Source: Phycisphaerae bacterium (lineage in GTDB: Bacteria; Planctomycetota; Phycisphaerae; UBA1845; UTPLA1). From it: a DNA stretch of 64,000 bases. Of the stretch, positions 1 through 64,000 are shown piece by piece. Under the pieces are notes generated by a model. The model made no database searches, was not told where the DNA came from, and saw only the letters and a program-made list of their open reading frames with translations. How positions within the stretch are numbered: position 1 is the stretch's first letter; each line of letters begins with the position of its first letter. The stretch spans positions 186,001 to 250,000 of the forward strand of contig JAKLKO010000001.1 of NCBI GenBank assembly GCA_023150615.1, in the 5' to 3' direction. Both the position numbers and the translations under genes were made by a program.

Positions 1-582
1 TGGCGCGTCGGCATGAACGGCCGGTTCGCGGAAGCGCGCGACCTCGCCGAGGCGGCGACGCGCTGCCACGACGCCGTTCGAGACACGACTCAGGAACGCG
101 GAGAGGTCCCGGCGTCGGAGACGTGGCAGATGCTGGCGCGGATGACGTACATGGCCGATCCGCGGGACTACCGCAAGGCCCATCAGGCGATCTGCCAGGC
201 CGAGGAGCGTGCCGTGCGCAGCGAGCGGCACGTCGGCCGCAAGCCGATTCCCGGAGAAGAAACGGTCGGCGGCGAACTCATTCCGACGAGCTACCCAGAC
301 CACTTCCGCTCGATGTGGGCACTGTCATCGCTGTTGCACCTCGCCGTCGGACACATGAACTTCCTTGAACAGCGGATCGCCGCTTCCCTTCCGCTCGAAG
401 CGCGGACGCCGGACAACGTCGGCCGGATGTTGTCCGAGCTGGCCCTGCGGCTCAAGCACGACTTCGCCGCGTTTCCGCCCGATCAGCGACCCGCAAACTA
501 CAACTACTACGATGTGTTGATTCAGCGGTACAATTCCCCATCGGGTACGCGCCCGACCGTCGATCACCTCGTTCCGCCGTGA
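1..582 (+). CDS. Unknown protein, 5' end cut by window edge
   Basis: The reading frame is open from the first base and ends at 582. The first Met is at 13, but nothing resembling a ribosome binding site can be judged there, so the gene most likely begins outside the window. The visible 193 or so residues are soluble and helix-rich, with alternating Ala/Glu/Arg heptad-like stretches at the beginning and a Tyr/Asn-rich patch (NYNYYD) near the end. I recognise no family. The stop is followed 20 bases later by the start of a secreted hydrolase on the same strand, so the two could be cotranscribed. Confidence 0.55.
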   Translation, partial: WRVGMNGRFAEARDLAEAATRCHDAVRDTTQERGEVPASETWQMLARMTYMADPRDYRKAHQAICQAEERAVRSERHVGRKPIPGEETVGGELIPTSYPDHFRSMWALSSLLHLAVGHMNFLEQRIAASLPLEARTPDNVGRMLSELALRLKHDFAAFPPDQRPANYNYYDVLIQRYNSPSGTRPTVDHLVPP

Positions 583-602
583 CGACGACAAGGAGAGCCG
601 AC

Positions 603-1421
603 ATGACTCGTTGGATGCGCCAAACGCTGTGGGCCGCGCTGGCCGTCGCCGGACCGGCCGTCGCCGAACTTGCCCGGGCCGAGGACGCGCCGTCGACCGC
701 GCCGCAACGCATCGTGCTCACGACGAAGGACGGCGTCAACGTCGTCGGCGACTACTACGCGCCCCAGCCCTCGAAGAAAAAGGCGCCGTGCGCGATTTTG
801 ATTCACATGTATCCCGCGACGCGCACCAGTTGGCAGCCGCTCGTACCGAGCCTGCATGCGGCCGGGTTCGCCGTCTTCGCCTACGACATCCGCGGGACGG
901 GCGAGAGCATCGGCCCGAAGGAGAAGGAGCGCTATCTGAAGCGCTGGTACTCCGACCGCGACGGGGAGCACTTCTCGAACGCGTATCAGGACACGGTTGC
1001 CGCGGCCGACTGGCTCACGGCGCGCGCGGAATGCGACGCGACGCGGACAATCCTGATCGGCGCGAGCGTCGGGTGCAGCATCTCGATCGACGTCGCCGCG
1101 CGCGACGGCCGCGCCGTCGGCGTGATTTGCCTGTCGCCCGGAGTCAACTACATGGGTCTCGATTCGCGAAAGCACATCCGCAAGATGAAGGGCCGCCCGG
1201 TGCTGCTCGTCGCGCCGGAGGCCGAGCGATCCGATGCCGAGACACTGGCGAAGCTCTGCAAGTCGGCCCAGACCGACGTTCGCCCCGGCGGAAAGAACCT
1301 GCACGGCACGAACATGTTCTCCGCCGACTATGCGACGGACTTGATGGCCCGGATAACCGACTTCGCCCGCGACGCGGTGAAGGCCGCCGCCAAGCCCAAG
1401 AAGCCGAAGGCGAAGGAATAG
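603..1421 (+). CDS. Secreted alpha/beta hydrolase (dienelactone hydrolase/esterase type)
   Basis: This 272-residue protein has the alpha/beta-hydrolase core. The nucleophile elbow GASVG has Ser155 in a GxSxG context, YDIRGTGES (residues 94-102) is the usual post-strand loop, and His234 in NLHGT is a good candidate for the catalytic His. The acid is not certain; Asp211 is a possibility. The ATG at 603 is chosen because AGGAG (591-595) lies 7 bases upstream and it gives an Arg-rich start followed by a hydrophobic stretch ending in AVAELARAED, which reads as a signal peptide. An earlier in-frame GTG at 579 overlaps the preceding gene. The tail is Lys/Ala-rich. The substrate cannot be predicted, and a role in cleaving esters outside the cytoplasm is inferred. 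Confidence 0.8.
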   Translation: MTRWMRQTLWAALAVAGPAVAELARAEDAPSTAPQRIVLTTKDGVNVVGDYYAPQPSKKKAPCAILIHMYPATRTSWQPLVPSLHAAGFAVFAYDIRGTGESIGPKEKERYLKRWYSDRDGEHFSNAYQDTVAAADWLTARAECDATRTILIGASVGCSISIDVAARDGRAVGVICLSPGVNYMGLDSRKHIRKMKGRPVLLVAPEAERSDAETLAKLCKSAQTDVRPGGKNLHGTNMFSADYATDLMARITDFARDAVKAAAKPKKPKAKE

Positions 1422-1440
1422 AACGCCTGCGGCCCGCACC

Positions 1441-2514
1441 ATGCTCCGACTCGGCACACTGACGATTCCGACCCCGTTCGTACAGGCCGCGCTGTCCGGT
1501 TACAGCGATGCGCCCATGCGGCGACTGGCACGGCGATACGCTTGTCCGTACGCCCTCAACGAGGTCGTTCTCGACCGGCTTGTAACGCAGGGCGGCAAGA
1601 CGACACGGCGGATCACCCGGCTGCACCAGGACGATCACCCGATCGGCGGTCAGTTGATGGGCAGCGAACCGGAACAGTTCGCCGTCGCCGCCGCAGCGTT
1701 GGTCGATGCCGGATACGACGTGATCGACATCAACTTCGGCTGCCCGGTCAAGAAGGTCCTCGGCCGCTGCCGCGGGGGCTTCCTGCTCAGCACGCCGACG
1801 ATGGCGATCGAAATCCTGCGGCGGGTCTATGAAGCCGTCGGATCGCGCGTGCCCGTCACGCTGAAGATGCGGCGCGGAATGGACGACTCGCCCGAGAGTG
1901 AAATCAGCTTCTTTCGGATCCTCGACGCGGCCTTCGAGATCGGCCTGTCGGCCGTCACGGTGCACGGCCGGACCGTCAAGCAGCGCTACGTCGGTCCGAG
2001 CCGCTGGGAGTTCCTGTCCAAGGTCAAGCGGCACGTCGGCGATCGGAAGATCCTCGGCAGCGGCGACGTGTTCTCGGCCATGGACTGCGTCCGCATGCTT
2101 GAGCAGACCGGCGTCGACGGCGTCTCGGTCGCGCGCGGCGCGATCGGCAATCCGTGGATCTTCCGCGAGGCGGCCGCGATCCTCGCCGGCGACGATTGGC
2201 CCGCGCCGCCGGCCATCGACGAGCAGCGTCGGGCGATCGAGCAGCACTACCTGATGACGTGCGACGCGTACGGCCCATTGAAGGCCGCGCCGCTCATGCG
2301 CAAGTTCATGGTCCGTTACAGCGAGCTCCACCCGTGCTACCCCGACGTCAAGATGGCGTTCCTTCGCGTGCGCGATGACGCCGAATGGCATACGGCGATC
2401 GGGCGATGGTACGACCCGGCCGGCGACTGGCCGGTCGTCACGCGGCGCTTGCGACCGGAAGCGCTCGTTGCAGCCGGGGCGAGCTGGGACTGCTCCGGCG
2501 TGACGTCCGGGTAG
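1441..2514 (+). CDS. dus: tRNA-dihydrouridine synthase
   Basis: A flavoenzyme that reduces specific uridines in the tRNA D-loop to dihydrouridine, using FMN and NADPH. The 357-residue protein has the Dus TIM barrel. FVQAALSGYSD (13-23) is the N-terminal FMN-binding segment. DINFGCPVKKV (96-106) carries the conserved catalytic Cys101. TVHGRT (about 177) and GSGDV (about 202) are the barrel motifs that bind the phosphate. The C-terminal helical domain is present and the length is typical. It lies 19 bases after the hydrolase stop, so cotranscription is likely. It looks closest to the DusB/Dus group, but the subtype (which uridine it modifies) cannot be settled from these motifs. Confidence 0.93.
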   Translation: MLRLGTLTIPTPFVQAALSGYSDAPMRRLARRYACPYALNEVVLDRLVTQGGKTTRRITRLHQDDHPIGGQLMGSEPEQFAVAAAALVDAGYDVIDINFGCPVKKVLGRCRGGFLLSTPTMAIEILRRVYEAVGSRVPVTLKMRRGMDDSPESEISFFRILDAAFEIGLSAVTVHGRTVKQRYVGPSRWEFLSKVKRHVGDRKILGSGDVFSAMDCVRMLEQTGVDGVSVARGAIGNPWIFREAAAILAGDDWPAPPAIDEQRRAIEQHYLMTCDAYGPLKAAPLMRKFMVRYSELHPCYPDVKMAFLRVRDDAEWHTAIGRWYDPAGDWPVVTRRLRPEALVAAGASWDCSGVTSG

Positions 2515-2562
2515 CGTCTCCGTTCAATCGTCGGTCTCACTGACGGTCGGGTTGATCCGCCC

Positions 2563-3150
2563 ATGGATGCCCTGACGCGGTTCTTCCTCGAAAGCCCGTT
2601 TCAGCTCGGCGTCGCGTGCGCTATCGCCATCACGGCCGCCTTGCTTGCCCGCCCGCGACTCGAAGGACGGATGCGAACGCACGCGCCACCCGCCACGCTC
2701 GCCGTCGCGGCACTGCTGTTCGCATTGCAGTGGGCGGTGACGACGCCCCGCGAGCGGGTCCGCGAAGCGCTCGATCGCTTCATCGCCGCGATCGAGCGCC
2801 GCGACGAGGCGGGCCTCCGCGCTGCGATCGACCCGGACTACGACGGTGAATCCTTGACGGCCGAGTCGCTGGGCGACGCGATCGTTGCCGCGCTTGAACG
2901 CGTGGAGATCTTTGACACGCGCGTCCGCGGATGCGAGATCGACGTGCGAGACGATTCGGCCGCGGTGCGTCTGACCGCTATGGCTACCGTGAAACTCCAG
3001 GGGTTTCCACGCCGCCTGAGCGGCCAATGGCAGATCGAGTGGCGTCGCGCCGCCGACCGCTGGAGGATCATGCGAATCCTGCCCGTCGAGATCGGAGGGC
3101 AGCCGATGGAGTCGCTGCGAGACGTGCTCACCGCGGCTCGGCGCGGCTGA
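2563..3150 (+). CDS. Membrane protein with SnoaL/NTF2-like domain
   Basis: 195 residues. Two hydrophobic segments (about 14-30 and 43-60) separate short Arg-rich loops. After that comes a soluble domain of about 130 residues with the alternating helix/strand pattern of NTF2-like proteins, including RERVREALDRFIAAIERRD and a strand-rich end (WQIEWRRAADRW). NTF2-like folds often bind small ligands or serve as assembly domains, and no catalytic residues can be assigned. It starts 48 bases after dus on the same strand and could be in the same operon. No strong ribosome binding site is visible at the ATG. Confidence 0.65.
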   Translation: MDALTRFFLESPFQLGVACAIAITAALLARPRLEGRMRTHAPPATLAVAALLFALQWAVTTPRERVREALDRFIAAIERRDEAGLRAAIDPDYDGESLTAESLGDAIVAALERVEIFDTRVRGCEIDVRDDSAAVRLTAMATVKLQGFPRRLSGQWQIEWRRAADRWRIMRILPVEIGGQPMESLRDVLTAARRG

Positions 3151-3157
3151 TCTGGAA

Positions 3158-4324
3158 TCAACTAGAAATCGCGTCGCGGCGCGCGAAGCGCAGCGCCTGC
3201 CGCGCCCAGTCCAGCCCCGCATGAGTCGTCGTTCCGAAATCGAAAAACCCGATCGCCTCGCAACCGGTTTCGACCGCGCGATGCACAGACCGAACGAGAT
3301 CAGAAGCCTGATGGAACTGCGGCGGGCCGCAGCGAAACCGACGCTGCACGCGAGCCGGCTGCACGCCGTAGGGAGACTCGACCGGCGCGGCGCCGGCATC
3401 GATCGACTCGCCGTCCGGCGCCCGGAACGCATCGCACGCGTCTCGAAGCCCCCTCGGCGAAAACCCGCCAACCGCCCACTCCCCCGGATCGGCGACGACG
3501 AGTTCGGTCTGCACCGCCGAGCGCACTGACGCGACGATCGACGCGACCGCCTGCTCGCGAAACGCGGTGAAGTCGGCCAGCAGCGTATCCCGCGCAAACA
3601 ATTCGTCCGGCGACTCATCGCGCGCCGGCTCGCCGCCGAACACGCGCTCCAGTGCCTGCACGGTGCGCTCCCGCACGGTCGTCACATCAACGCCGGCCCG
3701 ACCGGCCGCCTGCACGCACGATTCGCAAAAGCAGAGCGACAGCAGGAACCGCTCGAGCGGACCGACGTGCATCCCGATCCACTCCGGCGATCCCGCCGCG
3801 TCGAATCCGAAGCCGAGGTTTTCCAGTTCGATGGCGGCCGGTGCGAACTGCTCCGCAAGATCGCCCGCCACCGCAGCGACGAACGCCGCCACGTCCGGAT
3901 TGCTCGGGCAAAGCCGCGCTGTCCGACACTCACCGACGGCATCCTTGCATACGGCGAATGCGTGTCGCTCGGCCGTCGCCCGGTTCAGGCAGCACGACAT
4001 CGCGAGCCGCAGCGCCAGTCCGCGCTTGGCGGCATGCTCGGCGACATCCGCGAGAACGTGCCGCGATTTCATCCACGACGCGGGCACAGGCCGGATCCGC
4101 GTGGCCGCGAATCGCTGCGCGTCCGCGCGATAGTGAATGCCGCCGTCGGTACGGAAACGGCGCGACTCTCCCGTGCCGCGCGGCCGGTACACGTCGATTG
4201 CGTCCGTTACGGCCGGGACGCATACGGAATCGACGCCGACCTCACCCACGAGGCGATCGAGCGAAAGCTCGACACCTTGGTCAGCCAGGTCCCACGCATG
4301 ACAGACAAAATGTGCCGTCCTCAT
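3158..4324 (-). CDS. Uncharacterised TIM-barrel-like protein with CFCxxC motif
   Basis: 388 residues and no signal peptide. The sequence alternates predicted strands and helices in a way that suggests a TIM barrel of the glycosidase-like kind (LALRLAMSCCLN, AIELENLGFGF, GCEAIGFFDFG), but none of the usual catalytic acid pairs can be pinned down. LCFCESC in the middle is a Cys cluster that could bind a metal. It also occurs, from memory, in uncharacterised glycoside-hydrolase-like proteins, so this is a family-level guess. It is convergent with the NTF2-like gene (7 bases between the two 3' ends), and its 5' side faces a 334-base gap shared with a divergent lipoprotein gene. Confidence 0.55.
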   Translation of the reverse strand: MRTAHFVCHAWDLADQGVELSLDRLVGEVGVDSVCVPAVTDAIDVYRPRGTGESRRFRTDGGIHYRADAQRFAATRIRPVPASWMKSRHVLADVAEHAAKRGLALRLAMSCCLNRATAERHAFAVCKDAVGECRTARLCPSNPDVAAFVAAVAGDLAEQFAPAAIELENLGFGFDAAGSPEWIGMHVGPLERFLLSLCFCESCVQAAGRAGVDVTTVRERTVQALERVFGGEPARDESPDELFARDTLLADFTAFREQAVASIVASVRSAVQTELVVADPGEWAVGGFSPRGLRDACDAFRAPDGESIDAGAAPVESPYGVQPARVQRRFRCGPPQFHQASDLVRSVHRAVETGCEAIGFFDFGTTTHAGLDWARQALRFARRDAISS

Positions 4325-4658
4325 GCCCGACTCCTCGCCCTACCGATGTCGCACGACGGCCATGGCCGCCGTTGAGGGCGTTATCCGCAACGCCGCGTTA
4401 CGCCGATAATACCCGGGAACGGAACAGAACTCCGTCCTCCGATATTCCGGGAGCGGGTTTTCAGTGGATTGGGCAGACGGAGTCGATGTCCGGCGAGTTC
4501 TCGCCTTGACCGTCCGCCGCCATTGCGGAATACTTCTCTTGGAACACCGGAGGGAACCGGTCGAAGCCGGACGGCTTCCACCGCAACGCCTGCCGGCGAC
4601 CTGCTGCCTCGCGTACTTCGACTCTCCCGCGAATCGCGCCTCGAATCGGGTGCTGCGC
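4325..4658. other. Divergent intergenic region, possible structured leader
   Basis: No gene is seen here. The region separates the minus-strand TIM-barrel-like gene from the plus-strand lipoprotein gene, so it should hold both promoters, but I could not find a convincing -35/-10 pair. A nested imperfect inverted repeat is visible: CCCGGGAA (4412-4419) pairs with TTCCGGG (4445-4451), and ACGGA pairs with TCCGT inside it. GGGTTTT follows. In the plus transcript this would fold as a leader hairpin followed by a short U run, so attenuation is possible but speculative. Confidence 0.3.
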
Positions 4659-5765
4659 ATGAAATCGGTACGACCCTCCTCGCACATCCGGACGGCCCTC
4701 GTCGTCCTGCTCACGCTGGCAGCGGGCTGTGACCTGTTTCCTTTCCCATTCCCGCCGCTGAATTCCCGGCCCGCCGGGCGGGACTTCGGCTCGGCCGCGC
4801 CGCTTGAGCTGGACGATGAAGGCCGGGCACAGTTCACGCGCGAGGCCGGTCCGGGCGTCATCGACGTGTTCGATTTGGGCCCGATGAGCCCCGGCGACCG
4901 CATCCGCGTCGCGGCCGATCCGGCGTTCGGGAGCTTCATCGACCCGCGGGCCGCGCTCTTTGACGCCGCCGAGGACCTCTTCGCCGTCAATGACGACGTA
5001 AACCTCCAGGGCGGCCAGACCAACTCGCTGATCGACGAAGTCGTGCACCTCGCCACGGCGCGGATGTACCTCGCGATCACCGCCTCGTTCTTCTCATCGC
5101 AGTCCGGCATGTATATCGCTGACGTGCAGGTCTTCCGCAACGGCACGCCGCCGCTCCCCGCGCCGCAGAAGATCCTGCTCAACTTCGCCGGCGGCAACGA
5201 CGTCGATATCCGCAACGTCGGGGTCTTCGACATCGTGCCGTTTGACGCCGCGCGGATCGACCCCGCCTACGCGGGCATGACGGACCAGATCAAGGCCGGC
5301 ATCATTGCCCGCGTACGGGCCGCCTACACGCGATTCAACGTTGAGGTCCTGACGAGCGATGATGGTTTTCCGGCCGAAGGCAACGACTACAGCACGATCT
5401 ACTTCGGCCGTGCCAGCCGCGTCACGTTCGGCATCTCGGAGCAGGTCGACACGTGGAACGATGACTGCTGCGACGATGGCATCGTCTTCACCGACAACTA
5501 CGATGACCCGTTCGCGGTCAAGCCGACGGTCGAGCAGATCGCCGTAGCCATCGGAAATGTCGCCGCGCACGAGGGCGGCCACCTGCTCGGCCTGTCGCAC
5601 GTGGCGGACATCACCGACCTGATGGACACGACCGGATCGGCGAGCACGCTCCTCGTTCCGCTCGATTTCCGCCGATCGGTGCTCGACCGAACCGTCTTTC
5701 CGTTCGGGAGGCAGGATGGGCCCAAGACGCTCTATGCCACCGTCGGCGCGGCCCCGACGCCGTAA
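4659..5765 (+). CDS. Lipoprotein with metzincin-type zinc protease motif
   Basis: The frame is open from 4464, but the ATG at 4659 gives a clean lipoprotein signal: Lys/Arg near the start, a hydrophobic run, then LTLAAGC with the lipid-bearing Cys24. The mature part (about 345 residues) begins with a beta-rich domain, followed by a region ending in HEGGHLLGLSH (304-314). That matches the metzincin zinc-binding consensus HExxHxxGxxH, with a Met (LMDTT, about 322) at the Met-turn position. Known members with this motif are matrixin-like or astacin-like endopeptidases. An active, membrane-tethered protease is therefore likely, with an unknown substrate. The last 34 bases overlap the convergent HAD gene. 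Confidence 0.75.
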   Translation: MKSVRPSSHIRTALVVLLTLAAGCDLFPFPFPPLNSRPAGRDFGSAAPLELDDEGRAQFTREAGPGVIDVFDLGPMSPGDRIRVAADPAFGSFIDPRAALFDAAEDLFAVNDDVNLQGGQTNSLIDEVVHLATARMYLAITASFFSSQSGMYIADVQVFRNGTPPLPAPQKILLNFAGGNDVDIRNVGVFDIVPFDAARIDPAYAGMTDQIKAGIIARVRAAYTRFNVEVLTSDDGFPAEGNDYSTIYFGRASRVTFGISEQVDTWNDDCCDDGIVFTDNYDDPFAVKPTVEQIAVAIGNVAAHEGGHLLGLSHVADITDLMDTTGSASTLLVPLDFRRSVLDRTVFPFGRQDGPKTLYATVGAAPTP

Positions 5766-6412
5766 CGGATCGCTCCCAACCAGTGGGCCAGATCGATCGA
5801 TGTGAACGACCGAAGGTGCGCATCCGCCGGCTCATCCGCCACGTCCGGGCCGAAGGCCACCGTGCGCATGGCGGCCCGACGGGCGGCCTCGAGCCCCGCC
5901 GCCGCGTCTTCAATCACGGCGCAGGCCTCGGGCGGCACGTTGAGCAAGGCCGCCGCGTACAGGAACAGGTTGGGCGCGGGCTTGCTCGCCGCGACGCTGG
6001 CGCCATCCGCGATCGCGTCGAACCAGGTCGCGATGCCGAGCCGATCGACGACCTGCCGCGCGTTTCGGCTGGCCGATGCAATCGCCAGCCGGAACCCGCT
6101 CCGGCGAAGCGATCGGACGACGTGCATCGCGCCCGGCATCACATCGCGCGGTGAGAGCGTCGCGATCATCGCGACGTAGAGCGCGTTCTTTCGCGCCAGC
6201 AGTGCACGAAACCGTTCCTCCGAAATCGTCCGACCATCGAGCAATCGCCGCAGGGACTCCTCGCGCGGGACGCCGCGGAGCCGCCGGTTCCGCTCGCGAT
6301 CGAAGGGAATGTCCTCCTCGATCGCGATCCGCTTCCACGCGCGGTAGTGAAGCTCGGCCGTATCGGTCAGCACGCCGTCGAGGTCGAAGATGATGGCCGA
6401 GAGTTCCGACAT
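5732..6412 (-). CDS. HAD hydrolase, beta-phosphoglucomutase-like
   Basis: 226 residues of the HAD superfamily with the beta-phosphoglucomutase type of cap. Motif I is FDLDGVLTDT (nucleophile Asp10, acid/base Asp12). The helical cap starts with ELHYRAWKRIA and includes LRGVPREESL. Motif II is ASASRN, motif III is the Lys of ASKPAP, and motif IV is VIEDAAAG. The LRG-x-RxxSL-like segment favours beta-phosphoglucomutase (interconversion of beta-glucose 1- and 6-phosphate in maltose/trehalose use) over a plain phosphatase. Its 3' end overlaps the convergent lipoprotein gene by 34 bases. It lies 102 bases after murD on the same strand. Confidence 0.82.
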   Translation of the reverse strand: MSELSAIIFDLDGVLTDTAELHYRAWKRIAIEEDIPFDRERNRRLRGVPREESLRRLLDGRTISEERFRALLARKNALYVAMIATLSPRDVMPGAMHVVRSLRRSGFRLAIASASRNARQVVDRLGIATWFDAIADGASVAASKPAPNLFLYAAALLNVPPEACAVIEDAAAGLEAARRAAMRTVAFGPDVADEPADAHLRSFTSIDLAHWLGAIRYGVGAAPTVA

Positions 6413-6514
6413 CCCACCGGGTATATCGGCCGGGTCGAATGACGGCGTGCGACCTTTCCCTCGTTGCCGCGCGGGTTCGATGGCCCGGCGCCGGCGTTGC
6501 GCACTTGCGATGTA

Positions 6515-7876
6515 CTACGTCCAACTGTTGACGATGCGCCGGAACAGGTCCCCCCGCTCCTCGTAATTGCGAAACTGGTCGTAACTTGCGCACCCGGGCG
6601 AGAGCACGACGACGTCGCCCTCGCGCGCCCACTGCCGAGCGATCGCAAGCGCCGCCGGCAGGTCCGCCGCGGTTGCGAGCGGCGGCACGCGCGAGCCCGC
6701 GACCTGGCTAATCTCGTTCTGGATCTTGTTCGCCGTGGCACCGAACGAAACGACGCCCCGCGCCCGATCGGCCGCTGCACGCGCCAGCGCATCAAATGGA
6801 ATCCCCTTGTCGTAGCCCCCGGCCAGCAGCACGGTCGGATCGTCGAACGCCTCCAGCGCGGTGCACGTCGCCTCGGGCGTCGTGGATTTGGAATCGTTGT
6901 AATACCGCACGCCCCGAAACTCGCGCACGAATTCCAGCCGATGCGGCAGACCTGGAAACTCGGCCAGCGCCGCCAGCGCGACATCGTCCGGCACGCCCAA
7001 CTCGGTCGCGACCACCCACGCCGCAGAGGCGTTGTCGCGATTGTGCCGACCCGGAACGCGCAGCACGCCGCGCAGGCGCTCGTGCACGGCCGCATCACCG
7101 AAATACACGCGCCGCGCCCGGGCGTTCATCTGATCCAGACGCGAGAGCAGCTCCCGTTCACCACGATGGATGACCAAAACGTCGTCGGCCGACTGGAACC
7201 GCGCGACGTTCAGCTTCGCCGCGGCGTACGCATCCATCGTCCCGTGCCGATCCAGGTGGTTCGGCCGCAGGTTCGTGATGACCGCAATCTCCGGACTGCG
7301 CCGCAGCCCGGCCGCGTCCTCCAACTGAAAGCTCGACAGCTCCAACACGGCCCAGTCACCCGGCCGCATGGCGGGCAACTCGTCCAGCAGGCTGCGCCCA
7401 ATGTTCCCGCCGATCCAGATTCCGCGGCCTTCGAGGCTTGTCGGACGGCGTGCCGCGCACGTCAGCGCGGCGCCGAGCATCGCCGTTGTCGTGCTCTTGC
7501 CGACCGAGCCGGTCACGCCGATCAGCCGGCACGCGCAGCGCTCCAGGAAGAGGTTCATCTCGCTCGTGCAGGGGATCCCGCGGCGTACGGCCTCCTTCAC
7601 GAAATCGGACTGCGCGCGGTCGACCGCCGGACTGATGACCAGCAGGTCGCACGCGGCGAGCATCGCCGCGTCGTGGCCGCCGAGTTGCAGATTGACTTCC
7701 AGTCCGTCGAGCTGCCGCACGGAATCTCGCAGCGCTTCGGCGTCCGCCACGTCGGTGACGCAGACCCGCGCCCCCTGCCCCACGAGCCAACGCGTAACGC
7801 CGACGCCGCCGCCGAATCGCCCCAGTCCCATGACCACGATGCGCCTGCCGGCGACCGGTGTCTGCTCGCGGACCAT
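6515..7876 (-). CDS. murD: UDP-N-acetylmuramoylalanine--D-glutamate ligase
   Basis: Cytoplasmic peptidoglycan precursor synthesis: ATP-dependent addition of D-glutamate to UDP-MurNAc-L-alanine. The 453-residue protein shows the Mur ligase layout. The N-terminal Rossmann-like domain has VVMGLGRFG (14-22). The central ATPase domain has GVTGSVGKSTT (120-130), ELSSFQLE (179-186) and the NxxxNHLDRHGTMDAY segment (202-217). The C-terminal domain has YYNDSKSTTPEAT. The ATG at 7876 is taken as start because it leaves one base after the purD stop and aligns with the usual MurD beginning; an in-frame GTG at 7894 would overlap purD. No other mur genes are in the window. Confidence 0.93.
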   Translation of the reverse strand: MVREQTPVAGRRIVVMGLGRFGGGVGVTRWLVGQGARVCVTDVADAEALRDSVRQLDGLEVNLQLGGHDAAMLAACDLLVISPAVDRAQSDFVKEAVRRGIPCTSEMNLFLERCACRLIGVTGSVGKSTTTAMLGAALTCAARRPTSLEGRGIWIGGNIGRSLLDELPAMRPGDWAVLELSSFQLEDAAGLRRSPEIAVITNLRPNHLDRHGTMDAYAAAKLNVARFQSADDVLVIHRGERELLSRLDQMNARARRVYFGDAAVHERLRGVLRVPGRHNRDNASAAWVVATELGVPDDVALAALAEFPGLPHRLEFVREFRGVRYYNDSKSTTPEATCTALEAFDDPTVLLAGGYDKGIPFDALARAAADRARGVVSFGATANKIQNEISQVAGSRVPPLATAADLPAALAIARQWAREGDVVVLSPGCASYDQFRNYEERGDLFRRIVNSWT

Positions 7877-7877
7877 G

Positions 7878-9266
7878 CTAATTCGCTCGCACACTCGCCG
7901 TGGAACCGGCCGCGCCCGAACGATCGACCGCGGCCGCGCCGATGTCGGTCCGGAACTGCATGCCGCTAAACGAGATCCGCCCGACGGCCTCGTACGCCCG
8001 CGATCGCGCTTGTTCGAGCGTTTCGCCGAGCGCCACGACGTTCAGCACGCGGCCGCGCGCCGCGACAATCGAATCCCCGTCGCGCCGCGTCCCGGCGTGA
8101 AAGACGTGCACGTCGGGCACCGCGCTCGCGGCATCGAGGCCTTCGATCCGCGCACCGCCGGTTGAGGCGTCCGGGTATCCCGGCGCGGCCAGTACGACGC
8201 AGACGGCGTGCCGCGCGTCCCATTCGAGCGTCAGATGATCGAGCCGGCCGCGCACGACCGCCTCCATTACGCTGACGAGGTCGCTATTCAGCCGCACCAT
8301 CAACACCTGCGTCTCCGGGTCGCCGAAGCGGCAGTTGAACTCCAGCACTTTCGGTCCGCCCGCCGTCAGCATCAGGCCGGCATACAGCACGCCACGATAC
8401 TCGACGTTTTCACGGCGCAACCCATCGAGCACGGGCACGAACACCTCGCGGTCGATCAGCGACAGCGTGCCGGCGTCGATCGCCGGGGCGGGACTGTATG
8501 CGCCCATGCCGCCCGTGTTGGGCCCCTGATCGCCGTCGCGCAACCGCTTGTAGTCCTGCGCCGTGTCCAGTTGGTAGATCGACGTGCCGTCGACCATCGC
8601 CATGAGCGACACCTCGCGGCCGATCAGACGCTCCTCGATGACGACGGTTTCGCCCGCGTCGCCCAGCACCCGCTCGACCATCAGCCGCTCAAGCACCTTC
8701 AGCGCCTCGGCCGGCTCATCGCAGACAAAGACGCCCTTGCCCTTCGCGAGGCCGGACGCCTTGACGACGATGCCACCCTCACGCGTCGCGACGTACTCCC
8801 GCGCGAGGTCGTACGCCCGCACGACGTGCCGCGCCACGTCCTGCTCGCCCGGGCGCGACGCAGCGCGCAGCAGCATTCGTTCGCGATCACTCGGCGAAAA
8901 GACCCGCGCGTCGGCCGTCGGCACGCCGCACGTCCGCATCAACTGCTTGGCGAACGCCTTCTCCCCTTCGAGTCGCGCCGCGGCCGACCGGGGCCCGAAC
9001 ACCGTCAGTCCGGCCGCCTCGAATTGATCGACGATCCCCGCGCAGAGCGGGTCTTCCGGTCCGACGACGGTCAGGTCGATGCGTTCGCGCCGGGCGAACT
9101 GGAGCAGGCCGTCGAGATCGTCCTGCTCGATCGGCACGTTGGTTCCGATCGCGGCCGTTCCCGGATTCCCCGGCGCGCAGTAGAGCGTCGGTCGGCACGC
9201 CGACTGCGACAGTTTCCATGCCAGCGCATGTTCGCGTCCCCCGCCGCCGACGACGAGCACCTTCAT
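7878..9266 (-). CDS. purD: Phosphoribosylamine--glycine ligase
   Basis: Second step of de novo purine synthesis: joins phosphoribosylamine and glycine using ATP. The 462-residue ATP-grasp enzyme has GGGGREHALAWKL at residues 7-19. The conserved VVGPEDPL loop, GEKAFAK, IVVKASGLAKGKGV, DYKRLRDGDQGPNTGGMG and LEFNCRFGDPETQ follow in the expected order. It is about 30 residues longer than the common form because of an insertion between the RVFSP segment and the ATP-binding Lys strand (around residues 130-165). It sits 68 bases after nnrD and one base before murD. Confidence 0.95.
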   Translation of the reverse strand: MKVLVVGGGGREHALAWKLSQSACRPTLYCAPGNPGTAAIGTNVPIEQDDLDGLLQFARRERIDLTVVGPEDPLCAGIVDQFEAAGLTVFGPRSAAARLEGEKAFAKQLMRTCGVPTADARVFSPSDRERMLLRAASRPGEQDVARHVVRAYDLAREYVATREGGIVVKASGLAKGKGVFVCDEPAEALKVLERLMVERVLGDAGETVVIEERLIGREVSLMAMVDGTSIYQLDTAQDYKRLRDGDQGPNTGGMGAYSPAPAIDAGTLSLIDREVFVPVLDGLRRENVEYRGVLYAGLMLTAGGPKVLEFNCRFGDPETQVLMVRLNSDLVSVMEAVVRGRLDHLTLEWDARHAVCVVLAAPGYPDASTGGARIEGLDAASAVPDVHVFHAGTRRDGDSIVAARGRVLNVVALGETLEQARSRAYEAVGRISFSGMQFRTDIGAAAVDRSGAAGSTASVRAN

Positions 9267-9334
9267 GACTCAGCGTTGTAGCCGACGAACGCGGCTTTGC
9301 AAATCGGGTGCGGCTGCAGACGCCCGAATTTCCA

Positions 9335-10225
9335 TTATCGAGCGCGGCGCAGTCGTTTCAGCGCCGCCGGGAGATAATCCAGCAGGTCCCACGCGATCAG
9401 CGAGTCCTCTCCCAACGCGCGGGCGCCGAGATCGCCTGCCCGTCCGTGCGCGAATACGCCGAGCACGCTCGCGTCGAACGCATCGAGGCCCTGCGCGATC
9501 CAACTCGCGATCATGCCTGTCAGCACGTCGCCGCAGCCGCCCGTCGCCATGCCCGGATTGCCGGTCGTGTTCTCGTACACGCGCTGGCCATCGGTCACGA
9601 GCGTGCGGTGCCCCTTCAGTACAACCACCGCTCGACACTGCCGCGCCAATCGGACCGCCGCCTCGCGCCGCCGGCCTGCCGGGTCGATCCGAAGCCGTTG
9701 CGACGCGAGCAATCGCTCCATCTCGCCGACGTGCGGCGTGAGGACGAGCTGCGCTGCGCGGTGCATCCGCAGTGCCCCTGGCACGCGACAGGCGTTGTTC
9801 AGGCCGTCGGCATCCAGGACAAGCGGCACCGCCGCCGCCTTCAGCACCCACGCCACCAGCCCCGCCGCCCCATTCGACTGCCCCATCCCGGGCCCGCAAG
9901 CAACCACGTCCGCCCAACCATCGACGGCCGACCGCAATTCGGTGTCGGCGCACCGTACGGCGAAGCGGCCTGCGCGATCCGACGACAGGCCCATCGTCGT
10001 CGCACACGACGCGAGAATCGCCACGGAGTTCTGAACGGCCTCGGGCACGACGATCTGGCACAACCCGCAGCCGGCTCGAAGAGACGCGTTACCCGCCAGG
10101 GCCGGCGCGCCGATCATGCCGCGCGAGCCTCCGATCACGAGTACGCGCCCAAAGACGCCCTTGTGCGCATCCCGTGGCCGTGGCGGCAATCCCGGGACCC
10201 GGACCATCCGACGCAACCGCGCCAC
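9335..10225 (-). CDS. nnrD: ADP-dependent NAD(P)H-hydrate dehydratase
   Basis: Repairs damaged nicotinamide cofactors by dehydrating NAD(P)HX back to NAD(P)H. The 296-residue ribokinase-like protein has GRVLVIGGSRGMIGAP (26-41), CGPGMG (110-115), VLDADGLN (137-144), LTPHVGEMERL (162-172) and the family signature GNPGMATGGCGDVLTG (222-237) with the catalytic Asp233. The separate epimerase domain (NnrE), often fused to it, is absent, so this is the stand-alone form. The start used is a GTG at 10225, 3 bases after larB; an ATG at 10207 is also possible. Confidence 0.92.
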   Translation of the reverse strand: MARLRRMVRVPGLPPRPRDAHKGVFGRVLVIGGSRGMIGAPALAGNASLRAGCGLCQIVVPEAVQNSVAILASCATTMGLSSDRAGRFAVRCADTELRSAVDGWADVVACGPGMGQSNGAAGLVAWVLKAAAVPLVLDADGLNNACRVPGALRMHRAAQLVLTPHVGEMERLLASQRLRIDPAGRRREAAVRLARQCRAVVVLKGHRTLVTDGQRVYENTTGNPGMATGGCGDVLTGMIASWIAQGLDAFDASVLGVFAHGRAGDLGARALGEDSLIAWDLLDYLPAALKRLRRAR

Positions 10226-10228
10226 GCC

Positions 10229-11002
10229 CTATTCGCCTCGCCCTTCGTCCCGACCGGACAGCCGATTGATCAACGCCGCGAGATAGCCCGCCCCAAACCC
10301 GTTGTCGATGTTTACGACGCACACGCCGGACGCGCACGAGTTCAACATCGTCAGCAGCGGGGCAAGCCCGCCGAAGCTTGCTCCGTAGCCCACGCTCGTC
10401 GGCACCGCGATCACCGGCACGCCCACCAGGCCGCCGATGACGCTCGGCAGCGCTCCCTCCATCCCGGCCACGACGATCACCACCGAGGCCTTCTGGAGAT
10501 TCGACGTGTGTGCCAGCAGCCGATGCAGACCCGCCACGCCGACGTCGTAATACGTCTCGGTTCGCTGGTCCATGATCTCGGCCGTGATCCGCGCTTCCTC
10601 GGCGACCGGTTCATCGCTCGTGCCGGCCGAGACAATGGCAATCGTGCCGCGCGACGACTTCGCCGCCTGCTGCCGATACGTGATGCACCGGGCGGCCTTG
10701 TGGTATTCGGCGGCTTCGTGTCGTTCGCAGATCTTGCGCGCGTGCTTCCCATGGACGCGCGTGGCCAGGACGTTTCCACCCGCAGCGACCAACTTGTCGA
10801 AGATCTCGGCGACCTGCCGCGTGGTCTTCCCCTGGCAGAAGATCACCTCGGGAAAGCCGCAGCGCAGCTCCCGGTGATGATCGATCGTGGCCGAGCCGAG
10901 CGATTCGAAAGGCAGATGGCGCAGCTGCTCCAGCGCATCGTCAATGGCCAGGCGCCCGGCCCGCACATTATCCAACAGTGATCGCAGTCGATCCGTATTC
11001 AC
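10229..11002 (-). CDS. larB: Nickel-pincer cofactor synthesis protein LarB
   Basis: LarB carboxylates nicotinic acid adenine dinucleotide and removes its AMP moiety, the first step toward the nickel-pincer nucleotide used by lactate racemase and relatives. The 257-residue protein has the LarB N-terminal part (GFPEVIFCQGKT, 49-60) and the PurE-like C-terminal domain (GTSDEPVAEEA, 127-137; VAGMEGALPSV, 178-188; PTSVGYGASFGG, 201-212; MLNSCASG, 219-226; NIDNGFGAG, 231-239). The start is GTG. None of larA, larC or larE is in the window. The 3-base spacing to nnrD places it in an operon that handles nicotinamide dinucleotides. Confidence 0.93.
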   Translation of the reverse strand: MNTDRLRSLLDNVRAGRLAIDDALEQLRHLPFESLGSATIDHHRELRCGFPEVIFCQGKTTRQVAEIFDKLVAAGGNVLATRVHGKHARKICERHEAAEYHKAARCITYRQQAAKSSRGTIAIVSAGTSDEPVAEEARITAEIMDQRTETYYDVGVAGLHRLLAHTSNLQKASVVIVVAGMEGALPSVIGGLVGVPVIAVPTSVGYGASFGGLAPLLTMLNSCASGVCVVNIDNGFGAGYLAALINRLSGRDEGRGE

Positions 11003-11331
11003 GCGTCGTTCAGTACTTCAGGGTCCGATCCCCGGCCCCGGATCGCCGCCGGCGCGGCGGACCACGCCGTGACGTGATCAACGCCCGGGATCTTACTCGC
11101 GACCGGCCCGGCCCGCTAATCGCGTGCCAGTCGCTACGGGAAACCACCTATCTGCCGATCCAACTTCAGACGAATAATTGACTTGGCGGTCGTCTGTTAG
11201 TACCATGGGATTGTCTCGTTTACCGAAAGGTCGGCGCATCCGCGCTGATCCGCGGCTGGGACCTGCACTTCCGACCGTCACTTCGCAGGTTTGAGCCTCG
11301 CGTGTTGTCCAAGTAACGAGGGCGCCAGTCC
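11003..11331. other. Divergent intergenic region larB / HEAT-TPR gene
   Basis: No gene is seen in these 329 bases. The plus-strand promoter listed separately (11178-11206) lies here. For larB on the minus strand I found only a weak TAAGAT box (11090-11095) without a good -35. Small open frames in the region lack ribosome binding sites and protein-like composition. Confidence 0.4.
11178..11206 (+). promoter_or_regulatory. Sigma70-type promoter for the HEAT/TPR gene
   Basis: TTGACT (11178-11183) and TACCAT (11201-11206) are separated by exactly 17 bases, matching the -35/-10 consensus at 5 of 6 and 4 of 6 positions. The surrounding DNA is distinctly less GC-rich than the coding neighbours. Transcription from about 11213 would give a leader of roughly 120 bases before the ATG at 11332. 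Confidence 0.6.
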
Positions 11332-12009
11332 ATGGATGGATCCGTGCACGTTGCCGCGCGTCTGACCGAACTCGCCCAGCCGTTCATGGCGCGGAACGAC
11401 TGGCAAGGATTCGCCGTCGCCCTGAACGGCCGCTTCAGTGCGGACTGCCTTGAGCTACTGCTGAATCACGCCGATCCCGCGGTCGCACGCCTCGCCGCGA
11501 CCGCCTGCGGGCTGGTCGGCACGATCCGCCAGAGCGAAGCGCTGGCCCGGCTGCTGCATCATGACAGTCCGGGCGTCGCCGGCGCTGCCGAAGATGCGCT
11601 CTGGTCGCTCTGGTTCCGCGCGGGCGGGAGCGACTCGCTTCGGATCATTCGGAAAGCGCAGAACCTGATCGACGAGCGAATGGCCCGCCGCGCCATTCCG
11701 CTGCTCGACAGCCTGATCGCCGGCCAGCCGAACTTCGCCGAGGCCTACCACCAGCGGAGCATTGCCCACTTTCTGCTGGGCGAGTATGAGTCCAGCCGCC
11801 GCGACGCCGAGCGCGCGACGCGCCTTAACCGCTGGCACTTCGCGGCCTGGGCCTGCCAAGGCAACTGCCACGCCGAGGCGGACCGACTCGAGGAGGCCCT
11901 CGAGTGTTTTCGCGAAGCCATGCGGATCCACCCTCGCCTGGACGCGGTGCGCGAGTCCGTCCGCGAAATCCGGGCGCTGCTCGTCCAGCGCGCGGACGTC
12001 GCGAGCTGA
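11332..12009 (+). CDS. HEAT-repeat/TPR protein
   Basis: 225 residues with no signal peptide or membrane segment. The first third contains HEAT-like repeats (AVARLAATACGLVG, VAGAAEDALWSLW). The second half contains TPR units (AIPLLDSLIAGQPNFAEAYH, SIAHFLLGEYESSRRDAERA, LEEALECFREAMRIHP). Both are protein-protein interaction scaffolds, so a cytoplasmic adaptor role is likely, but the partner is unknown. It is preceded by a good sigma70-like promoter and transcribed away from larB. Confidence 0.72.
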   Translation: MDGSVHVAARLTELAQPFMARNDWQGFAVALNGRFSADCLELLLNHADPAVARLAATACGLVGTIRQSEALARLLHHDSPGVAGAAEDALWSLWFRAGGSDSLRIIRKAQNLIDERMARRAIPLLDSLIAGQPNFAEAYHQRSIAHFLLGEYESSRRDAERATRLNRWHFAAWACQGNCHAEADRLEEALECFREAMRIHPRLDAVRESVREIRALLVQRADVAS

Positions 12010-12043
12010 CGTTGGCTTCGCTCCGGCCCTGAGGATCGGCGCC

Positions 12044-12436
12044 CTATTCGCCGTTGTCCGGCGTCGGCGCGATCTGCCGCAGGTATCGAAAGTCGTAAAT
12101 CCCCGTGTCGTGACCATCGCCCCAGATGATGTTGATTGCGTAGCGACCGACGAGCGAGGCATCGGACAATTGCGTCGCCCGCTCGATCCCCGGCGGCAGG
12201 ATCGGCAGCGAGATCCCCGGCGACAACGCCGTCGAAACCGGTGTCTGGCGGGCCGATCGGCACGTTGCGCACGGGCAGTGCTTTCGCAGGTAGTTGAGCG
12301 GATAGCTCGATTCGACGCCGTCCGACCAGCGGATCCGCAGGCCTTTGGCCCGGTCGATCTGAAGCTCGAGAGGAGTGACCCGCGGATCGCCCGGATCGAT
12401 CGAGTGAGATTCGTTCAAGGCCTTTTCCGTGGTCAC
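12044..12436 (-). CDS. DUF971 (GBBH-like N-terminal domain) protein
   Basis: 130 residues matching the DUF971 fold, related to the N-terminal domain of gamma-butyrobetaine hydroxylase. Visible features are LRIRWSDGVESSYPLNYLRKHCPCATCR (split here as LRIRWSDG, then SYPLNYLR, then the HCPCATCR cysteine cluster) and the end motif VGRYAINIIWGDGHDTGIY. The three cysteines probably hold a zinc or Fe-S site. Stand-alone DUF971 proteins occur near Fe-S and ParA/Mrp-like genes, but here the neighbours are a P-loop protein (13 bases upstream on the same strand) and a convergent HEAT/TPR gene. The biochemical role is unknown. Confidence 0.85.
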   Translation of the reverse strand: MTTEKALNESHSIDPGDPRVTPLELQIDRAKGLRIRWSDGVESSYPLNYLRKHCPCATCRSARQTPVSTALSPGISLPILPPGIERATQLSDASLVGRYAINIIWGDGHDTGIYDFRYLRQIAPTPDNGE

Positions 12437-12449
12437 GCCCGCCGCCCCG

Positions 12450-13295
12450 CTAGGACAATCGCCCGCCCGATGTACACACGCGCTGCATGATGGCGCGAAG
12501 CGCCTGCTGCGTTTGCGGGTCCGAATCGTTCGCCAGATTGCAACTGAAGAAGCGCGGGCGCCGGCTCGATCCGGCCGGCAGGGTCTCGATCAGCCGCGAC
12601 ACGCGCCGCGTGCACAATTCGGTCAGCGGGCCGTGCCCGCCGATTCCGGCGTTCAGGATGGACACGTCCGCATCGACGAGGGAATGATAGTCCGGCTGGA
12701 GCCGCACGCGTGCCGCGATCTCTGCACCGAGCGACGATTGCAGCAGGCGTTCGAACTCGTCCGGATCGATCGTTCGCGGCGGCCCGGCCTCCGGAGCCGG
12801 TCCGGCCGCGAGGCTTACGCCGCTGTCGTCGAGCGCCGGCACGCGCTCCATGCCGAAGACCTCGCTCGCGAACGTCATCGTATCCTGCATGGCCAGGCGC
12901 AGCGCCGTTTCCGCCTCGGCGTGCGATCGGAAGACGTCGTGCACGCCCTCCGGCGCCGCCATCACGAACACCCGCGTCTCCAGGTGATGCGACAGCCGGA
13001 AGATCGGATCCGTGTCGGACTCGACCACGATGAACGACGTACCCGTCTCGCGTCGAATGCGGCCCAGCGCAGCCGGCAGTTCCTCGAGCAGCCGGTCCGG
13101 TGAATAGTCAATCCGCTCAGCCCATGTAAACTCGGGCAGCGCGGGCAGCAATCGCAGCGCTGCGGGCGCGGTGGCCTTGGAAACAAAGCGCAGGTAGCTC
13201 GGATGACTGTCCGCGAAATGCGCGGCGACGCGGCGCGCGAGCGTCGTCTTCCCGCTTCGAGGCGGACCACCGATGTGAACGACCTGCCGAACCAT
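12450..13295 (-). CDS. P-loop NTPase of unknown role
   Basis: The frame is open from 13613, but the ATG at 13295 is the natural start because the protein then begins directly with a nucleotide-binding strand: VVHIGGPPRSGKTTLA (5-20), a Walker A motif (GxxxxGKT). The rest (281 residues in total) contains FIVVESDTD, which could be the Walker B strand, and a segment RVFVMAAPEGVHDVF. The last third has DADVSILNAGIG and RRVSRLIETL. It resembles small kinases or ATPases that handle signalling or cofactors, but I cannot place it in a family. It probably forms a two-gene unit with DUF971 and is divergent (37 bases) from the EEP phosphodiesterase gene. Confidence 0.65.
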   Translation of the reverse strand: MVRQVVHIGGPPRSGKTTLARRVAAHFADSHPSYLRFVSKATAPAALRLLPALPEFTWAERIDYSPDRLLEELPAALGRIRRETGTSFIVVESDTDPIFRLSHHLETRVFVMAAPEGVHDVFRSHAEAETALRLAMQDTMTFASEVFGMERVPALDDSGVSLAAGPAPEAGPPRTIDPDEFERLLQSSLGAEIAARVRLQPDYHSLVDADVSILNAGIGGHGPLTELCTRRVSRLIETLPAGSSRRPRFFSCNLANDSDPQTQQALRAIMQRVCTSGGRLS

Positions 13296-13332
13296 CCCTG
13301 GTCGATTCCCCGTCGTCCCCGAGTCCGCCGTC

Positions 13333-14439
13333 GTGTCCGATACCAGTTTACCCGGTTTCGCGTTGCAGGAACAGCCCGCCCATGCCCGCGTGCCGGATTC
13401 GCCGAACCGCGACGCCCAGGCACTCGTACTGGCAGCGTTGCGAGACTTGCCCGAAGACGCTCTGCGCATGGTCCCGGACGCCGAACGAATCCCGTCGCCC
13501 CCGCAGCGCCGCCGAACCGGTACGATCAGCCGTGTGCTTGATTTCCTGCCGATCTTCTGCGTCGTGGCCGTCGCCGGCATGCTCTTGCGCGACCGCTCGG
13601 CGTTTTCGACCATCGCCTACTACGTGCCGCCGCTGGCGACGGTCCTCGGCGCGCTGCTCTGGCTGCTGCTGCAAAGGCAGCGACGTCCCGCGTGGTTGCG
13701 GTGGATCGTCGTTGCGTGCGCGGCCACCGCCGGCTGGAAGATGGTTGTCGTAGACGCCGAATGGAACGAGCCGACGATGCAACCGCCCCCGCACCTTCGG
13801 CTGGTGCATTGGAACACCGCGCGGGGCGTCTTCGGCCGCGAGAGCATCCTGCGCGACGCCGCCGATGCGAAACCCGACATCTGCCTGCTCTCGGAACCGC
13901 CGCAACAGCTCGACCCGCGAACGGAGGCGTCGCGGATCATCGACGCGCCGCACGTCTTCGATGAACTCGGCCTCGCGCTGATCTCGCGCTACCCGATCCG
14001 GCCGCTCGACCGGTTCCGCCTGTCCGGCGTGCGAGGCTGGTTCGCGCGGCTTGACACGCCGCACGGTCCGCTGGACGTGATGGCCGTGGATGTCGTCTCC
14101 AGCCCATTCCGTTCGCGCGGTCCGATCCTCGCGGCTCTGCTGGCGAAGCTGGAATCGCACGATTCGGACGTGCCGCTCATCCTCGCCGGAGATTTCAATA
14201 CGCCGCGAGATTCCGTGCATTTTGATCGCCTGCGCGACTCGCTCAGCCACGCCTACGAACGGGCCGGACGCGGCTGGCCGTACACCTGGCCGACGCCGCT
14301 GCCGGTCTACGCCATCGACCACGTCTGGACCTCGCGGGGCGTCCGCGTGTGCCGGTATGAACTGGTGACGTCCGCCGCGAGCGACCATCGGATGCAGGTC
14401 GTCGAGCTGCGGATCGAATCTCGGGGGCCGGCGCGATGA
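13333..14439 (+). CDS. Membrane-bound endonuclease/exonuclease/phosphatase (EEP) family protein
   Basis: 368 residues from a GTG start, with an N-terminal region of about 60 residues and then three hydrophobic segments (about 69-85, 96-114, 121-140). The catalytic domain follows: LVHWNTA (Asn161), CLLSEPP (Glu188), LAGDFNTP and the final SDHRMQV His. These are the metal-binding and catalytic positions of the EEP superfamily, which cleaves phosphodiester bonds. The domain should face the periplasm. A start at the Met at 13468 would only remove the variable N-terminus. Its stop overlaps the next start (ATGA), which implies coupled translation. Confidence 0.78.
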   Translation: MSDTSLPGFALQEQPAHARVPDSPNRDAQALVLAALRDLPEDALRMVPDAERIPSPPQRRRTGTISRVLDFLPIFCVVAVAGMLLRDRSAFSTIAYYVPPLATVLGALLWLLLQRQRRPAWLRWIVVACAATAGWKMVVVDAEWNEPTMQPPPHLRLVHWNTARGVFGRESILRDAADAKPDICLLSEPPQQLDPRTEASRIIDAPHVFDELGLALISRYPIRPLDRFRLSGVRGWFARLDTPHGPLDVMAVDVVSSPFRSRGPILAALLAKLESHDSDVPLILAGDFNTPRDSVHFDRLRDSLSHAYERAGRGWPYTWPTPLPVYAIDHVWTSRGVRVCRYELVTSAASDHRMQVVELRIESRGPAR

Positions 14440-15242
14440 ACGAACGCGTGCTCGACGTTCGATGTGCCGCCGAGTTCGAGGCGTTACACCGCGCCGGCGC
14501 AGTGAACATCCCGCTCGAGGAGCTTGCCGGCCGTGCCCACGAGCTGCCGCCGCGCGATGAACCGGTGACGATCTACGACGCCGATCGCGCTCGCGCCTCG
14601 GCGGCTGCGTCGATGCTGGTGGAACGGGGACGGCAGGTGGCGGATGTCCGCTGCGATCCGGCGTGGCTTCACGCGGATCCAACGCAAAAGGGTCCGTCGC
14701 GCGCCCGCCTGTGGCGGCCGCATCGCTGGCTTGAACGGAGCGTGGACCTTCTGCGCGAACGATGGACCGACCTTCGCGGCCAGCGCGCGATCGACCTCGC
14801 CTGCGGCACGGGTCGTGATGCGGTGTTTCTGGCCATGCAGGGCTTCGCGGTCGAGGCCGTCGATGTCCTGCCCGACGCCCTCGAGCGCGCCGAGGACCTG
14901 GCGCGTCGCTGCGGGGTTTCGATCCGCACGCGTGCGGTCGACCTCGAAGGTGCGTCGTCGCTCGAAGCCGGCGCGTACGATCTCGTCGCCGTGTTCAATT
15001 TCCTGCACCGGCCGCTGCTGCCGGTCCTGCCGACTCTGCTCCGTCCGGGCGGATGCCTGATCTACGAGACGTTTCTCGCTGAGCAGCGGGCGCGATACGG
15101 CAAGCCCGTGTCCGATGCGCACCTGCTGGGGCCCGGCGAATTGCGGACGGCGTTCGGCACGCTCGACGTCGTGCGATATCGCGAGGGCTGCGCCGGGCCG
15201 CAACGCATCGCCGCCGCCATCATGGCGTATCAGACGTCCTAG
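14436..15242 (+). CDS. Rhodanese-like domain (inactive) fused to SAM methyltransferase
   Basis: 268 residues. Residues 1-80 resemble a rhodanese domain (VLDVRCAAEFEALHRAGAVN, then VTIYDADRARA), but the active-site Cys of the loop is replaced by Asp48, so sulfur transfer is unlikely. Residues 100-265 are a class I SAM-dependent methyltransferase with motif I IDLACGTGRDAVF (119-131), an acidic EAVDVLPDAL and the family-typical FNFLHRPLLP. It looks like the TehB/UbiE-type methyltransferases. The substrate is unknown. It overlaps the EEP gene by 4 bases. Confidence 0.8.
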   Translation: MNERVLDVRCAAEFEALHRAGAVNIPLEELAGRAHELPPRDEPVTIYDADRARASAAASMLVERGRQVADVRCDPAWLHADPTQKGPSRARLWRPHRWLERSVDLLRERWTDLRGQRAIDLACGTGRDAVFLAMQGFAVEAVDVLPDALERAEDLARRCGVSIRTRAVDLEGASSLEAGAYDLVAVFNFLHRPLLPVLPTLLRPGGCLIYETFLAEQRARYGKPVSDAHLLGPGELRTAFGTLDVVRYREGCAGPQRIAAAIMAYQTS

Positions 15243-15295
15243 CTTGCGTCCTCGCCGGCTCGGCCCTGCTCGCGCGAACGCGATCGTGTCCCCGG

Positions 15296-15336
15296 AAAAA
15301 GCAATGCACCCCGTCGCGAGTCGCGCACGGGGTGCA
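15296..15336 (-). terminator. Rho-independent terminator of the HU gene
   Basis: TGCACCCCGT (15305-15314) and ACGGGGTGCA (15327-15336) are perfectly complementary. They continue inward as CGCGA/TCGCG with a one-base bulge. On the minus strand the hairpin is followed, after five bases, by five T residues (15300-15296). It lies about 96 bases past the HU stop. Confidence 0.75.
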
Positions 15337-15432
15337 CTCCACCGTTGCGTGGACCGGACTCAGAGGCGATGAACCCTCGCGCGCAGTGCCCCGGGGGCTT
15401 GCGCGACCGGCGTCTCGCGTCCGACCGGGCGC

Positions 15433-15723
15433 CTACTTCTTCCCGCCGAGGATCGCGTCCTTCGCGGCCTTGGCCACGCGGAACTTGACGACGCGCTTCG
15501 CGGGAATCTTGATCGCCTCGCCCGTCGCCGGATTGCGACCCATACGGGCCTTGCGATTGACGAGCACCAGCTTGCCCAATCCGGGAAGCGTGAAACCGTT
15601 CTTCGCCTCGCGATACGCCGTCGTGAGCAGCGTGTCGAGCACGTCCGACACCTGCTTGCGGGTCAATCCATGTCGCTCGGCCACGTGCTTGATCAGGGCC
15701 GACTTGCTCATTGACTTTGCCAT
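15433..15723 (-). CDS. HU/IHF-family DNA-binding protein
   Basis: A small basic nucleoid protein of 96 residues that bends and compacts DNA as a dimer. It shows the HU fold: the N-terminal helix pair (SKSALIKHVAERHGLTRK), the beta core (LPGLGKLVLVN) and the arm RMGRNPATGEAIKIP, containing the conserved GRNP with the DNA-intercalating Pro. The end is Lys-rich. The ATG at 15723 follows AGGAG with good spacing (GAAACAGGAGATGAA). The gene has its own promoter and terminator, so it is a monocistronic unit. The second Met (residue 5) is a possible alternative start. Confidence 0.95.
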   Translation of the reverse strand: MAKSMSKSALIKHVAERHGLTRKQVSDVLDTLLTTAYREAKNGFTLPGLGKLVLVNRKARMGRNPATGEAIKIPAKRVVKFRVAKAAKDAILGGKK

Positions 15724-15786
15724 TTCATCTCCTGTTTCACTGTGACGACTGAACCGGCCGCGTCCAAAACTGGCCGGAACGCTCGG

Positions 15787-15815
15787 AATCTAGAGAGATT
15801 CGGCCCGAGAATCAA
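15787..15815 (-). promoter_or_regulatory. Sigma70-type promoter of the HU gene
   Basis: Read on the minus strand: TTGATT (15815-15810), a spacer of exactly 17 bases, then TAGATT (15792-15787). Both boxes match the sigma70 consensus at 4 of 6 positions, and the stretch is much AT-richer than its surroundings. The start site would be near 15780, giving a leader of about 57 bases with the ribosome binding site at its end. Confidence 0.65.
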
Positions 15816-15823
15816 GCGATTTT

Positions 15824-17644
15824 CTAAGGAATTCGCGGCTTTTTCGGGACCGCGTCGCCGCCCAGACGGGGCGATGACACGGCCGGGCCGCCGATCACAC
15901 GTTGATAGGCCCACGCGACGGGGATTCCCGACCGGCCCCGACGAACGATGTACACCGGCCGGAACTCCGCCGAGAGGATCGCATCCGGCGGCGCGTCCGG
16001 TGGTCGATCGCCATAGCCGAGGAGGTTATTGACGTGTACGAGCACGAAGTCCGCGTCGGAGATTCCGGGCGGCGGCGGAACGTGATCCGAGGACTGTGAA
16101 ATCCCGCGGCTACGAAACCTAAACCTCGGTTCAGCCGGGAGGAAGCGCTCGAGGATGTGGTCTTCCCAGACGAAGCTCGCAACCATCGCACCGGCCGGTA
16201 CATGTGCCGCGCACCACCTCGCCAGCTCCTCGACTCCGTGGCTGTTGGTCTGGATCAGGTTGCGATAGCCTCGGGATTCCGCACCGAGCCAGCGGTCCCC
16301 GACCGTCTCGTACCCGAAGACCTCGAAATCCGGATAGCCCCGAATGGTCGCGGACCCCAGCCAGCCGATCGGAGCGATGACCACCGCCAGCCACGCGGCC
16401 AAACGCCAGATCCGCCTGCGCCTACCGATCCGCCGGGCGACCTGGGTCATGAACGCGGCCGTGGCGAGCATGACGAAGGGGTACACGCCCATGAGGTAGA
16501 ACGACTGCCGCAGCGGCAGGAAGCATAACGCGACGATCCAGAGGATGATCGTCAGGGATGGCAATCGCCACCGCGGATCGCGGGCCTCGACGACCGCCCC
16601 GTAGACGAGCGCCGCGGCGGTCAGGAGCCCGACCGGCACCGTCGCCTTGATCAGCACGATTCCGGCGTACAACCGCAGGTGCTGATGCCACAACGCCAGC
16701 GGAATCCGGTCATCCCAGCACAGCGTGCGGCGTACCAACTCCTTGACAATCTCCGGTCGGGTCAGGTGTTCCGGCGCGACGACGAACCAGGTGATACCTG
16801 CCAGCGCGACGAGCATCGCAAGCCGGATGGCCGGTGGTGCGCTGCTGAATTGCGCACGCCGCGACAGGATGCCGACGATCGCAAGCCCCGCCGCCAGAAT
16901 GTACCACCCGACGACGACCAGCGGGCTGTGCATGCAGCCGGCGACGAGCGTGATGATTGCCACGCCCCCGGCCGACGCCAGCGCGATCGCAAGCGGGCGG
17001 ATTGCCAACGAGCCATCGGTGCTTGCGCCTGCGCCGCGTCGATACGCTGACCGCAGCGCAATCGCGAACACTGCAACGAGCACGACGGCGTGTGCCTTGG
17101 CGGCCAGCGCCAGGCCCAATGCAACGCTGGCAGCGAACCACCGCGGCCCCGTCGGCCGTTCGAGAAATCGCAGGAACAGCCAGACCGCCGTCGGGATGGT
17201 GAGCGCGAGGAACGCATCGCCCTCGGTCATCGCGATCCGACCGTAGGCCAGGTAGTACGGGCTGAGCGCGAGAAGTACGGCCGTCAGCGCGCCGACTGCC
17301 GCGTCGAACAACCGCCAGGCCAGCATTGCCGTGACGACGAGCCCCAGCGCGGCGGCTGCAACGCTTGCGCCCCGTGCGACATCAAGATCGGCCCGGCCCG
17401 TCAGCCGAAAGACGATCGCGGTCACGTACATCGGCAGCCGCGTCTGCGAGGCGTCCAGCGGCGCGGACTCGCCACGGATCGGCGCATCGCGCAGTGCGAT
17501 TGCCGTGTCCAGGTCGACCTGCTCGTCCCAGAGAATGTTCAGGGTGCGTGCCGAGCGCCAAGCCGTCAGCGAAAAGCCGAACGTCGACGCCGCGACCACC
17601 GCGATGGCCGTGATCATTGCGCCGCGACCGGTCGTCGCGTGCAT
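15824..17644 (-). CDS. Membrane glycosyltransferase (ArnT/PMT-like, GT-C fold)
   Basis: 606 residues with about a dozen hydrophobic segments filling residues 10-420, followed by a periplasmic domain of about 170 residues. The first large loop contains WDEQVD with the acidic pair Asp40-Glu41, matching the metal-binding acidic motif of ArnT and protein mannosyltransferases. These enzymes use polyprenyl-phosphate sugars to modify lipids or proteins outside the cytoplasmic membrane. A role in LPS or glycoprotein decoration is therefore inferred, but the acceptor is unknown. It starts one base after the upstream gene's stop, so the two are in an operon. The C-terminal tail is basic. Confidence 0.85.
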   Translation of the reverse strand: MHATTGRGAMITAIAVVAASTFGFSLTAWRSARTLNILWDEQVDLDTAIALRDAPIRGESAPLDASQTRLPMYVTAIVFRLTGRADLDVARGASVAAAALGLVVTAMLAWRLFDAAVGALTAVLLALSPYYLAYGRIAMTEGDAFLALTIPTAVWLFLRFLERPTGPRWFAASVALGLALAAKAHAVVLVAVFAIALRSAYRRGAGASTDGSLAIRPLAIALASAGGVAIITLVAGCMHSPLVVVGWYILAAGLAIVGILSRRAQFSSAPPAIRLAMLVALAGITWFVVAPEHLTRPEIVKELVRRTLCWDDRIPLALWHQHLRLYAGIVLIKATVPVGLLTAAALVYGAVVEARDPRWRLPSLTIILWIVALCFLPLRQSFYLMGVYPFVMLATAAFMTQVARRIGRRRRIWRLAAWLAVVIAPIGWLGSATIRGYPDFEVFGYETVGDRWLGAESRGYRNLIQTNSHGVEELARWCAAHVPAGAMVASFVWEDHILERFLPAEPRFRFRSRGISQSSDHVPPPPGISDADFVLVHVNNLLGYGDRPPDAPPDAILSAEFRPVYIVRRGRSGIPVAWAYQRVIGGPAVSSPRLGGDAVPKKPRIP

Positions 17645-17645
17645 G

Positions 17646-18398
17646 TCAGCGCTGGGAGGCGATGGCCTGCGCGAGTGGGTTGACGATCAGCGGCACGACC
17701 TTCTCCGCCGCAAGCTCGTCCGCCCGTTCCAGTAGGTTCCGATGCGCTGCCAGCAGCGACTCGGCCTCGCCAAAACCCCAGTACTTGCGGAGCGTCAGAT
17801 AGACCGTCAGGTACTGCGTTTCGTACTGGCAGGTCCGCACCTCATACGTCGTCGTGCGGCTCTTGATATCGATGTAGGCCTGGACGTCACAGTCGTCCGT
17901 CAGCGCGACGCCGATGAACGGCTGGCAATCGATGATTGGATGCCGGCGTTCGTCCGTCAGCAGATTGACGATGGGGTGGTCGCCGAGCAGCGTCTCGGCG
18001 ACGAGCTGATCGTGGTTGCCGCGATACTCGAGATCGAAGCCGTACAGCACCTCGAGATGGTCATAGTCGAGATCGCCGAGCGTCAGGTGGAACGGCGCCA
18101 TCTCGAGCACCACGTTCGAGAGCCGCGCGACGTCCTCCGGCCGCTCCGGGTTCGCGAAACCGAAGCGAATGGCGCTGCTCTCCAGCCGCAGCCAGCGCCG
18201 CGCCCCTTCTTCCGACGCGTCCTCCTCGAGAATCAGCGCGTCCTCGCGCCGCCGCAGCTTCCGCATCCCCGGAAACTCGCGCCGGACGCTGTCGAAGAAG
18301 TGCAGCACCGTCTCGCGCTCCATCGCCAGATCGAGCTTCAGGTACAACCGCGTCGAGACGTTCAGCTCGTCGTACATTCCACCGAACGGATAGCTCAT
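17646..18398 (-). CDS. Conserved hypothetical protein, soluble
   Basis: 250 residues beginning at the ATG at 18398; the open frame continues to 19169, but the upstream part is Arg/Gly-rich shadow sequence. GGAGG lies about 9 bases before the ATG. The protein has no membrane segment and is rich in acidic residues and Tyr (for example TYEVRTCQYETQYLTVYLTL). It seems to have two similar alpha/beta halves. I recognise no family. It is followed one base later by the ArnT-like glycosyltransferase, which suggests a linked role in envelope glycan work. Nothing in the sequence points to an enzyme. Confidence 0.65.
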   Translation of the reverse strand: MSYPFGGMYDELNVSTRLYLKLDLAMERETVLHFFDSVRREFPGMRKLRRREDALILEEDASEEGARRWLRLESSAIRFGFANPERPEDVARLSNVVLEMAPFHLTLGDLDYDHLEVLYGFDLEYRGNHDQLVAETLLGDHPIVNLLTDERRHPIIDCQPFIGVALTDDCDVQAYIDIKSRTTTYEVRTCQYETQYLTVYLTLRKYWGFGEAESLLAAHRNLLERADELAAEKVVPLIVNPLAQAIASQR

Positions 18399-18643
18399 GG
18401 ATGGTTGCCTCCGGGATGGGATCGCCGGTCCGTGGCTTCGGACATGATGGGACATTATGACCGAAGCCGCCCTTGCGAACAACCTCGCGCGGGTCCGACG
18501 GTGCCCGCTGGCCCCCGATGCCGCGGAGAACACCCCCGACGCGTGCGTCCCGCCAGGATCATAGCCGCCCGCGACGGACGCGAGCGTTCGGACGCCGGCT
18601 CCAACGGATCGCCGGTCCGCTCCGCCTGCCGGTTTCCACGCCG
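18399..18643. other. Intergenic region upstream of the unknown 250-residue protein
   Basis: No gene is seen. It lies between the terminator of the Cys-rich lipoprotein gene and the start of the minus-strand gene at 18398, so it should hold that gene's promoter. CATGATGGGACATTATGACC (18443-18462) is the most AT-rich stretch, but no convincing -35/-10 pair was found. Confidence 0.35.
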
Positions 18644-18683
18644 AAACAAAGAGGTGCCGGCCGCGCGTGCGGAACGGCACCTC
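18644..18683 (-). terminator. Rho-independent terminator of the Cys-rich lipoprotein gene
   Basis: GAGGTGCCG (18651-18659) pairs perfectly with CGGCACCTC (18675-18683), with an inner CCGC/GCGG pairing. On the minus strand the hairpin is followed directly by TTTGTTT. It begins 54 bases beyond the lipoprotein stop at 18737. Confidence 0.65.
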
Positions 18684-18736
18684 GAAACGCAGACTGCTCC
18701 TTTGGGCGTAGGCCGCGCGGGCCCAACGGCCGATGG

Positions 18737-19318
18737 CTAACGCACGTCCACCGTGATCGGTGTGACGCTGATCGTCTTGCCCGAGACGTCGCCCGGCAGC
18801 AGGCGTGCGCGAAGCGAAACCTGATGCGTACCCGGCGAGAGCGTCGTCCAGAACACGTTGCCATCGCCGTTCGACACCAGCTCGCCGTCGCGGTCCGAGT
18901 GCCACGTCACGTCGGCCGGGACATTGAGGCCCGAGCGCAGCTCCACCCAGGCGGTGCCGCGGGCGTCCTTCCATTGGGCCGCCGCAACCGGGGCAGCGGC
19001 GTACTCGTTCGCAGGGTTGTCGGCAACCACATCGCGTCCCGACGAGCTCGGGCAGCAGTTCGGGTTTCCGCACGGCGTGCAACGTCCGGCGGGGCAGTAT
19101 TCGCAGGTATCCACGCAGACCTGGCAGCAGACGTCGCCTGCGTCCGGCGCCGGACATCCGCCCCCACAACCCGGACCGTTCCCAGTACAGCCGTTGCCGC
19201 CGCCGCCGCCGAGGAGCGCAGCGAGCAACACGTCACACCCGCTGATTCCGGCGGCGACTCCCAGTCCGACTCCCACGATCAAAACGAATCGAAACGAACG
19301 GGTGTTGGGATTCTGCAT
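18737..19318 (-). CDS. Cysteine-rich lipoprotein
   Basis: 193 residues from the ATG at 19318, which follows AAGGTGGAG. The N-terminus is basic, then hydrophobic (FVLIVGVGLGVAAG), and ends in ISGC, a usable lipobox with lipid-bearing Cys28. Twelve further cysteines lie between residues 44 and 89, some in CC and CxxC pairs, in a Gly/Pro-rich segment that could form a disulfide-knotted linker or bind metal. Residues 110-193 look like one Ig-like/beta-sandwich domain (AWVELRSGLNVPADVTW, SPGTHQVSLRARLL). Surface display is likely, but the function is unknown. Confidence 0.72.
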   Translation of the reverse strand: MQNPNTRSFRFVLIVGVGLGVAAGISGCDVLLAALLGGGGGNGCTGNGPGCGGGCPAPDAGDVCCQVCVDTCEYCPAGRCTPCGNPNCCPSSSGRDVVADNPANEYAAAPVAAAQWKDARGTAWVELRSGLNVPADVTWHSDRDGELVSNGDGNVFWTTLSPGTHQVSLRARLLPGDVSGKTISVTPITVDVR

Positions 19319-19392
19319 GACTCCACCTTTCTCGCACTTGCCGGACGGGCGCGCAATCACCGCGAGGCCCGACCGTGAGCCTGAGGAATCTC

Positions 19393-19448
19393 CTAGTTAC
19401 AAACTCGTGACCCTAGTGACAGCTCGCCATCTAGATTGGCGATGTCAA
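19393..19448 (-). promoter_or_regulatory. Repeats and palindrome upstream of the Cys-rich lipoprotein gene
   Basis: Two direct repeats, CTAGTTAC (19393-19400) and CTAGTGAC (19413-19420), are offset by exactly 20 bases, two helical turns. A near-palindrome CGCCA-TCTAGA-TTGGCG (19425-19441) sits next to TTGACA on the minus strand (19448-19443), which could be a -35. No good -10 lies 17 bases from it. The cluster is about 75-130 bases before the ATG at 19318. A regulator-binding region is plausible but unproven. Confidence 0.35.
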
Positions 19449-19607
19449 CATACCGACCGCACCGGCACCGGTCAAGGAAAAACTCCGATGTACCGGATCG
19501 TCATTTACCCGTAGTCGCGCCGATCACGGCTTCTGCCGCGAAATCCGTCTGCGGGTTTTCACCCCCGAGCCGCGCGCCGCGACGCGGCGTACCACACTCA
19601 TCCACCG

Positions 19608-20354
19608 CTACGACAATTCGGAATGTGCCAGCAGTTCCCTCGTACCGGGATGCCGCGCCGCCTCGAAGACCTGCTCTGGCGGACCCGACTCGACCACCTG
19701 CCCTTCGATCAGCACGTGCACCGTCCGCGCCGAGCGGCGAACAAAACCCATCGCGTGACTGACGACGAGCATCGTCTGGCCGCTCGCGGCCAAATCCGAC
19801 ATCACCGACAGAACCTCGGCAGTCATCCTCGGATCGAGCGCGCTGGTCGGTTCATCGAACAGCATCACGACCGGCTCCATCGCCAGCGCCCGTGCAATCG
19901 CCACGCGCTGCTGCTGACCACCCGAGAGCGTCCCCGGCCGGCGATCCACCGCCGCCGACATGCCCACACGGTCCAGCAGCTCTCGCGCCTTGGGCTCAGC
20001 GACATCCCGCGGAACGCCGAGTACATGCCGCGGCCCGGCCAGGACGTTCTCGAGCACGGACATATGCGGAAACAGATTGAACTGCTGAAAGACCATGCCC
20101 ACCCGTCGCCGCAGCCGCCGCAGCGCCTCGGCACGTTCGGACGGCGTCATGCCCGCTGACAGGGACAGTCCATCGACGTCGATCCGCCCGTCGTCGAACG
20201 TCTCCAGCCCGTTGACGCAGCGTAGCAACGTGCTCTTGCCGCTGCCCGACGCCCCGATGAGGACGGCCACGTCGCCACGCGAGATCGAGAGCGTCGCCCC
20301 GCGCAGGATCGGCTGCGACCCGAATCGCTTGACCAACTTGTCGATGCGGATCAT
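19608..20354 (-). CDS. glnQ: Amino-acid ABC transporter ATPase
   Basis: The cytoplasmic ATP-hydrolysing subunit of a polar amino-acid importer. The 248-residue protein has Walker A GASGSGKST (32-40), the Q-loop VFQQFNLFPHMSVLEN (which carries the FNLFPHMT-type signature of GlnQ/HisP proteins), the ABC signature LSGGQQQR, Walker B VMLFDEPTSALD and the switch His in VVSHAMGF. It follows the binding-protein/permease gene by 15 bases, so together they form a complete importer. The amino-acid specificity cannot be read from the sequence; the symbol denotes the family. Confidence 0.9.
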   Translation of the reverse strand: MIRIDKLVKRFGSQPILRGATLSISRGDVAVLIGASGSGKSTLLRCVNGLETFDDGRIDVDGLSLSAGMTPSERAEALRRLRRRVGMVFQQFNLFPHMSVLENVLAGPRHVLGVPRDVAEPKARELLDRVGMSAAVDRRPGTLSGGQQQRVAIARALAMEPVVMLFDEPTSALDPRMTAEVLSVMSDLAASGQTMLVVSHAMGFVRRSARTVHVLIEGQVVESGPPEQVFEAARHPGTRELLAHSELS

Positions 20355-20369
20355 CGCGGCACCGTCCCG

Positions 20370-21926
20370 TCAGGCCGCCACGCGGAGCCCCTCGCCGGCC
20401 AGGTGCCGCTCCATCCGGCGCGACACCAGCGAAAGCGGGAAGCTCATCAGCAAGTAGAGAAGCGCGGTCATCGCCGCGAGCTCGAGGATCGCCCCCGTGC
20501 TGTTCGCCAGCACGTTGTACTGCTTCGTTAGCTCCGTCACGGCGATCACCGAGCAGATCGACGTGTCCTTGAACAGCGCGATGAAGTCATTCGTCACCGG
20601 CGGCACGACGATCCGCACCGCCTGCGGCACGACGACGTGGCGCAGCGCCTGCCCGCGCGACATGCCCAGCGCGAGGGCCGCCTCCATCTGTCCGCGCGGA
20701 ATCGCCTGAAGCCCCGCGCGGTAGATCTCCGCCTCGTACGCCGAGTAGTTCACGGCCAATCCTATCACCGCCGCCACGACCGGACTGAATGTCACCGGCA
20801 ATACGCTCGGAAGCAGAAAGAAGATCACGTAAAGCTGGAGCATGACGGGCGTGCCTCGCAGGACTTCGACGTACACCGCGAGGACGGCCTGCAACGGCCG
20901 CGGCCCGTAAAGCCGGCCCACCGCGATCAGCAATCCCAGCACGATCGCCAGCGGCATCGAGAGCACCGACAGCACGATGGTCATTCCCGCCGACTTCAGG
21001 AGGATGGGCGCGTATCGCAGAACGACCGTCCATCCGCGCGGAACCGACATCGAAGCCGCCCGCGGCGTCTCGTCGAGCAACCGCTCTTGCGCGCGGTTCC
21101 ACAATCCGTACCGCTCGTAGATCGTTCGCAGCGTCCCGTCTCGAAACGCCGTCTCGATCGCCGCATTGAGCGTGCCGGCCAGACGCTCCTCGCCCGGTCG
21201 AACGAGCGCGACGTAATACCCCCGCCCGCAGGGCTCGCCGAGGAACCGCAGACCGCGTTCCTGTGGGAGATGGCGGTAGAAGACCGCGATCGGCAGGTCC
21301 TGGAGCGTCGCGTCGTGCACGCCGCTGCCCACCTGCATCATCGCGTCGGTGTTACCGTTGTACTCAACGATCTCGACGTCCTCGCCGAACTCCTGCGCGA
21401 GGTACATCGCCGCCGCGGAACCGGCCAGCACGCTGACCTGCCTGCGGCGACTGCCGACGCGCTGCCGCAGCTCGGCCGCGTCGTGCAGCGTCGGATCGTC
21501 GGTGCGCGCGAGGAATTGCAGTTCGTAGATGTAGTACGGCCGGGTCGCAAGCATTTGCGTCGCGCGCTGCGGTGTCCACTCGTAGCCGTTCAGCACGACG
21601 TCGATCGCGCCGCTGCGAAGGAACTCCGGCAGCGTGACCCAGTCCGCCTGGTAGTGCCGCGCGCGTACGCCGATCGACTTCGCCAGTGCGTCGGCCAGGT
21701 CCACCTCGAAGCCAATCAGACGGTTCGGATCGTCCGGATCGGGATAAACGTACGGCCCGCCGCCCTCCTGATCGGCGCCCCAGATCAGCTCGCCGCGGGC
21801 GCGGATGTCGTCGAGCGCATCGGCGAACGCAACCGCCGGGATCAGCAAGCCCACACCCGCCACGGCCGTGATCGTCCGCCGCCGCGCTCCCCTGAACCGT
21901 CCGTCCAACTCAGCACTCCGAACCAC
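20370..21926 (-). CDS. Amino-acid ABC transporter, substrate-binding domain fused to permease
   Basis: A single chain combining the periplasmic solute-binding protein (about residues 35-280: GELIWGADQEGGGPYVYPD, GFEVDLADALAKSIG, DVVLNGYEWTPQR) and a GlnP-type permease (about 300-515) with five or so membrane segments. The permease contains the EAA loop EAALALGMSRGQALRHVVVP that docks on the ATPase. The frame is open to 22010; a GTG at 21926 is preferred because it puts an Arg-rich, hydrophobic signal/anchor first and leaves AT-richer DNA upstream. Such fusions are known among Gram-positive GlnPQ importers. Substrate residues were not assigned. Confidence 0.85.
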   Translation of the reverse strand: MVRSAELDGRFRGARRRTITAVAGVGLLIPAVAFADALDDIRARGELIWGADQEGGGPYVYPDPDDPNRLIGFEVDLADALAKSIGVRARHYQADWVTLPEFLRSGAIDVVLNGYEWTPQRATQMLATRPYYIYELQFLARTDDPTLHDAAELRQRVGSRRRQVSVLAGSAAAMYLAQEFGEDVEIVEYNGNTDAMMQVGSGVHDATLQDLPIAVFYRHLPQERGLRFLGEPCGRGYYVALVRPGEERLAGTLNAAIETAFRDGTLRTIYERYGLWNRAQERLLDETPRAASMSVPRGWTVVLRYAPILLKSAGMTIVLSVLSMPLAIVLGLLIAVGRLYGPRPLQAVLAVYVEVLRGTPVMLQLYVIFFLLPSVLPVTFSPVVAAVIGLAVNYSAYEAEIYRAGLQAIPRGQMEAALALGMSRGQALRHVVVPQAVRIVVPPVTNDFIALFKDTSICSVIAVTELTKQYNVLANSTGAILELAAMTALLYLLMSFPLSLVSRRMERHLAGEGLRVAA

Positions 21927-22014
21927 CAGCCCGAGCCGGCATGATGCGGATGATATCGAAATACGTGGAAATGACGGCTGCGAATTGCGGAAACGTCCGT
22001 GGGGCGACACCCGC

Positions 22015-23244
22015 TCACTCGTAGCGGAGCGCCTCGACCGGATCGAGCTTGGAGGCCTTGTAGGCCGGATAGATGCCGCTGACGAGCCCGGTGATGGTCG
22101 CCATCGACAGCGCCCAACTGATCGCCTGCGTGGTGGTGGACGTGTTGAGGATTCGCGTCGTCTGTTCGAGCATCTGGGCCATGCCCCAGCCGAGCAGAAC
22201 CCCCAGTCCGCCGCCCAGGAACGAGACGATGCCCGCCTCGATGAGGAACTGGCGGAGCACGTCGGCGCGCCGCGCCCCCATCGCCATGCGGACGCCGATC
22301 TCCCGCGTTCGCTCGGTGACCGCCACGAGCATGATGTTCATGATGCCGATGCCGCCGACGACGAGGCTGATTCCGGCGATCGAGTAAAGCACGACCGCGA
22401 AGATGTTCTGCATCTGCGAAAACTGCTTGAGGAACTCCCCCTGCGCCTGGACCTGGAAGTCGTCCTGCTGGCCGGGACGCACGCGGTGCCGCTGACGCAG
22501 GAGCTTTTTGATCTCCGACTTGGCCGCCTCGATGTCCGCGTTCTCGGCGCTCTTGGACTCGCACAGGATCATGCTGACCGCGTCGAGGCCGTAGAGCTTC
22601 TTCATCGCCGTCGTGACCGGGACGACCACCTGCCGATCGACGTCGGTCCAGCCGATGTTGCCCTTTTTCTCCATCACGCCAATGACGCGGAAGCCGCGCG
22701 ATCCGAGCAGGCCGGAGATCTTGATGACCTCGCCCAGCGCCGGCCGCCCGCCGAACAGGTCGCGCTTCACGCGCCAGCCGAGCACGACTACGGAATCCTC
22801 GCCGACGATGTCATCGCGGGTGATGAACCGTCCCTCGGCGACTTGGTAGTGGTTGATATCGGCGTAGGTCTCGCTCGTGCCGAGCACGCTCGCCTGCGTG
22901 TTCTTCGACAGGAACTTCACGAGGCTGGCGCTGGTCACCTGCGGCGATGCGCTCGCGACCGACGGACAGGCCCGCGCGATCTCGTCGGCGTCATCGAGCT
23001 TCAGCGTGTTTACGTTGCCGACGGCCCGCCCTCGGTCACGCTGAATCCCCGGAAACACGAACAGCTTGTTCGACCCGAGCGTCGCGAACCGGCCTTCGAC
23101 CTCCGACCGCGTCCCTTCCAGAATCGACATCGCGGACACCACCGCCGCGACGCCGATGATGACGCCCAGCGTGGCGAGGACCGTGCGCAGCGGGTGAATC
23201 CGCAGGCTCCGCAACGCCATCAGCACGATCCGCAGAAAGAACAT
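22015..23244 (-). CDS. MacB-type ABC exporter permease (FtsX domain)
   Basis: The membrane subunit of a MacB/LolCDE-like mechanotransmission ABC system. The 409-residue protein has one membrane segment at the start (about 16-40), a MacB-PCD periplasmic core (about 45-255) and three C-terminal membrane segments. The FtsX segment includes ISLVVGGIGIMNIMLV and TREIGVRMAMGARR (the conserved cytoplasmic loop). It starts 3 bases after the ATPase stop and is preceded by the MacA-like adaptor. The group would push a substrate (antibiotic, peptide or lipoprotein) through an outer-membrane TolC-like channel, which is not in the window. Confidence 0.88.
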   Translation of the reverse strand: MFFLRIVLMALRSLRIHPLRTVLATLGVIIGVAAVVSAMSILEGTRSEVEGRFATLGSNKLFVFPGIQRDRGRAVGNVNTLKLDDADEIARACPSVASASPQVTSASLVKFLSKNTQASVLGTSETYADINHYQVAEGRFITRDDIVGEDSVVVLGWRVKRDLFGGRPALGEVIKISGLLGSRGFRVIGVMEKKGNIGWTDVDRQVVVPVTTAMKKLYGLDAVSMILCESKSAENADIEAAKSEIKKLLRQRHRVRPGQQDDFQVQAQGEFLKQFSQMQNIFAVVLYSIAGISLVVGGIGIMNIMLVAVTERTREIGVRMAMGARRADVLRQFLIEAGIVSFLGGGLGVLLGWGMAQMLEQTTRILNTSTTTQAISWALSMATITGLVSGIYPAYKASKLDPVEALRYE

Positions 23245-23247
23245 CGT

Positions 23248-24051
23248 CTACACCCGGACCGGCCGCGCGACGGGGATGCGCGCGACCCCTTCCGACGTCG
23301 GACCCGGCGACGGCTCCGGAGGAGAATCCGGCACCAGCGACGTCGTCATCAATTCGTCCCGCAGCGCGTCATCAACCGGTCGGTCATCGAGGATCCGGCC
23401 GTCACGCATTCGCACGATGCGGCGCGCCTGAAGCGCGACCGACATCTCGTGCGTCACGAGGATGATCGTCACACCGGACCGGTGCAGATCGTGGAAGATA
23501 TCCATGATCTGCCGGCCGGTCTTCGAATCGAGGTTGCCCGTCGGCTCGTCGGCCAGGAGGATCCGCGGCTCGTTCACGATCGCCCGCGCGATCGCCACGC
23601 GCTGGCGCTCGCCGCCCGACAGCTCGCTCGGCGTGTGATCGCAGCGCGCCGCCAGCCCGACCCGGGCCAGCGCCTTCATCGCCGGCTCGCGAACACGCGT
23701 CCGCCGCGCGTAGAACAGCGGCACCGCCACGTTGTCGACCGCCGACGTCCGCTGAATCAGATTAAACGTCTGAAAGACGAAGCCGATCTTGCTGTTCCGT
23801 GTCGCGGCAAGCTGCCCGTCGTCCATCCGGCTGACATCGACGCCATCCAGCTCGTACGTCCCGGAGGTGGGGCGATCGAGGCAGCCGATCAGGTGCATCA
23901 TCGTGCTTTTGCCGCTGCCGGACGGGCCGGTGATTGCGAGAAACTCACCCTCCTCGACATCCACGTCGACGCCGTCCAGCGCGCGGACGACCGTGTCGCC
24001 CATGACGTAGTGCTTCGTCAGGCCCCGAATGCGGATGACGAGTCGACGCAT
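23248..24051 (-). CDS. MacB/LolD-type ABC exporter ATPase
   Basis: The ATPase partner of the FtsX-type permease. The 267-residue protein has Walker A GPSGSGKST (42-50), Q-loop GFVFQTFNLI, signature LSGGERQR, Walker B ILLADEPTGNLD and the switch His in LVTHEM. The LADEPTGNLD sequence is typical of LolD/MacB ATPases. A Pro/Ser-rich tail of about 40 residues follows the ATPase domain. In the classic E. coli MacB the ATPase and permease are fused, whereas here they are separate genes 3 bases apart, as in many other bacteria. Confidence 0.9.
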   Translation of the reverse strand: MRRLVIRIRGLTKHYVMGDTVVRALDGVDVDVEEGEFLAITGPSGSGKSTMMHLIGCLDRPTSGTYELDGVDVSRMDDGQLAATRNSKIGFVFQTFNLIQRTSAVDNVAVPLFYARRTRVREPAMKALARVGLAARCDHTPSELSGGERQRVAIARAIVNEPRILLADEPTGNLDSKTGRQIMDIFHDLHRSGVTIILVTHEMSVALQARRIVRMRDGRILDDRPVDDALRDELMTTSLVPDSPPEPSPGPTSEGVARIPVARPVRV

Positions 24052-24079
24052 GCGATCCCTCGACGTGCCGGCGACGCGG

Positions 24080-25513
24080 CTACGCCTGCTCTTCCTCTTC
24101 GCGCTCCCGATCCGTCTTCCGGGGCCGCTTGATCCACACCTTCTTGATGTCCTCGCTCAGGCCCGAACGAATCTCCGTGTACGTTCCGTCCGTCACGCCG
24201 ATCTTGACCGGGACCTTCTTCTCGTCCCACCGATTCGAACTCGGGTTCCTGACCGGGACGTAGACGTACGTCTCCTTGCCCTCGCTGAAGACCGCCTCGT
24301 TCTTGACCCGCAGGACGTTCTCGACCCGGTCCGCCGTGAACTCGACGTCCGCCTGCAACCCGAGCAGCTTCTGCACGTCGCCCCCGAGCAGGACGATTCG
24401 GACGTCGAACGTCAGCACGTTGTTCAGCTTGCGCGGCTCCGGCAGGATCCGCTCGATCACGCCCTCGTACGTCTCCGAACGGTACGCCTCCACGTTGACC
24501 TTCACGCGCTGACCGATGAGCGCCTCGGCCGACGATTGCGTCGTCGCCGCACCGCCCGCGGAAGGAGTGTCCCCCGTCATCTCTTCGAGCGACACGCGGC
24601 GGACCTGGCCCGGCCGGGCGTATTCCGGCGCGACCTTGCGCACCGCCCCGATGTCCGCCTCGTCGACCTGCGCGATGACGACCATCTTGCTCGTGTCGGC
24701 CAGGTACATCAGCGGCGTGCCGCCGGTCAGCGACGTCTTGCCACTCTGAATGACCTCGCCCTCGCGGACGCGAACGCTGTAGACGATGCCCGGCTGTCGC
24801 GCGTAGACCTTTGTCTCCTTCAGGCGCTCCTTGGCATCCTCGTACTGCTTGCGGGCCGACTCGAGCGCCGCCGCGGCCAGGCGAACGTCTTCCTTCGCAC
24901 TCTTCAGAGCGCTGACCTGCGTCACCGTCGCACGCTCGTGCTCGATCTCCGCCTGCTTGAGGTTGGCCTGCAACCGCTCGTACGCCGACTTGCGGAGGAT
25001 CCACTCCTGCTCGCTCGCGACCGGCGGCGTTCGATGGAACAGCCGGTCGGTCTTCTCCCAGTCCACGCGCGCCGCCTGAAGCTGCGCCTTGATCTCCTCC
25101 ACGCGCGCCTCGGCCGCGCGCGTGTTCAACGGGAGCTGCTTCTCCTGGTCCTCGAGGCTGATCCGCGCCTTCTCGAGCGACGCCTCCGCGCGCTCGAGGT
25201 CCGCCTGCGCCCGTTCGAGGTTTCGCTGCTCATCCACCGGGTCGAGCTCCAGCAGAAGGTCGCCCTTGCGGATCAACTGCCCCTCGACGACCGGGATCCG
25301 CGCCACCTCGCCGCTGGCCTTCGACTTGATCTCGATCAGCTTGTTCGGTTCCACAACGCCGCTTGCGGACACCGGGATGACCAGGTCGCCACGCGTGACC
25401 GCATCATCCTCGCCGTCAAGAAACGAGCTGAGGCTCATGGTCCGAAGCTTGACGATTCCGAGGATCGCGACCACGACGATCGACGAGATGATGATGTATT
25501 TTCTCTTTGTCAT
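24080..25513 (-). CDS. MacA/HlyD-type periplasmic adaptor protein
   Basis: 477 residues with an N-terminal signal anchor (KYIIISSIVVVAILGIVKL, 5-23). Then comes a biotinyl-lipoyl-like half (IPVSASGVVEPNKLIEIKSK, split here as IPVSASGVVE and NKLIEIKSK), a long coiled-coil hairpin of about 130 residues (LERAQADLERAEASLEKAR), the second lipoyl half and a beta-barrel. This is the membrane fusion architecture that bridges an inner-membrane ABC exporter to an outer-membrane channel. It is the first gene of the macA-ATPase-permease set. The C-terminus is highly charged (REREEEEQA). Confidence 0.88.
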   Translation of the reverse strand: MTKRKYIIISSIVVVAILGIVKLRTMSLSSFLDGEDDAVTRGDLVIPVSASGVVEPNKLIEIKSKASGEVARIPVVEGQLIRKGDLLLELDPVDEQRNLERAQADLERAEASLEKARISLEDQEKQLPLNTRAAEARVEEIKAQLQAARVDWEKTDRLFHRTPPVASEQEWILRKSAYERLQANLKQAEIEHERATVTQVSALKSAKEDVRLAAAALESARKQYEDAKERLKETKVYARQPGIVYSVRVREGEVIQSGKTSLTGGTPLMYLADTSKMVVIAQVDEADIGAVRKVAPEYARPGQVRRVSLEEMTGDTPSAGGAATTQSSAEALIGQRVKVNVEAYRSETYEGVIERILPEPRKLNNVLTFDVRIVLLGGDVQKLLGLQADVEFTADRVENVLRVKNEAVFSEGKETYVYVPVRNPSSNRWDEKKVPVKIGVTDGTYTEIRSGLSEDIKKVWIKRPRKTDREREEEEQA

Positions 25514-25816
25514 GCCGACCTGCTCCGACCGGCGAACGCGGCCAACTGCTGTTGTCGACCCATTTTACGGCCAGTCAAACTAGCGGATTGCAGTCGCCGC
25601 CCTTTCGCACGCATCCGAAATCTCCGGAGGGAGGACCGAATCGGCCCGGGCTACATCGCGAGGACGCTGGGGCTGGATGCTGGTACCCTCAGGTATTGCG
25701 GTTCGCGATCCGGATATTGCCGTCGGCGAACTCCAATCTCGCAAGCCATGCCACCAGAATAGTTTATAGCGCGCTGCCGGCCGCCGACCACTGCCGGAGT
25801 GCCGCGGCACGCGCGA
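25514..25816. other. Intergenic region alanine dehydrogenase / macA-like gene
   Basis: No gene is seen in these 303 bases. A perfect 12-base palindrome, GTGCCGCGGCAC (25799-25810), lies just after the ald stop but has no T run, so it is at best a weak hairpin terminator. CTATAAACTATTCT on the minus strand (near 25764-25777) is the most promoter-like -10 region for macA, but I found no matching -35. Confidence 0.35.
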
Positions 25817-26923
25817 TCACAGCGAGAGGGGATGGTATTCCAACTTGAATGTATCGGCCACCGGCTTGTTCGTCACCTTGCCGTTCAGGATGTTGATTCC
25901 CATCGCCAGCCCGGCATCTTCTTTTGCTGCTTCGCGATAGCCGCGGGTGGCAATGCGAACGGCGTAGGGCAGCGTGGCGTTCGTGAGCGCGAACGTGCTT
26001 GTTCGGCCCACCGCGCCCGGCATGTTCGTCACGCCGTAATGCACGATTCCGTCCACGATGTAGGTCGGCTCGGCGTGCGTCGTGGGCCGGATCGTCTCGC
26101 AGCAGCCGCCCTGATCGACGCCGACGTCGACGATCACCGCCCCCGGTTTCATCACCGAGAGATACTCCCGCGGCACCAGCATCGGGCACCGCGCTCCCGG
26201 AATCAGCACCGCACCGACCACCAGGTCCGCCAGCGCCAATTGCTGCCGGATCATCACCGGATCGCTGAACAGCGTCTGCACGTTCGCCGGCATGACGTCG
26301 GACAGGTACCGCAGCCGGTCAATGTTGACGTCCATGATGACGACCCGCGCGCCAAGGCCCGCCGCGACCTTCGCCGCGTTCGTGCCCACGACGCCGCCGC
26401 CGAGAATCAGCACGTGCGCCGGCTCCACGCCCGGCACGCCGCCGAGCAGGATGCCGCGACCCATCATCGGCCGTTCGAGGTACTTCGCCCCCTCCTGCAC
26501 GGCCATCTTGCCGGCGACCTCGCTCATCGGCGTAAGCAACGGCAGCCGGCCGTTTCGATCGGTCACGGTCTCGTAGGCGATCGCGACGGCGCCGCTCTTG
26601 ATCATGCCACGCGTCAGCGATTCGTCGGCCGCGAAATGAAAGTAGGTGAAGACGATCTGCCCCGGCCGGATCATCGCGATCTCGCCCGGCTGCGGCTCCT
26701 TCACCTTGATGATCATGTCGGCCTTGGCGAAGACTTCCCGGGCCGACTCGACAATCGTCGCCGAAGCCGCCGCGTAGTCGTCGTCGGAGAAGCCAGAGCC
26801 CGACCCGGCCTGCGTCTCGACCAGTACCTGGTGCCCGGCGCGCTTGAGCGCCATCGCCCCGGCCGGCACGAGGCCGACCCGATACTCGTCCGGCTTGATT
26901 TCACGTGGTACGCCGATGATCAT
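25817..26923 (-). CDS. ald: Alanine dehydrogenase
   Basis: Cytoplasmic NAD-dependent interconversion of L-alanine and pyruvate plus ammonia. The ATG at 26923 gives MIIGVPREIKPDEYRVGLVP, the exact start of the family, and GGGAG lies 10 bases upstream. The 368-residue protein has VKVKEPQPGE-like IIKVKEPQPGE, FTYFHFAAD, AYETV, the Rossmann segment LILGGGVVGTNAA and the signature VDQGGCCETIRPTTH. Length and motif order match functional enzymes. The gene is monocistronic in appearance, with gaps of 141 and 303 bases on either side. Confidence 0.95.
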   Translation of the reverse strand: MIIGVPREIKPDEYRVGLVPAGAMALKRAGHQVLVETQAGSGSGFSDDDYAAASATIVESAREVFAKADMIIKVKEPQPGEIAMIRPGQIVFTYFHFAADESLTRGMIKSGAVAIAYETVTDRNGRLPLLTPMSEVAGKMAVQEGAKYLERPMMGRGILLGGVPGVEPAHVLILGGGVVGTNAAKVAAGLGARVVIMDVNIDRLRYLSDVMPANVQTLFSDPVMIRQQLALADLVVGAVLIPGARCPMLVPREYLSVMKPGAVIVDVGVDQGGCCETIRPTTHAEPTYIVDGIVHYGVTNMPGAVGRTSTFALTNATLPYAVRIATRGYREAAKEDAGLAMGINILNGKVTNKPVADTFKLEYHPLSL

Positions 26924-27064
26924 GCGCGCCGTTCTCCCGACAGTGCGCACGTACGATAACCGCGGGTCCGCGTGGCCGCAATCTACCCGTGCCCGAGGGA
27001 CGCGTGCCCTTGGCTTCGCGAGTTCCCCCGCGCGGGCCCGTGCTCCGCGGCGACGCGCTCGCGC

Positions 27065-28903
27065 TCACGCAACGGACGGGGCCGCTGATGATTCGACGCG
27101 CGGTCCCGTCCGAACGAGCGCGACAAGTTTGTCGCCAGGCTTCGGATCCGACGCCGCGTCCGCTGTCACGACCGTCAGGCGCCGGGATTCCCGGACGATG
27201 AACAGGGGGATGGCCTGCGTTCCGTAGTGCTGACAGTACTCCGCGTAGCCGAACGTCTCGGACAGCGGCGTCGCCTTGATGATCGCGCCTTCGGAGATCC
27301 GCGCCGCGAGCTCGGCGTACGTTGCACCGGAATCGAACAGCGGCCGGCCCTGCAAGTGAGGATCGAACCGCCCCGTGGATCGATCGGACCCCGCCGGCAC
27401 GAGCTGGAAGACTGCGGCCCGTCCGAACAATCGAGCAAACCGCTGAATCGCGAGCACATTCACCTCGTTGTTGGGCGTCAGCGCGAGCAGCCGCCCCAAT
27501 CCGCCAAGCGGAATCTCATCCTCGATCGTATCGCTCAGGATGCTGCCCAGATGCGTAGACAGTCCGTCCAGCCGCGCGGTAGCAATCGCGTCCGGATTAT
27601 TGTCGCAGATCATCACGCGAAACCCCTGCTCACTCAGGGCGCGCCCGATCATCCGGCCGAACGCGTGCGCGCCGACAATTAGCAGTCCCTGCGGATCGGA
27701 CTCGGCCAATCCAAGACGCCGCGCGATCGGTCCGGCCAGCAGGCCATAGACGGTCACCGTGACGACAATGGTGAGAAAGGTCAGTGGGGCGAGAACCCGC
27801 GCTTCGGGAAAACCGGCGTGCTCCAGGTCGATCGCCATTACCGACGCCACCGACGCCGCCACGATGCCGCGCGGCGCCATGCTCATCAGGAAGACGCGCT
27901 CCGCGCGTGTCAGCCGCGATCCCATCGTCGAGATCGCGACGCTCAGAGGCCGTGCCGCGATCAGCGCGAGCACGAATGCGAGCCCCGCACCACCGACGTC
28001 CCGGAAGTCCGACAATCGCAGCCGCGCGCTAAGGACGATGAACAGCGCCGAGATCAGCAGCGTTCGCAAGTTCTCCTTGAATTCGACGATGTGCCGGATG
28101 TCGACCCGGCGCTGATTCGCCAACACGATCCCCATCACCGTCGCGGCGAACAGGCCGGCCTCGGGCTGGATCGCATTCCCGCAGACGTACGCCCCCGCGG
28201 CCAGCATGAGCGTCACCGGGTTGTGCAGCGCATCGGGAAGCCAGTAGCGTCGAATCGCGACCATCAGCAGCCCGGACGCCAGCGCGCCGATTCCGCCGCC
28301 CAGCACGACTGCGCTGGCGACCGCCGACAAGACGTGCGATGGTGCAACTCGAAACGCGCTACCCGAAACCGCCTCGAACACGATGACGGTCAGCAACACG
28401 CCGATCGGGTCGATGACAATCCCCTCCCATTTCAGGATCGCCGCGGTCGCCCCGACGGGTCGGATGTGCCGCAGCAACGGCTGAATGACCGTGGGGCCCG
28501 TCACGACGAGGATTGCGCCGAGCAGCACCGCGAGTCGCGCCTCCAGCCCGACGATCCAGTACGCCGCCGAGCTGGCGACGACCCAGGTCGTCGCGACACC
28601 GAGCGTGACGAGTCGTATCACCACACTCCCGGCGCCACGCAATTCGTCGAATCGAAGGCTCAAGCCACCCTCGAGCAGCACAAACGCCACGGACAGTCCG
28701 ACGAACGGAAGCAACACGGAGCCGAACAAGCCGTCCGGATCGAGCAGCCCGGTCAGCGGCCCCGCGACGAATCCGGCCAGCAGGAGCAGCAGGATCGACG
28801 GCAATCGGACGCGCCATGCGACCCATTGCGAAGTCGCTCCGACGATGAAGATCAGCGCAAGTCCGACGGCGGGCGGCGCTGGCTCGAACAAGGGAAGTGT
28901 CAT
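27065..28903 (-). CDS. CPA-family cation/proton antiporter with TrkA-N domain
   Basis: 612 residues: a membrane part of about 12 hydrophobic segments (1-390), with LSVAFVLLEGGLSLRF and VVTGPTVIQPLL near the ion site. A cytoplasmic NAD-binding (TrkA-N/RCK) domain begins at LIVGAHAFGRMIGRAL (about 400-415). This is the arrangement of KefB/CPA2-type and of some CPA1-type Na+(K+)/H+ antiporters, where the RCK domain gates transport. The WEGIVIDPIG segment is typical of the NhaP/CPA1 side, so I would not fix the ion. Divergent from the top6A gene. Confidence 0.87.
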   Translation of the reverse strand: MTLPLFEPAPPAVGLALIFIVGATSQWVAWRVRLPSILLLLLAGFVAGPLTGLLDPDGLFGSVLLPFVGLSVAFVLLEGGLSLRFDELRGAGSVVIRLVTLGVATTWVVASSAAYWIVGLEARLAVLLGAILVVTGPTVIQPLLRHIRPVGATAAILKWEGIVIDPIGVLLTVIVFEAVSGSAFRVAPSHVLSAVASAVVLGGGIGALASGLLMVAIRRYWLPDALHNPVTLMLAAGAYVCGNAIQPEAGLFAATVMGIVLANQRRVDIRHIVEFKENLRTLLISALFIVLSARLRLSDFRDVGGAGLAFVLALIAARPLSVAISTMGSRLTRAERVFLMSMAPRGIVAASVASVMAIDLEHAGFPEARVLAPLTFLTIVVTVTVYGLLAGPIARRLGLAESDPQGLLIVGAHAFGRMIGRALSEQGFRVMICDNNPDAIATARLDGLSTHLGSILSDTIEDEIPLGGLGRLLALTPNNEVNVLAIQRFARLFGRAAVFQLVPAGSDRSTGRFDPHLQGRPLFDSGATYAELAARISEGAIIKATPLSETFGYAEYCQHYGTQAIPLFIVRESRRLTVVTADAASDPKPGDKLVALVRTGPRVESSAAPSVA

Positions 28904-29039
28904 CGACGATCTCGCGCGCCTCGAGTTGATTCACCGTCCCGGCGGGCGGTTCGCACCTGCCTGCCCGGCATCGTATGCACAATCGCCCCGCAGGACGACC
29001 ACTCCGGTTATCATGCGCCGCAGCCGAAAGGAGTCGAAC

Positions 29040-30155
29040 GTGCCGCGAACCGCCCGAAGCTCAACGCGTCCCGCCGTCGCCGGAAAGATCGAAAAGCTCG
29101 TCAGTGAGATCGTCGAACGCGCAGGCAAGCGCAAGGAGCCGGCGCTTGATGTCCCGATGCGGACCCTCTCCAACGCCCGCTACAACAAGGTCAAGCGGAT
29201 CATCGAGATGGGCCGCGCCACGCAGAACCGCGAGTTCTTCAAGCTCGGCACGGCCAAGAGCTTCATGCAGACGCTGCTCGTCGCATCGGGCTGCAAGCGC
29301 CTGATCGACGAAGGCAAGACCGCCAGCATCCGGCAGGTCTACTACCTGTTGAAGCACTCCATCCCCGGCACGCGCGAGAAGACGTTCAACGATCAGAGCG
29401 AGAGCGACCCGATTCTTGAAGACCTCGAGGTGACGATCGACGCCCTGCGGGAGGAGTTGCACGTCTTCGCGGACAGCAAGGGCGCGATGGTCGGCGAGAT
29501 CATCCTCACCGACGCCGGCGACACGATCGACTGCACGCGACTCGGCACCGGCGGCTACGCCATCCCGAGCATCGTCGAACCCGAGATCATCCGCTTCAAG
29601 AAGTGCAACGCGAAGTTCGTGCTGCACGTTGAAAAGGGCACCGTCTGGCGTCGCTTCGTCGAGGACCGGTTCTGGAAGTCCCACCGCTGCATCGTGACGC
29701 ACGGCGGCGGGCAACCCCCGCGCGGCGTGCGCCGCCTGCTCTATCGCCTGCATCACGAGCTGAACCTGCCGGTCTACGTGCTGCTCGACAACGATCCGTG
29801 GGGGTACTACATCTACAGCGTCATCAAGCAGGGCTCGATCAACCTCGCCTTCGAGAGCCGGCGGATGGCCGTGCCCGATGCGAAGTTCATCGGCGTGCGC
29901 AGCGGCGACTTCGAAAAGTTCCATCTGTCCGACGATGTCAAGATCGCCATCGACGACAAGGACATCAAGCGCGCCAAACAGATCCTCGCCTACCCGTGGT
30001 TCGAGGGGAAAAAGGAGTGGAAGAAGGAGATCGACCTCATGCTGCGCCACGGCTTCAAGATGGAGGTCGAGTCGATGATGACCAAGAGCATCAGCTTCGT
30101 CACCGAGTCCTACGTCCCGCACAAGCTCAAGCACCGCGACGAATGGCTGGATTGA
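29040..30155 (+). CDS. DNA topoisomerase VI subunit A homologue (Spo11/Top6A family)
   Basis: The DNA-cleaving subunit of a type IIB topoisomerase. The 371-residue protein has the CAP domain with SIRQVYYLLKHS (catalytic Tyr101 or Tyr102). The Toprim domain has Glu198 in HVEKG, the acidic pair Asp250 and Asp252 in LLDNDPWG, and the intervening GQPPRGVRRLLYRL. The GTG start at 29040 is supported by AAAGGAG six bases upstream; TATCAT (29009-29014) would be a -10. All catalytic positions are present, so it should be active. Subunit B (the GHKL ATPase that normally precedes A) is not next to it or elsewhere in the window. Planctomycete copies are sometimes labelled topoisomerase IV subunit A. Confidence 0.9.
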   Translation: MPRTARSSTRPAVAGKIEKLVSEIVERAGKRKEPALDVPMRTLSNARYNKVKRIIEMGRATQNREFFKLGTAKSFMQTLLVASGCKRLIDEGKTASIRQVYYLLKHSIPGTREKTFNDQSESDPILEDLEVTIDALREELHVFADSKGAMVGEIILTDAGDTIDCTRLGTGGYAIPSIVEPEIIRFKKCNAKFVLHVEKGTVWRRFVEDRFWKSHRCIVTHGGGQPPRGVRRLLYRLHHELNLPVYVLLDNDPWGYYIYSVIKQGSINLAFESRRMAVPDAKFIGVRSGDFEKFHLSDDVKIAIDDKDIKRAKQILAYPWFEGKKEWKKEIDLMLRHGFKMEVESMMTKSISFVTESYVPHKLKHRDEWLD

Positions 30156-30201
30156 TCCGCCGACTCCGCCGCGCGCGGATCGCCCACTCGCCGCGGCGGC
30201 G

Positions 30202-31215
30202 TCACGACCGAGCATCGTCCGCCGTTCGCCGCCGTTCGATCGACTTCCCGATGAACAGCCCGGACTCGAACAACAGCGCCATCGGCACGACCAGCAGCAG
30301 CATGCTGCCCACGTCCGGTGACGGCGTCACGACCGCTGCGACGACCGCCAGCCCCAGCAGCACATGCCGGCGCGCCGACGCCAGCATGGCCGCCGACACG
30401 ATTCCCGCAGCGATCAGGAACACGACCACGACCGGAATCTGAAAGCCCAGCCCGAACGCCAGCGCCATCCCCGTCACGAAGGACAGGTACTCCGAGATCG
30501 TGAAGAACGGCTGCACGAACTGCTGCCGGTCCGACGGCGTCAACCGCGTCGTGTACCGCCGCCCTTCGATCACCACGTTGAGCGTTCCGTCGGAGCTGCG
30601 GACCCACGCATCGCCGCTCTTCGGCGCAGGCGGATCGGTCGCCAGCACCGGCAATCGCAGCGGCGGCGCGGCCGGCGCGGTCGCGGTGGCCGCGGGCGGC
30701 GGCGCGAGCCAGCGGGTCAGTGCGTTGCCGTCCGGACCGGGCAGCGGAAACCAGGTCGACATCCCGATCAGGAACTTCAGCAGTCCGAAGAGCACCACGA
30801 TGACGAGAAAGCCCGCCCCGGCGAGGAACAGTCCGATCGACGCCGGCGCGAAGTACTGGAACACCCGCCGCTCGTTCGGATAGAGCCCGACGGCCACGAA
30901 CGTCCAGACCTGGTAAAGCACCCACGGCGCGGACAGCACGAGCCCGAACTCGAGCGAGACCTTGAAGTACTCGAGGAACGCCTCGGTCGGATTGACCTGG
31001 AGCATCCGCGGCTCGAAACCCTCCTGGGTCATGGCCGCGTAGTATGGCGCGGTCAGCCACTCGATGATCCGGTCGCCGAAATAGAAACAGAGCACCGTCG
31101 AAACGACCACGCCGACAAGCGCACGGATGACGCATGCGCGCAACTCTTCGAGGTGCTCGCCAAACGACATGCGGACTTCGTCAGGAGAGGCAGGTAATCC
31201 GGTTGGACGCGGCAT
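30202..31215 (-). CDS. tatC: Sec-independent translocase TatC, with periplasmic insertion
   Basis: The core receptor of the twin-arginine translocation pathway, which exports folded proteins. The 337-residue protein has the conserved N-terminus MSFGEHLEELR (16-26) that binds the twin-Arg signal, the FSPTEAF-type segment VNPTEAFLEYFKVSL and six membrane segments. It is about 85 residues longer than E. coli TatC because of an insertion at roughly 152-235, in the loop before the fourth segment. That insertion has an Ala/Pro-rich linker and then a beta-like stretch (DAWVRSSDGTLNVVIEGRR, split as DAWVRSSDG and NVVIEGRR). TatA/B genes are not in the window. Confidence 0.93.
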   Translation of the reverse strand: MPRPTGLPASPDEVRMSFGEHLEELRACVIRALVGVVVSTVLCFYFGDRIIEWLTAPYYAAMTQEGFEPRMLQVNPTEAFLEYFKVSLEFGLVLSAPWVLYQVWTFVAVGLYPNERRVFQYFAPASIGLFLAGAGFLVIVVLFGLLKFLIGMSTWFPLPGPDGNALTRWLAPPPAATATAPAAPPLRLPVLATDPPAPKSGDAWVRSSDGTLNVVIEGRRYTTRLTPSDRQQFVQPFFTISEYLSFVTGMALAFGLGFQIPVVVVFLIAAGIVSAAMLASARRHVLLGLAVVAAVVTPSPDVGSMLLLVVPMALLFESGLFIGKSIERRRTADDARS

Positions 31216-31382
31216 GCGGACTCAATCAGGACCGGCCGCGCAGCAGGACAGCGGTCCGTGAAGGTTTCGTGCGGCGAAGACTGCGACTGGCATGCGATTC
31301 TGACCGACGTGCGCGACGCCGACAAGGGTCCGACACGGCCCGCCGCCTCGCCGACGGCCGCGTCAACGCCCCGCGGCGATGG

Positions 31383-31976
31383 TCAGGACTTGTCGTCCGC
31401 TTCGAGGAAGTCGAAATCCGACTCGGGCGAAAACCCGTCGATTTCTTCCGCGCCGGTGTTCTCATCCAGTCCGAGGGCGGCGAGGTCCAGATCACTTTCG
31501 CCGATGGCGGGCCCCTCACCGTCGTCAATCACTTCCAGCGCCCCGTCGCTCAGGTCCGGCGTGTCGTCATTGACGTTCGACGCGGTCGCCTCCGGCTTCT
31601 CCGAGCCGACGTCCGCCGCCGTGACCGGGCCGCCGGCGCCGTTCTTTCGCTTCGGCACGACCGGCTTGATCTTGGCCGGCTTGCCGTCGATCTGCACCGT
31701 GAAGATCACCGGCCCGATTCGCACGCGATCGCCGGCCTTCAGCGCAACGCCGTCCTCGATGCGTTTCGCATTGACATATGTCCCGTTGCTGCTGCCGAGG
31801 TCTTTGACGCGAAGCGAGCCGTTGGTCAGCGAGAACTGGCAGTGGTGGCGCGAAACCTCGGAGTAGGGCATGCGGAGCGCGCATTCCTCAGAGCGACCTA
31901 CCACGAACGAGGACCCCATGACGGGCAGGTCCACGCGCGCGCCGTCCCGCTTGAATGCGACGAGCACCGCCTTCAT
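31383..31976 (-). CDS. FHA-domain protein
   Basis: 197 residues. The forkhead-associated domain covers about 1-100, with the phosphothreonine-binding positions GRSEEC, SRHHC and LGSSNGTYVN. The C-terminal half is an acidic, Ser/Asp/Glu-rich tail with no clear fold, possibly a linker or partner-binding tail. FHA domains recognise phosphothreonine, so a Ser/Thr kinase should act upstream, but none is in the window. It lies 167 bases from tatC on the same strand. Confidence 0.85.
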   Translation of the reverse strand: MKAVLVAFKRDGARVDLPVMGSSFVVGRSEECALRMPYSEVSRHHCQFSLTNGSLRVKDLGSSNGTYVNAKRIEDGVALKAGDRVRIGPVIFTVQIDGKPAKIKPVVPKRKNGAGGPVTAADVGSEKPEATASNVNDDTPDLSDGALEVIDDGEGPAIGESDLDLAALGLDENTGAEEIDGFSPESDFDFLEADDKS

Positions 31977-32108
31977 TGAAACGCCACTCTCACCCTGGGC
32001 GACGGGCCGGCTCCAACCCTGCTGAATCCCTCAAGATACCGCCGAAACCGGCGGATCGCAAGCAGGACGCGGCCGAGACCCGCCCCAAGGTCCTGTCTGC
32101 CCTGGAAG

Positions 32109-32114
32109 ATTATA
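32109..32114 (-). promoter_or_regulatory. Candidate -10 box for the FHA gene
   Basis: On the minus strand 32114-32109 reads TATAAT, a perfect -10 hexamer in otherwise GC-rich DNA, about 130 bases before the FHA ATG. No good -35 is present 16-18 bases upstream, so it may depend on an activator. The plus-strand hemW promoter is close by. Confidence 0.35.
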
Positions 32115-32160
32115 CGCGAACCAGCCGATTCCCGGCGCAATCCGACCCGCGGGATTCCAC

Positions 32161-32166
32161 TACAAT
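32161..32166 (+). promoter_or_regulatory. Candidate -10 box of a leaderless hemW transcript
   Basis: TACAAT ends 8 bases before the hemW ATG at 32175 and no Shine-Dalgarno sequence is present. A start of transcription at or next to the ATG would make the messenger leaderless. The same arrangement occurs before lepA and, with 6 bases, before the EamA gene at 42414. Confidence 0.5.
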
Positions 32167-32174
32167 TCCGCCTG

Positions 32175-33338
32175 ATGAACCCGAGCGAAACCGACGCTCG
32201 CCCGATCGGCTGGTACGTGCATCTGCCCTACTGCACGACCAAGTGCGGCTACTGTGATTTCTACTCGCTGCCCACGCGTCCCGAAAAAATCCCTGAACTC
32301 GTGACCGCCATTCAACGAGAAGCCGACGCCCGTGATCCGCACCGGCCCATCCGGACCGTCTTTATCGGCGGAGGAACGCCCACCGTGCTGCCCGCCGAAG
32401 CGCTCCGCGCCGTACTGGAACCGATCCGTCGGCGGCTCGGCGAACCCGACGCCGGCGCCGTGGAATTCACGTGCGAGGCCAACCCGTCGTCCGCCGACGA
32501 GCTCAAGCTCGACCTGCTCCGCGAACTGGGCGTCAACCGGCTTTCCCTCGGCGCGCAGTCCTTCAACCCCGACGAACTTCGCGTGCTCGAGCGGATCCAC
32601 GACCCGGCCCACATTACCGAGGCCGTGCGGCTCGCACGCCGCGCCGGCTTCGACAACGTCAATCTCGACCTGATCTTCGCCGTGCCCGGCCAGACGCGGC
32701 GATCGTGGCTCGATTCGCTCAACCGCGCCATGGATCTCGCGCCCGAGCACATCGCGTGCTACGCGCTGACATTCGAGGAAGGCACCGCGCTCACAAAGCA
32801 AAAACGCATGAACCTCGTGCGGCCCTGCGACGAGGAACTCGAGGCCGAACTGTTCGAGAGTACGATCGATCACCTCACGGCCGCCGGCTACGAGCACTAC
32901 GAGATCAGTAACTTCGCCCGGCCGGGCCGTCGATGCCGGCACAACCTGATCTACTGGAACAACGAGGAATATCTCGGGCTCGGCCCGTCGGCCGTTTCGT
33001 ACCTCGACGGTGTCCGCACCAAGAATATCGCCGACGTCTTTCGCTTCACCGCCGCGTGGTTGAACGGCGATGATCCCGGCGACCGCGTTGTCGTCGAGCG
33101 CGAGTTTCTCGATCCGCCTCACCGCGCCCGGGAGACGGCGTTCCAGATGCTCCGACTGATCGAGGGGATCCGGTTCGACGATTTCCGCCGGGCGACGGGC
33201 TACGACGCGCCGGCGCTATTCTCCGAGCCGATCGAGCGTAACGTTCGCACCGGATTGCTCGAGCGGCGCGACGGGTCGGTCCGACTCACGCGAAGCGGAT
33301 TACTGCTTGCCAACCGCGTGATGCAGGACTTTCTGTAG
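32175..33338 (+). CDS. hemW: Radical SAM heme chaperone HemW
   Basis: A HemN-related radical SAM protein that binds heme and is thought to deliver it to respiratory proteins; it is often mis-annotated as coproporphyrinogen III oxidase. The 387-residue protein has the cluster motif YCTTKCGYC (Cys20, Cys24, Cys27), FIGGGTPT, LSLGAQSF and the HemW motif HNLIYWNNEEYLGLG. True HemN has an extra N-terminal segment with a fourth Cys, which is absent here. No Shine-Dalgarno sequence precedes the start, in line with the leaderless promoter. Confidence 0.92.
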   Translation: MNPSETDARPIGWYVHLPYCTTKCGYCDFYSLPTRPEKIPELVTAIQREADARDPHRPIRTVFIGGGTPTVLPAEALRAVLEPIRRRLGEPDAGAVEFTCEANPSSADELKLDLLRELGVNRLSLGAQSFNPDELRVLERIHDPAHITEAVRLARRAGFDNVNLDLIFAVPGQTRRSWLDSLNRAMDLAPEHIACYALTFEEGTALTKQKRMNLVRPCDEELEAELFESTIDHLTAAGYEHYEISNFARPGRRCRHNLIYWNNEEYLGLGPSAVSYLDGVRTKNIADVFRFTAAWLNGDDPGDRVVVEREFLDPPHRARETAFQMLRLIEGIRFDDFRRATGYDAPALFSEPIERNVRTGLLERRDGSVRLTRSGLLLANRVMQDFL

Positions 33339-33355
33339 ACCAATCCGGGGGTCGA

Positions 33356-35761
33356 TTACCGCGATGCGTCCAGCTCCACGAGCGCCTGTCGCGCCATGTC
33401 GCGCAGCTTGGCGTCCGGCGACGACGCCACCGAGCGCAGCAGTTCCGCCGCCTCCGCGCGTTGCCCGGCGCGACCGAGCAGCCAGCCCAGCCGGAACCGA
33501 AACTCCAACGAATCGGGCGCCAGCCGCACCGCCTCGCGGTATTCCAGCGTCGCCCCCGGCAGATCGCCGGTCGCCAGCAGGCTCGCGCCGATGTTCGCGC
33601 GGATGTCCGCGTCGTTGGAATTCAGCGACTGTGCGACGCGCCCGCGCGTCACCGCCTCGTCGAACCGACCCATCGCCGCCAGCGCCGAAGCGATGTCCGA
33701 CTGCACCTGCCACGAACGCGGTGCGAGTTGCTCCGCCTCGTCGAGGTGGTGCTTCGCGCCGATCGGATCGCCGATCTGCAACCGCAGACCCGCCAGATGC
33801 AGATGCGCCATTACGTCGCTCGCGTCGAGTTGCAACGCCCGTTGCAGCGCCGCCCGCGCTTCCTCGCGCCGCCCCAGCCGCGCCATCTGCAATCCGAACG
33901 ACCGGTGCAGCGATCCATCCGCGGGATTCACCACGATCGCCCGCTGCAATGAGGACGCGAGCGCTTCGGGCGCGGCACCCGGCCGACGCTCGGCCGTGAT
34001 GGCATCGTCCAGCCGCCCGGCGCGGCGAAGCGATTCGGCGAAGTAGTGCGCCGCCATCGCGTTGAGCGGCCGCGAGTCATGCCGCAGGCCCGAGTGCATT
34101 CGATCCAGCGCCCGCGCCCGGCCGATCTCGTCCGCCGCCGCGGCCGCATCACCTCGCCGCAGCAGCAGCAACCCGAGATTGAATCGCGCATGGGGGAATT
34201 CCGGATCGAGCTCGATCGCCCGCCGCGCGCAGATTTCCGATTCCTCGAATTCGCCCCGCGCCGCGAGAATCACGCCCAGGTGATCCAGCGTCCCGACATC
34301 CCGCGGCTCGGCCAGCGACATCCGCCGGATCCGTGCAACCGCGGCGTCCGTGTTGCCCGTCGTCAGGTCGATCCACGCCAGCGCCAGTTCCACCGGTGGA
34401 ACGCGCGTCAGCCCCCATCGCGACACGAGCTGCAGATACGGCCGTGCACGCTCCGCCGCCTCGCGCTCTGCCGGTCGCACCAGCCGCGTCAAGTCGCCGG
34501 CGATGTGCCAGCCGCCGACCGGTGCGGTCGTGCGATCAAACCAGCGCTCGCCGTACCACTGCGCCACGCGCATCAGCGTGCAGTGCCCGACGAACAGGCC
34601 GAGCACGACCATCAATGCCAGAAACGTACGTCCGCCGCGTTGCAGCGTCCCGGCCCGTCGCAACCGCACATGGTGCATCGACACGTCGCGCCGGCTCAGC
34701 ACGTGCCATGTCTTGAGCGCGAGATAGCTCAGAATTGCCGAGATCCCCAGCGAGAACAGGAACGGCACGACGCCGTATAGTCCGCGGAAGATCGCCAGCG
34801 ACAATAGGAAGACGATCGCCACGCCGATCTCTTCCGCCCACGTGCCGTCGAATCGCACCGCGCGGCGCTCGCCGCGCGCCACCACCCCGGCCGATGGCCG
34901 ACCAAACCCGAAGTACAAGGCATCGTTCGGACAGACGCTCACGCAGTCCATGCACTTCATGCACCCGGGATCGACGACCATTCCGAACAGGCGCACCTCC
35001 TCGGCGACGCGCACATTCGACGTGCAAACCGCGGAACAATGCCCGCAGGCATTGCAATCCTCCGTCACGCGAATCCGCCCCGGCGACCAGCGCTCCAGCA
35101 CGCCGAAGAACCCGCCGTATGGACATGCGTACGTGCAGAAGCCCTTGTTGCCGAGGAAGTACACGATCACGAATCCGCAAACGACCAGCGTCAGCACCGC
35201 GATCACCGGACCGGGGAACGTCTCCCAGAACGCCGATTTCAGGAGGTGATTGGTCCACGCGCCGCGCTCCACGCTGAGCCACCACTGCACGACCGAGGGC
35301 CACACGAACATGTACAGCGCCGCGATCAACGGCACGAAGACCAGCACGCGTGAGCGAAAGGGCTTGGGTTTCAGACCCAGCTTTCGCAAGACCCAACCGC
35401 ACAGGTCCTGGAGCGCGACGATGTGGCACGCCCAGCCGCACACAAACCGCCCGAAGATCAGTGTCGAAAGCAGTGCCGCTCCGAAGAAGATCGCCCCCGC
35501 GTTCACGCGGCCGGTTTGCAGAGTCTCCATCGCCTCCGATGGCTCGACCGGCGAGACCGTTCGTCCCGCGATGAACCAATGCGTCAGGTGCGCGAGAAAC
35601 AGGACATGAACGGAAATCAGCACCGCGGCCCGGACGCGGCCCATCCGCGATGGATGGATCGTCGTCGGACGCGCCGGCGACGCACCGCCGTGTACAACGG
35701 GCAGCGGCAGGCGGCGCGGCCGATCCGCTCCGGGCGTGCACTCTCCGGCGGTTGAGGCCAT
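33356..35761 (-). CDS. Polyferredoxin-like membrane protein fused to TPR domain
   Basis: 801 residues in two parts. Residues 40-400 form a NapH/NosR/CcoG-like membrane ferredoxin: FGRFVCGWACH and FCTYACPYGG in membrane loops, then two [4Fe-4S] sites (Cys236/239/242/246 and Cys267/270/273/277), and more membrane segments. Residues 440-795 are tandem TPR units, including LGVILAARGEFEESEICARRA (split as LGVILAARGEFEE and SEICARRA). The enzyme half is expected to pass electrons across or at the membrane; the TPR half would bind partners. The fusion is unusual and no partner reductase is adjacent. No Shine-Dalgarno sequence precedes the ATG. Confidence 0.82.
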   Translation of the reverse strand: MASTAGECTPGADRPRRLPLPVVHGGASPARPTTIHPSRMGRVRAAVLISVHVLFLAHLTHWFIAGRTVSPVEPSEAMETLQTGRVNAGAIFFGAALLSTLIFGRFVCGWACHIVALQDLCGWVLRKLGLKPKPFRSRVLVFVPLIAALYMFVWPSVVQWWLSVERGAWTNHLLKSAFWETFPGPVIAVLTLVVCGFVIVYFLGNKGFCTYACPYGGFFGVLERWSPGRIRVTEDCNACGHCSAVCTSNVRVAEEVRLFGMVVDPGCMKCMDCVSVCPNDALYFGFGRPSAGVVARGERRAVRFDGTWAEEIGVAIVFLLSLAIFRGLYGVVPFLFSLGISAILSYLALKTWHVLSRRDVSMHHVRLRRAGTLQRGGRTFLALMVVLGLFVGHCTLMRVAQWYGERWFDRTTAPVGGWHIAGDLTRLVRPAEREAAERARPYLQLVSRWGLTRVPPVELALAWIDLTTGNTDAAVARIRRMSLAEPRDVGTLDHLGVILAARGEFEESEICARRAIELDPEFPHARFNLGLLLLRRGDAAAAADEIGRARALDRMHSGLRHDSRPLNAMAAHYFAESLRRAGRLDDAITAERRPGAAPEALASSLQRAIVVNPADGSLHRSFGLQMARLGRREEARAALQRALQLDASDVMAHLHLAGLRLQIGDPIGAKHHLDEAEQLAPRSWQVQSDIASALAAMGRFDEAVTRGRVAQSLNSNDADIRANIGASLLATGDLPGATLEYREAVRLAPDSLEFRFRLGWLLGRAGQRAEAAELLRSVASSPDAKLRDMARQALVELDASR

Positions 35762-35921
35762 CGTTGTTTCATTCTAAGTCGCGGGCCATCATCCGTCAGA
35801 CGTGTCCGATTTTGGCTTGTCAGCGGAGCCTGGCGGCGATTGAATCCCGGCGGACACGCGGATATGAATCGCAACGCAACCGCCCTCGGGCGATGGTTGC
35901 ACGCGCTACAGGAATCCAGCC

Positions 35922-36167
35922 ATGGCCGACGCGAAACACGGGACCCGCCCCATCGTCATCGACGAAACACCGGGGAAAAAGGCCTACTGCCAGTGCGGCT
36001 GGTCGGAGAAGCTGCCCTACTGCGACGGCTCGCACAATCGCATGCAGACGGGGCTGCGGCCGATCGTCTGCGAGATCTCCGAGCCGGCGAAGAAGGCCGT
36101 CTGTCAGTGCCATCAGAGCGGCAACCTGCCCTGGTGCGATGGGACGCATTCAAGGCTCGGCGCCTGA
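35922..36167 (+). CDS. Tandem CDGSH iron-sulfur protein
   Basis: 81 residues with two CDGSH domains, each binding a [2Fe-2S] cluster through three Cys and one His: CQCGWSEKLPYCDGSH (Cys23, 25, 34 and His38) and CQCHQSGNLPWCDGTH (Cys61, 63, 72 and His76). This is the arrangement of CISD3/MiNT-type and small bacterial CDGSH proteins, whose cluster can be lost or transferred in redox sensing. It is divergent from the polyferredoxin/TPR gene, so the two may act in the same redox process. Confidence 0.93.
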   Translation: MADAKHGTRPIVIDETPGKKAYCQCGWSEKLPYCDGSHNRMQTGLRPIVCEISEPAKKAVCQCHQSGNLPWCDGTHSRLGA

Positions 36168-36240
36168 TTCTCCTCATACGAATGCGCGCCCCGACACCGC
36201 GCGCACCCCGCGCGTCGTGCCCGTTCCGCGTCGCCGGCGA

Positions 36241-36392
36241 CGATCCATACGGGTATTCGTGATCTTCCGGCCGGGGAGGGCGAAGCTCCTGCCGAGCCGC
36301 AGTTGACACAAGAACGGCGGACCCACGTCCCAGCTCGCTGGGAGGCTCGCCGCCTCGGACAACGTGAATTGAGATCGTGAATGCCCATATCG
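36241..36392 (+). repeat. Interspersed inverted repeat, copy A
   Basis: A 152-base element that aligns without gaps to the reverse complement of 39662-39813, with 113 of 152 identical bases by manual count and 87 of 110 over 36241-36350. The first ten bases, CGATCCATAC, and GGAGGCTCGC (36341-36350) are identical in both. It holds the perfect hairpin TCCCAG-CTCG-CTGGGA. Similarity stops sharply at both ends. It sits in the 342-base gap between the CDGSH gene and the next secreted-protein gene, and contains no transposase. Confidence 0.8.
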
Positions 36393-36416
36393 TTCCGGCT
36401 GAACACGCGATCGCGC

Positions 36417-36446
36417 TGGACCGCGTTCACACGTCCGCGTTAGAAT
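36417..36446 (+). promoter_or_regulatory. Candidate promoter of the dockerin-type secreted protein
   Basis: TGGACC (36417-36422) and TAGAAT (36441-36446) are 18 bases apart, matching -35/-10 boxes at 4 of 6 and 5 of 6 positions. It would give a leader of about 57 bases containing GGAGGG at 36498-36503, six bases before the GTG at 36510. The box spacing is acceptable rather than ideal. Confidence 0.35.
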
Positions 36447-36509
36447 GGGAGACTGGACGGGCCGGACAACCAATAGCCGAATCAGCAGAGCCGGGATGGA
36501 GGGTCGACT

Positions 36510-37712
36510 GTGCGTGCTCGACGAATCATCGTCGTCGGATGGGGCTGCATTCTGCTCGGGACGTCGTCTCAACGGGCCGCGGCGTCGTTTCACCTGATGC
36601 AGATTGAACAGGTCATCGGCGGCGTCAATGGCGACACCAGCGCGCAGGCGATCCAGTTCCGAATGCGCTCGCTCTTTCAGAACCAGGTCCAGTTCGGGCG
36701 CTTCGTCGTCCGCGATGCCGGTGGCGCCAATCCCATCACCCTCGCGCAGGCCTCCGGCCCGGTCCCCAACAACTCGACCGGGGCGCGCGTCCTGTACGCG
36801 ACGCCCGCCTTCGCTTCGTACACGAATCCGCCGGCCGTCGTAGACGTGCCCATGACCAGCGCCATCCCGCCGTCCTACCTGGCGGCCGGCACGCTGACGT
36901 TTGAAGATGCGTCGACCGGGACGGTGTACTGGCGACTGAGCTGGGGAGGCGCGAGCTATACCGGCACGGGAACGGGCGCCCTGACGAACGACGCCGACGG
37001 GAATTTCAATCCGCCGTTCGCTGGTCCGTTGCCGTCGGCGACGTTGCAGGCCCTGCGGTTCAACGGCTCCGCGACCGCGCCGAGCACCAACAACGCCGCC
37101 GACTACTCGCTGACCGCCGGCGCGGCGGTCTTCACGAACAACGCCGGCAGCAGCTTCACCGTCGTCCCCCTGCCGGCGAGCCGGCTCACGATCGACACGA
37201 TCACCAGCCCGCAAACGGCCAACGCGCCGTTCGACGTCGTCGTTCGGGCGCGAGACTCGCTGAACAACCTGGCGAACGTCACCGCCAACACCGGCGTTTC
37301 GCTGAGCGCGACCGGCGGCGCAACCGCAAATCTCGGCGGCAACACCGCCGGCACGATCGCGGCCGGCACCAACACCATCCTGATTTCCGGCGTCACCTAC
37401 GCGCAGGCCGAGACGATCACCATCACCGCCTCTCGAACGTCCGGCGACAACCTGACGTCGGGCGAGTCGAACGCCTTCGACGTTCAGACGCCCGTGCCGC
37501 CCTGTGCGAGCTGCCGCGGCGATGTCGATTCGGACAACGGGGTCGATGGCGACGACGTTCAGCCGTACGTCACGTGCGTCGCGGGCGGCGATCCGTTCGC
37601 GAGCGGCTGCGGCTGCGCCGACGTCAATGCGAACGGCACGTTCGACGCAGGCGACCAGACCGATTTCATCGATCGGCTGCTGGGCTTCGCACCCACGCCC
37701 GGTTGCCCCTAG
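36510..37712 (+). CDS. Secreted protein with Ig-like domain and dockerin-like EF-hand pair
   Basis: 400 residues starting at GTG with GGAGGG six bases upstream. A signal peptide is visible (RRIIVVGWGCILLG, then AAASF). Residues 30-210 are a beta-rich domain of unknown type, and about 215-330 form an Ig/bacterial invasin-like domain (FDVVVRARDSLNNLANVTAN, split as FDVVVRARD and LNNLANVTAN). The end has two Asp-rich loops: GDVDSDNGVDGDD and ADVNANGTFDAGD, each followed by a helix (FIDRLLG). These are calcium-binding EF-hand repeats of the dockerin type I kind. In planctomycetes such modules are common on secreted proteins without any cellulosome. Confidence 0.82.
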   Translation: MRARRIIVVGWGCILLGTSSQRAAASFHLMQIEQVIGGVNGDTSAQAIQFRMRSLFQNQVQFGRFVVRDAGGANPITLAQASGPVPNNSTGARVLYATPAFASYTNPPAVVDVPMTSAIPPSYLAAGTLTFEDASTGTVYWRLSWGGASYTGTGTGALTNDADGNFNPPFAGPLPSATLQALRFNGSATAPSTNNAADYSLTAGAAVFTNNAGSSFTVVPLPASRLTIDTITSPQTANAPFDVVVRARDSLNNLANVTANTGVSLSATGGATANLGGNTAGTIAAGTNTILISGVTYAQAETITITASRTSGDNLTSGESNAFDVQTPVPPCASCRGDVDSDNGVDGDDVQPYVTCVAGGDPFASGCGCADVNANGTFDAGDQTDFIDRLLGFAPTPGCP

Positions 37713-37849
37713 GGCACGCGCACGCCGCGACGTCTCGCGATCGCGCGACGACTCGACCGGTCGACGCGCGGCGAATCTCCCGCGTCGAGGCCGCGCGCCT
37801 TGAATTCTCACGCCCGCCGAATTCCAATCCTCATCTTTCGGGAGACCTC

Positions 37850-39631
37850 ATGCGCTGGACCCGCTATCTCATCCCCACCACCAAGGAAGTCCCCAAAGAC
37901 GCGACTGTCCCTTCCCATCAACTGATGATCCGCACCGGGCTGATCCGCCAGCTCGCCGCTGGCGTCTACACCTACCTGCCGCTCGGCTACCGGAGCCTGC
38001 GGAAGATCGAGGCCATCGTCCGCGAAGAGATGAATCGCGCCGGGGCGATCGAGCTCCACATGCCCTGCCTCCAACCGCTCGATCTCTGGGACGAGTCCGG
38101 CCGCACGCAGGTCATGGGCGACGTCCTCCTGCGACTCGCCGGACCGAAGGGTGACTGGCGGACGCAGACGTGCCTCGGCCCGACGCACGAAGAGAACGTC
38201 ACCGAGATCGCCCGCGCGTTCGTCAACAGCTACAAGCAACTGCCGATCAATCTGTACCAGATCCAGACGAAGTTCCGCGGCGAGGCCCGGCCGAAGTCCG
38301 GCGTCCTCCGCACGCGCGAGTTTCTCATGAAGGACGCCTACAGCTTCGACCGCGACAAGGCCGGACTCGATCTCAGCTACCAGAAGATGTACGACGCCTA
38401 TTGCCGCATTTACGAGCGCTGCGGCCTGCCCTACCTCGTCGTCGAAGCCGAGAGCGGGCCGATCGGCGGAGATGCCTCGCACGAGTTCATGGTCCTGACC
38501 GACGCCGGTGAGGACATCGTCGCGGTCAGCGAAAGCGGCGACTACGCCGCCAATACCGAGCGTGCCATCGCCGCGCCCATCGCGCCTTCGGATGACCCGA
38601 TGCAGCCGCTCGAAGAGGTCCATACGCCATCGCAGCGGACGATTGACGAGGTCTGCGCGTTCCTCAAGACCCGGCCTGGGCAGATGATCAAGACGTTGAT
38701 CTACCTCCGACCCGCGCCAAGTGCCCCGGATTCGCACGCGCCGGCGCGCGCGGCTGCCCCCGCGAACCCATCCCCGGTCGTCGTCCTGATCCGCGGCGAC
38801 CACGAGGTCAACGAGCACAAGCTCAAGAAGGCTGCGGGCGGTCCGCTCGAACTCGCCGGCGAGGGCGTCATCCAGAACCTGACCGGCGCGGACGTCGGCT
38901 TCGCCGGGCCGCACGGCCTTGTCGAGCGCGGCGCGAGACTGATCATCGATCCTGCCGTCGTCGCCATGCGAAACGCCTGCACCGGTGCAAACAAAACCGG
39001 CTACCATGTGCGGAATCTCAACCCCGGGCGCGATTTCCCCACCAGCGGTGACAACGTCGTCGTCGCGGACGTCCGAAACGTCGTCGACGGCGACGCTTCG
39101 CCCACCGGCAGCGGCTCGCCGCTGCGGCTTCGCACGGCCATCGAGGTCGGCCACGTCTTCAAGCTCGGCACAAAGTACAGCGACGCCCTGAAGGCCCACT
39201 TCCTCGATCAGGATGGCAAGAGCAAGCCGTTCATCATGGGCTGCTACGGGATCGGGCTGAACCGCATCATGGCCGCCGCGATCGAGGCCCATCACGATGA
39301 GAACGGCATCATCTGGCCGGCCAGCATCGCGCCGTTCGAGGTGCTGATCGTGGCCCTCGACCCGCGCGAGGCCGACGTGATGTCGACCGCCGAGACGCTG
39401 CACGACGAACTCGAGGCCGCGGGGGTCGACGTGTTGTTTGACGACCGCGACGAGCGGGCCGGGTTCAAGTTCAAGGACGCCGACCTGATCGGCATCCCGC
39501 TGCGAATCACCGTGGGCCGCAAGAGCCTGGCGGACGGCGTGGTGGAACTGAAGCGCCGGGACTCAAGCGATGTGACGAAGCTCGCGCCAACGGCGGTGAA
39601 GAGTCACGTGCTGCAGGTGATGCATACTTGA
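37850..39631 (+). CDS. proS: Prolyl-tRNA synthetase, bacterial type
   Basis: Charges tRNA-Pro and, through an inserted domain, clears mischarged alanine. The ATG at 37850 follows GGGAG at 5 bases. The 593-residue class II enzyme has motif 1 region (TYLPLGYRSLRKIEAIV), motif 2 (FRGEARPKSGVLRTREFLMKDAYSF, cited as FRGEARPKSG then REFLMKDAYSF), and motif 3 (GCYGIGLNRIMAA). The insertion domain (about 225-400) with GDHEVNEHKLKK and the YbaK-like fold is present, so it is the bacterial editing type rather than the archaeal/eukaryotic one. A repeat copy lies 30 bases past its stop. Confidence 0.96.
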   Translation: MRWTRYLIPTTKEVPKDATVPSHQLMIRTGLIRQLAAGVYTYLPLGYRSLRKIEAIVREEMNRAGAIELHMPCLQPLDLWDESGRTQVMGDVLLRLAGPKGDWRTQTCLGPTHEENVTEIARAFVNSYKQLPINLYQIQTKFRGEARPKSGVLRTREFLMKDAYSFDRDKAGLDLSYQKMYDAYCRIYERCGLPYLVVEAESGPIGGDASHEFMVLTDAGEDIVAVSESGDYAANTERAIAAPIAPSDDPMQPLEEVHTPSQRTIDEVCAFLKTRPGQMIKTLIYLRPAPSAPDSHAPARAAAPANPSPVVVLIRGDHEVNEHKLKKAAGGPLELAGEGVIQNLTGADVGFAGPHGLVERGARLIIDPAVVAMRNACTGANKTGYHVRNLNPGRDFPTSGDNVVVADVRNVVDGDASPTGSGSPLRLRTAIEVGHVFKLGTKYSDALKAHFLDQDGKSKPFIMGCYGIGLNRIMAAAIEAHHDENGIIWPASIAPFEVLIVALDPREADVMSTAETLHDELEAAGVDVLFDDRDERAGFKFKDADLIGIPLRITVGRKSLADGVVELKRRDSSDVTKLAPTAVKSHVLQVMHT

Positions 39632-39661
39632 TGCGGCCGACCAGCGAAACTCCTCACCGCG

Positions 39662-39813
39662 CCACATGGTCATTCACAATCTCGCCCTCCGTCGTTCAGG
39701 AGGGCGAGCCTCCCGGTGAGCCGGGAAAAGGGTCTGCCGCTCGTGTGTGAACCGCAACTCGGCAGGAGCCTCTCCCTCACGCGCCGTAATATCATGGATA
39801 TCCGTATGGATCG
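39662..39813 (-). repeat. Interspersed inverted repeat, copy B
   Basis: The reverse-complement partner of 36241-36392, the same length and without gaps. In its own orientation the hairpin is TCCCGG-CTCA-CCGGGA. Compared with copy A the fifth base pair has changed from A-T to G-C with both partners changing, so the stem is conserved by compensatory substitution. It starts 30 bases after the proS stop, and together the two copies bracket the dockerin-type gene and proS. Confidence 0.8.
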
Positions 39814-40137
39814 ATTCGACGGACCCTCGGTCTTGACGCTCGCAACAGGTGACGGAACTGGAAGTTCGAGTCTCGCCCGAGCTTTGATTGGTTTCATGAA
39901 TCAGCCTCGCGCTTCCTCAATGTGGCCGGAACACCCTGAAATGCCGGCAAGACGAGCACCCAACTTGGAGGGCGCGTTCCAAGCCGTGCGACGCAACGAG
40001 GCGCTATTCCTAAATGCCGCCGAGGCGCTGAACGCCGCCAATGCGCCCGACACGGTCGTGGGCGCGCAGACCGTGAACGCGTGGATTGCGACCATTGACG
40101 AAGGCGCGACGCACGCCGCTCCCGCCCGCAACGTACA
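39814..40137. other. Unassigned region after repeat copy B
   Basis: No gene can be supported. One plus-strand frame stays open through here, but it runs on through the GNAT remnant and sdhB with Arg/Pro-rich translation. In the minus-strand frame near 39900-39970 a stretch PSWVLVLPAFQGVPATL vaguely recalls a GNAT acetyl-CoA motif (VLPxFQGxGxAT). It may be another shuffled piece of the neighbouring pseudogene; this is weak evidence. Confidence 0.3.
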
Positions 40138-40442
40138 CCAGTCCGCGCGGCGAAGCTCGTACCGCACCACGCCGTCTTCTCCCGCACGCCCGTCTCTCGG
40201 CCGACCCTTGAACCCGACCCTCCGACCAACCCCCGCGGCTCGCGCAAGACCGCGTACCAGACTCCCCAGCCGCCGATGCCCGGTTCGCGCCGCAACGTCG
40301 CCGCGAGCGGCGACTGCGCATCCGCCATCACCTCGGGCGGCCACTCATCCGTCACCGTGGCGCGAAGAACGGTCCCGAACCGCGCGCAATCTCCCGCCGC
40401 CGCGGCCTCGGCCGCCGCCAGCGACGCGGCGACCAGCTCCAA
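40138..40442 (-). pseudogene. GNAT acetyltransferase remnant (frameshift and internal deletion)
   Basis: The minus-strand translation gives a GNAT N-terminus (VTDEWPPEVMADAQ, GIGGWGVWYAVLREP, LVGGSG), then a one-base frameshift into GFKGRPRDGRAG, which jumps at once to a GNAT C-terminal tail (EDGVVRYELRRADW). The central acetyl-CoA-binding part of about 70 residues is missing. The order of fragments and the continued open frame without a stop show the gene is dead. The intact family would be a small-molecule N-acetyltransferase. It lies just after sdhB on the same strand. The upstream limit (a TTG at 40442) is uncertain. Confidence 0.6.
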
Positions 40443-40475
40443 TCTCGCCGTCTGAAGAACCCGTGCCGGCGCTGC

Positions 40476-41306
40476 TCACCGCAGCAACCACCGCTTCAGC
40501 GCGTACAGCGTCGTCTGTCGCCCGGCCACCGCGATCGATCGCGTCAGCGGGATCTCCTTCGGACAGACCTTTACGCAGTTCTGCGCATTCCCGCAATCCG
40601 TAATTCCCCCCGGCCCCATCATCGCCTCCAGCCGCTCGCGGGCCGCCAGACGGCCGGTCGGATGCGTGTTGAACAGCACCGCCTGCGAGATCGCCGCCGC
40701 GCCGAGGAATTCCTCGTCGTACGCGGCGACCTTCCGCGCCTCGTACTGCTCCGGCGACTCGCCCGCGTCGCGCGACATCTCGATCTTCGAGAATTGCGGG
40801 CACGCCTCGACGCAGCAGCCGCAGGTCATGCACCGCGACAGCGGGTAGGCTTGCTCCTGCTCCTCCGGCGAGACCCGCGGGCCTTCGCCCGCGTCGTGGT
40901 AGCCGGCGACGGCAATCCACGCCCGGACGCGCTTGAGCGAATGGAACATCCGCGCGCGGTCGACGAACAGATCGCGGACCACCGGGAACTTCGTCATCGG
41001 CTCGAGCACGATCTCGCTCGGCTGCTCCTCCAGCAGGCGATCGACCAGCGCCGTGCAGGCCTGCCGCACGCGCCCGTTGACCAGCATCGTGCACGCCCCG
41101 CAGACCTCCTCCAGGCAGTTGCAATCCCACACCACCGGCGTCGTCTCCCGACCGTCAATCGTTACCGGGTGCGCCGCCACGGCCTGAAGCGCCGAAATCA
41201 CGTTCATCTGCGGCTGATACGGAATCTCGAAGTACTGCCAGTAGCGCGGCGACTCGGGCCCGTCCTGTCGCGCAATACGAAGTCGAATCGTGCGGCCTTC
41301 CGCCAT
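40476..41306 (-). CDS. sdhB: Succinate dehydrogenase/fumarate reductase iron-sulfur subunit
   Basis: Carries electrons from the flavoprotein subunit to quinone through three clusters. The 276-residue protein has the plant-type [2Fe-2S] ligands in DCNCLEEVCGAC with RQAC (Cys62, 64, 69, 72, 84), then CMTCGCCVEACP (Cys159, 162, 165, 169) and the last set at Cys238, 244 and 248. The ATG at 41306 is chosen because AGGGAG is five bases upstream. sdhA and sdhC are not adjacent (a GNAT remnant follows, and an EamA gene lies upstream), so the complex must be encoded in pieces. It has its own promoter. Confidence 0.93.
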   Translation of the reverse strand: MAEGRTIRLRIARQDGPESPRYWQYFEIPYQPQMNVISALQAVAAHPVTIDGRETTPVVWDCNCLEEVCGACTMLVNGRVRQACTALVDRLLEEQPSEIVLEPMTKFPVVRDLFVDRARMFHSLKRVRAWIAVAGYHDAGEGPRVSPEEQEQAYPLSRCMTCGCCVEACPQFSKIEMSRDAGESPEQYEARKVAAYDEEFLGAAAISQAVLFNTHPTGRLAARERLEAMMGPGGITDCGNAQNCVKVCPKEIPLTRSIAVAGRQTTLYALKRWLLR

Positions 41307-41353
41307 GCCTGCTCCCTCGCTGCTTCCACCCGCGTCCGCGCCGGGTCGGCCCG

Positions 41354-41383
41354 ATTGTAATCCTCGCCGCGCGGACCGGCCAA
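41354..41383 (-). promoter_or_regulatory. Candidate promoter of sdhB
   Basis: On the minus strand, TTGGCC (41383-41378), an 18-base spacer, then TACAAT (41359-41354), matching -35/-10 consensus at 4 of 6 and 5 of 6. The start site near 41346 leaves a leader of about 40 bases ending in the ribosome binding site AGGGAG. Confidence 0.5.
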
Positions 41384-41421
41384 TCACCCGCGGCCACAAC
41401 CGACCGCCGCGACTGCTGCGC

Positions 41422-42414
41422 TCAGCCGCCGCCGCTCGTCGCCTCCGCGGTCGCCCGGACGACCGGCGCCGACGCCTCGGGTTTCGGCCCCGGCGCGACG
41501 CCCAGCCGGCCCTGCGCCGACAGCATCGACAGCGCGCCGATGACGGCCGCCGTGCCGCTGAGCCACTGGCCAGGCGTCAGCCGCTCGGAGAATAAGAAGT
41601 ACGACCCGACCGCCGTCAGAAACGGCATGAGCAGCACGACGCCGCCGCTGATTGCCACGCCCAGCCGCGCGATGCTTGCGTAGTAAAACACATGCGCCAG
41701 TGCGATCCCGATCAGGGCCGAGAGGATCAGCATCCAGAACGGTTCGGCCGGCAGCGTCAGCGGCGTCGCGCCGTGCGCGCTTCCGAACAGGACCATCAGC
41801 ACGAGCAGCGCCGCCGCGCTGTACTGGCTGATCGCGGCGAACGCCAGCATCGAGCGCACGCCCTGCATGTTCCGCCGGATCGCCAGCCCGTATCCGCCGA
41901 AGAGTCCGCCCGAGACGATGGCGAGGAGGATCCCGAACGCCGTCCCGCCGCGCGGGACCTCGGGACCCAGGAAGATCGTTCCCATCGAACCGAGGAAAAT
42001 CACCGCGAAGCCGATCCAGTATGCCGCTGATCGCAGCACGCCGCGCTCGGATGGAAACAGCAGGTACGCCCCGGCCGTGACGAACAGCATCTGAAAGCGG
42101 AGCAGGAAGGCCATCAGCCCGGGGGCGATGTAGTAGGGCGCCAGCGCGTAGCACACCTGCCCCGTCACGTTGAACACGCTCGGCGCGATCGCCGCCCGCC
42201 AGAGGCCCTTCGGGAGCGTCCCGCGCCGCGCCGAGAGCCACAGCAGCGGCATCCACAGCAGCGCCGAGACGCCGTACCGCCACCCGTTCGCCGTCCACGC
42301 GTCGATGTAGGGAACCAAGTACTTCAGGAACAGCGGCGCGCTGGCCCAGCCCACCAGCGTCAGCGTGATGAAGATCGTCCCGCTCGCCCGACCATGTCCC
42401 GCGCCGCCGCGCAT
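41422..42414 (-). CDS. EamA/DMT-family transporter
   Basis: 330 residues with ten hydrophobic segments in two five-helix repeats, the hallmark of the drug/metabolite transporter superfamily. The second half (SALIGIALAHVFYYASIARLG, cited as SALIGIALAHV and FYYASIARLG; LLMPFLTAVGSYFLF) carries the EamA-type signature. The C-terminal tail of about 30 residues is hydrophilic. Substrates in this family range from metabolites to amino acids and cannot be predicted. It is divergent from mdh, and a TAGAAT box six bases before the ATG suggests a leaderless messenger. Confidence 0.88.
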   Translation of the reverse strand: MRGGAGHGRASGTIFITLTLVGWASAPLFLKYLVPYIDAWTANGWRYGVSALLWMPLLWLSARRGTLPKGLWRAAIAPSVFNVTGQVCYALAPYYIAPGLMAFLLRFQMLFVTAGAYLLFPSERGVLRSAAYWIGFAVIFLGSMGTIFLGPEVPRGGTAFGILLAIVSGGLFGGYGLAIRRNMQGVRSMLAFAAISQYSAAALLVLMVLFGSAHGATPLTLPAEPFWMLILSALIGIALAHVFYYASIARLGVAISGGVVLLMPFLTAVGSYFLFSERLTPGQWLSGTAAVIGALSMLSAQGRLGVAPGPKPEASAPVVRATAEATSGGG

Positions 42415-42420
42415 CCCCGC

Positions 42421-42426
42421 ATTCTA
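42421..42426 (-). promoter_or_regulatory. Candidate -10 box of a leaderless EamA transcript
   Basis: TAGAAT on the minus strand (42426-42421) is followed by GCGGGG and then the ATG of the transporter. Initiation about six bases downstream would fall on the start codon itself. No good -35 is present. Confidence 0.4.
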
Positions 42427-42455
42427 GCGCCATTTCGCCGGCGCTGCGCGGACCC

Positions 42456-42484
42456 GTGACGCGCCGGCCCGCGGGCCGTACAAT
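42456..42484 (+). promoter_or_regulatory. Promoter of mdh
   Basis: GTGACG (42456-42461), a 17-base spacer and TACAAT (42479-42484) form a sigma70-like pair (4 of 6 and 5 of 6). Transcription from about 42491 gives a 39-base leader containing GGAGGTGA before the ATG. Confidence 0.6.
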
Positions 42485-42523
42485 CGGGAGATGCCCGTCG
42501 TGAAACTGCGACCACGGAGGTGA

Positions 42524-43480
<957 letters not shown>

Positions 43481-43538
43481 TCTGGCGCTCGTGCTGCGGG
43501 CGACCGACGCCGCGGAATCTGGGAGCTACCAAGGGCTT

Positions 43539-43558
43539 GACGCCGACCGTTCGGCGTC
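43539..43558 (+). terminator. Possible hairpin terminator after mdh
   Basis: GACGCCGA (43539-43546) and TCGGCGTC (43551-43558) are perfectly complementary around a CCGT loop. The downstream bases TCGCTTGTG contain only short T runs, so it may act weakly or work with Rho. It lies between the convergent mdh and sarcosine-oxidase-type genes. Confidence 0.4.
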
Positions 43559-43666
43559 TCGCTTGTGAACCGCTGCGGGGAGTGTCGAACCGCCGCGCAG
43601 AAGCGTGAGCACTGACCGGCCAGGGCCGCACCCGTCGGACGCGGCAAGCGCCCCGTCCGCGACGCC

Positions 43667-44827
43667 TCAGTCGAACCGCCCCGGCGAGAACATCCCGACC
43701 TCGAACCGCGTCCGGCCATCCATCACCAAATCCGCCACCATCTCCCCCACCACCGCCGAGAACTTGAACCCGTGCCCCGAGCACGCACTGACGACCAGCA
43801 CTTGCTCCTGACCCGGCAGTGAGCCGATCACGAAATGGGCGTCCGGCGTGTTCGTGTAGAGACAAACCTTCGCTTCGAGCAGCCGCCCGTCCGCCACCGG
43901 AACGTACCGCCGCACGTACGACCGCACGTCCTCCTCATCCGCGGTGCTGACGGCCCGGTCGACCGACTCCACGTCCGTCGTCGCTCCGCCATGATGCCGG
44001 CAAATCTTCACGCCGTCCGAATTCAGCATCGGCACTCCGTAGTACGCCCGCTCCTCGACGAAGTGGATGAACACCGGCATCCCCGGCGGCTGCACCAGCA
44101 ACGCATTCTGCGGCTCGAACCAGAACTGCACCTGCCGCTCGACCAACAGCGGCCACGCCCGCCCCGGCGTGCGGATCGCGGCCGCCTCGCCCTCGCTGAG
44201 CATCGCCGGCAGCCACGGGCCGGCCGCCACGATCGCGTGCCCGGCGGAGTACGTTCCGCACTCCGTCGCGACATGGACACCCGCGCCGTCCGAGCGAATC
44301 GACGTCACGCGCTGCGGCATGAGGATCTCCGCCCCGAACCGCCGCGCCGTCCGCAGATGCGCCGCGATGCAGCGCTCCGGACACAGCACGCCCGCCTCGG
44401 CCTCGAACACGCCGACGTCTCCCGGCTCCGGCCTCAGCGCCGGGAATCGCGCGGTGATCTCGTCGGCCGCGCGCACGTCGTGCACCAGTCCATGCTCCGT
44501 CACGCTGTCGAGCACGCCGCGGATGCACGCATGGTCCGGCGGACCGATGTTCACCACGCCGGTGATCGTCAGCAGGGACTCGCCGCTCTCGGCCTGCAGA
44601 TCGCGCCACAGATCGAACGCACGGTGCAGCAGCGGCACGTAGCGCGGGTCTTCGAAGTAGGCCTTGCGAATGACGCGGGATCGCCCGTGCGAACTGCCCA
44701 GCTCGTGCGGCACGACGTAGCGATCCAAACCCAACACGCGCTGCCTGCGCCGCGCCAGGTGCGCGGCGACTGCGCTGCCCATCGCTCCCAGGCCCACGAC
44801 GATCGCGTCATACGTTGAACCGGCCAC
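43667..44827 (-). CDS. Sarcosine/N-methyl-tryptophan oxidase-type flavoenzyme
   Basis: An FAD enzyme that oxidises the N-methyl group of a small amino acid, releasing formaldehyde and hydrogen peroxide. Using the GTG at 44827 the protein is 386 residues, the same as monomeric sarcosine oxidase. It shows the Rossmann start VVGLGAMGSAVAAHLA, the active-site stretch LDRYVVPHELGSSHGRSR (36-52), Cys322 in KVCLYTNTPD (position of the covalent FAD link in MSOX/MTOX) and CSGHGFKFS. It resembles SolA. An upstream extension to 44980 overlaps the divergent lipoprotein gene and is probably not translated. Sarcosine versus another substrate cannot be settled. Confidence 0.86.
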   Translation of the reverse strand: MAGSTYDAIVVGLGAMGSAVAAHLARRRQRVLGLDRYVVPHELGSSHGRSRVIRKAYFEDPRYVPLLHRAFDLWRDLQAESGESLLTITGVVNIGPPDHACIRGVLDSVTEHGLVHDVRAADEITARFPALRPEPGDVGVFEAEAGVLCPERCIAAHLRTARRFGAEILMPQRVTSIRSDGAGVHVATECGTYSAGHAIVAAGPWLPAMLSEGEAAAIRTPGRAWPLLVERQVQFWFEPQNALLVQPPGMPVFIHFVEERAYYGVPMLNSDGVKICRHHGGATTDVESVDRAVSTADEEDVRSYVRRYVPVADGRLLEAKVCLYTNTPDAHFVIGSLPGQEQVLVVSACSGHGFKFSAVVGEMVADLVMDGRTRFEVGMFSPGRFD

Positions 44828-44971
44828 GCGGGCATTCTCGCGTCGCGTTTCCCGCTTGTCGAAGCGGCCGCACGGGACTCGCGCGCTACGTGGAGTCAAC
44901 GCTGGGCAGTTCGCCCGCGGCGCGGTATGGTCTGCGGACTGAACGGGATCGGCTTTTTCGGAGGGCAACTC

Positions 44972-45688
44972 ATGAACCATCGCGTCCGCTTCATCCTCGC
45001 ACTCGCCGCGATGTCGGGCCTGGCCTGCGATTCCAGTCCCCCGCCGACCGCGGCGCCCGACCCGTCGCCTACGAAGGCCTCGACGCCACCGGCCGGCCAG
45101 GCACCGGCCCCCACACCGGTCGCACAGAAGGCCGCCGAGAAACCGACGCCGCCGCCCGAAAAAGCCCCGGCCGTGCCGCCGACGGCTTCCCCAAGCACGC
45201 CGACGGGCATGACGGATGTTTCATTCCAGGACTTCACGATGACGGTCCCATCGACGTGGATGGCCCGAAGCACCGCGAACCCGATGCGACTCGCGCAGTT
45301 CACGTGGCCGACGGTCGGCGAGGACAAAGAGGCGCCGGAACTGATCGTCTTCTTCTTCGGTGTCGGCAGCGGCGGCGGCGTGCAGGCGAACATCGACCGC
45401 TGGAGCGGGCAGTTTGAGGAGAAGGAAGCCGGCAAGACCGAGTCGATCAACGGCGCGCACGGCAAGATCACGATCTTCGACAAGACCGGCACCTTCAAGC
45501 TGCAGCCGAGCATGATGGCGCCCGACTACACGCCCAAGCCCGGCTGGCGGATGCTCGCCGCCGTCATCGAATGCGACGGCGGCCCGATTTTCCTCCGTGC
45601 GACGGGACCGGCCGCGTCGATGGGCGAAGCGCGCAACGCGTTTGTGGCGGCGGCGAAGTCGCTTCGCCCTCGCGCATCGCAATCGTGA
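44972..45688 (+). CDS. Lipoprotein with Pro-rich linker
   Basis: 238 residues. GGAGG (44960-44964) lies seven bases before the ATG at 44972, which is preferred over an earlier in-frame start at 44927. The signal has a Met/Arg beginning, a hydrophobic core (FILALAAMSGLAC) and the lipid-bearing Cys of SGLAC. The next 60 residues are Pro/Ala/Thr/Lys-rich and unstructured. A folded domain of about 150 residues follows (PSTWMARSTANPMRLAQF, cited as VPSTWM and MRLAQFTWP). I recognise no function. A possible promoter (TGGGCA 44903-44908, TATGGT 44926-44931) lies upstream. Confidence 0.72.
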   Translation: MNHRVRFILALAAMSGLACDSSPPPTAAPDPSPTKASTPPAGQAPAPTPVAQKAAEKPTPPPEKAPAVPPTASPSTPTGMTDVSFQDFTMTVPSTWMARSTANPMRLAQFTWPTVGEDKEAPELIVFFFGVGSGGGVQANIDRWSGQFEEKEAGKTESINGAHGKITIFDKTGTFKLQPSMMAPDYTPKPGWRMLAAVIECDGGPIFLRATGPAASMGEARNAFVAAAKSLRPRASQS

Positions 45689-45719
45689 TCGACGACGCCA
45701 TTTCGCCCGCCGCCCGTGC

Positions 45720-45748
45720 TTGTGACGCGCGCCCGATGCCCATAAAAT
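45720..45748 (+). promoter_or_regulatory. Promoter of the kdsC-lptC/A operon
   Basis: TTGTGA (45720-45725), a 17-base spacer and TAAAAT (45743-45748) match the sigma70 boxes at 4 of 6 and 5 of 6. It would start transcription near 45755, 64 bases before the kdsC ATG. Confidence 0.55.
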
Positions 45749-45818
45749 CCCGGTTTCGCCGCAGGGCGCAGCGGTGCTCCGCGTCCGAGCACGTCCCGAG
45801 GTCTCGACGAGCTGGCCG

Positions 45819-46325
45819 ATGGCAGCCACGATCACGCTGCTGATCCTCGACGTCGACGGGGTCCTGACCGACGGCACGCTCCCCTTCGACGGGGACGGTC
45901 AGACGACCAAGACGTTTCACGTGCGCGACGGCGCGGCGCTTCGGGCCTGGCGAGACCAGGGCGGCCGGATCGCGCTGCTGAGCGCCCGCGCGTCTGACGC
46001 CGTCCGACGCAGAGCCGCCGAGCTGGGCATCGGCGCCGTCGTTCAGGGCGCGACCGACAAACTCGCGGCGTACGACGAGTTACGGCGTCAGTTTGACGTC
46101 GGCGACGAGGCCGTCTGTTACGTCGGCGATGACTGGGCCGACGCGAGCGTGATGAAGCGTTGCGGGCTGCCGATCGCCGTCGCAGACGCCGCGTCGGCGA
46201 TCAAGCGGATCGCGCAAGTCGTCACGCGGCGACCGGGTGGTCGCGGCGCGGTGGCCGACGCCGTCGAGTGTGCCCTGAGGCGGAACGGAACGTGGACGGC
46301 GGTGCTGCGCAGCGCCGGGCTGTAG
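45819..46325 (+). CDS. kdsC: 3-deoxy-manno-octulosonate-8-phosphate phosphatase
   Basis: Removes the phosphate from Kdo-8-phosphate, giving Kdo for the LPS inner core. The 168-residue HAD phosphatase has no cap domain: motif I LDVDGVLTDG, KTFHVRDG, motif II LLSARAS, motif III Lys in ATDKL and motif IV YVGDDWAD. This compact C0 form works as a tetramer. The ATG at 45819 matches the usual beginning. It is followed after nine bases by the LptC/LptA-like giant, the order found in E. coli (kdsC-lptC-lptA). Some relatives act on other sugar phosphates such as N-acylneuraminate. Confidence 0.85.
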   Translation: MAATITLLILDVDGVLTDGTLPFDGDGQTTKTFHVRDGAALRAWRDQGGRIALLSARASDAVRRRAAELGIGAVVQGATDKLAAYDELRRQFDVGDEAVCYVGDDWADASVMKRCGLPIAVADAASAIKRIAQVVTRRPGGRGAVADAVECALRRNGTWTAVLRSAGL

Positions 46326-46334
46326 CCCGACCGG

Positions 46335-49300
46335 ATGGACGAGATGAAGAAACGAATCCTGCTGGCCCTCGGAACCATCGTCCTCTGCGTCGGGGCGTTC
46401 CTCCTCGTCGCGGAGCGCGAAGTGCCTCCGCCGCAGGTCGATCAGAAAGCCGATGCCGCGCCGATCCAGGGTTTCATCTCCCGGCCGACGTCGCAGCCCG
46501 AGCGCGTCATTTCCGGAGGCGACCTGAAGCTCTCGCCCGGAGATCAGACTTTCGCCGTCATCTATGACCGCGTCACCGGCGAGCCGAAGTACCAGTTCCG
46601 CGCCGACCGCTGGGCGCCGATCAGCGAGACCGAATTCGAGCTCGTCCGCCCCGAGATCCGCATCCACATGCCCGGCGGCCAGATCACGCACATCCGCGCC
46701 GACGAGGGGCAGGTGGAACTGGCCCAGAGCGGGCGGCGCTCCGTCGAGCCGAAGCGCGGCTGGCTCCGCGGCGACGTCCGCGTGACCATCGACCGCACGA
46801 CGCGCAAGTGGCGCGCCGAGCACCCCGACGAGGCCGAGCTCGAGCAGCACCTCGATCAGACCATCACGATCTTCCTGACCGACGTCACCTTCGACCTCGA
46901 CCAGGCCCGCCTTCAATCCAACGGCCGCATCCGCGTGCAGAGCGTCGAGGCCGATATCGACGGCCGCGGCCTGTTGCTCGCGTGGAACCAGGTCGACAAC
47001 CGTATCGACTACCTGACGATCAAGGAAGGAAAGCAGATGGAATTGCGCCGTGGCGGACGCATGATCGAGTTCGCCATGCCCGGCTCGCCGCGCGAGTCGC
47101 GACCCGGATCGCGCGGGCCGCGGCCGGTTCGATCCGTCGAGATCGCCCGCGCTCGCCCCATGCAGCCGATGGCCGTCGGGACGACCGCGGCCGAGGCCGC
47201 CTCGCAGATCCGCGCCGTGGTCGCGCAGGCGAATCGACCAGCCGCCCTCGCGATGTCCGCAGCGGCCGCGCCCGACGCCGCTCGACGCGGCGCGGCCAGT
47301 GGCCCGGCGCGGGATGCCGATCTCGCTGCCCTCGCCGACGAAGTCGTCGCCGAAGCCCGCGGCGCTACGTATCGCGGCCGCGTGGGCGAGGAGGATCAAA
47401 CGAGCACGACGACGCAGCCGCGCGGCTCGCGCCCGAAGGTCGATACGTACAGCGCCGTGTTCACCGGCAACGTCGTCGTCGAGCAGCGACAGGGCCTGCG
47501 CCGCCCCGGTCGCATCACCTGCGAGAAGCTCGAACTCATCTTCGACTTCGGCAAGAAGCAGAAGCGCTCCAACCTCTTCCAGCCGCGTCCGATCGGCGAT
47601 GCACCGGCAACGCCCACGACCGGGAAGGCCGATGAGCCGATCGGTCCCGGTTCGCCCGAAGACACGACGCGACTCATCCTCACCTGGACCGGACCGCTTG
47701 AGATGCGTCCGCTGGTCATCCCGACCGATGAGAAGTCCGGGGAGCGATTCGACGCCATCGCCACCGGCCGGCGGGTCGAGGTCGACGACGAGCGCGGGCA
47801 CGCGGTCTGCCGCCAACTCGTCTACCGCAATGAGAATCAGCAGGTCTGGCTTTCGGCGGACGATCGCGAGCCGGTGGTCATCACGACGCGCGAGCGCGAG
47901 GCGTCGCCCGCCGAGGGCATGATCGAACGAGCGGTCGGAGCGCTTTCCGGCCGCGAGGTCTTCTTCGATCGATCGCGCGGCGTCGCTCGAATCGACGGCG
48001 CCGGTCGCATGACGCGCCATCCGCGCGGCGATGCGGCGCCCGACGAGCCGGCTCTGGCCGGCGCGGTCGGCGACATCCGCTGGACGCAGGGCGTGGAGAT
48101 CGAGATGCGCCAGGCCCGCACGGTCCGCCGCGATCCGGCGACCGGTGAGAAATCCATAAAGGTGCAGGACTACATCTCCCGCGCGTGGTTCCACGGCGAC
48201 GTCCGCGTCGGCCGTGGCGACGAGGAGATTCGCGGAACGGACGTGGCCGCGACGTTCGCCCCGCCGCCCGAGTCCGGGTCGGCGTCCGGACCACTGGCGC
48301 ACCTCGACGTGATCGGCAACGTCTTCCTGCGCAGCCGGACGGATACGATCCGGGGCGATCGACTCGAGGTGGACTTCGATCCGGCAATGCCGCGCCGCAA
48401 CGTGCCGAAATCGGCCATCGCGACGGGCAACGTCGTCGCGCAGCAGGGCCGGCGTCGCATCGCCGCCGACCGGATCGAGGTCGCCATGGCGTTGCTCGCG
48501 CCGACCGATCGGCCGGGCGCTGCGGCGCCGTCGAACAGGGCCTCTGCCGACCGCGCGCCGGTCGCAATCACCGAACTGCACGCGTTCCGCGGCGTGCGCG
48601 GATACGACCGCGAGCGCCGCTTCGCTGTCAACGCTGACGAACTGCACGCGCGCATCCCGGACGGACGGCAGATCGGGTCCGCCGTCGCGCTCGGGCGCAA
48701 GGACGGCAGCTTCGCCCGCGTGAAGTACGAGGACTACCGACTGGCCGGAAATCGCATCGAGATGGACCTGCGGGCGCAGACGGCCGACGTCAACGGCCCC
48801 GGCCGCGCGTATTTCACAAGCGATCGCGACTTCGGCGGCGGCGAACTGCGCGACGCCGAGACCGTTCGCGTCTCGTGGTCGAGCACGATGAAGGTCCGCG
48901 GCCGGGAGAACATCGCGGTTTTCGACGGCGCGGTCCGCGCTCGATCCAGCACGCACGAACTCCAGTGCCGCCAGCTTCAGGTGACGCTCGCCGAGTCCGC
49001 GCCGACCCGCCGAGCGCGGCCTGCGACGGCGCCGAAGCTCTTCTCGCTCGCGAGCCTCGGCCTGCCCTCCGATCCGTTCGTCGCTCCGCGCCTGAACGCC
49101 GCGCTGGCCGTCTTTCATGCGGCACGGAACTCCTGGAGTGCGCTGATGCCGGCGCTGACGCCGGTCCTGCCGCCCGGTCCGCGCGGCCGCGACACGCTGC
49201 TGGCCAGTCCCGACAGCCCGATGGTTCGCAAGCAGCCTGTTCGAATCGCTGCGATCGGCAAGGCGGTCGCGCTGCGCACCGTCCGTCACGCCCGCACGCA

Positions 49301-50009
49301 CCGGCTGCTGACCCGGACGCAGATCACCGCCGACCAGATCGACGTCGACCTCCGCCGCCAGGCGATGAACATCCCTGGCCGGGGAACGCTGCTCATCGAG
49401 GACTACCAGTTCGTCGCGGGCAAGTCGCGTCGCCGCGCACGGGCCGAGGGCGACCGCCTGTCGCTGCTCGGCGGCAGCGAGGGACCGAGCCAAACGCTCT
49501 TCCTGTGGGCCAACGGCATGAGCTACTTCGTGGATCAGGCGCTCGTGACGTTTGACCGGCAGGTCGTCATGCGCCACCTGTCGGGCCAAAACGTCGTGCT
49601 CCGTGACGACCTCGCGGCGGCAATGAACGTCGATCCGCGCGCCCTGCGCCTGCCGGCCGGGCGCCGCGCCGAGCTGACCTGCGACAACCTGCTGGCCCAG
49701 TTCGTCCGACAGGAGACTACACCGACCGAGTCGCTCGACCTTCGCGGCGGCGAGGTACAGCAACTCGTCGCGCGCGGCTCGGTGCATTTGCAGGACGGCT
49801 CGAAGTCGATCATGGGTGAAGAGCTGACGTTTTCACGCGAGACGGACCTCGTCACCGTCAAAGGTGCAACGACGTTCGAAGCGCGGATCTTCGACCAGGA
49901 CGAGCAATCGCAACGCTTCAACATGTGGCGCGGACCGTTGCTCGTCTGGGACCGCTCCACCGATCGCATCGAAGCGCCGCAGGCCCGCGTCCTATCCCGC
50001 GGCCAGTAG
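46335..50009 (+). CDS. Very long LptC/LptA-like (OstA) protein
   Basis: 1224 residues with one N-terminal membrane anchor (ILLALGTIVLCVGAFLLVA, 8-26) and a short proline-rich linker. Two thirds of the rest consist of repeated beta-strand modules of the OstA/LptA/LptC kind, where each strand pair carries a charged/hydrophobic alternation (YDRVTGEPKYQFRAD, DRLEVDFDP, LRGGEVQQLVARG). LptC and LptA form the periplasmic bridge that carries LPS from the inner to the outer membrane. This one is roughly five times longer than either, and follows kdsC directly. It may be a one-piece bridge; this is an inference. The middle contains Ala/Arg-rich linkers (about 250-340). Confidence 0.7.
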   Translation: MDEMKKRILLALGTIVLCVGAFLLVAEREVPPPQVDQKADAAPIQGFISRPTSQPERVISGGDLKLSPGDQTFAVIYDRVTGEPKYQFRADRWAPISETEFELVRPEIRIHMPGGQITHIRADEGQVELAQSGRRSVEPKRGWLRGDVRVTIDRTTRKWRAEHPDEAELEQHLDQTITIFLTDVTFDLDQARLQSNGRIRVQSVEADIDGRGLLLAWNQVDNRIDYLTIKEGKQMELRRGGRMIEFAMPGSPRESRPGSRGPRPVRSVEIARARPMQPMAVGTTAAEAASQIRAVVAQANRPAALAMSAAAAPDAARRGAASGPARDADLAALADEVVAEARGATYRGRVGEEDQTSTTTQPRGSRPKVDTYSAVFTGNVVVEQRQGLRRPGRITCEKLELIFDFGKKQKRSNLFQPRPIGDAPATPTTGKADEPIGPGSPEDTTRLILTWTGPLEMRPLVIPTDEKSGERFDAIATGRRVEVDDERGHAVCRQLVYRNENQQVWLSADDREPVVITTREREASPAEGMIERAVGALSGREVFFDRSRGVARIDGAGRMTRHPRGDAAPDEPALAGAVGDIRWTQGVEIEMRQARTVRRDPATGEKSIKVQDYISRAWFHGDVRVGRGDEEIRGTDVAATFAPPPESGSASGPLAHLDVIGNVFLRSRTDTIRGDRLEVDFDPAMPRRNVPKSAIATGNVVAQQGRRRIAADRIEVAMALLAPTDRPGAAAPSNRASADRAPVAITELHAFRGVRGYDRERRFAVNADELHARIPDGRQIGSAVALGRKDGSFARVKYEDYRLAGNRIEMDLRAQTADVNGPGRAYFTSDRDFGGGELRDAETVRVSWSSTMKVRGRENIAVFDGAVRARSSTHELQCRQLQVTLAESAPTRRARPATAPKLFSLASLGLPSDPFVAPRLNAALAVFHAARNSWSALMPALTPVLPPGPRGRDTLLASPDSPMVRKQPVRIAAIGKAVALRTVRHARTHRLLTRTQITADQIDVDLRRQAMNIPGRGTLLIEDYQFVAGKSRRRARAEGDRLSLLGGSEGPSQTLFLWANGMSYFVDQALVTFDRQVVMRHLSGQNVVLRDDLAAAMNVDPRALRLPAGRRAELTCDNLLAQFVRQETTPTESLDLRGGEVQQLVARGSVHLQDGSKSIMGEELTFSRETDLVTVKGATTFEARIFDQDEQSQRFNMWRGPLLVWDRSTDRIEAPQARVLSRGQ

Positions 50010-50068
50010 CGGCCGATCGACGCGACGCCCTCCGGCCCGCCGCATTCGCCGCAACCACCGACGCCCGT

Positions 50069-50074
50069 TAGAAT
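50069..50074 (+). promoter_or_regulatory. Candidate -10 box of a leaderless lepA transcript
   Basis: TAGAAT ends eight bases before the lepA ATG at 50083, with TACACGTA in between, and there is no ribosome binding site. The region is AT-rich against its background. lepA may also be read through from the upstream gene. Confidence 0.5.
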
Positions 50075-50082
50075 TACACGTA

Positions 50083-51912
50083 ATGGACATCCCACGCATC
50101 CGCAACTTCTCGATCATCGCCCACATCGACCACGGCAAGAGCACGCTCGCCGACCGGCTGCTACTCCGATGCGGCGCCGTCTCGCAGCGCGAGATGCGCG
50201 ATCAGTTTCTCGACGACATGGAACTCGAGCGCGAGATGGGCATCACCATCAAGGCCAACCGCGCCACGCTCGACTTCGACTACGTTCCGCCGCCGAACGC
50301 AACCGGCAAGCCCCCGCCTGGTCGGTACATGCTCAACCTGATCGACACGCCCGGACACGTTGATTTTCACTACGAAGTCAGCCGCGCGCTGGCCGCGTGC
50401 GAAGGCGTGCTGCTGCTTGTCGATGCCTCGCAGGGCATCGAGGCCCAAACGCTGGCCAACGCCTACAAGGCCGTCGAGGCGAACGTCCACATCGTCCCGG
50501 TGATCAACAAGATCGACCTGCCCGCCGCGCGGCCGTACGACATCGCGCAGGAGCTGGAGAACACGCTTGGCCTGGCGGCGGAGGAAGCGCTCTTCGTCTC
50601 GGCGAAGACGGGCCAGGGCATCGACGATCTGCTCAATGCGGTCGTGGAGCGCATGCCGCCGCCGAAGGGCGATCCGGACGCGCCGCTGAAGGCCCTGATC
50701 TACGATGCAAAGGTCGATCCGCATCGCGGCGTCATCTGCCACCTGCGCGTCTTCGAGGGGACGATCCGGCGCGGCGACAAGATTCTGCTCATGGCCGCCG
50801 GACGGACCTATCACGCCGCGGACATCGGCAAGTTCCGGCCGCGGATCACGAGCACCGAAGCCCTCGTGGCGGGCGACGTCGGCTACCTCTTCGCAAGCAT
50901 CAAGACGATTCACGACGTGAACATCGGCGACACGGTGACGCACGAGCACCGGCCGACGCCCGCGCCGATGCCGGGATATCAAGAGCCGCAGCGGATGGTC
51001 TTCTGCGACTTTTTCCCTGGACCCGGCACGACGAGCATCCAGCTCCGCGAGGCGCTCGAGAAGCTCTGGCTCAACGACAGCAGCTTCAACTTCACGCCGG
51101 CGAACAGCGCGGCGCTGGGCACGGGTTTCCGGTGCGGGTTCCTCGGCCTGTTGCACATGAAGATCATTCAGGAACGGCTGGAGCGCGAGAGCGACGTCGA
51201 TCTCGTGCAGACCGCACCGACCGTGCCGTTCGAAATCGTGCTGCGCGACCGGAAGGTCATCAAGGTGGAGTCGCCGGCCGACATGCCGGGCGCCGACAAG
51301 TACGAGGAGATTCGCGAGCCGATCATCCGGGCGGAGATCATCGTCCCGGCGCGGAGCATCGGCGCATTGATGGAACTGGGCGAGCAGCGGCGCGGGGAAC
51401 TCAAGAAGACCGAGTACCTCTCTCCGGAGCGGGTCGTCATCACGTACGAGTTCCCCATGTCCGAGGTGATCTACGACTTCTACGACCGGCTCAAGAGCAT
51501 CACGAGCGGCTACGGCACGATGAACTACGAGCTGATCGGCTATCGCGCCGCCGATCTCGTCAAACTCGACATCCTCGTCAACGGCACGCCGGTCGACGCC
51601 CTTTCGGTGATCGTCCACCGCAGCAAGGCGGAATTCCGCGGGCGGCGTCTCATCAGCCGGCTGCGAAAGGAGATCGCGCGGCACCAGTTCGAGATTCCGC
51701 TCCAGGCCGCGATCGGCAGCAAGATCGTGGCGCGCGAGACGATCAAGGCAGTGCGGAAGGACGTGACGGCGAAGTGCTACGGCGGCGATGTGACGCGCAA
51801 GCGCAAGCTGCTGGAAAAGCAGAAAGAAGGCAAAAAGCGGATGAAGCAGGTGGGCAACGTGACCATCCCGCAGGAGGCCTTCATGGCCGTGCTCGATCCG
51901 GGAGAGGATTGA
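50083..51912 (+). CDS. lepA: Elongation factor 4 (LepA)
   Basis: A ribosome-associated translational GTPase thought to help with stalled or mis-positioned ribosomes and 30S biogenesis. The 609-residue protein has G1 AHIDHGKST, the switch region MGITIKA, G3 DTPGHVDF, G4 NKID and G5 SAKTG. The LepA-specific C-terminal domain has KRKLLEKQKEGKKRMKQVG (cited as KRKLLEKQK and GKKRMKQVG) and QEAFMAVL. Domains II to V are all present and the length is standard. The upstream open frame from 49864 is not part of the protein. Confidence 0.96.
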   Translation: MDIPRIRNFSIIAHIDHGKSTLADRLLLRCGAVSQREMRDQFLDDMELEREMGITIKANRATLDFDYVPPPNATGKPPPGRYMLNLIDTPGHVDFHYEVSRALAACEGVLLLVDASQGIEAQTLANAYKAVEANVHIVPVINKIDLPAARPYDIAQELENTLGLAAEEALFVSAKTGQGIDDLLNAVVERMPPPKGDPDAPLKALIYDAKVDPHRGVICHLRVFEGTIRRGDKILLMAAGRTYHAADIGKFRPRITSTEALVAGDVGYLFASIKTIHDVNIGDTVTHEHRPTPAPMPGYQEPQRMVFCDFFPGPGTTSIQLREALEKLWLNDSSFNFTPANSAALGTGFRCGFLGLLHMKIIQERLERESDVDLVQTAPTVPFEIVLRDRKVIKVESPADMPGADKYEEIREPIIRAEIIVPARSIGALMELGEQRRGELKKTEYLSPERVVITYEFPMSEVIYDFYDRLKSITSGYGTMNYELIGYRAADLVKLDILVNGTPVDALSVIVHRSKAEFRGRRLISRLRKEIARHQFEIPLQAAIGSKIVARETIKAVRKDVTAKCYGGDVTRKRKLLEKQKEGKKRMKQVGNVTIPQEAFMAVLDPGED

Positions 51913-51936
51913 GGTCCACCGCCCCGTTGCGGCGCG

Positions 51937-52113
51937 TCAGGCGGGGAGTTCCGATTCCAGCGTCGCCGCCGTCGAAGAGACCTTTGTTCCGACGGCTGAA
52001 ATGACGGCGACGACCAGCAAGATGACTAACGCAATGAGGACCGAGTATTCCACCGCCGTCGGACCGTCTTCGGATGTGAGGAACTCTGCGACGCGCCGCC
52101 GGCTGTTCGACAT
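51937..52113 (-). CDS. Flp-type IVb pilin
   Basis: A 58-residue protein that is probably the structural subunit of a Tad/Flp pilus. It has a short basic leader, then EDG-PTAVEYSVLIALVILL: the cleavage site G/xxxxEY of Flp prepilins is exact (Gly17, Glu22-Tyr23), followed by the hydrophobic helix that packs in the fibre. The C-terminal end (SSTAATLESELPA) is short and polar. The stop is TGA at 51939-51937. The tad assembly genes (tadA, tadV prepilin peptidase) are not in the window. It is convergent with lepA and divergent from lysA. Confidence 0.82.
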   Translation of the reverse strand: MSNSRRRVAEFLTSEDGPTAVEYSVLIALVILLVVAVISAVGTKVSSTAATLESELPA

Positions 52114-52380
52114 GCTTCACCCGCACCGATGGCACCGCCCGTGCGGGCGGCATTGACAACGCGGCGTACGATCGACCCGGCGACCGAACGAGCCGATCCG
52201 TTCGATCCCGCCTCGCCCGCGTCCGAGAAGGCGATCCGCGACCGCCTTTCGTACCCCCCTCACTATCGAATGGCCCTGAGTCCAACTTGAGCATTCGTGG
52301 AAACACGCCCGGCCGGTCGCGCGGTCGACTTGACGGACGAATGCCGATAAGTTTCCGCCGCGGGCGGGAGGTCGGCGGGC

Positions 52381-53661
52381 GTGGATTACTTCGAGTACCG
52401 CGATTCGGCGTTGTGGTGCGAGGGCGTCGCGATGGAGCGGATCGCCCGCGAATTCGGCACGCCGGTCTACGTCTATTCCGCGCGGACCTTCGTCGAGCAC
52501 TACGAGCGGATCGCGACAGCGTTCGCGAAGCTGCAACCACTGATCTGCTATTCGATCAAGAGCTGCCCGAACACGCACCTGTGCAAACTGCTCGCGCGTA
52601 AAGGCGCGGGGTTTGACGTCGTTTCGGGCGGCGAGCTTTTCCGCGCGCGGCGCGCCGGCGGCGATCCGGCGAAAATCGTCTTTGCAGGCGTGGGCAAATC
52701 GGAAGCGGAAATCCGCGCGGCGCTGCGCTGCGGCATCGGGCTGCTGAACGTCGAGTCCGAAGCCGAGATGGATCAGCTTGTGCGGATCGCGGCGGAGGAA
52801 TCGGTCTCCGCGCGGGCGGCGCTGCGAATCAACCCGGACGTCGACCCCGTCACCCACCGGCACACGACCACCGGCACGCGCGAGACCAAGTTCGGCGTCG
52901 ACGTCGCCCGAGCGCGGCGGTTCTTCGAACGATTCGGCCGCACAAAGGAAGTTTCGCTCTGCGGACTGCACCTGCACATCGGCTCCCCCGTCAACCGCGT
53001 CGATCCGTACGTCGCGGCGATCCAACGGGCGCTGGAGCTGATCGACGAGCTGACGCGGGCCGGATTCGCGATCGATACGCTGGACATCGGCGGCGGATTC
53101 AGCGCGCACTACCGCGGCACCGAAGCGCCGGACGCGGCCGCCTACGCGGCCGCCATCGTGCCGCTGCTGCGCGAGCGGGGACTGCGGATCATCCTTGAGC
53201 CGGGTCGTTCGATCGCGGCCAACGCGGGCGTGCTGCTGACGCGGGTCGAATACGTGAAGCCGGCGAACGCGCGGCGGTTCGTGATTGTCGACGCCGGAAT
53301 GAACGACCTGATCCGGCCGGTGCTCTACGACGCGTACCATTTCATCTGGCCCGTGCGGCCGGGCGAAGGATTCGTTCCGGGTGCTCGCGGCGACGCGATC
53401 GACGCACCCGGACTGGTCGAAACGGACGTCGTCGGTCCGGTGTGCGAGACGGGGGATTTCTTCGCACGCAAACGGAGGCTTCCGCCGGTGGAGCGCGGCG
53501 AACTGCTGGCCGTATTCACGGCCGGGGCGTACGGCATGTCGATGTCGAGCCAGTACAACTCCCGACCGCGCGCGGCGGAGGTGCTGGTCGAGGGAGACGC
53601 CGCGCGATTGATCCGGCGACGCGAGACCTACGACGATCTCGTTGAGGCGGAGCACGTCTGA
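52381..53661 (+). CDS. lysA: Diaminopimelate decarboxylase
   Basis: The final step of lysine synthesis from meso-diaminopimelate, PLP-dependent. The 426-residue protein begins with a GTG preceded by GGGAGG. It has YSIKSCPN (PLP-Lys), GFDVVSGGEL, HLHIGSPV, DIGGGFSAHY, EPGRSI, the catalytic Cys in GPVCETGDFF, and AVFTAGAYGMSMSSQYN (cited as TAGAYGMSMS). The set matches bacterial LysA with the usual TIM barrel and beta domains. The last 34 bases overlap the convergent O-antigen ligase gene. No dapF or other lysine genes are nearby. Confidence 0.94.
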   Translation: MDYFEYRDSALWCEGVAMERIAREFGTPVYVYSARTFVEHYERIATAFAKLQPLICYSIKSCPNTHLCKLLARKGAGFDVVSGGELFRARRAGGDPAKIVFAGVGKSEAEIRAALRCGIGLLNVESEAEMDQLVRIAAEESVSARAALRINPDVDPVTHRHTTTGTRETKFGVDVARARRFFERFGRTKEVSLCGLHLHIGSPVNRVDPYVAAIQRALELIDELTRAGFAIDTLDIGGGFSAHYRGTEAPDAAAYAAAIVPLLRERGLRIILEPGRSIAANAGVLLTRVEYVKPANARRFVIVDAGMNDLIRPVLYDAYHFIWPVRPGEGFVPGARGDAIDAPGLVETDVVGPVCETGDFFARKRRLPPVERGELLAVFTAGAYGMSMSSQYNSRPRAAEVLVEGDAARLIRRRETYDDLVEAEHV

Positions 53662-55976
53662 GCGCCGCGCAGCCGTGCGATCGCCGCTTCCGCGTCGCGG
53701 ATGCGCTCTGTTGAAAGCCGATTGGGGGCGGAGACGTACACGCGCAGGCGGTCGAGTTCCAGCCCGCGCTCGTAGGAGGCGATGGCCTCGGCGACCAGGC
53801 GCGGCGACGGGCGAACGGCGTTGAGCTCTTCAAGAAAACGGCCGAGCGTCAGGTGCGCGGCGGGCCACGTCGGATAGCCGGCGATCCACTCGCGCACCGC
53901 GCTGCACGCGCGCTCGAGGTCGTCAGCGTCGCGGGCAATCTCGAAGCGGATGCGGTAGACCGCGGCGGACTGTCGCGGGACCGAGAGGTTCTGCGGATCG
54001 CGTTCTCGCAGGAGCGCGAGCAGTTGCAGCGCGTCGCCGCAATCGCGGACGTCCCGGGCCAGCGCGAGGATGAATGAGGAGAGCTCCTCCACGGCGGCGC
54101 CGTCGAGCGGATCGGCGTCGATCGCATTCCGGTAACGCGTCTCCGCCGCCGATGCGCGGTGGGCGGCGGATCGATTCGAGGCGACGAGCCGGCGTGCGTG
54201 TTCGATATGATGCGTGGCGAGGGCGACCGGCCGAACGATCCGCGTGGCGTACAGCGTGAGTGCGACGATTCCGCCGAGGACGATCGCTGCGGCGAAGATC
54301 GGGCGGGCTTTCGGAGACGATGTGGCGCCGTCGAGTCGCCCGTCGATCGCGGCGAGACACACGGCGAGCAGCGCGAAGAAGGTCGTTGCCGCGCCGGCCA
54401 TGAACAGGCTGACCTCAACGGCGCTGTGGAGCAGGAATGCGGCGCAGCCCGCGATGAGCGCGGGCGCCGCATGGATGAGCGAGTCGTCGGAGAACACCCC
54501 GACCTGCTTCGACTCGGCCGCGACGAGCATACAGACGCCCGGCCAGACGATCGCGGGCGTCGCGAGCGCGAAGAGGATGTACACCGGATCGCTGCCGGCG
54601 TACGCGAACAGCCAGCCGACGATGATCCCCGCCGCGAGCAACAAGGCCCACGGGACGATGCGCACCTTCGACGCCCCGTGAACGCCAGTCGTCAAGTCCT
54701 CCCCCGGAGCTTCAAACTCGGCGCGTGGGCCGCGAGACAGCCTCCATGACACGCCGACAAGGAGCATCAGAAACCCGGCAAGCCCGAGGCCGCCAAACTC
54801 AGTCCCGAGCCGGACGATCCAACTGTGCGGGTCCTGAACCTCCTCAGGGCATTCGGCCGGCTTGAAACGCGTGAACCAGCGGCCGAAATTGTCCGCGCCG
54901 ACACCGAGCGGTCCGCGGTCGAGCCACATGGCCCAGGCGCCCCGCCAGTATTGCCAGCGAAAGAGCATCGACCGCGTCGGCAGTCCGTCGTGCAAAAGGC
55001 CCCACGCGACGACGGCCGCGAGGATGGCGAAGAACGCAAGCCAAGCAAGGACGGCGGTGGCGCGGCGATGACGAGCGAACCATGCTCTAAGAACCGTCCC
55101 GAGCACCGTCAAAACGGCAGCGACGAGCAGCGAGAGTGCGGCACCTTTGCTTTGCGTGAGCGTGAGCGCGAGCGACATCCCCATGGCGGCGACTGCGGGA
55201 ATCACGATGAACGGCTGACGATTGCCGGGTCGACGGCGAAGCCGATCCAGGACGAGGGCAAGGCCCGCGGACGCGGTCAAAACGAGGTAGCTGCCGGCGA
55301 CATTGGCATGCGCGAAGTAGCCGGTCGCGGCGTTGGACTTGAGCCGCTGCTCGAAGTCGTGCAGCTTGCCAGAGTCGGCGCCCGCGGCCGCGACGATCGC
55401 GGCACGGTTCTCTTCGAAGTACTCGCGCGTCATGGGATAGTCCACGGCCCTTTGGTAGCCGCAGCGAATCGCGAAGACCGTGCCGTTCGCGACGATGACC
55501 GCGAGCGCGAGACGGACGCAGGCCGGCGTTCGCAGGAGCTGCCGAAGCGTGAGCAGCAGCAGGATCATGCCGAGGAAGTTGATCGTGCCGGTGAGCGCGA
55601 GGCGCTGCTGGCCGGCGCGCGAGGCGGAGATAATCCCGGCGATGACGAGCATCAGCGCGCCGAACTCGGCGCCCGTCCAGCGATAGTCGATTCGGCCGCG
55701 GTAAACCCGAGCGGCGAACGTGAGCATGGCCGCCGCGGCGATCAGCCCATTGAAGAAGAGCGTCGTGGCGGGTTGCGGGCCGCTCGGCGCGGCAAGGAAG
55801 CGCGTCAACTCGGAGCCTTCGACCGTGTGCGATTCCTGCATCCAGGCCCGCAGGGCAATCAGTACGAGCAGCACGGCGAGCGCAACGCGTTCGGGCCAGG
55901 CGAGCTGCGATGGATCGGGCGCCGCGAGCGCCGGCGGCGATCGGGTCGGCTCGGGTTGTGCGGAGTGGTCAGGCAT
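53628..55976 (-). CDS. O-antigen ligase-type membrane protein with C-terminal TPR domain
   Basis: 782 residues: about 12 hydrophobic segments in residues 25-580 and a helical tail of TPR units (600-780). The periplasmic loop carries the conserved signature of the O-antigen ligase/polymerase (WaaL/Wzy-like) family, MWLDRGPLGVGADNFGRWF (cited as RGPLGVGADNFG) and DPHSWIVRLGTEFGGLG (cited as DPHSWIVRLGTE). The TPR tail is a common planctomycete and delta-proteobacterial extension. It overlaps the WecA-like gene by eight bases (ATGCCTGA), so they are translated together. This links the two into glycan assembly on undecaprenyl phosphate. Confidence 0.85.
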   Translation of the reverse strand: MPDHSAQPEPTRSPPALAAPDPSQLAWPERVALAVLLVLIALRAWMQESHTVEGSELTRFLAAPSGPQPATTLFFNGLIAAAAMLTFAARVYRGRIDYRWTGAEFGALMLVIAGIISASRAGQQRLALTGTINFLGMILLLLTLRQLLRTPACVRLALAVIVANGTVFAIRCGYQRAVDYPMTREYFEENRAAIVAAAGADSGKLHDFEQRLKSNAATGYFAHANVAGSYLVLTASAGLALVLDRLRRRPGNRQPFIVIPAVAAMGMSLALTLTQSKGAALSLLVAAVLTVLGTVLRAWFARHRRATAVLAWLAFFAILAAVVAWGLLHDGLPTRSMLFRWQYWRGAWAMWLDRGPLGVGADNFGRWFTRFKPAECPEEVQDPHSWIVRLGTEFGGLGLAGFLMLLVGVSWRLSRGPRAEFEAPGEDLTTGVHGASKVRIVPWALLLAAGIIVGWLFAYAGSDPVYILFALATPAIVWPGVCMLVAAESKQVGVFSDDSLIHAAPALIAGCAAFLLHSAVEVSLFMAGAATTFFALLAVCLAAIDGRLDGATSSPKARPIFAAAIVLGGIVALTLYATRIVRPVALATHHIEHARRLVASNRSAAHRASAAETRYRNAIDADPLDGAAVEELSSFILALARDVRDCGDALQLLALLRERDPQNLSVPRQSAAVYRIRFEIARDADDLERACSAVREWIAGYPTWPAAHLTLGRFLEELNAVRPSPRLVAEAIASYERGLELDRLRVYVSAPNRLSTERIRDAEAAIARLRGAQTCSASTRSS

Positions 55977-57057
55977 CCGAGCGCGGCGCGAACTCCATGA
56001 GCGCGACGAGTGCGACGACGGCGACCGTCTCCAGCGCAATGATCATCGCGACCCATCCCGTGGCATGCGGCAGGATGATGGCGGGCAGCGCCGTGGCCAG
56101 CGTGGCCATCCAGATGAAGAGCACGGCCGTGCGGGGGCTCATGCCGCGACGAACAAGGCGATGCGAGAAGTGCCGACGGTCGCCGCGCCACACGGAGTCA
56201 CCGGCGCGCCAGCGGATCAGGACAACGCTGAGCGTGTCGTACAGGGGCACGGCCATGACGACCAGCGGCGCGAGGACTCCGGTCGGTTGCTGGTTGGAAG
56301 TCGGGTCGTAGAACGTCGTGAGGATGGTCAGGATGGCGATGAGATAGCCGATGACGGTGCTGCCCGCGTCGCCGAGAAACAAGGTCGCCGGCGGCCAGTT
56401 GAACGGAAGAAACCCGATCAGCGCGCCGGCCAGCAGCCAGCAGCAGGCGGGGACGAAGATCTGACTCGTTCCGACTGCGACGAGCGAAAAGACGCCGATC
56501 GCGATGAATCCAACGCCGGCCGCAAGCCCATCCATGTTATCGAGGAAATTGAAGGCGTTGATGATGACGACGATCCACAAGACGGTGAGGGCGATCGAGA
56601 GCGGCGGGCTGAGCAACGTCAGCAGGCGAACATCGAAGAACGCGGCGAGGATGAACGCGACGGCGAGTTGCACGATGAAACGGAGCACGGCCGAGACAGG
56701 GCGCAGGTCATCGAGCAGGCCGAGGATGTGAAGCACGATGGCGCCGGCAACGATCGCGGTTCCCTCGGACGACTTCGAGAGGACGCCCCCGAGATGCGTA
56801 CGAACGAGCGCGGGGAGCGATTCGACGCTGCCGCGCGAAAGCACCTGCGCCACGACGAAGATCGCCAGCATGGGCAGGATGACCGCCGCGACGATGGCGA
56901 TGCCGCCGCCGAGGGCGACTTCTCGGGCGTGGGCCTTATGGCCGCCGGGCCGGTCCACGAAGCCGCGACGCTGCGCCCAGCGTCGCACGACGGCGGAGGC
57001 GGCGGCACTGATCGCGAACGACGTGGCGAGGCAGGCGATCGGCAGGACGGGCGACAT
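55969..57057 (-). CDS. Undecaprenyl-phosphate sugar-1-phosphate transferase (WecA/MraY family)
   Basis: Starts lipid-linked glycan synthesis by moving a sugar-1-phosphate (typically GlcNAc) from UDP-sugar to undecaprenyl phosphate. The 362-residue protein has about ten membrane segments and the family's catalytic loops: GLLDD (113-117), NAFNFLDNMDGLA, FLGDAGS and HFSHRL. The HFSHRL and DNMDGLA forms fit WecA/TagO more than MraY. It is coupled to the downstream O-antigen ligase-type gene, so a surface polysaccharide or enterobacterial-common-antigen-like product is likely. The sugar is unproven. Confidence 0.9.
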   Translation of the reverse strand: MSPVLPIACLATSFAISAAASAVVRRWAQRRGFVDRPGGHKAHAREVALGGGIAIVAAVILPMLAIFVVAQVLSRGSVESLPALVRTHLGGVLSKSSEGTAIVAGAIVLHILGLLDDLRPVSAVLRFIVQLAVAFILAAFFDVRLLTLLSPPLSIALTVLWIVVIINAFNFLDNMDGLAAGVGFIAIGVFSLVAVGTSQIFVPACCWLLAGALIGFLPFNWPPATLFLGDAGSTVIGYLIAILTILTTFYDPTSNQQPTGVLAPLVVMAVPLYDTLSVVLIRWRAGDSVWRGDRRHFSHRLVRRGMSPRTAVLFIWMATLATALPAIILPHATGWVAMIIALETVAVVALVALMEFAPRSDA

Positions 57058-57228
57058 TGGAGGCGGAGTTTAGCGGGAGCGCGGCGGAACCGCATGCGGG
57101 TGCGCGGGTTTTCGGACGCGGCGCCGGCCTCGCGGCGAGTGAATTGACTTTCGCGTGGCCGTATTCGACGGTTAGGGCGAAGCACGACGCGGTCCGCCCG
57201 GGGCGGACGGCCCGGAGGGGACGGCCAG

Positions 57229-57456
57229 ATGAACCCGCAACAGTTCAGCGAAGCGCTGCTGGCGCTTCAGGATCGCGCGACGCGGCTTGGCCAGACGCGG
57301 GCCAGTCAGATCTGCTGCACGATCGCGGAGGCGATCGCTCAGAACATGCCGGGAGTCGATGAGCGATTGGCGCAACTGCATCGCCAGCTCCTGCTGGTCG
57401 ACGTGACGCATCGGCTGATGCGCATGGAATGCCATTCGAAAATGGTCGTCCACTGA
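57229..57456 (+). CDS. Small conserved helical protein
   Basis: 75 residues from the ATG at 57229, preceded by GGAGGGG nine bases upstream. It is helical and Gln/Leu/Arg-rich (FSEALLALQDRATRLGQTRA, RLAQLHRQLLLVDVTHRLMR as two helices) with two adjacent Cys. It has no signal or membrane segment, and no family is recognised. The good ribosome binding site and even codon use favour a real gene. It is convergent with the HtrA-like gene (nine bases apart). Confidence 0.6.
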   Translation: MNPQQFSEALLALQDRATRLGQTRASQICCTIAEAIAQNMPGVDERLAQLHRQLLLVDVTHRLMRMECHSKMVVH

Positions 57457-57465
57457 CGCCGTGCG

Positions 57466-58896
57466 TCAGTCGGCGCGGCGCGTGGTGGTCACGGGCAGTT
57501 CGATCCGCAGGACCAGGCGCTCGCTCGTCCCGCGCAGGACCGAGACGACGAGCTGCGTCGGCGAGCGCGCGAGACGTTCTTCGATGACGCGCCGGTATGT
57601 CTTCAGGTCCGGCGTGAGCTGATCGTCGATCTTCTGAATGATGTCGTCCTCGTACAGCTCGGCCGTCTCGGCCGGACCAGACTGCACAAGGTGCGCGACG
57701 ACGACCCCCTTCTCATCGGCGTCGAGCTTCCGGTCAAATCGATCGCGGAAGACCAGGTCACGAACGGCCATGCCAAGCACGGAGTTGAAGGCGCGATCGG
57801 CCTTCTCTGCCGGCGTCGGCGCCTCGGATAGCGTCAGCGGGATCGCCAGTGTCTGGCCGTCGCGCCAGACGGCGAGCCGAATCGTGTCACCGACGTTCAT
57901 CCGCTTGACGCGCCGCGTCCAGGTCTCAAGCGTCTCATCATCGGTCGCGCCGGCTGCGATCGGCTCGTCATTCATGCCGACGATGAAGTCCTTCGGCCGG
58001 ACGCCGGCGCGCTCGGCCGGTTGTCCCGGCGCAACGGCGCCAACGATGATTGCGGTCGTCCCGGCGGATAAACCGTAGGCTTGGATCACATCACGGCTGG
58101 CCACATTCAGCCCGGCGACGCCCATCCACGGTTCGGGCCGATCGCGCCGATGCTCCAGTGCGAAACGAACGGCCGGCGCAAACGTCGCCGCGCGGCGGAC
58201 GCGGGCCTGCGCGAGAAAGCCCGACGCATCGTCGTCATCACCGCGGAACGCGCGCGCGTCGAACGCGGACGACGATCCGGCGACGCCGATCAGCTTTCCC
58301 TCGGCCGAGAATACGAGTGCGCCGGTTCCGCCGGCTGGGACGCCGGCGATGACGAATTCATCGTCGCCGACCTGCGGTCCCATGCGGGCCGTCTGGAACG
58401 AGCTTCGAAAACCGTCGCGCTCGCCGAGCAGGCCGAGCGTCACGATGTTCCGGCCGTATCGCGGGAGTTCGCCCGCGTCGGCAAAATCGACGAACGCCAT
58501 GGCATTGCGCGGCTTGGTCGGTTCGACGAACGCCACGTTGACGAGGTTGTTCACGCCGACAAGCCGGGCGGGAATGGGTTCGTCCTTGCGGCCGCGAAGG
58601 AGCAGCTCGAACCGCTTGAAATAGGCGCGGGGGTATTCGAGCAGGCCGGCAGAGATCGGCACCAGGGTTGCGCCGGTGGGTGCGACGACGACGCCGACGT
58701 AGTTGACCTCGGCGCGCTTACCATCCTCGGACTCGAGGCCAAACTTGACGACGACGAGCGCCCGACCGAAGCGGTCGGAGATGCGCGCGATGGTGAGGCC
58801 GAGTTCGTCCGGCGCCGGCGGCGCGGCGCGCGCGGTCGCGGCGGCGATCGCGAGGATGCCGGGGATGCCGCAGCGTAGCCAGCACACGTGCTTCAC
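57466..58896 (-). CDS. HtrA-like PDZ protein with degenerate protease domain
   Basis: 476 residues from a GTG with GGAAGG seven bases upstream, and a signal peptide ending at ATARAAP. Residues 30-245 follow the trypsin-like fold of HtrA/DegP, but the active sites are gone: the His segment reads VVAPTGATLVPISAGL instead of the NHVV type, the Asp segment is GVNNLVNVAFV, and the GNSGGP loop is PAGGTGALVF without the Ser. Two PDZ domains follow (about 256-357 and 372-466), with GQPAERAGVRPKDFIVGMND typical of HtrA PDZ1 (cited as GQPAERAGVRPKD). It is likely a periplasmic binding or chaperone protein rather than a protease. Confidence 0.75.
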   Translation of the reverse strand: MKHVCWLRCGIPGILAIAAATARAAPPAPDELGLTIARISDRFGRALVVVKFGLESEDGKRAEVNYVGVVVAPTGATLVPISAGLLEYPRAYFKRFELLLRGRKDEPIPARLVGVNNLVNVAFVEPTKPRNAMAFVDFADAGELPRYGRNIVTLGLLGERDGFRSSFQTARMGPQVGDDEFVIAGVPAGGTGALVFSAEGKLIGVAGSSSAFDARAFRGDDDDASGFLAQARVRRAATFAPAVRFALEHRRDRPEPWMGVAGLNVASRDVIQAYGLSAGTTAIIVGAVAPGQPAERAGVRPKDFIVGMNDEPIAAGATDDETLETWTRRVKRMNVGDTIRLAVWRDGQTLAIPLTLSEAPTPAEKADRAFNSVLGMAVRDLVFRDRFDRKLDADEKGVVVAHLVQSGPAETAELYEDDIIQKIDDQLTPDLKTYRRVIEERLARSPTQLVVSVLRGTSERLVLRIELPVTTTRRAD

Positions 58897-58955
58897 GGAA
58901 CGACCTTCCTGATATCACCCGTCAACGTGGACCTCCCCGCGTCGCTCCTCTGACA

Positions 58956-61736
58956 TCATGGCTCCACCGGCTCGACGTCGAGCCAGTTCGGCCCCGCAGC
59001 GATGTCCACGCGAACCGGCACGGCCAGCGGAAGCGCGCCGCTCATCGCCGCTCGGATCCGCGCCGATTCCTCGCAGATGCGGTCGCACGCGACCTCGAAC
59101 ACGAGTTCGTCGTGAATCTGCACGAGCATCCGCGCGGCCCCGGGCCGGTCACAATCCTTGCAGAAGATGTCAATCATCGCCTTTTTTATCAAGTCGGCCG
59201 CGGAGCCCTGCACGACGGTGTTGACGGCAAAGCGCTCGGCGGCGGCCCGGGCGGTCGGATTGCGGGAATTGATGTCGTCGATCCGTCGGCGACGTCCGAA
59301 CAGCGTCTCGACAAAGCCGTCGCGGCGGGCCTGCTCGATGCAGGCATCGAGAAAGCCCCGGATTCCGGGATAGCGGCGAAAGTACTGATCGATGAACTGC
59401 CGGGCCTCGGTGCGGCTCATGCCGGTCTGGCGCGCGAGCCCGAAGGCGGACTGGCCGTAGATGATGCCGAAGTTGACGGTCTTCGCGCGAGCCCGCTGCT
59501 CGCGGGAAACGCGGCCAATGGGCACGTCGTCGATCTGCGACGCGACGAAGGCGTGAATGTCCTGGTCCTCGGCGAAGGCGTGACGCAGACCTTCGTCCGC
59601 GCAGAAGTGCGCCAGCACGCGAAGCTCGATCTGCGAGTAGTCGGCCTTGAGCAGTCGATGTTCCGGTGAACCGGCGACGAACGCGCGGCGAATTCGTGCC
59701 CCGGACTCGGTGCGGATCGGGATGTTCTGGAGATTGGGGTCGCTGCAGGAAAGCCGCCCGGTTACGGCGACCGTCTGGTTGAAGCTCGGGTGGATCCGGC
59801 CCGTCTTGCGGGAGACCATGCCGGGCAGCGGATCGACGTACGTGCCCTTCAGCTTCGCCAGTTCGCGATAGTCGAGGAGGAGCGCCGGCAGCGGATGCCC
59901 GGTCTGCGCGGCGAGCTGTTCGAGGACCTCGGCGTCCGTGGAGCAGCCCGTCTTCGTGCGTCTTATGACCGGCAGACCGAGTTCGTCGAACAGGACGGTT
60001 GCAAGCTGCTTTGTGGAGTCAACGTTGAACGAGTGTCCGGCCGCGGCGTAGATTCTGCGGACGACGTCGTCCAGCTCGCCAGCCATCTCGGCGCTGAGCC
60101 GCTCGAGCAACTTCGTATCGATGGCGATGCCGTTCCATTCCATCTCCGCAAGGACCGCGACGAGGGGCATCTCAAGCTCGCGGAAGAGCCTCTCGAGCGA
60201 TCCGCGGCCGAGTTCCGGCTCCAGGAGGCGGCGGAGCCGCAGCGCGATGTCCGCGTCTTCAGCGGCGTACTCGGCAACGCGGTCCGTCGGTAGCTGATCG
60301 AAGGTAATCTGATCGCGACCCTTGCCGATCAGCTCGGTGGTTGCGATCTTCCGGTAACCGAGCAGGTCGAGGGCGAGAGCGTCGATTCCGTGCGAGCGGC
60401 GCGAGGAGTCGAGGACAAAGCTGGCGATCATGGAGTCGAAGGCCATATTGGCGACCGGAAGTCCCGCGCCGCGGAGCACGACGAGATCGTACTTGCAGTT
60501 CTGGCCGCACTTCTCGATCCCGGGATCGGCAAGGAGCGGCGCGAGGTGTCGCTTGAGCGAGTCGAGCGGAAGCAGGTCGCCGACGCCGCGGACGGGGATG
60601 TAATAGCCCGACCCGGGTTCGAACGCGACCGAGATTCCGACCAGGTCCGCATCCACCGGCGATAGACACGTCGTTTCGGTATCGATGGCGAACGAACGGG
60701 CGCAGCGCAGCTTCTCCACCAGTGCGGCCAGGTCCGACGCCGTCGTGACGAGCGTCGCGCGAGTGCGCGGCTCGGCCGACTCAACGACGGGACGCGCATC
60801 CGCTCGAACGGCCGGCGGCGAGACCGGCTTCGCCGCGCCGGTCGCGTTGGATGCATCGACGGACGCGGCGGACTCCGGCGCGGCGGGCAGCAGCTCGAGC
60901 AATCGCGAGAACGCGAGCGCTTCGAAGATCGGCCGCGCACGGGACCAGTCGAACCGCGATACGTCGGCGGCGGCGAGATCGAACGCCATCGGCACATCGG
61001 TTCTGAGCGTGACGAGCTGCCGGACCGTCTCCGCGCGCGACGCAAAGGCCTCGATCGACTGTCGGAGCTTGGGTGTGAGGGACCCGGCGTTGGCGATGAT
61101 GTTCGCGACGCTGCCGAAGCGTCGTAGGAGTTCGGCGGCCTTCTTGGGGCCGACGCCGTCCGCGCCCCGGATGTTGTCGGTGCTGTCGCCGATCAGCATC
61201 TGGGCCTCGACCGCCTGCTCAGGACCGTAGCCCTTCTGTTCGCGAAGCTGTTCGATTCCGAAAAACGCGTCCTGCGTGGGGTCGTAGAGGCGGATTCGAT
61301 CAGACAGGAGTTGGTCGAGGTCCTTGTCGCGGCTCACAAGGACGATGTCGAGTTCCGGGTCGTCGACCTGTCGGCAGAACGTGGCGAGCAGGTCGTCCGC
61401 CTCGTAGCCGGGCAGGCGGTAGATCGGAACGCCCACCGACTCGAGGACTTGGACAATCCGCAACATCTGCGGCGGGAGGTCCTCAGGCGGCGGCTCGCGG
61501 TTGTCCTTGTACGTCGGATCGATCGCGACGCGAAAGACCGTTTCGTCGGCCGTGTCGAGGACCATGGCGAGATAATCCGGGCGCTGGGCGCGAATCAGGC
61601 CCAGCAGGGTCTGAAAGAAGACGTAAACGGCCTTGGTCGGTTCGCCCGTCGGCGAGGTGAGCGGGCGGAACGGCGCGTAGTAGCTGCGGTAAATCTGGGC
61701 GTGGCCATCGATGAAGTAGAGGCTGCGCCGGGGCAT
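58956..61736 (-). CDS. polA: DNA polymerase I
   Basis: Repair and Okazaki-fragment processing. The 926-residue protein (ATG at 61736, the MPRRSLYFIDGHA start) has a 5'-3' exonuclease domain (1-290: AVYVFFQTLL, RDKDLDQLL, GVGPKKA), a complete 3'-5' exonuclease with DTET (Asp352, Glu354), and the family A polymerase with motif A DYSQIELRVLAH, motif B RARAKTVNFGIIYGQS and motif C QIHDELVFEV. All three domains look active, so it keeps proofreading, unlike Taq. It is 53 bases after the secreted beta-helix gene on the same strand. Confidence 0.97.
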   Translation of the reverse strand: MPRRSLYFIDGHAQIYRSYYAPFRPLTSPTGEPTKAVYVFFQTLLGLIRAQRPDYLAMVLDTADETVFRVAIDPTYKDNREPPPEDLPPQMLRIVQVLESVGVPIYRLPGYEADDLLATFCRQVDDPELDIVLVSRDKDLDQLLSDRIRLYDPTQDAFFGIEQLREQKGYGPEQAVEAQMLIGDSTDNIRGADGVGPKKAAELLRRFGSVANIIANAGSLTPKLRQSIEAFASRAETVRQLVTLRTDVPMAFDLAAADVSRFDWSRARPIFEALAFSRLLELLPAAPESAASVDASNATGAAKPVSPPAVRADARPVVESAEPRTRATLVTTASDLAALVEKLRCARSFAIDTETTCLSPVDADLVGISVAFEPGSGYYIPVRGVGDLLPLDSLKRHLAPLLADPGIEKCGQNCKYDLVVLRGAGLPVANMAFDSMIASFVLDSSRRSHGIDALALDLLGYRKIATTELIGKGRDQITFDQLPTDRVAEYAAEDADIALRLRRLLEPELGRGSLERLFRELEMPLVAVLAEMEWNGIAIDTKLLERLSAEMAGELDDVVRRIYAAAGHSFNVDSTKQLATVLFDELGLPVIRRTKTGCSTDAEVLEQLAAQTGHPLPALLLDYRELAKLKGTYVDPLPGMVSRKTGRIHPSFNQTVAVTGRLSCSDPNLQNIPIRTESGARIRRAFVAGSPEHRLLKADYSQIELRVLAHFCADEGLRHAFAEDQDIHAFVASQIDDVPIGRVSREQRARAKTVNFGIIYGQSAFGLARQTGMSRTEARQFIDQYFRRYPGIRGFLDACIEQARRDGFVETLFGRRRRIDDINSRNPTARAAAERFAVNTVVQGSAADLIKKAMIDIFCKDCDRPGAARMLVQIHDELVFEVACDRICEESARIRAAMSGALPLAVPVRVDIAAGPNWLDVEPVEP

Positions 61737-61789
61737 CGAAACGACGCTACGAGCAAGCCGGGCAACGTGCAAGCGGGGATCGGCGGCGA

Positions 61790-63631
61790 CTATCGGTTGA
61801 CGCCGTTGGGCACGATCGCGGGAAATGAGTTGTTGAGCGGCAGGACGATCAGTCCGCTCGCGGCGCTGAGGAAGATCGCCTCGTCGAGCTGATCGACGAC
61901 GAGGTCGGCGTTGAGATCGGCGACGCAGAGATCGGCGGCGATGGCCGGCCCGACGAGCGCTCCCGTGAAGCGCTGTAGATCCGCGCCGTTGACGACGCCG
62001 TCGGCGTTCATGTCGCCGGAGCCCGGCTGCCCCGCGGGAAACTCATCCGCACCGATGTCGATCCGGCATCCCATCACCCGGCCTTGGCCGTCCATGTCGT
62101 TGTCGTCTGGCGGGATCACTTCGACGGGATCGCCGCCGTTGACGCAGGGTGAGAATGGCCGGAGGTGCAGGTCGTCGTCGTCCGTTCCGAAGACATTGTC
62201 CGGGCCGTCGGCGTCGACGAAGGTCGGCGGGACGCTGATGTTCCCGATGCCCTGCAGCGAGCCGGTCCACGCCTGCATGCAGCAGTAGTCAACGATGATG
62301 GGCGTGCCCGCAAATTGGCGGACCTGCGCCGGTTCGTTCGTGCCGGAGGCGTCGCTGTTGGACCACAGCACGGAATTCCGAAGCAGAGGCGTTCCGCCCG
62401 TGATCGAAATGCCGCCGCCACCGAGGCCGTAGATTCGATTCGCAACGATCGTCGAGTTCGCAACGACGAGCGATCCGCCGCTCATGTCAATCGCGCCACC
62501 GCGGCTGAGGGCCGTATTGCCGACCATGAGGCAACTGCGGACCAGGCCAGTGCCCGCGGTGTAGCGGAGCGCGCCACCGTCGGAGCCCGCGAAGTTGTTG
62601 AGGAAGACGGACGCGCGGAGATTGAGCGTCGATGACCGCGAGAAAATGGCGCTCCCGTCGTCCGTGGTGAAATTGTCGACAAAGCGACAGCCGGAGACCG
62701 TCGGCGATACAGAGTCGAAGTAGAGCGCGCCCCCGCCGTCGAAGCCCTGCGACACGTCATTGAACACGTAGTTGTCGCGAAACGTCGAGGCCACGACGTC
62801 GATCGTGCCCTGAAACGAATAGACCGCCCCGCCGAAGAACTGTGTCGAGTTGTTCTCAAACGTGGAGTTCCAGATTTCCGGCGCGCCGGCGGAGGTCGAG
62901 ATCGCCCCGCCCGAAGACTCCGAGCGGTTGTCGAAGAACTCGCAGGCGTCGATGAACGGGCTGGCGGCGTTGCCGTTGATCGCGCCGCCGAAATTCTGGG
63001 CGGTGTTTCGAAGAAAGGCGCAGGACGTAATCGTCGGCGCGCTGCCGTTGGACATGTGGATGGCCCCGCCGGCGAGCGCGAAGTTGTCCGAGAACTCGCA
63101 ATCGTGGATGAACAGTTGCGCGCTGGACCCGTAGATCGCACCGCCGTAGTTGTTCGGAAAAGCGGCGTCGGCGCGACCGCCGGAGAACACGAGCCCGTCG
63201 AGAAGCGTCGACGCGCCGGTGTTGCTGGCGACCAGAATTCGGTAGGTGTTGTCGGTCGTGTCGCCCGACACGCCGATGTCGCCGCTGAGGATGGTCCTGT
63301 TCGCGACTGGATTGCGAAGGTCGGGGTCGGGTGCGGCGTGTCCGGGGTAGCCGCCTAACAGCACGATGCCGTCGGGCAGAACGAACGACTCCGTTCGGAT
63401 GCCGGTTCCGTGGTCGGGCCGGTACGTCCCGGCCGCAATTCGAATCTCGTCGCCCGATTTCGCCGCGAGGAGGGCATCGCGAAGGTCGACGAATGCATCG
63501 ATCCAGGACGAGCCGTTATTCCCTCCCGGGGCATTGGAATCGACGCGGATGATGTCGGCCGCGACGGGGCTCGCGACAGCGAGGGCGACGGCAACCTGCC
63601 AAGGAAAGGGGCAACGCCTGAAAACCCGCAT
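61790..63631 (-). CDS. Secreted right-handed beta-helix protein with dockerin-like end
   Basis: 613 residues from the ATG at 63631 (AAGGG six bases upstream). A signal peptide (WQVAVALAVASPVAADI) leads into about 20 beta-helix/Pmp-like repeats, many with GGAI or GGA-I and N-S-F-x-N-N turns (GGAIHMSNGSAP, FGGAINGNAASP, GGAIDMSGGSLV). A choice-of-anchor Q-like segment ends with DIGADEF. The last 75 residues have two Asp-rich EF-hand loops (GDMNADGVVNGAD, ADLNADLVVDQLD), a dockerin type I pair. The beta-helix could bind or cleave polysaccharide, but no catalytic residues are visible. Preceded by a candidate promoter. Confidence 0.86.
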   Translation of the reverse strand: MRVFRRCPFPWQVAVALAVASPVAADIIRVDSNAPGGNNGSSWIDAFVDLRDALLAAKSGDEIRIAAGTYRPDHGTGIRTESFVLPDGIVLLGGYPGHAAPDPDLRNPVANRTILSGDIGVSGDTTDNTYRILVASNTGASTLLDGLVFSGGRADAAFPNNYGGAIYGSSAQLFIHDCEFSDNFALAGGAIHMSNGSAPTITSCAFLRNTAQNFGGAINGNAASPFIDACEFFDNRSESSGGAISTSAGAPEIWNSTFENNSTQFFGGAVYSFQGTIDVVASTFRDNYVFNDVSQGFDGGGALYFDSVSPTVSGCRFVDNFTTDDGSAIFSRSSTLNLRASVFLNNFAGSDGGALRYTAGTGLVRSCLMVGNTALSRGGAIDMSGGSLVVANSTIVANRIYGLGGGGISITGGTPLLRNSVLWSNSDASGTNEPAQVRQFAGTPIIVDYCCMQAWTGSLQGIGNISVPPTFVDADGPDNVFGTDDDDLHLRPFSPCVNGGDPVEVIPPDDNDMDGQGRVMGCRIDIGADEFPAGQPGSGDMNADGVVNGADLQRFTGALVGPAIAADLCVADLNADLVVDQLDEAIFLSAASGLIVLPLNNSFPAIVPNGVNR

Positions 63632-63760
63632 GGTGGCCCTTCGTGCGCTTTCCGTCTGCCGTGAGCCGATTGGGAAAATGGAGCAACCCGGCGCAACAGA
63701 AAAGCAAGTAGGGGTTCTCTGCAGCGTTGCTCGATCCGGCCTCCGCACTACGTGATTCTC

Positions 63761-63790
63761 AGTATAACGAACCAACTGGTCCCTTGACTA
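63761..63790 (-). promoter_or_regulatory. Candidate promoter of the beta-helix gene
   Basis: TAGTCA (63790-63785), an 18-base spacer and TATACT (63766-63761) on the minus strand match the boxes at 4 of 6 and 5 of 6. It lies in an AT-rich 240-base gap, about 130 bases before the ATG. Confidence 0.4.
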
Positions 63791-63811
63791 CCCGCGAGGC
63801 GAGTGGGGAGG

Positions 63812-63841
63812 AAAAAAAAGAGCCGCCCCGGTAGGAGCGGC
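63812..63841 (-). terminator. Rho-independent terminator of the PEP-CTERM gene
   Basis: On the minus strand GCCGCTCC (63841-63834) pairs with GGGGCGGC (63829-63822) around TACC, with one G-U wobble. After TC, eight T residues follow (63819-63812). It lies about 30 bases beyond the stop of the gene at 63872. Confidence 0.85.
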
Positions 63842-63871
63842 CCCCTTCTGAATCAGTTCGTATCCGACGGC

Positions 63872-64000
63872 CTAGCGTCGGCGGCGTCGGAGCAGCGCCA
63901 AACCACCGAGCCCGAGCAGGGACATCGTCGTCGGCTCCGGCTTGTACTCGTAGGTCACCGCGACCTTGACGGTGAGGACCGGGTCCTCGACCTCCAACTG
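63872..64000 (-). CDS. C-terminal end of a PEP-CTERM-anchored protein
   Basis: Only the last 42 residues are in the window; the rest lies beyond 64000. The end is a PEP-CTERM sorting signal: the PEP motif (YEYKPEPTT), a hydrophobic helix (MSLLGLGGLALL) and an Arg cluster (RRRRR) before TAG. Such tails are cut by an exosortase (EpsH/XrtA-type) and used to anchor or release surface proteins in bacteria making exopolysaccharide. No exosortase is in the window. A strong terminator follows. Confidence 0.85.
   Translation of the reverse strand, partial: QLEVEDPVLTVKVAVTYEYKPEPTTMSLLGLGGLALLRRRRR

Follow-up and report, generated by a model that had tools for sequence, protein, structure and literature searches.

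A gene in the 64,000-nucleotide stretch of Phycisphaerae DNA analyzed here (the window) very probably encodes the DNA-cleaving subunit of a complete, split, and mosaic DNA topoisomerase VI (Topo VI), whose other subunit, Top6B, is encoded elsewhere in the genome, on a different contig. Sequence comparisons further indicate that Top6A is likely to be an exchangeable part. Two ancient lineages of this subunit appear to have been swapped several times, in DPANN and in bacteria, beside a constant B ATPase core and with a matching B tail each time. The window enzyme would be one product of this exchange, later split.

A preliminary description of the gene had recognized a Top6A with its catalytic residues kept, a strong ribosome binding site, and unrelated neighbors in divergent or convergent orientation (Table 1). 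Sequence and domain searches bear out this local picture. The predicted protein matches three Pfam models (TOP6A-Spo11_Toprim, 1e-58; TP6A_N, 4.3e-16; Topo_VI_alpha, 1.7e-7) and scores 538.7 bits against the NCBIfam equivalog NF003333 (cut-off 465). Its best solved relative is the A subunit of Saccharolobus shibatae Topo VI (PDB 2zbk_A; 3.5e-76, 259.9 bits in a PDB sequence search), which has the same domains and catalytic residues; identity to a solved structure is ∼40%. In an alignment with Methanosarcina mazei Top6A, Tyr102, Glu198, Asp250, Asp252, and Glu342 fall opposite its catalytic tyrosine and acidic residues, as numbered in the available text of PMC13040014 (which prints E254 where the sequence has D). 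All five are invariant in an alignment of eight sequences and in 67/67 planctomycete Top6A proteins. These searches and alignments confirm the gene as a genuine Top6A with intact catalytic residues. A JetD/MksG nuclease of a Wadjet system was considered and rejected: The match to the JetD model is weak and confined to the TOPRIM domain (8e-7, 26.4 bits), and the flanking genes encode an antiporter and TatC. The TatC frame (337 aa) has two Pfam-matched stretches and a proline/alanine-rich insert.

Table 1. Genes, domains, and residues discussed in the text (positions without a prefix are those of the window)
Feature	Position	Strand	Basis or remark
Na+/H+ antiporter gene	27065..28903	−	divergent from top6A
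Shine-Dalgarno AAAGGAG, 6 bases 5′ of the top6A GTG	29027..29033	+	read from sequence
top6A, DNA topoisomerase VI subunit A, 371 aa	29040..30155	+	GTG start at 29040
TP6A_N winged-helix cleavage domain, aa 73-142 of Top6A	29256..29465	+	Pfam
Catalytic Tyr102 codon of Top6A	29343..29345	+	sequence and alignments
TOPRIM domain, aa 193-363 of Top6A	29616..30128	+	Pfam
Glu198 codon, TOPRIM acidic residue of Top6A	29631..29633	+	sequence and alignments
DxD motif Asp250-Asn251-Asp252 of Top6A	29787..29795	+	sequence and alignments
Glu342 codon, fourth acidic residue of Top6A	30063..30065	+	sequence and alignments
top6A stop codon	30153..30155	+
TatC gene	30202..31215	−	convergent with top6A
top6B, 671 aa, GTG start	G000 C6:10774-12789	−	outside the window, other contig
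Two TPR-repeat genes	L088:10260-13244	+	divergent from top6B
Second, divergent Top6A-like protein, family f60	L335:5383-6285	−	in a genome with a normal Top6A
Second, divergent Top6A-like protein, family f60	L337:5455-6816	−	in a genome with a normal Top6A
Second, divergent Top6A-like protein, family f60	L338:5645-6712	−	in a genome with a normal Top6A
gyrB ≤15 kb from top6B, top6A elsewhere	f8 genomes, e.g. G031, G040, G046, G049, G091, G093, G097

No Top6B gene lies within 8 kb of the window top6A, and the gene had been described as an orphan that might act in the manner of Spo11 without an ATPase subunit or might use a distant partner. It is the distant partner that the genome supplies. The assembly (4.10 Mb, 70 contigs, 99.6% complete) contains a single Top6A, on a 504-kb contig (C11, which includes the window), and a single full Top6B, on a contig of 86 kb. 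Top6B carries the Pfam domains HATPase_c and Topo-VIb_trans, exceeds the cut-offs of two NCBIfam Topo VI B equivalogs, and has M. mazei B as its best solved relative (PDB 2q2e_B, 3.6e-158). Its Asn134 and Lys543 align with M. mazei Asn48 and Lys435, given as ATP-contacting in the portion of PMC13040014 available. The H2TH region has no separate Pfam match, and residues 91–450 align with M. mazei B residues 5–365 without a large break, a span that includes the M. mazei H2TH domain (residues 235–311, according to the same portion of PMC13040014).

The separation of the two genes is not a product of contig ends, because more than 200 kb of contig lies on either side of the window top6A and because three genomes of the window family (f1) have both genes far apart on one contig, separated by 0.62, 1.33, and 4.61 Mb (on a circular contig, the last distance would be ∼0.86 Mb in the opposite direction). 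Contamination by the Top6B contig is also unlikely, since this B groups with those of family members in trees. Judged from the genome sequence, the window gene is half of a normal, split Topo VI and not an orphan.

The two subunits occur together throughout the order. Among 101 genomes (the window genome and 100 others of its order), Top6A is found in 91 and Top6B in 96; 88 have both, three only A, eight only B, and two neither, and nearly all genomes with a single subunit are incomplete. Each subunit is present in 62 of the 63 good genomes. The preliminary description had reasoned that a Top6B elsewhere in the genome with a matched phylogeny would mark a normal, merely split enzyme. Inside the family and the order the phylogenies do match (Mantel r = 0.846 for 17 genomes and 0.733 for 47 genomes, with 0/2000 permutations reaching either value); at depth the A and B trees conflict, as detailed below.

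A Top6A that worked alone, making programmed double-strand breaks without Top6B, would fit the missing neighbor gene, and Spo11 is homologous to the Top6A cleavage subunit. Unlike Spo11, however, the window protein has a canonical Top6B in its genome, the two genes co-occur across the order, and the catalytic residues are kept in every planctomycete Top6A read, as for a full topoisomerase. On genome content we reject both the orphan and the Spo11-like reading, the latter being highly improbable. If the split Topo VI works as its family does, two A and two B subunits would form an A2B2 heterotetramer, in which ATP would close the B gate and the transducer stalk and C-terminal hairpin of B would act on the A winged-helix domain. 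The DNA would then be cut by Tyr102, and a second duplex would be passed through.

The distance between top6A and top6B varies with the family. With genomes having both genes as denominators, and with most different-contig cases giving no distance, the two are no more than 6 kb apart in 0/17 genomes of f1, 3/3 of f2, 9/10 of f5, 1/1 of f6, 21/34 of f8, and 1/23 of f4. In f1, the two TPR-repeat genes beside top6B recur in 13/16 other genomes, and the neighbors of top6A hardly ever recur (tatC in 1/16). Family f8 includes 22 genomes in which gyrB is found no more than 15 kb from top6B; seven genomes have B near gyrB with A elsewhere, and one has the reverse. The nearness of gyrB to top6B even where A is elsewhere suggests an ancestral neighborhood of gyrB with top6B-top6A. 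In archaea, genes for gyrase and Topo VI are known to lie near each other, according to the text available of PMC9348778. Because the neighbors of top6B are kept while those of top6A change, and because of the gyrB pattern in f8, A is the part that tends to move. One f4 genome (G029; loci L127 and L128) has a Top6A that is closer to those of other families (68.7% identical to that of the window, compared with 51%–56% in the other f4 genomes read), and a recent transfer of A within the order is possible by this measure. The placement of its Top6B differs between trees.

Top6A proteins of the phylum fall into two types. The subunit is present in 133/294 genomes of the phylum sample, and the 67 proteins read (that of the window and 66 others) comprise 58 of type 1 and nine of type 2. 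Identity to the window protein is 51%–74% for the other 57 type-1 proteins and 32%–36% for type 2. Among three solved archaeal A subunits, type 1 is nearest to that of S. shibatae (mean 41%); type 2 closely resembles the Methanocaldococcus jannaschii protein (mean 57%). The mean identity between the types is 34.4% for A and 50.8% for the B subunits of the same genomes, the latter value resting on the five of nine type-2 genomes for which B was available. Outside the bacteria, the window A is matched in 209/236 genomes of one DPANN phylum, in which both A types occur, with bands of 40%–58% and 34%–37% identity among the matches listed, and in 34/36 Methanococci genomes, one of these by a short weak piece only; all full-length Methanococci matches are in the low band.

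The two halves of the window enzyme point to different relatives. S. shibatae, which provides the closest solved A, has a B that is distant from the partner B (297 bits vs. 531 bits for M. mazei B), and M. mazei, whose Topo VI (PDB 2q2e, 9o8p, and others) provides the closest solved B, has an A that is more distant from that of the window (172 bits). The window A is of the Saccharolobus/DPANN-like type, and its B nests among bacterial B subunits that are partnered with a Methanococcus-like A. The mosaic would then arise by replacement of one subunit against the other.

Main trees of A and B were built from 85 rows chosen by hand and hold no eukaryotic sequences. The planctomycete rows represent 32/61 genomes having both genes, plus L232, L234, and the L236/L254 genome; the other type-2 rows represent 27/80 loci. 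DPANN type 1 is represented by 18 of 20 fetched rows, L307 and L323 being dropped because of a long insert in the B frame, and the 20 were mostly the best-scoring of ∼90 type-1 matches listed. Smaller comparisons used every type-2 row available (nine for A and five for B).

The A tree splits cleanly by type, with a single change, and the B tree requires at least six changes of A type. In the B tree, all bacterial rows form one clade (support 99) that holds both A types; within it, the 27 type-1 planctomycetes form a clade (support 98), and DPANN rows of the two types are interleaved. AU tests reject holding all type-1 rows together in the B tree (p-AU 0.007), uniting the planctomycete type-1 B's with those of four DPANN rows near them in the A tree (p-AU 0.016), and holding all bacteria together in the A tree (p-AU 1.4e-79). 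The groups compared were named after the first trees had been inspected, a choice that strict use of the test would not permit. With the tail removed, a careful B-core tree (48/85 rows) again unites the bacteria (100/97) and has eight changes of A type. It contains three DPANN mixtures of type-1 (D1) and type-2 (D2) rows: D1_L322 with D2_L201 (100/100), D1_L324 with two D2 rows (100/99), and D1_L316 and L320 with D2_L188 (100/97). Here the type-1 planctomycetes do not form a single clade; nine group together (99/95), and G156 and G221, which are deep, do not resolve.

The trees and AU tests reject the inheritance of the A and B types as two intact packages. Together they suggest that the A and B halves are of different ancestry and that A was exchanged several times in evolution. 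Alternatively, there may have been no exchange at all, the conflict being an artifact produced by long branches, by sparse sampling of archaea, or by hidden paralogy. Long archaeal branches are indeed flagged in the deep trees, where archaeal references are few, and the AU groups were chosen post hoc, with one p-value as high as 0.016. We consider this explanation unlikely: The strongest mixtures are of closely related B-core rows on short branches whose A subunits nevertheless differ in type, and in those DPANN rows A and B adjoin on the same contig. Furthermore, among five genomes with two Top6A matches that were inspected, none carries both A types as an intermediate. Two of these (G154 and G116) have two type-2 copies or pieces each, and in the other three (G176, G241, and G271) the second match is a divergent TOPRIM protein.

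Three genomes of planctomycete family f60 that have a normal Top6A carry a second, divergent Top6A-like protein (Table 1). These proteins keep the four acidic TOPRIM residues and have no TP6A_N match; at the position of the catalytic tyrosine, one has Y and two have R. In the stretches read, none has an adjoining Top6B gene. They are better candidates for true orphans than is the window gene. Searches of viral contigs found no Topo VI matches; among plasmids, three haloarchaeal records match A, and five records match B.

The C-terminal tail of B, by which it docks on A, tracks A type in the DPANN rows tested, even though the cores are intermixed. Beyond its stalk, B has a C-terminal helical hairpin to which the A winged-helix domain binds (PMC13040014, in the part available), and the stretch of B after the transducer stalk, starting near M. 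mazei B residue 471–485 by alignment, exists in two forms. When profile models of the tail are trained on bacterial sequences alone, they assign 36/36 DPANN tails to their own A type, the weakest (L319) by only 0.7 bits. In four DPANN rows, the B core is 64% identical to that of type-2 B's, but the tail only 26%; between the type-2 B's of DPANN and bacteria, the tail is 46% and the core 57% identical. The four tails are no closer to type 1 (26% and 25%) than to type 2 (26%). Because they are equally far from both, they fit co-transfer and re-adaptation alike. The matching tail may have come along through recombination that reached into the top6B 3′ end, which lies just upstream of top6A, or it may have re-evolved to fit.

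C-terminal extensions of archaeal Top6B have been linked to gyrase (Villain et al. 2022, PMC9348778, in the text available). Gyrase is present in 9/18 type-1 and 17/18 type-2 DPANN genomes, and it does not explain the form of the tail, since in gyrase-bearing rows the tail still matches the A type in 9/9 and 17/17 cases, respectively. The type-1 DPANN rows without gyrase are those with basal B cores. Four DPANN Top6B frames (L189, L224, L307, and L323) are ∼1070–1150 codons in length with long inserts that may be inteins. Likewise, the GyrA matches of five DPANN genomes (G541, G670, G671, G672, and G676) are broken near model position 80–93, several in frames of ∼1150–1600 codons, where inteins are likely.

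The complement of type II topoisomerases bears on probable function. The GyrA/ParC family is present in 99/101 genomes of the order and the GyrB/ParE family in 94/101, each as a single gene (the extra rows in G048 and G100 and in G060 and G094, respectively, are fragments). Partial rows aside, no second gene of either family was found among the 101 genomes, and a GyrA box is present in the GyrA of the window genome and in eight others read. This single gyrase gene pair with its GyrA box indicates that Topo IV is missing. Apart from gyrase, only Topo VI was found among type II topoisomerases. The organism therefore has gyrase without Topo IV, from which Topo VI is most likely its chromosome decatenase.

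The absence of Topo IV is no proof of decatenation by Topo VI, because some bacteria have gyrase alone; Helicobacter pylori and mycobacteria, for example, are named in titles or abstracts as lacking Topo IV. Gyrase might do both jobs, leaving Topo VI for a special task such as relaxation of positive supercoils or repair. Such a division of labor seems doubtful given that Topo VI is retained almost universally in the order, alongside gyrase and in the absence of Topo IV, and given that the M. mazei enzyme is a preferential decatenase (PMC8837201, in the part available). A decatenase role for Topo VI is also argued by Allen and Maxwell (2024; PMC11302465, text available in part) for Planctomycetota with gyrase and Topo VI and without Topo IV.

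That Planctomycetota have Topo VI and lack Topo IV is thus already known. The enzymes of Pirellula, Thermogutta, Lacipirellula, Anaerohalosphaera, and Sedimentisphaera likewise accompany gyrase without Topo IV in that account, which, in the portion available, notes that bacterial A subunits, like bacterial B subunits, form two clusters, treats a misplaced Bdellovibrio B as anomalous, and reports that the immunoglobulin-like C-terminal domain of M. mazei B is absent from bacterial B's (PMC11302465). Its available text makes no mention of split loci, A/B exchange, or a correlation with the tail. The related type IIB enzymes Topo VIII and Mini-A are described as being for the most part homodimers, with genes on mobile elements (PMC8185306, in the part available); in the window genome, A and B have separate genes, both on large contigs, and exceed the cut-offs of Topo VI equivalogs. 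No report of Topo VI subunit exchange was found among the titles and abstract openings of the open-licence PMC literature or in the available portions of PMC11302465, PMC9348778, and PMC8185306. What is apparently new is the proposal that, beside one Top6B lineage, two ancient Top6A types (∼34% identical) took each other's place repeatedly.

The meiotic Spo11 machinery has no closer relative than Topo VI, and the control of A cleavage by the Topo VI ATPase subunit is an open question. If A is indeed exchanged in nature between very distant lineages with only the B hairpin following, then the coupling of A to B would be modular and the hairpin would be a specificity element. The order-wide combination of gyrase and Topo VI without Topo IV also makes these planctomycetes a natural system for studying the role of Topo VI in bacteria.

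Follow-up and report, generated by a model that had tools for sequence, protein, structure and literature searches.

It is still unsettled how many copies of LptA make up the bridge of E. coli (PMC10094684). A 2014 review pointed to fusion proteins that, by their Pfam architectures, would combine as many as four OstA superfamily domains, and about four were suggested there as the need for spanning the periplasm (PMC3944529). Planctomycetes have been listed among the largely reduced Lpt forms (PMC8871954). Here we analysed a window of 64,000 nucleotides from a Phycisphaerae bacterium (Planctomycetota; contig JAKLKO010000001.1), in which kdsC is followed by a single very long reading frame. Judging from structure prediction, genome content and gene order, its product is very probably a covalent trans-periplasmic LPS bridge with LptC-like and LptA-like parts, replacing separate LptC and LptA.

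The kdsC-linked reading frame and its relatives

All features described here lie on the + strand. kdsC, for a 3-deoxy-manno-octulosonate-8-phosphate phosphatase of 168 aa, occupies 45819..46325 (TIGR01670, E 4.2e-44), and the bridge frame (46335..50009) starts 9 bases after it and holds 1224 codons with no internal stop; the span given by the first-pass annotation for the pair (45819-50009) is exact. The likelier start is the ATG at 46344, giving 1221 aa that begin MKKRILLALG and agreeing with the starts of the homologues. At the sequence level the frame is a real gene, because full-length homologues exist at 37-54% identity within the same family and at 18-28% elsewhere in the class. Among named relatives the closest was L034, a MAG labelled 'Planctomycetota bacterium' that reached 52% identity in its best-matching segment, which is consistent with a planctomycete origin. 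A 1235-aa antisense ORF at 46080-49787 was taken as a shadow frame of the high-GC DNA.

With a single query, the bridge was found in 105 of 150 genomes, and a profile of the N-domain recovered it in all 12 class genomes searched, as ORFs of 936-1183 aa. The protein is thus class-wide, with a length of about 740-1300 aa. In 19 of the 20 homologous loci examined, kdsC was the gene immediately before the bridge, with a 4-base overlap in some, and in five loci a SIS+CBS (kdsD-type) gene preceded kdsC. In L059, an LptD homologue adjoins the bridge gene. The KdsC-LptC-LptA order of E. coli is therefore retained as had been claimed, with kdsC upstream and one LptC-like module followed by LptA-like ones. 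Furthermore, relatives in other Planctomycetota (L095 and L101) have LptC and three LptD_N domains in one chain, all recognisable by Pfam; L101 matched the bridge family by profile with E 2e-28, and these shorter relatives outside the class score over the PF06835 cut-off. Long frames matching PF06835 or PF03968 also occur in further classes, where each may be either a bridge or an LptD.

Predicted modules of the chain

The protein has a single membrane helix at its N-terminus, and the long remainder is all-beta. The hydrophobic anchor (residues 8-26, ILLALGTIVLCVGAFLLVA, 46356..46412) resembles the inner-membrane helix of LptC, and a hydrophobic N-terminal segment was present in nearly all homologues. 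The AlphaFold2 model had a mean pLDDT of 79 and 56 strands in confident beta modules; its pTM was just 0.64 and two linkers were disordered, so we infer, rather than observe, the continuity from module to module. Behind the anchor lies an LptC-like beta-jellyroll (residues 55-241, 46497..47057). VIA-align matched model residues 31-217 to the LptC chains 6mjp_C and 6mit_C (Z 10.7) and 4b54 (Z 9.8). An LptC-type anchor with a jellyroll that resembles the LptC chains of LptBFGC complexes is what the predictions give. By sequence the match was weak: NCBIfam LptC_YrbK (TIGR04409) gave E 3.4e-4 and 20.2 bits against an equivalog cut-off of 38, and Pfam LptC (PF06835) gave 14.4 bits against a cut-off of 21.

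An Ala/Pro-rich variable linker of low confidence follows (residues 250-369, 47082..47441; pLDDT mostly <60, low alignment occupancy). These roughly 120 residues between the LptC-like and LptA-like parts are where a single polypeptide could be cut after export, which would separate a classical LptC from a multi-domain LptA. We consider such cleavage unlikely, since neither the length nor the sequence of the linker is conserved, no conserved cleavage site is evident, and the fusion is kept across the class although two genes would serve that end more simply.

Beyond the linker, a first LptA/LptD-N-like jellyroll stretch covers residues 391-690 (47505..48404), where model residues 367-666 matched LptD 7omm_A (Z 11.9) and 548-693 matched LptA 6gd5 (Z 9.2). 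It is followed by a canonical OstA repeat motif (residues 692-717, 48408..48485) detected by Pfam LptD_N (PF03968) with E 1.4e-13 and 51.5 bits, well over the cut-off of 20.4. This was the only repeat of the protein that Pfam recognised, the remaining sequence being too diverged; across the family, 25 of 30 members reached E <= 0.001 with the same profile. As far as sequence profiles tell, the OstA character of the protein is real. NCBIfam LptA (TIGR03002) gave E 8e-9 and 35.4 bits, below the equivalog cut-off of 71.7, and, unlike the small soluble periplasmic LptA, the protein has 1224 aa and an N-terminal hydrophobic segment like the LptC anchor. A phmmer search against PDB sequences gave no meaningful match.

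The second LptA/LptH/LptD-N-like stretch covers residues 760-1020 (48612..49394). Model residues 680-1048 matched LptA, LptH and LptD-N chains with Z 12-13; 2r1a_C, 2r19_A and 4uu4 gave Z 12.4-12.7 with rmsd ~3 A. Inside it lies a variable insertion or linker (residues 889-964, 48999..49226; pLDDT mostly <60, low occupancy), which the LptA matches cross. The C-terminal beta region (residues 965-1214, 49227..49976; strands 941-1189 of the model) is presumably the end that faces LptD, and its equivalent in a homologue of 27% identity matched LptA with Z 10.2 and rmsd 3.0 A. The independent model of that homologue had the same module order, with a transmembrane helix at 2-34, then an LptC match (Z 13-15), an LptD-N match at 313-614 and LptA matches at 676-838 and 952-1072. 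Jellyroll modules do therefore appear when the structure is predicted, which was the check proposed by the first-pass annotation, and the predicted fold is of the LptA type, the models matching LptA, LptH and LptD-N with Z 9-13 across 94-170 residues. With Foldseek, the matches to LptA, LptH and LptC, as well as the best rows for LptD, had probabilities of 0.98-1.00. The list was headed by teneurin, Tse5 and DDB1, which were rejected as generic beta-repeat matches (TM-score <0.1, rmsd >30 A).

Alternating strand hydropathy is what a lipid groove requires. A bulge-tolerant autocovariance of the strands gave 2.65 against a null of -0.03 +/- 0.41, and the alternation was absent from the loops. 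It was found in four of five regions of the protein, the C-terminal region showing no significant alternation (p 0.17). A simpler odd/even comparison within each complete strand told us little, with p < 0.05 in 3 of 34 strands; bulges that put the strands out of register are the probable reason. A putative long beta groove, together with the length and the N-terminal anchor, would also suit the general design of AsmA/TamB/YhdP (Vps13-like) bridges, and the chain could then carry phospholipids, not LPS. This is most improbable: chains of LptA, LptC and LptD dominate the structural matches, with no AsmA-like chain among those listed, the Pfam and NCBIfam matches are to OstA, LptA and LptC, Pfam scans giving LptD_N and LptC alone, and the gene sits in a kdsC/kdsD operon. 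The AsmA/Vps13 likeness drawn earlier is best taken as an analogy of working, the structural matches obtained being to Lpt proteins, although some other relationship to AsmA-like proteins is conceivable.

Lpt genes elsewhere in the genome

The genome, with a completeness of 99.6%, encodes LptB (329 bits, over the cut-off), adjoining lptF and lptG, and an lptD separate from the bridge gene, as well as the lipid A genes lpxC and lpxK and genes for Kdo. The further check that had been proposed, for separate Lpt genes, detected no separate lptA or lptC in searches of this genome with PF03968, PF06835 and PF13100, which are of limited sensitivity. PF03968 matched the bridge protein and LptD only, PF06835 matched the bridge protein only and weakly, and PF13100 had no match. 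A highly diverged separate LptA or LptC might evade such profiles, which miss or barely reach the bridge family itself.

It could be argued from this that the protein is an extra OstA-fold protein with another role, LptD-like or accessory, and that the genuine LptA and LptC have diverged beyond detection, since whole-genome PF03968 and PF06835 searches miss most members of the bridge family. We regard this as quite unlikely. The N-terminal LptC match includes the anchor, the linkage to kdsD-kdsC mirrors that of lptCA in E. coli, the protein occurs in every sampled class member, and its own genome has a separate LptD and no other OstA-like gene that we could find. Fold, module order, hydropathy, genome content and operon linkage make it most likely that LptC and LptA are fused into one covalent bridge. 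The earlier proposal that one anchored OstA-type chain replaces both proteins fits these results, with LptC-like then LptA/LptD-N-like jellyrolls and no separate lptA or lptC detected.

Proposed role and comparison with known systems

In the proposed scheme, the LptC-like jellyroll and the helix before it would dock on the inner-membrane LptB2FG extractor and take up LPS, and the LptA-like jellyrolls of the same chain would form a hydrophobic groove. ATP-driven extraction would push successive LPS molecules along it, and at the far end the C-terminal jellyroll would deliver each to outer-membrane LptD, at the OstA domain of its N-terminus. LptD's own N-domain would remain the last bridge segment. 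The continuous groove, docking to LptF/G and LptD, LPS as cargo and spanning by one chain with no further subunits, which the first-pass annotation had suggested in place of LptA oligomers, are the putative elements of this scheme. It is possible, if somewhat doubtful, that the chain needs no extra LptA, is a complete bridge of fixed length between LptB2FG and LptD, and serves as a covalent ruler for the spacing of the membranes where LPS is exported, with chain length in Planctomycetota (~445 to 1300 residues) tuned by gain or loss of OstA modules.

A natural single chain fixes the number and order of modules, which opens the length and stoichiometry of the bridge, and transport along a continuous groove, to direct testing; a 130-kDa chain may also be imaged more easily than a dynamic oligomer. 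Our results may help to explain the reduced-looking planctomycete Lpt in surveys that search for lptA and lptC with a profile for each: in this class the parts would be fused and diverged, not lost.

The first-pass annotation called this a new arrangement, which was overstated, since predicted multi-OstA fusions had been reported before (PMC3944529) and other planctomycetes carry shorter LptC-OstA fusions; what is new is the class-wide replacement of LptC and LptA, the chain length and the operon context. We found no description of a planctomycete LptC-LptA fusion in the open-licence literature, a scope that makes this a weak negative. As in E. coli, the kdsD-kdsC-lptC-lptA order is retained among the bridge relatives, the predicted chain has an inner-membrane anchor, an LptC jellyroll and LptA/LptD-N jellyrolls, and the genome has LptB2FG and LptD. 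Unlike E. coli, LptC and several LptA-equivalents form one covalent chain of fixed number and order, our profiles picked up neither a separate lptA nor a separate lptC, and lptB lies outside the operon. The predicted multi-OstA fusions also have several OstA/jellyroll units per chain, whereas the bridge has in addition an LptC-type anchor domain, reaches up to 1300 aa, is class-wide and is tied to kdsC. The TM-LptC-OstA3 proteins of L095 and L101 (652-669 aa and 796 aa) are likewise single chains of LptC and OstA with profile-profile homology to the bridge; however, they are shorter and pass the Pfam LptC and LptD_N cut-offs. AsmA-like proteins, TamB, YhdP and Vps13 would work alike, each as a single long anchored chain whose beta groove conducts lipids from one membrane to another, whereas the family and fold matches that we obtained for the bridge are Lpt proteins and its operon context differs.

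Predicted fold of the bridge protein

The gene kdsC (45819-46325, +; TIGR01670, E 4e-44) is followed after nine bases by the bridge ORF of 1224 codons (46335-50009, +), and the first-pass annotation had located and described both correctly. Judged by homologue N-termini, the in-frame second ATG at window 46344 (MKKRILLALG...) is the likelier bridge start. An antisense open frame of 1235 aa (46080-49787, -), lying over most of the bridge gene, was taken as a high-GC shadow frame.

At its N-terminus, the protein has a hydrophobic segment (residues 8-26). Only one LptD_N (OstA) stretch was recognised by Pfam; it covers residues 692-717 and scores 51.5 bits, the cut-off being 20.4. An LptC match to residues 80-128 stayed below the Pfam threshold, and NCBIfam gave LptA at E 8e-9 and LptC at E 3e-4, both under the equivalog cut-offs. 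These curated cut-offs make the bridge an equivalog of neither LptC nor LptA, and for this reason it was placed in the OstA/Lpt-jellyroll superfamily, as a member that is both diverged and fused.

AlphaFold2 on residues 25-1224 (model position 1 is residue 25), with a 48-sequence alignment, gave a model of 56 strands (mean pLDDT 79, pTM 0.64) with linkers, mostly of low confidence, at model 226-345 and 865-940. In VIA-align comparisons, the N-terminal module (model 31-217) resembled LptC chains from LptBFGC complexes (Z 9-10.7), model 367-666 the LptD N-domain (Z 11.9), model 548-693 LptA (Z 9.2), and model 680-1048 LptA, LptH and LptD-N (Z 12-13); Foldseek probabilities were 0.98-1.00 to LptA, LptH, LptC and the best LptD rows. 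A second model, of the homologue from locus L049 (another family, 27% identity, its alignment sharing most rows with that of the bridge), showed a membrane helix, then LptC (Z 13-15, rmsd 2.6-2.8 A across the jellyroll), LptD-N (313-614), LptA (676-838, Z 12.9, rmsd 2.5 A) and a second LptA match (952-1072, Z 10.2). In line with the proposal of one chain in place of LptC and LptA, LptC-, LptA- and LptD-N-like modules are predicted along the bridge. The order supported by both models is anchor, LptC and about three LptA-equivalents, the count of three being an estimate. According to a review, Pfam predicts fusion proteins with as many as four OstA superfamily domains, and a span of the periplasm by about four of them had been proposed (PMC3944529). 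The LptA copy number of the E. coli bridge has yet to be established (PMC10094684).

As a groove proxy, we took alignment-averaged hydropathy within predicted strands, as lag-2 minus lag-1 autocovariance. Strand alternation was 2.65 vs -0.03 +/- 0.41 for shuffles, reaching significance for the LptC-like module and for each of the next three regions, though not for the C-terminal region (p 0.17); the loops showed none in the autocovariance test, and an earlier, cruder test on the strands was uninformative. The alternation fits a continuous hydrophobic groove in the predicted fold, as support and not as proof, because any two-faced beta-sheet would alternate.

Conservation and relatives in the phylum

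The bridge is a real, conserved gene. Single-sequence search found it in 105 of 150 class genomes, and a profile of its N-terminal domain recovered it from every one of the 12 further class genomes in a phylum-wide sample (open frames of 936-1183 aa), 7 of which the single-sequence search had missed. Outside the class, this profile gave only three matches in that sample, which were weaker, in frames of 445-796 aa. Collected homologues range from about 740 to 1300 aa, nearly all with the hydrophobic N-terminal segment.

Other planctomycete families hold shorter single chains with LptC and three LptD_N stretches, well recognised by Pfam: 652-669 aa in one family (loci L091, L092, L095 and L099, 652-667 aa) and 796 aa in another (L101). 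They also start with a hydrophobic segment, and profile comparison linked them to the bridge family (E 5e-15 and 2e-28). In addition, short frames resembling LptA (169-232 aa) occur in other planctomycetes. LptC-bearing frames were at least 500 aa in 34 of 41 cases in the phylum sample, though some long ones may be LptD. Given the shorter fused relatives and these mostly long frames, the fusion looks old within the phylum and variable in length.

The remaining Lpt genes

In the source genome (99.6% complete), LptB (329 bits, above cut-off), two mutually adjacent LptF/LptG genes near lpxK, a 983-aa LptD and LpxC are present. As for separate lptA and lptC, which would have spoken against the first-pass reading, LptD_N, LptC and OstA_2 family searches of this genome matched only the bridge and LptD. 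Absence of separate lptA and lptC is likely, and not proven, because such profiles perform poorly on members that have diverged; the gene complement supports the bridge reading. A survey places Planctomycetes among the phyla whose Lpt and Tol-Pal systems are largely reduced (PMC8871954). LptD and BamA served as Planctomycetes outer-membrane markers, as only these, of the genes tested, were specific and conserved enough (PMC3422733). Among the open-licence papers searched, we found none that describes this class-wide LptC-LptA replacement.

An LptF-like permease of 549 aa (L068:5288-6937) has its family match split by a long extra mid stretch, which suggests that its periplasmic domain is enlarged and may be suited to the unusual bridge. 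At locus L090, the open frame holding the LpxC match runs to 489 aa, exceeds the family model in length and may encode an LpxC fusion.

Operon context and proposed mechanism

Gene context, which also supports the reading, was counted in the 20 loci that yielded the bridge again (L034 plus 19 of L040-L059; L055, where phmmer gave no bridge match, was left out). kdsC lies immediately upstream in 19 of them, L057 being the only one without it, and in 5 of the 19 its stop overlaps the bridge start by four bases. One relative has a homologue of the window genome's LptD (E 2e-121) next to kdsC and the bridge, so that the three form an outer-membrane/bridge gene cluster (L059:8002-10407).

The protein is most likely a single-chain LPS bridge. 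We infer that its LptC module would dock and anchor it at LptB2FG, that LPS would be conducted along a continuous groove of the LptA-like modules and delivered to LptD, and that the chain would span the periplasm alone.

In E. coli the gene order is kdsD-kdsC-lptC-lptA. SIS and CBS domains, the make-up of KdsD, were found in the gene before kdsC in 5 of 10 upstream genes tested, and therefore the kdsD-kdsC-bridge order of the relatives mirrors that of the E. coli Lpt operon, with the bridge proposed to work like LptC and LptA together.
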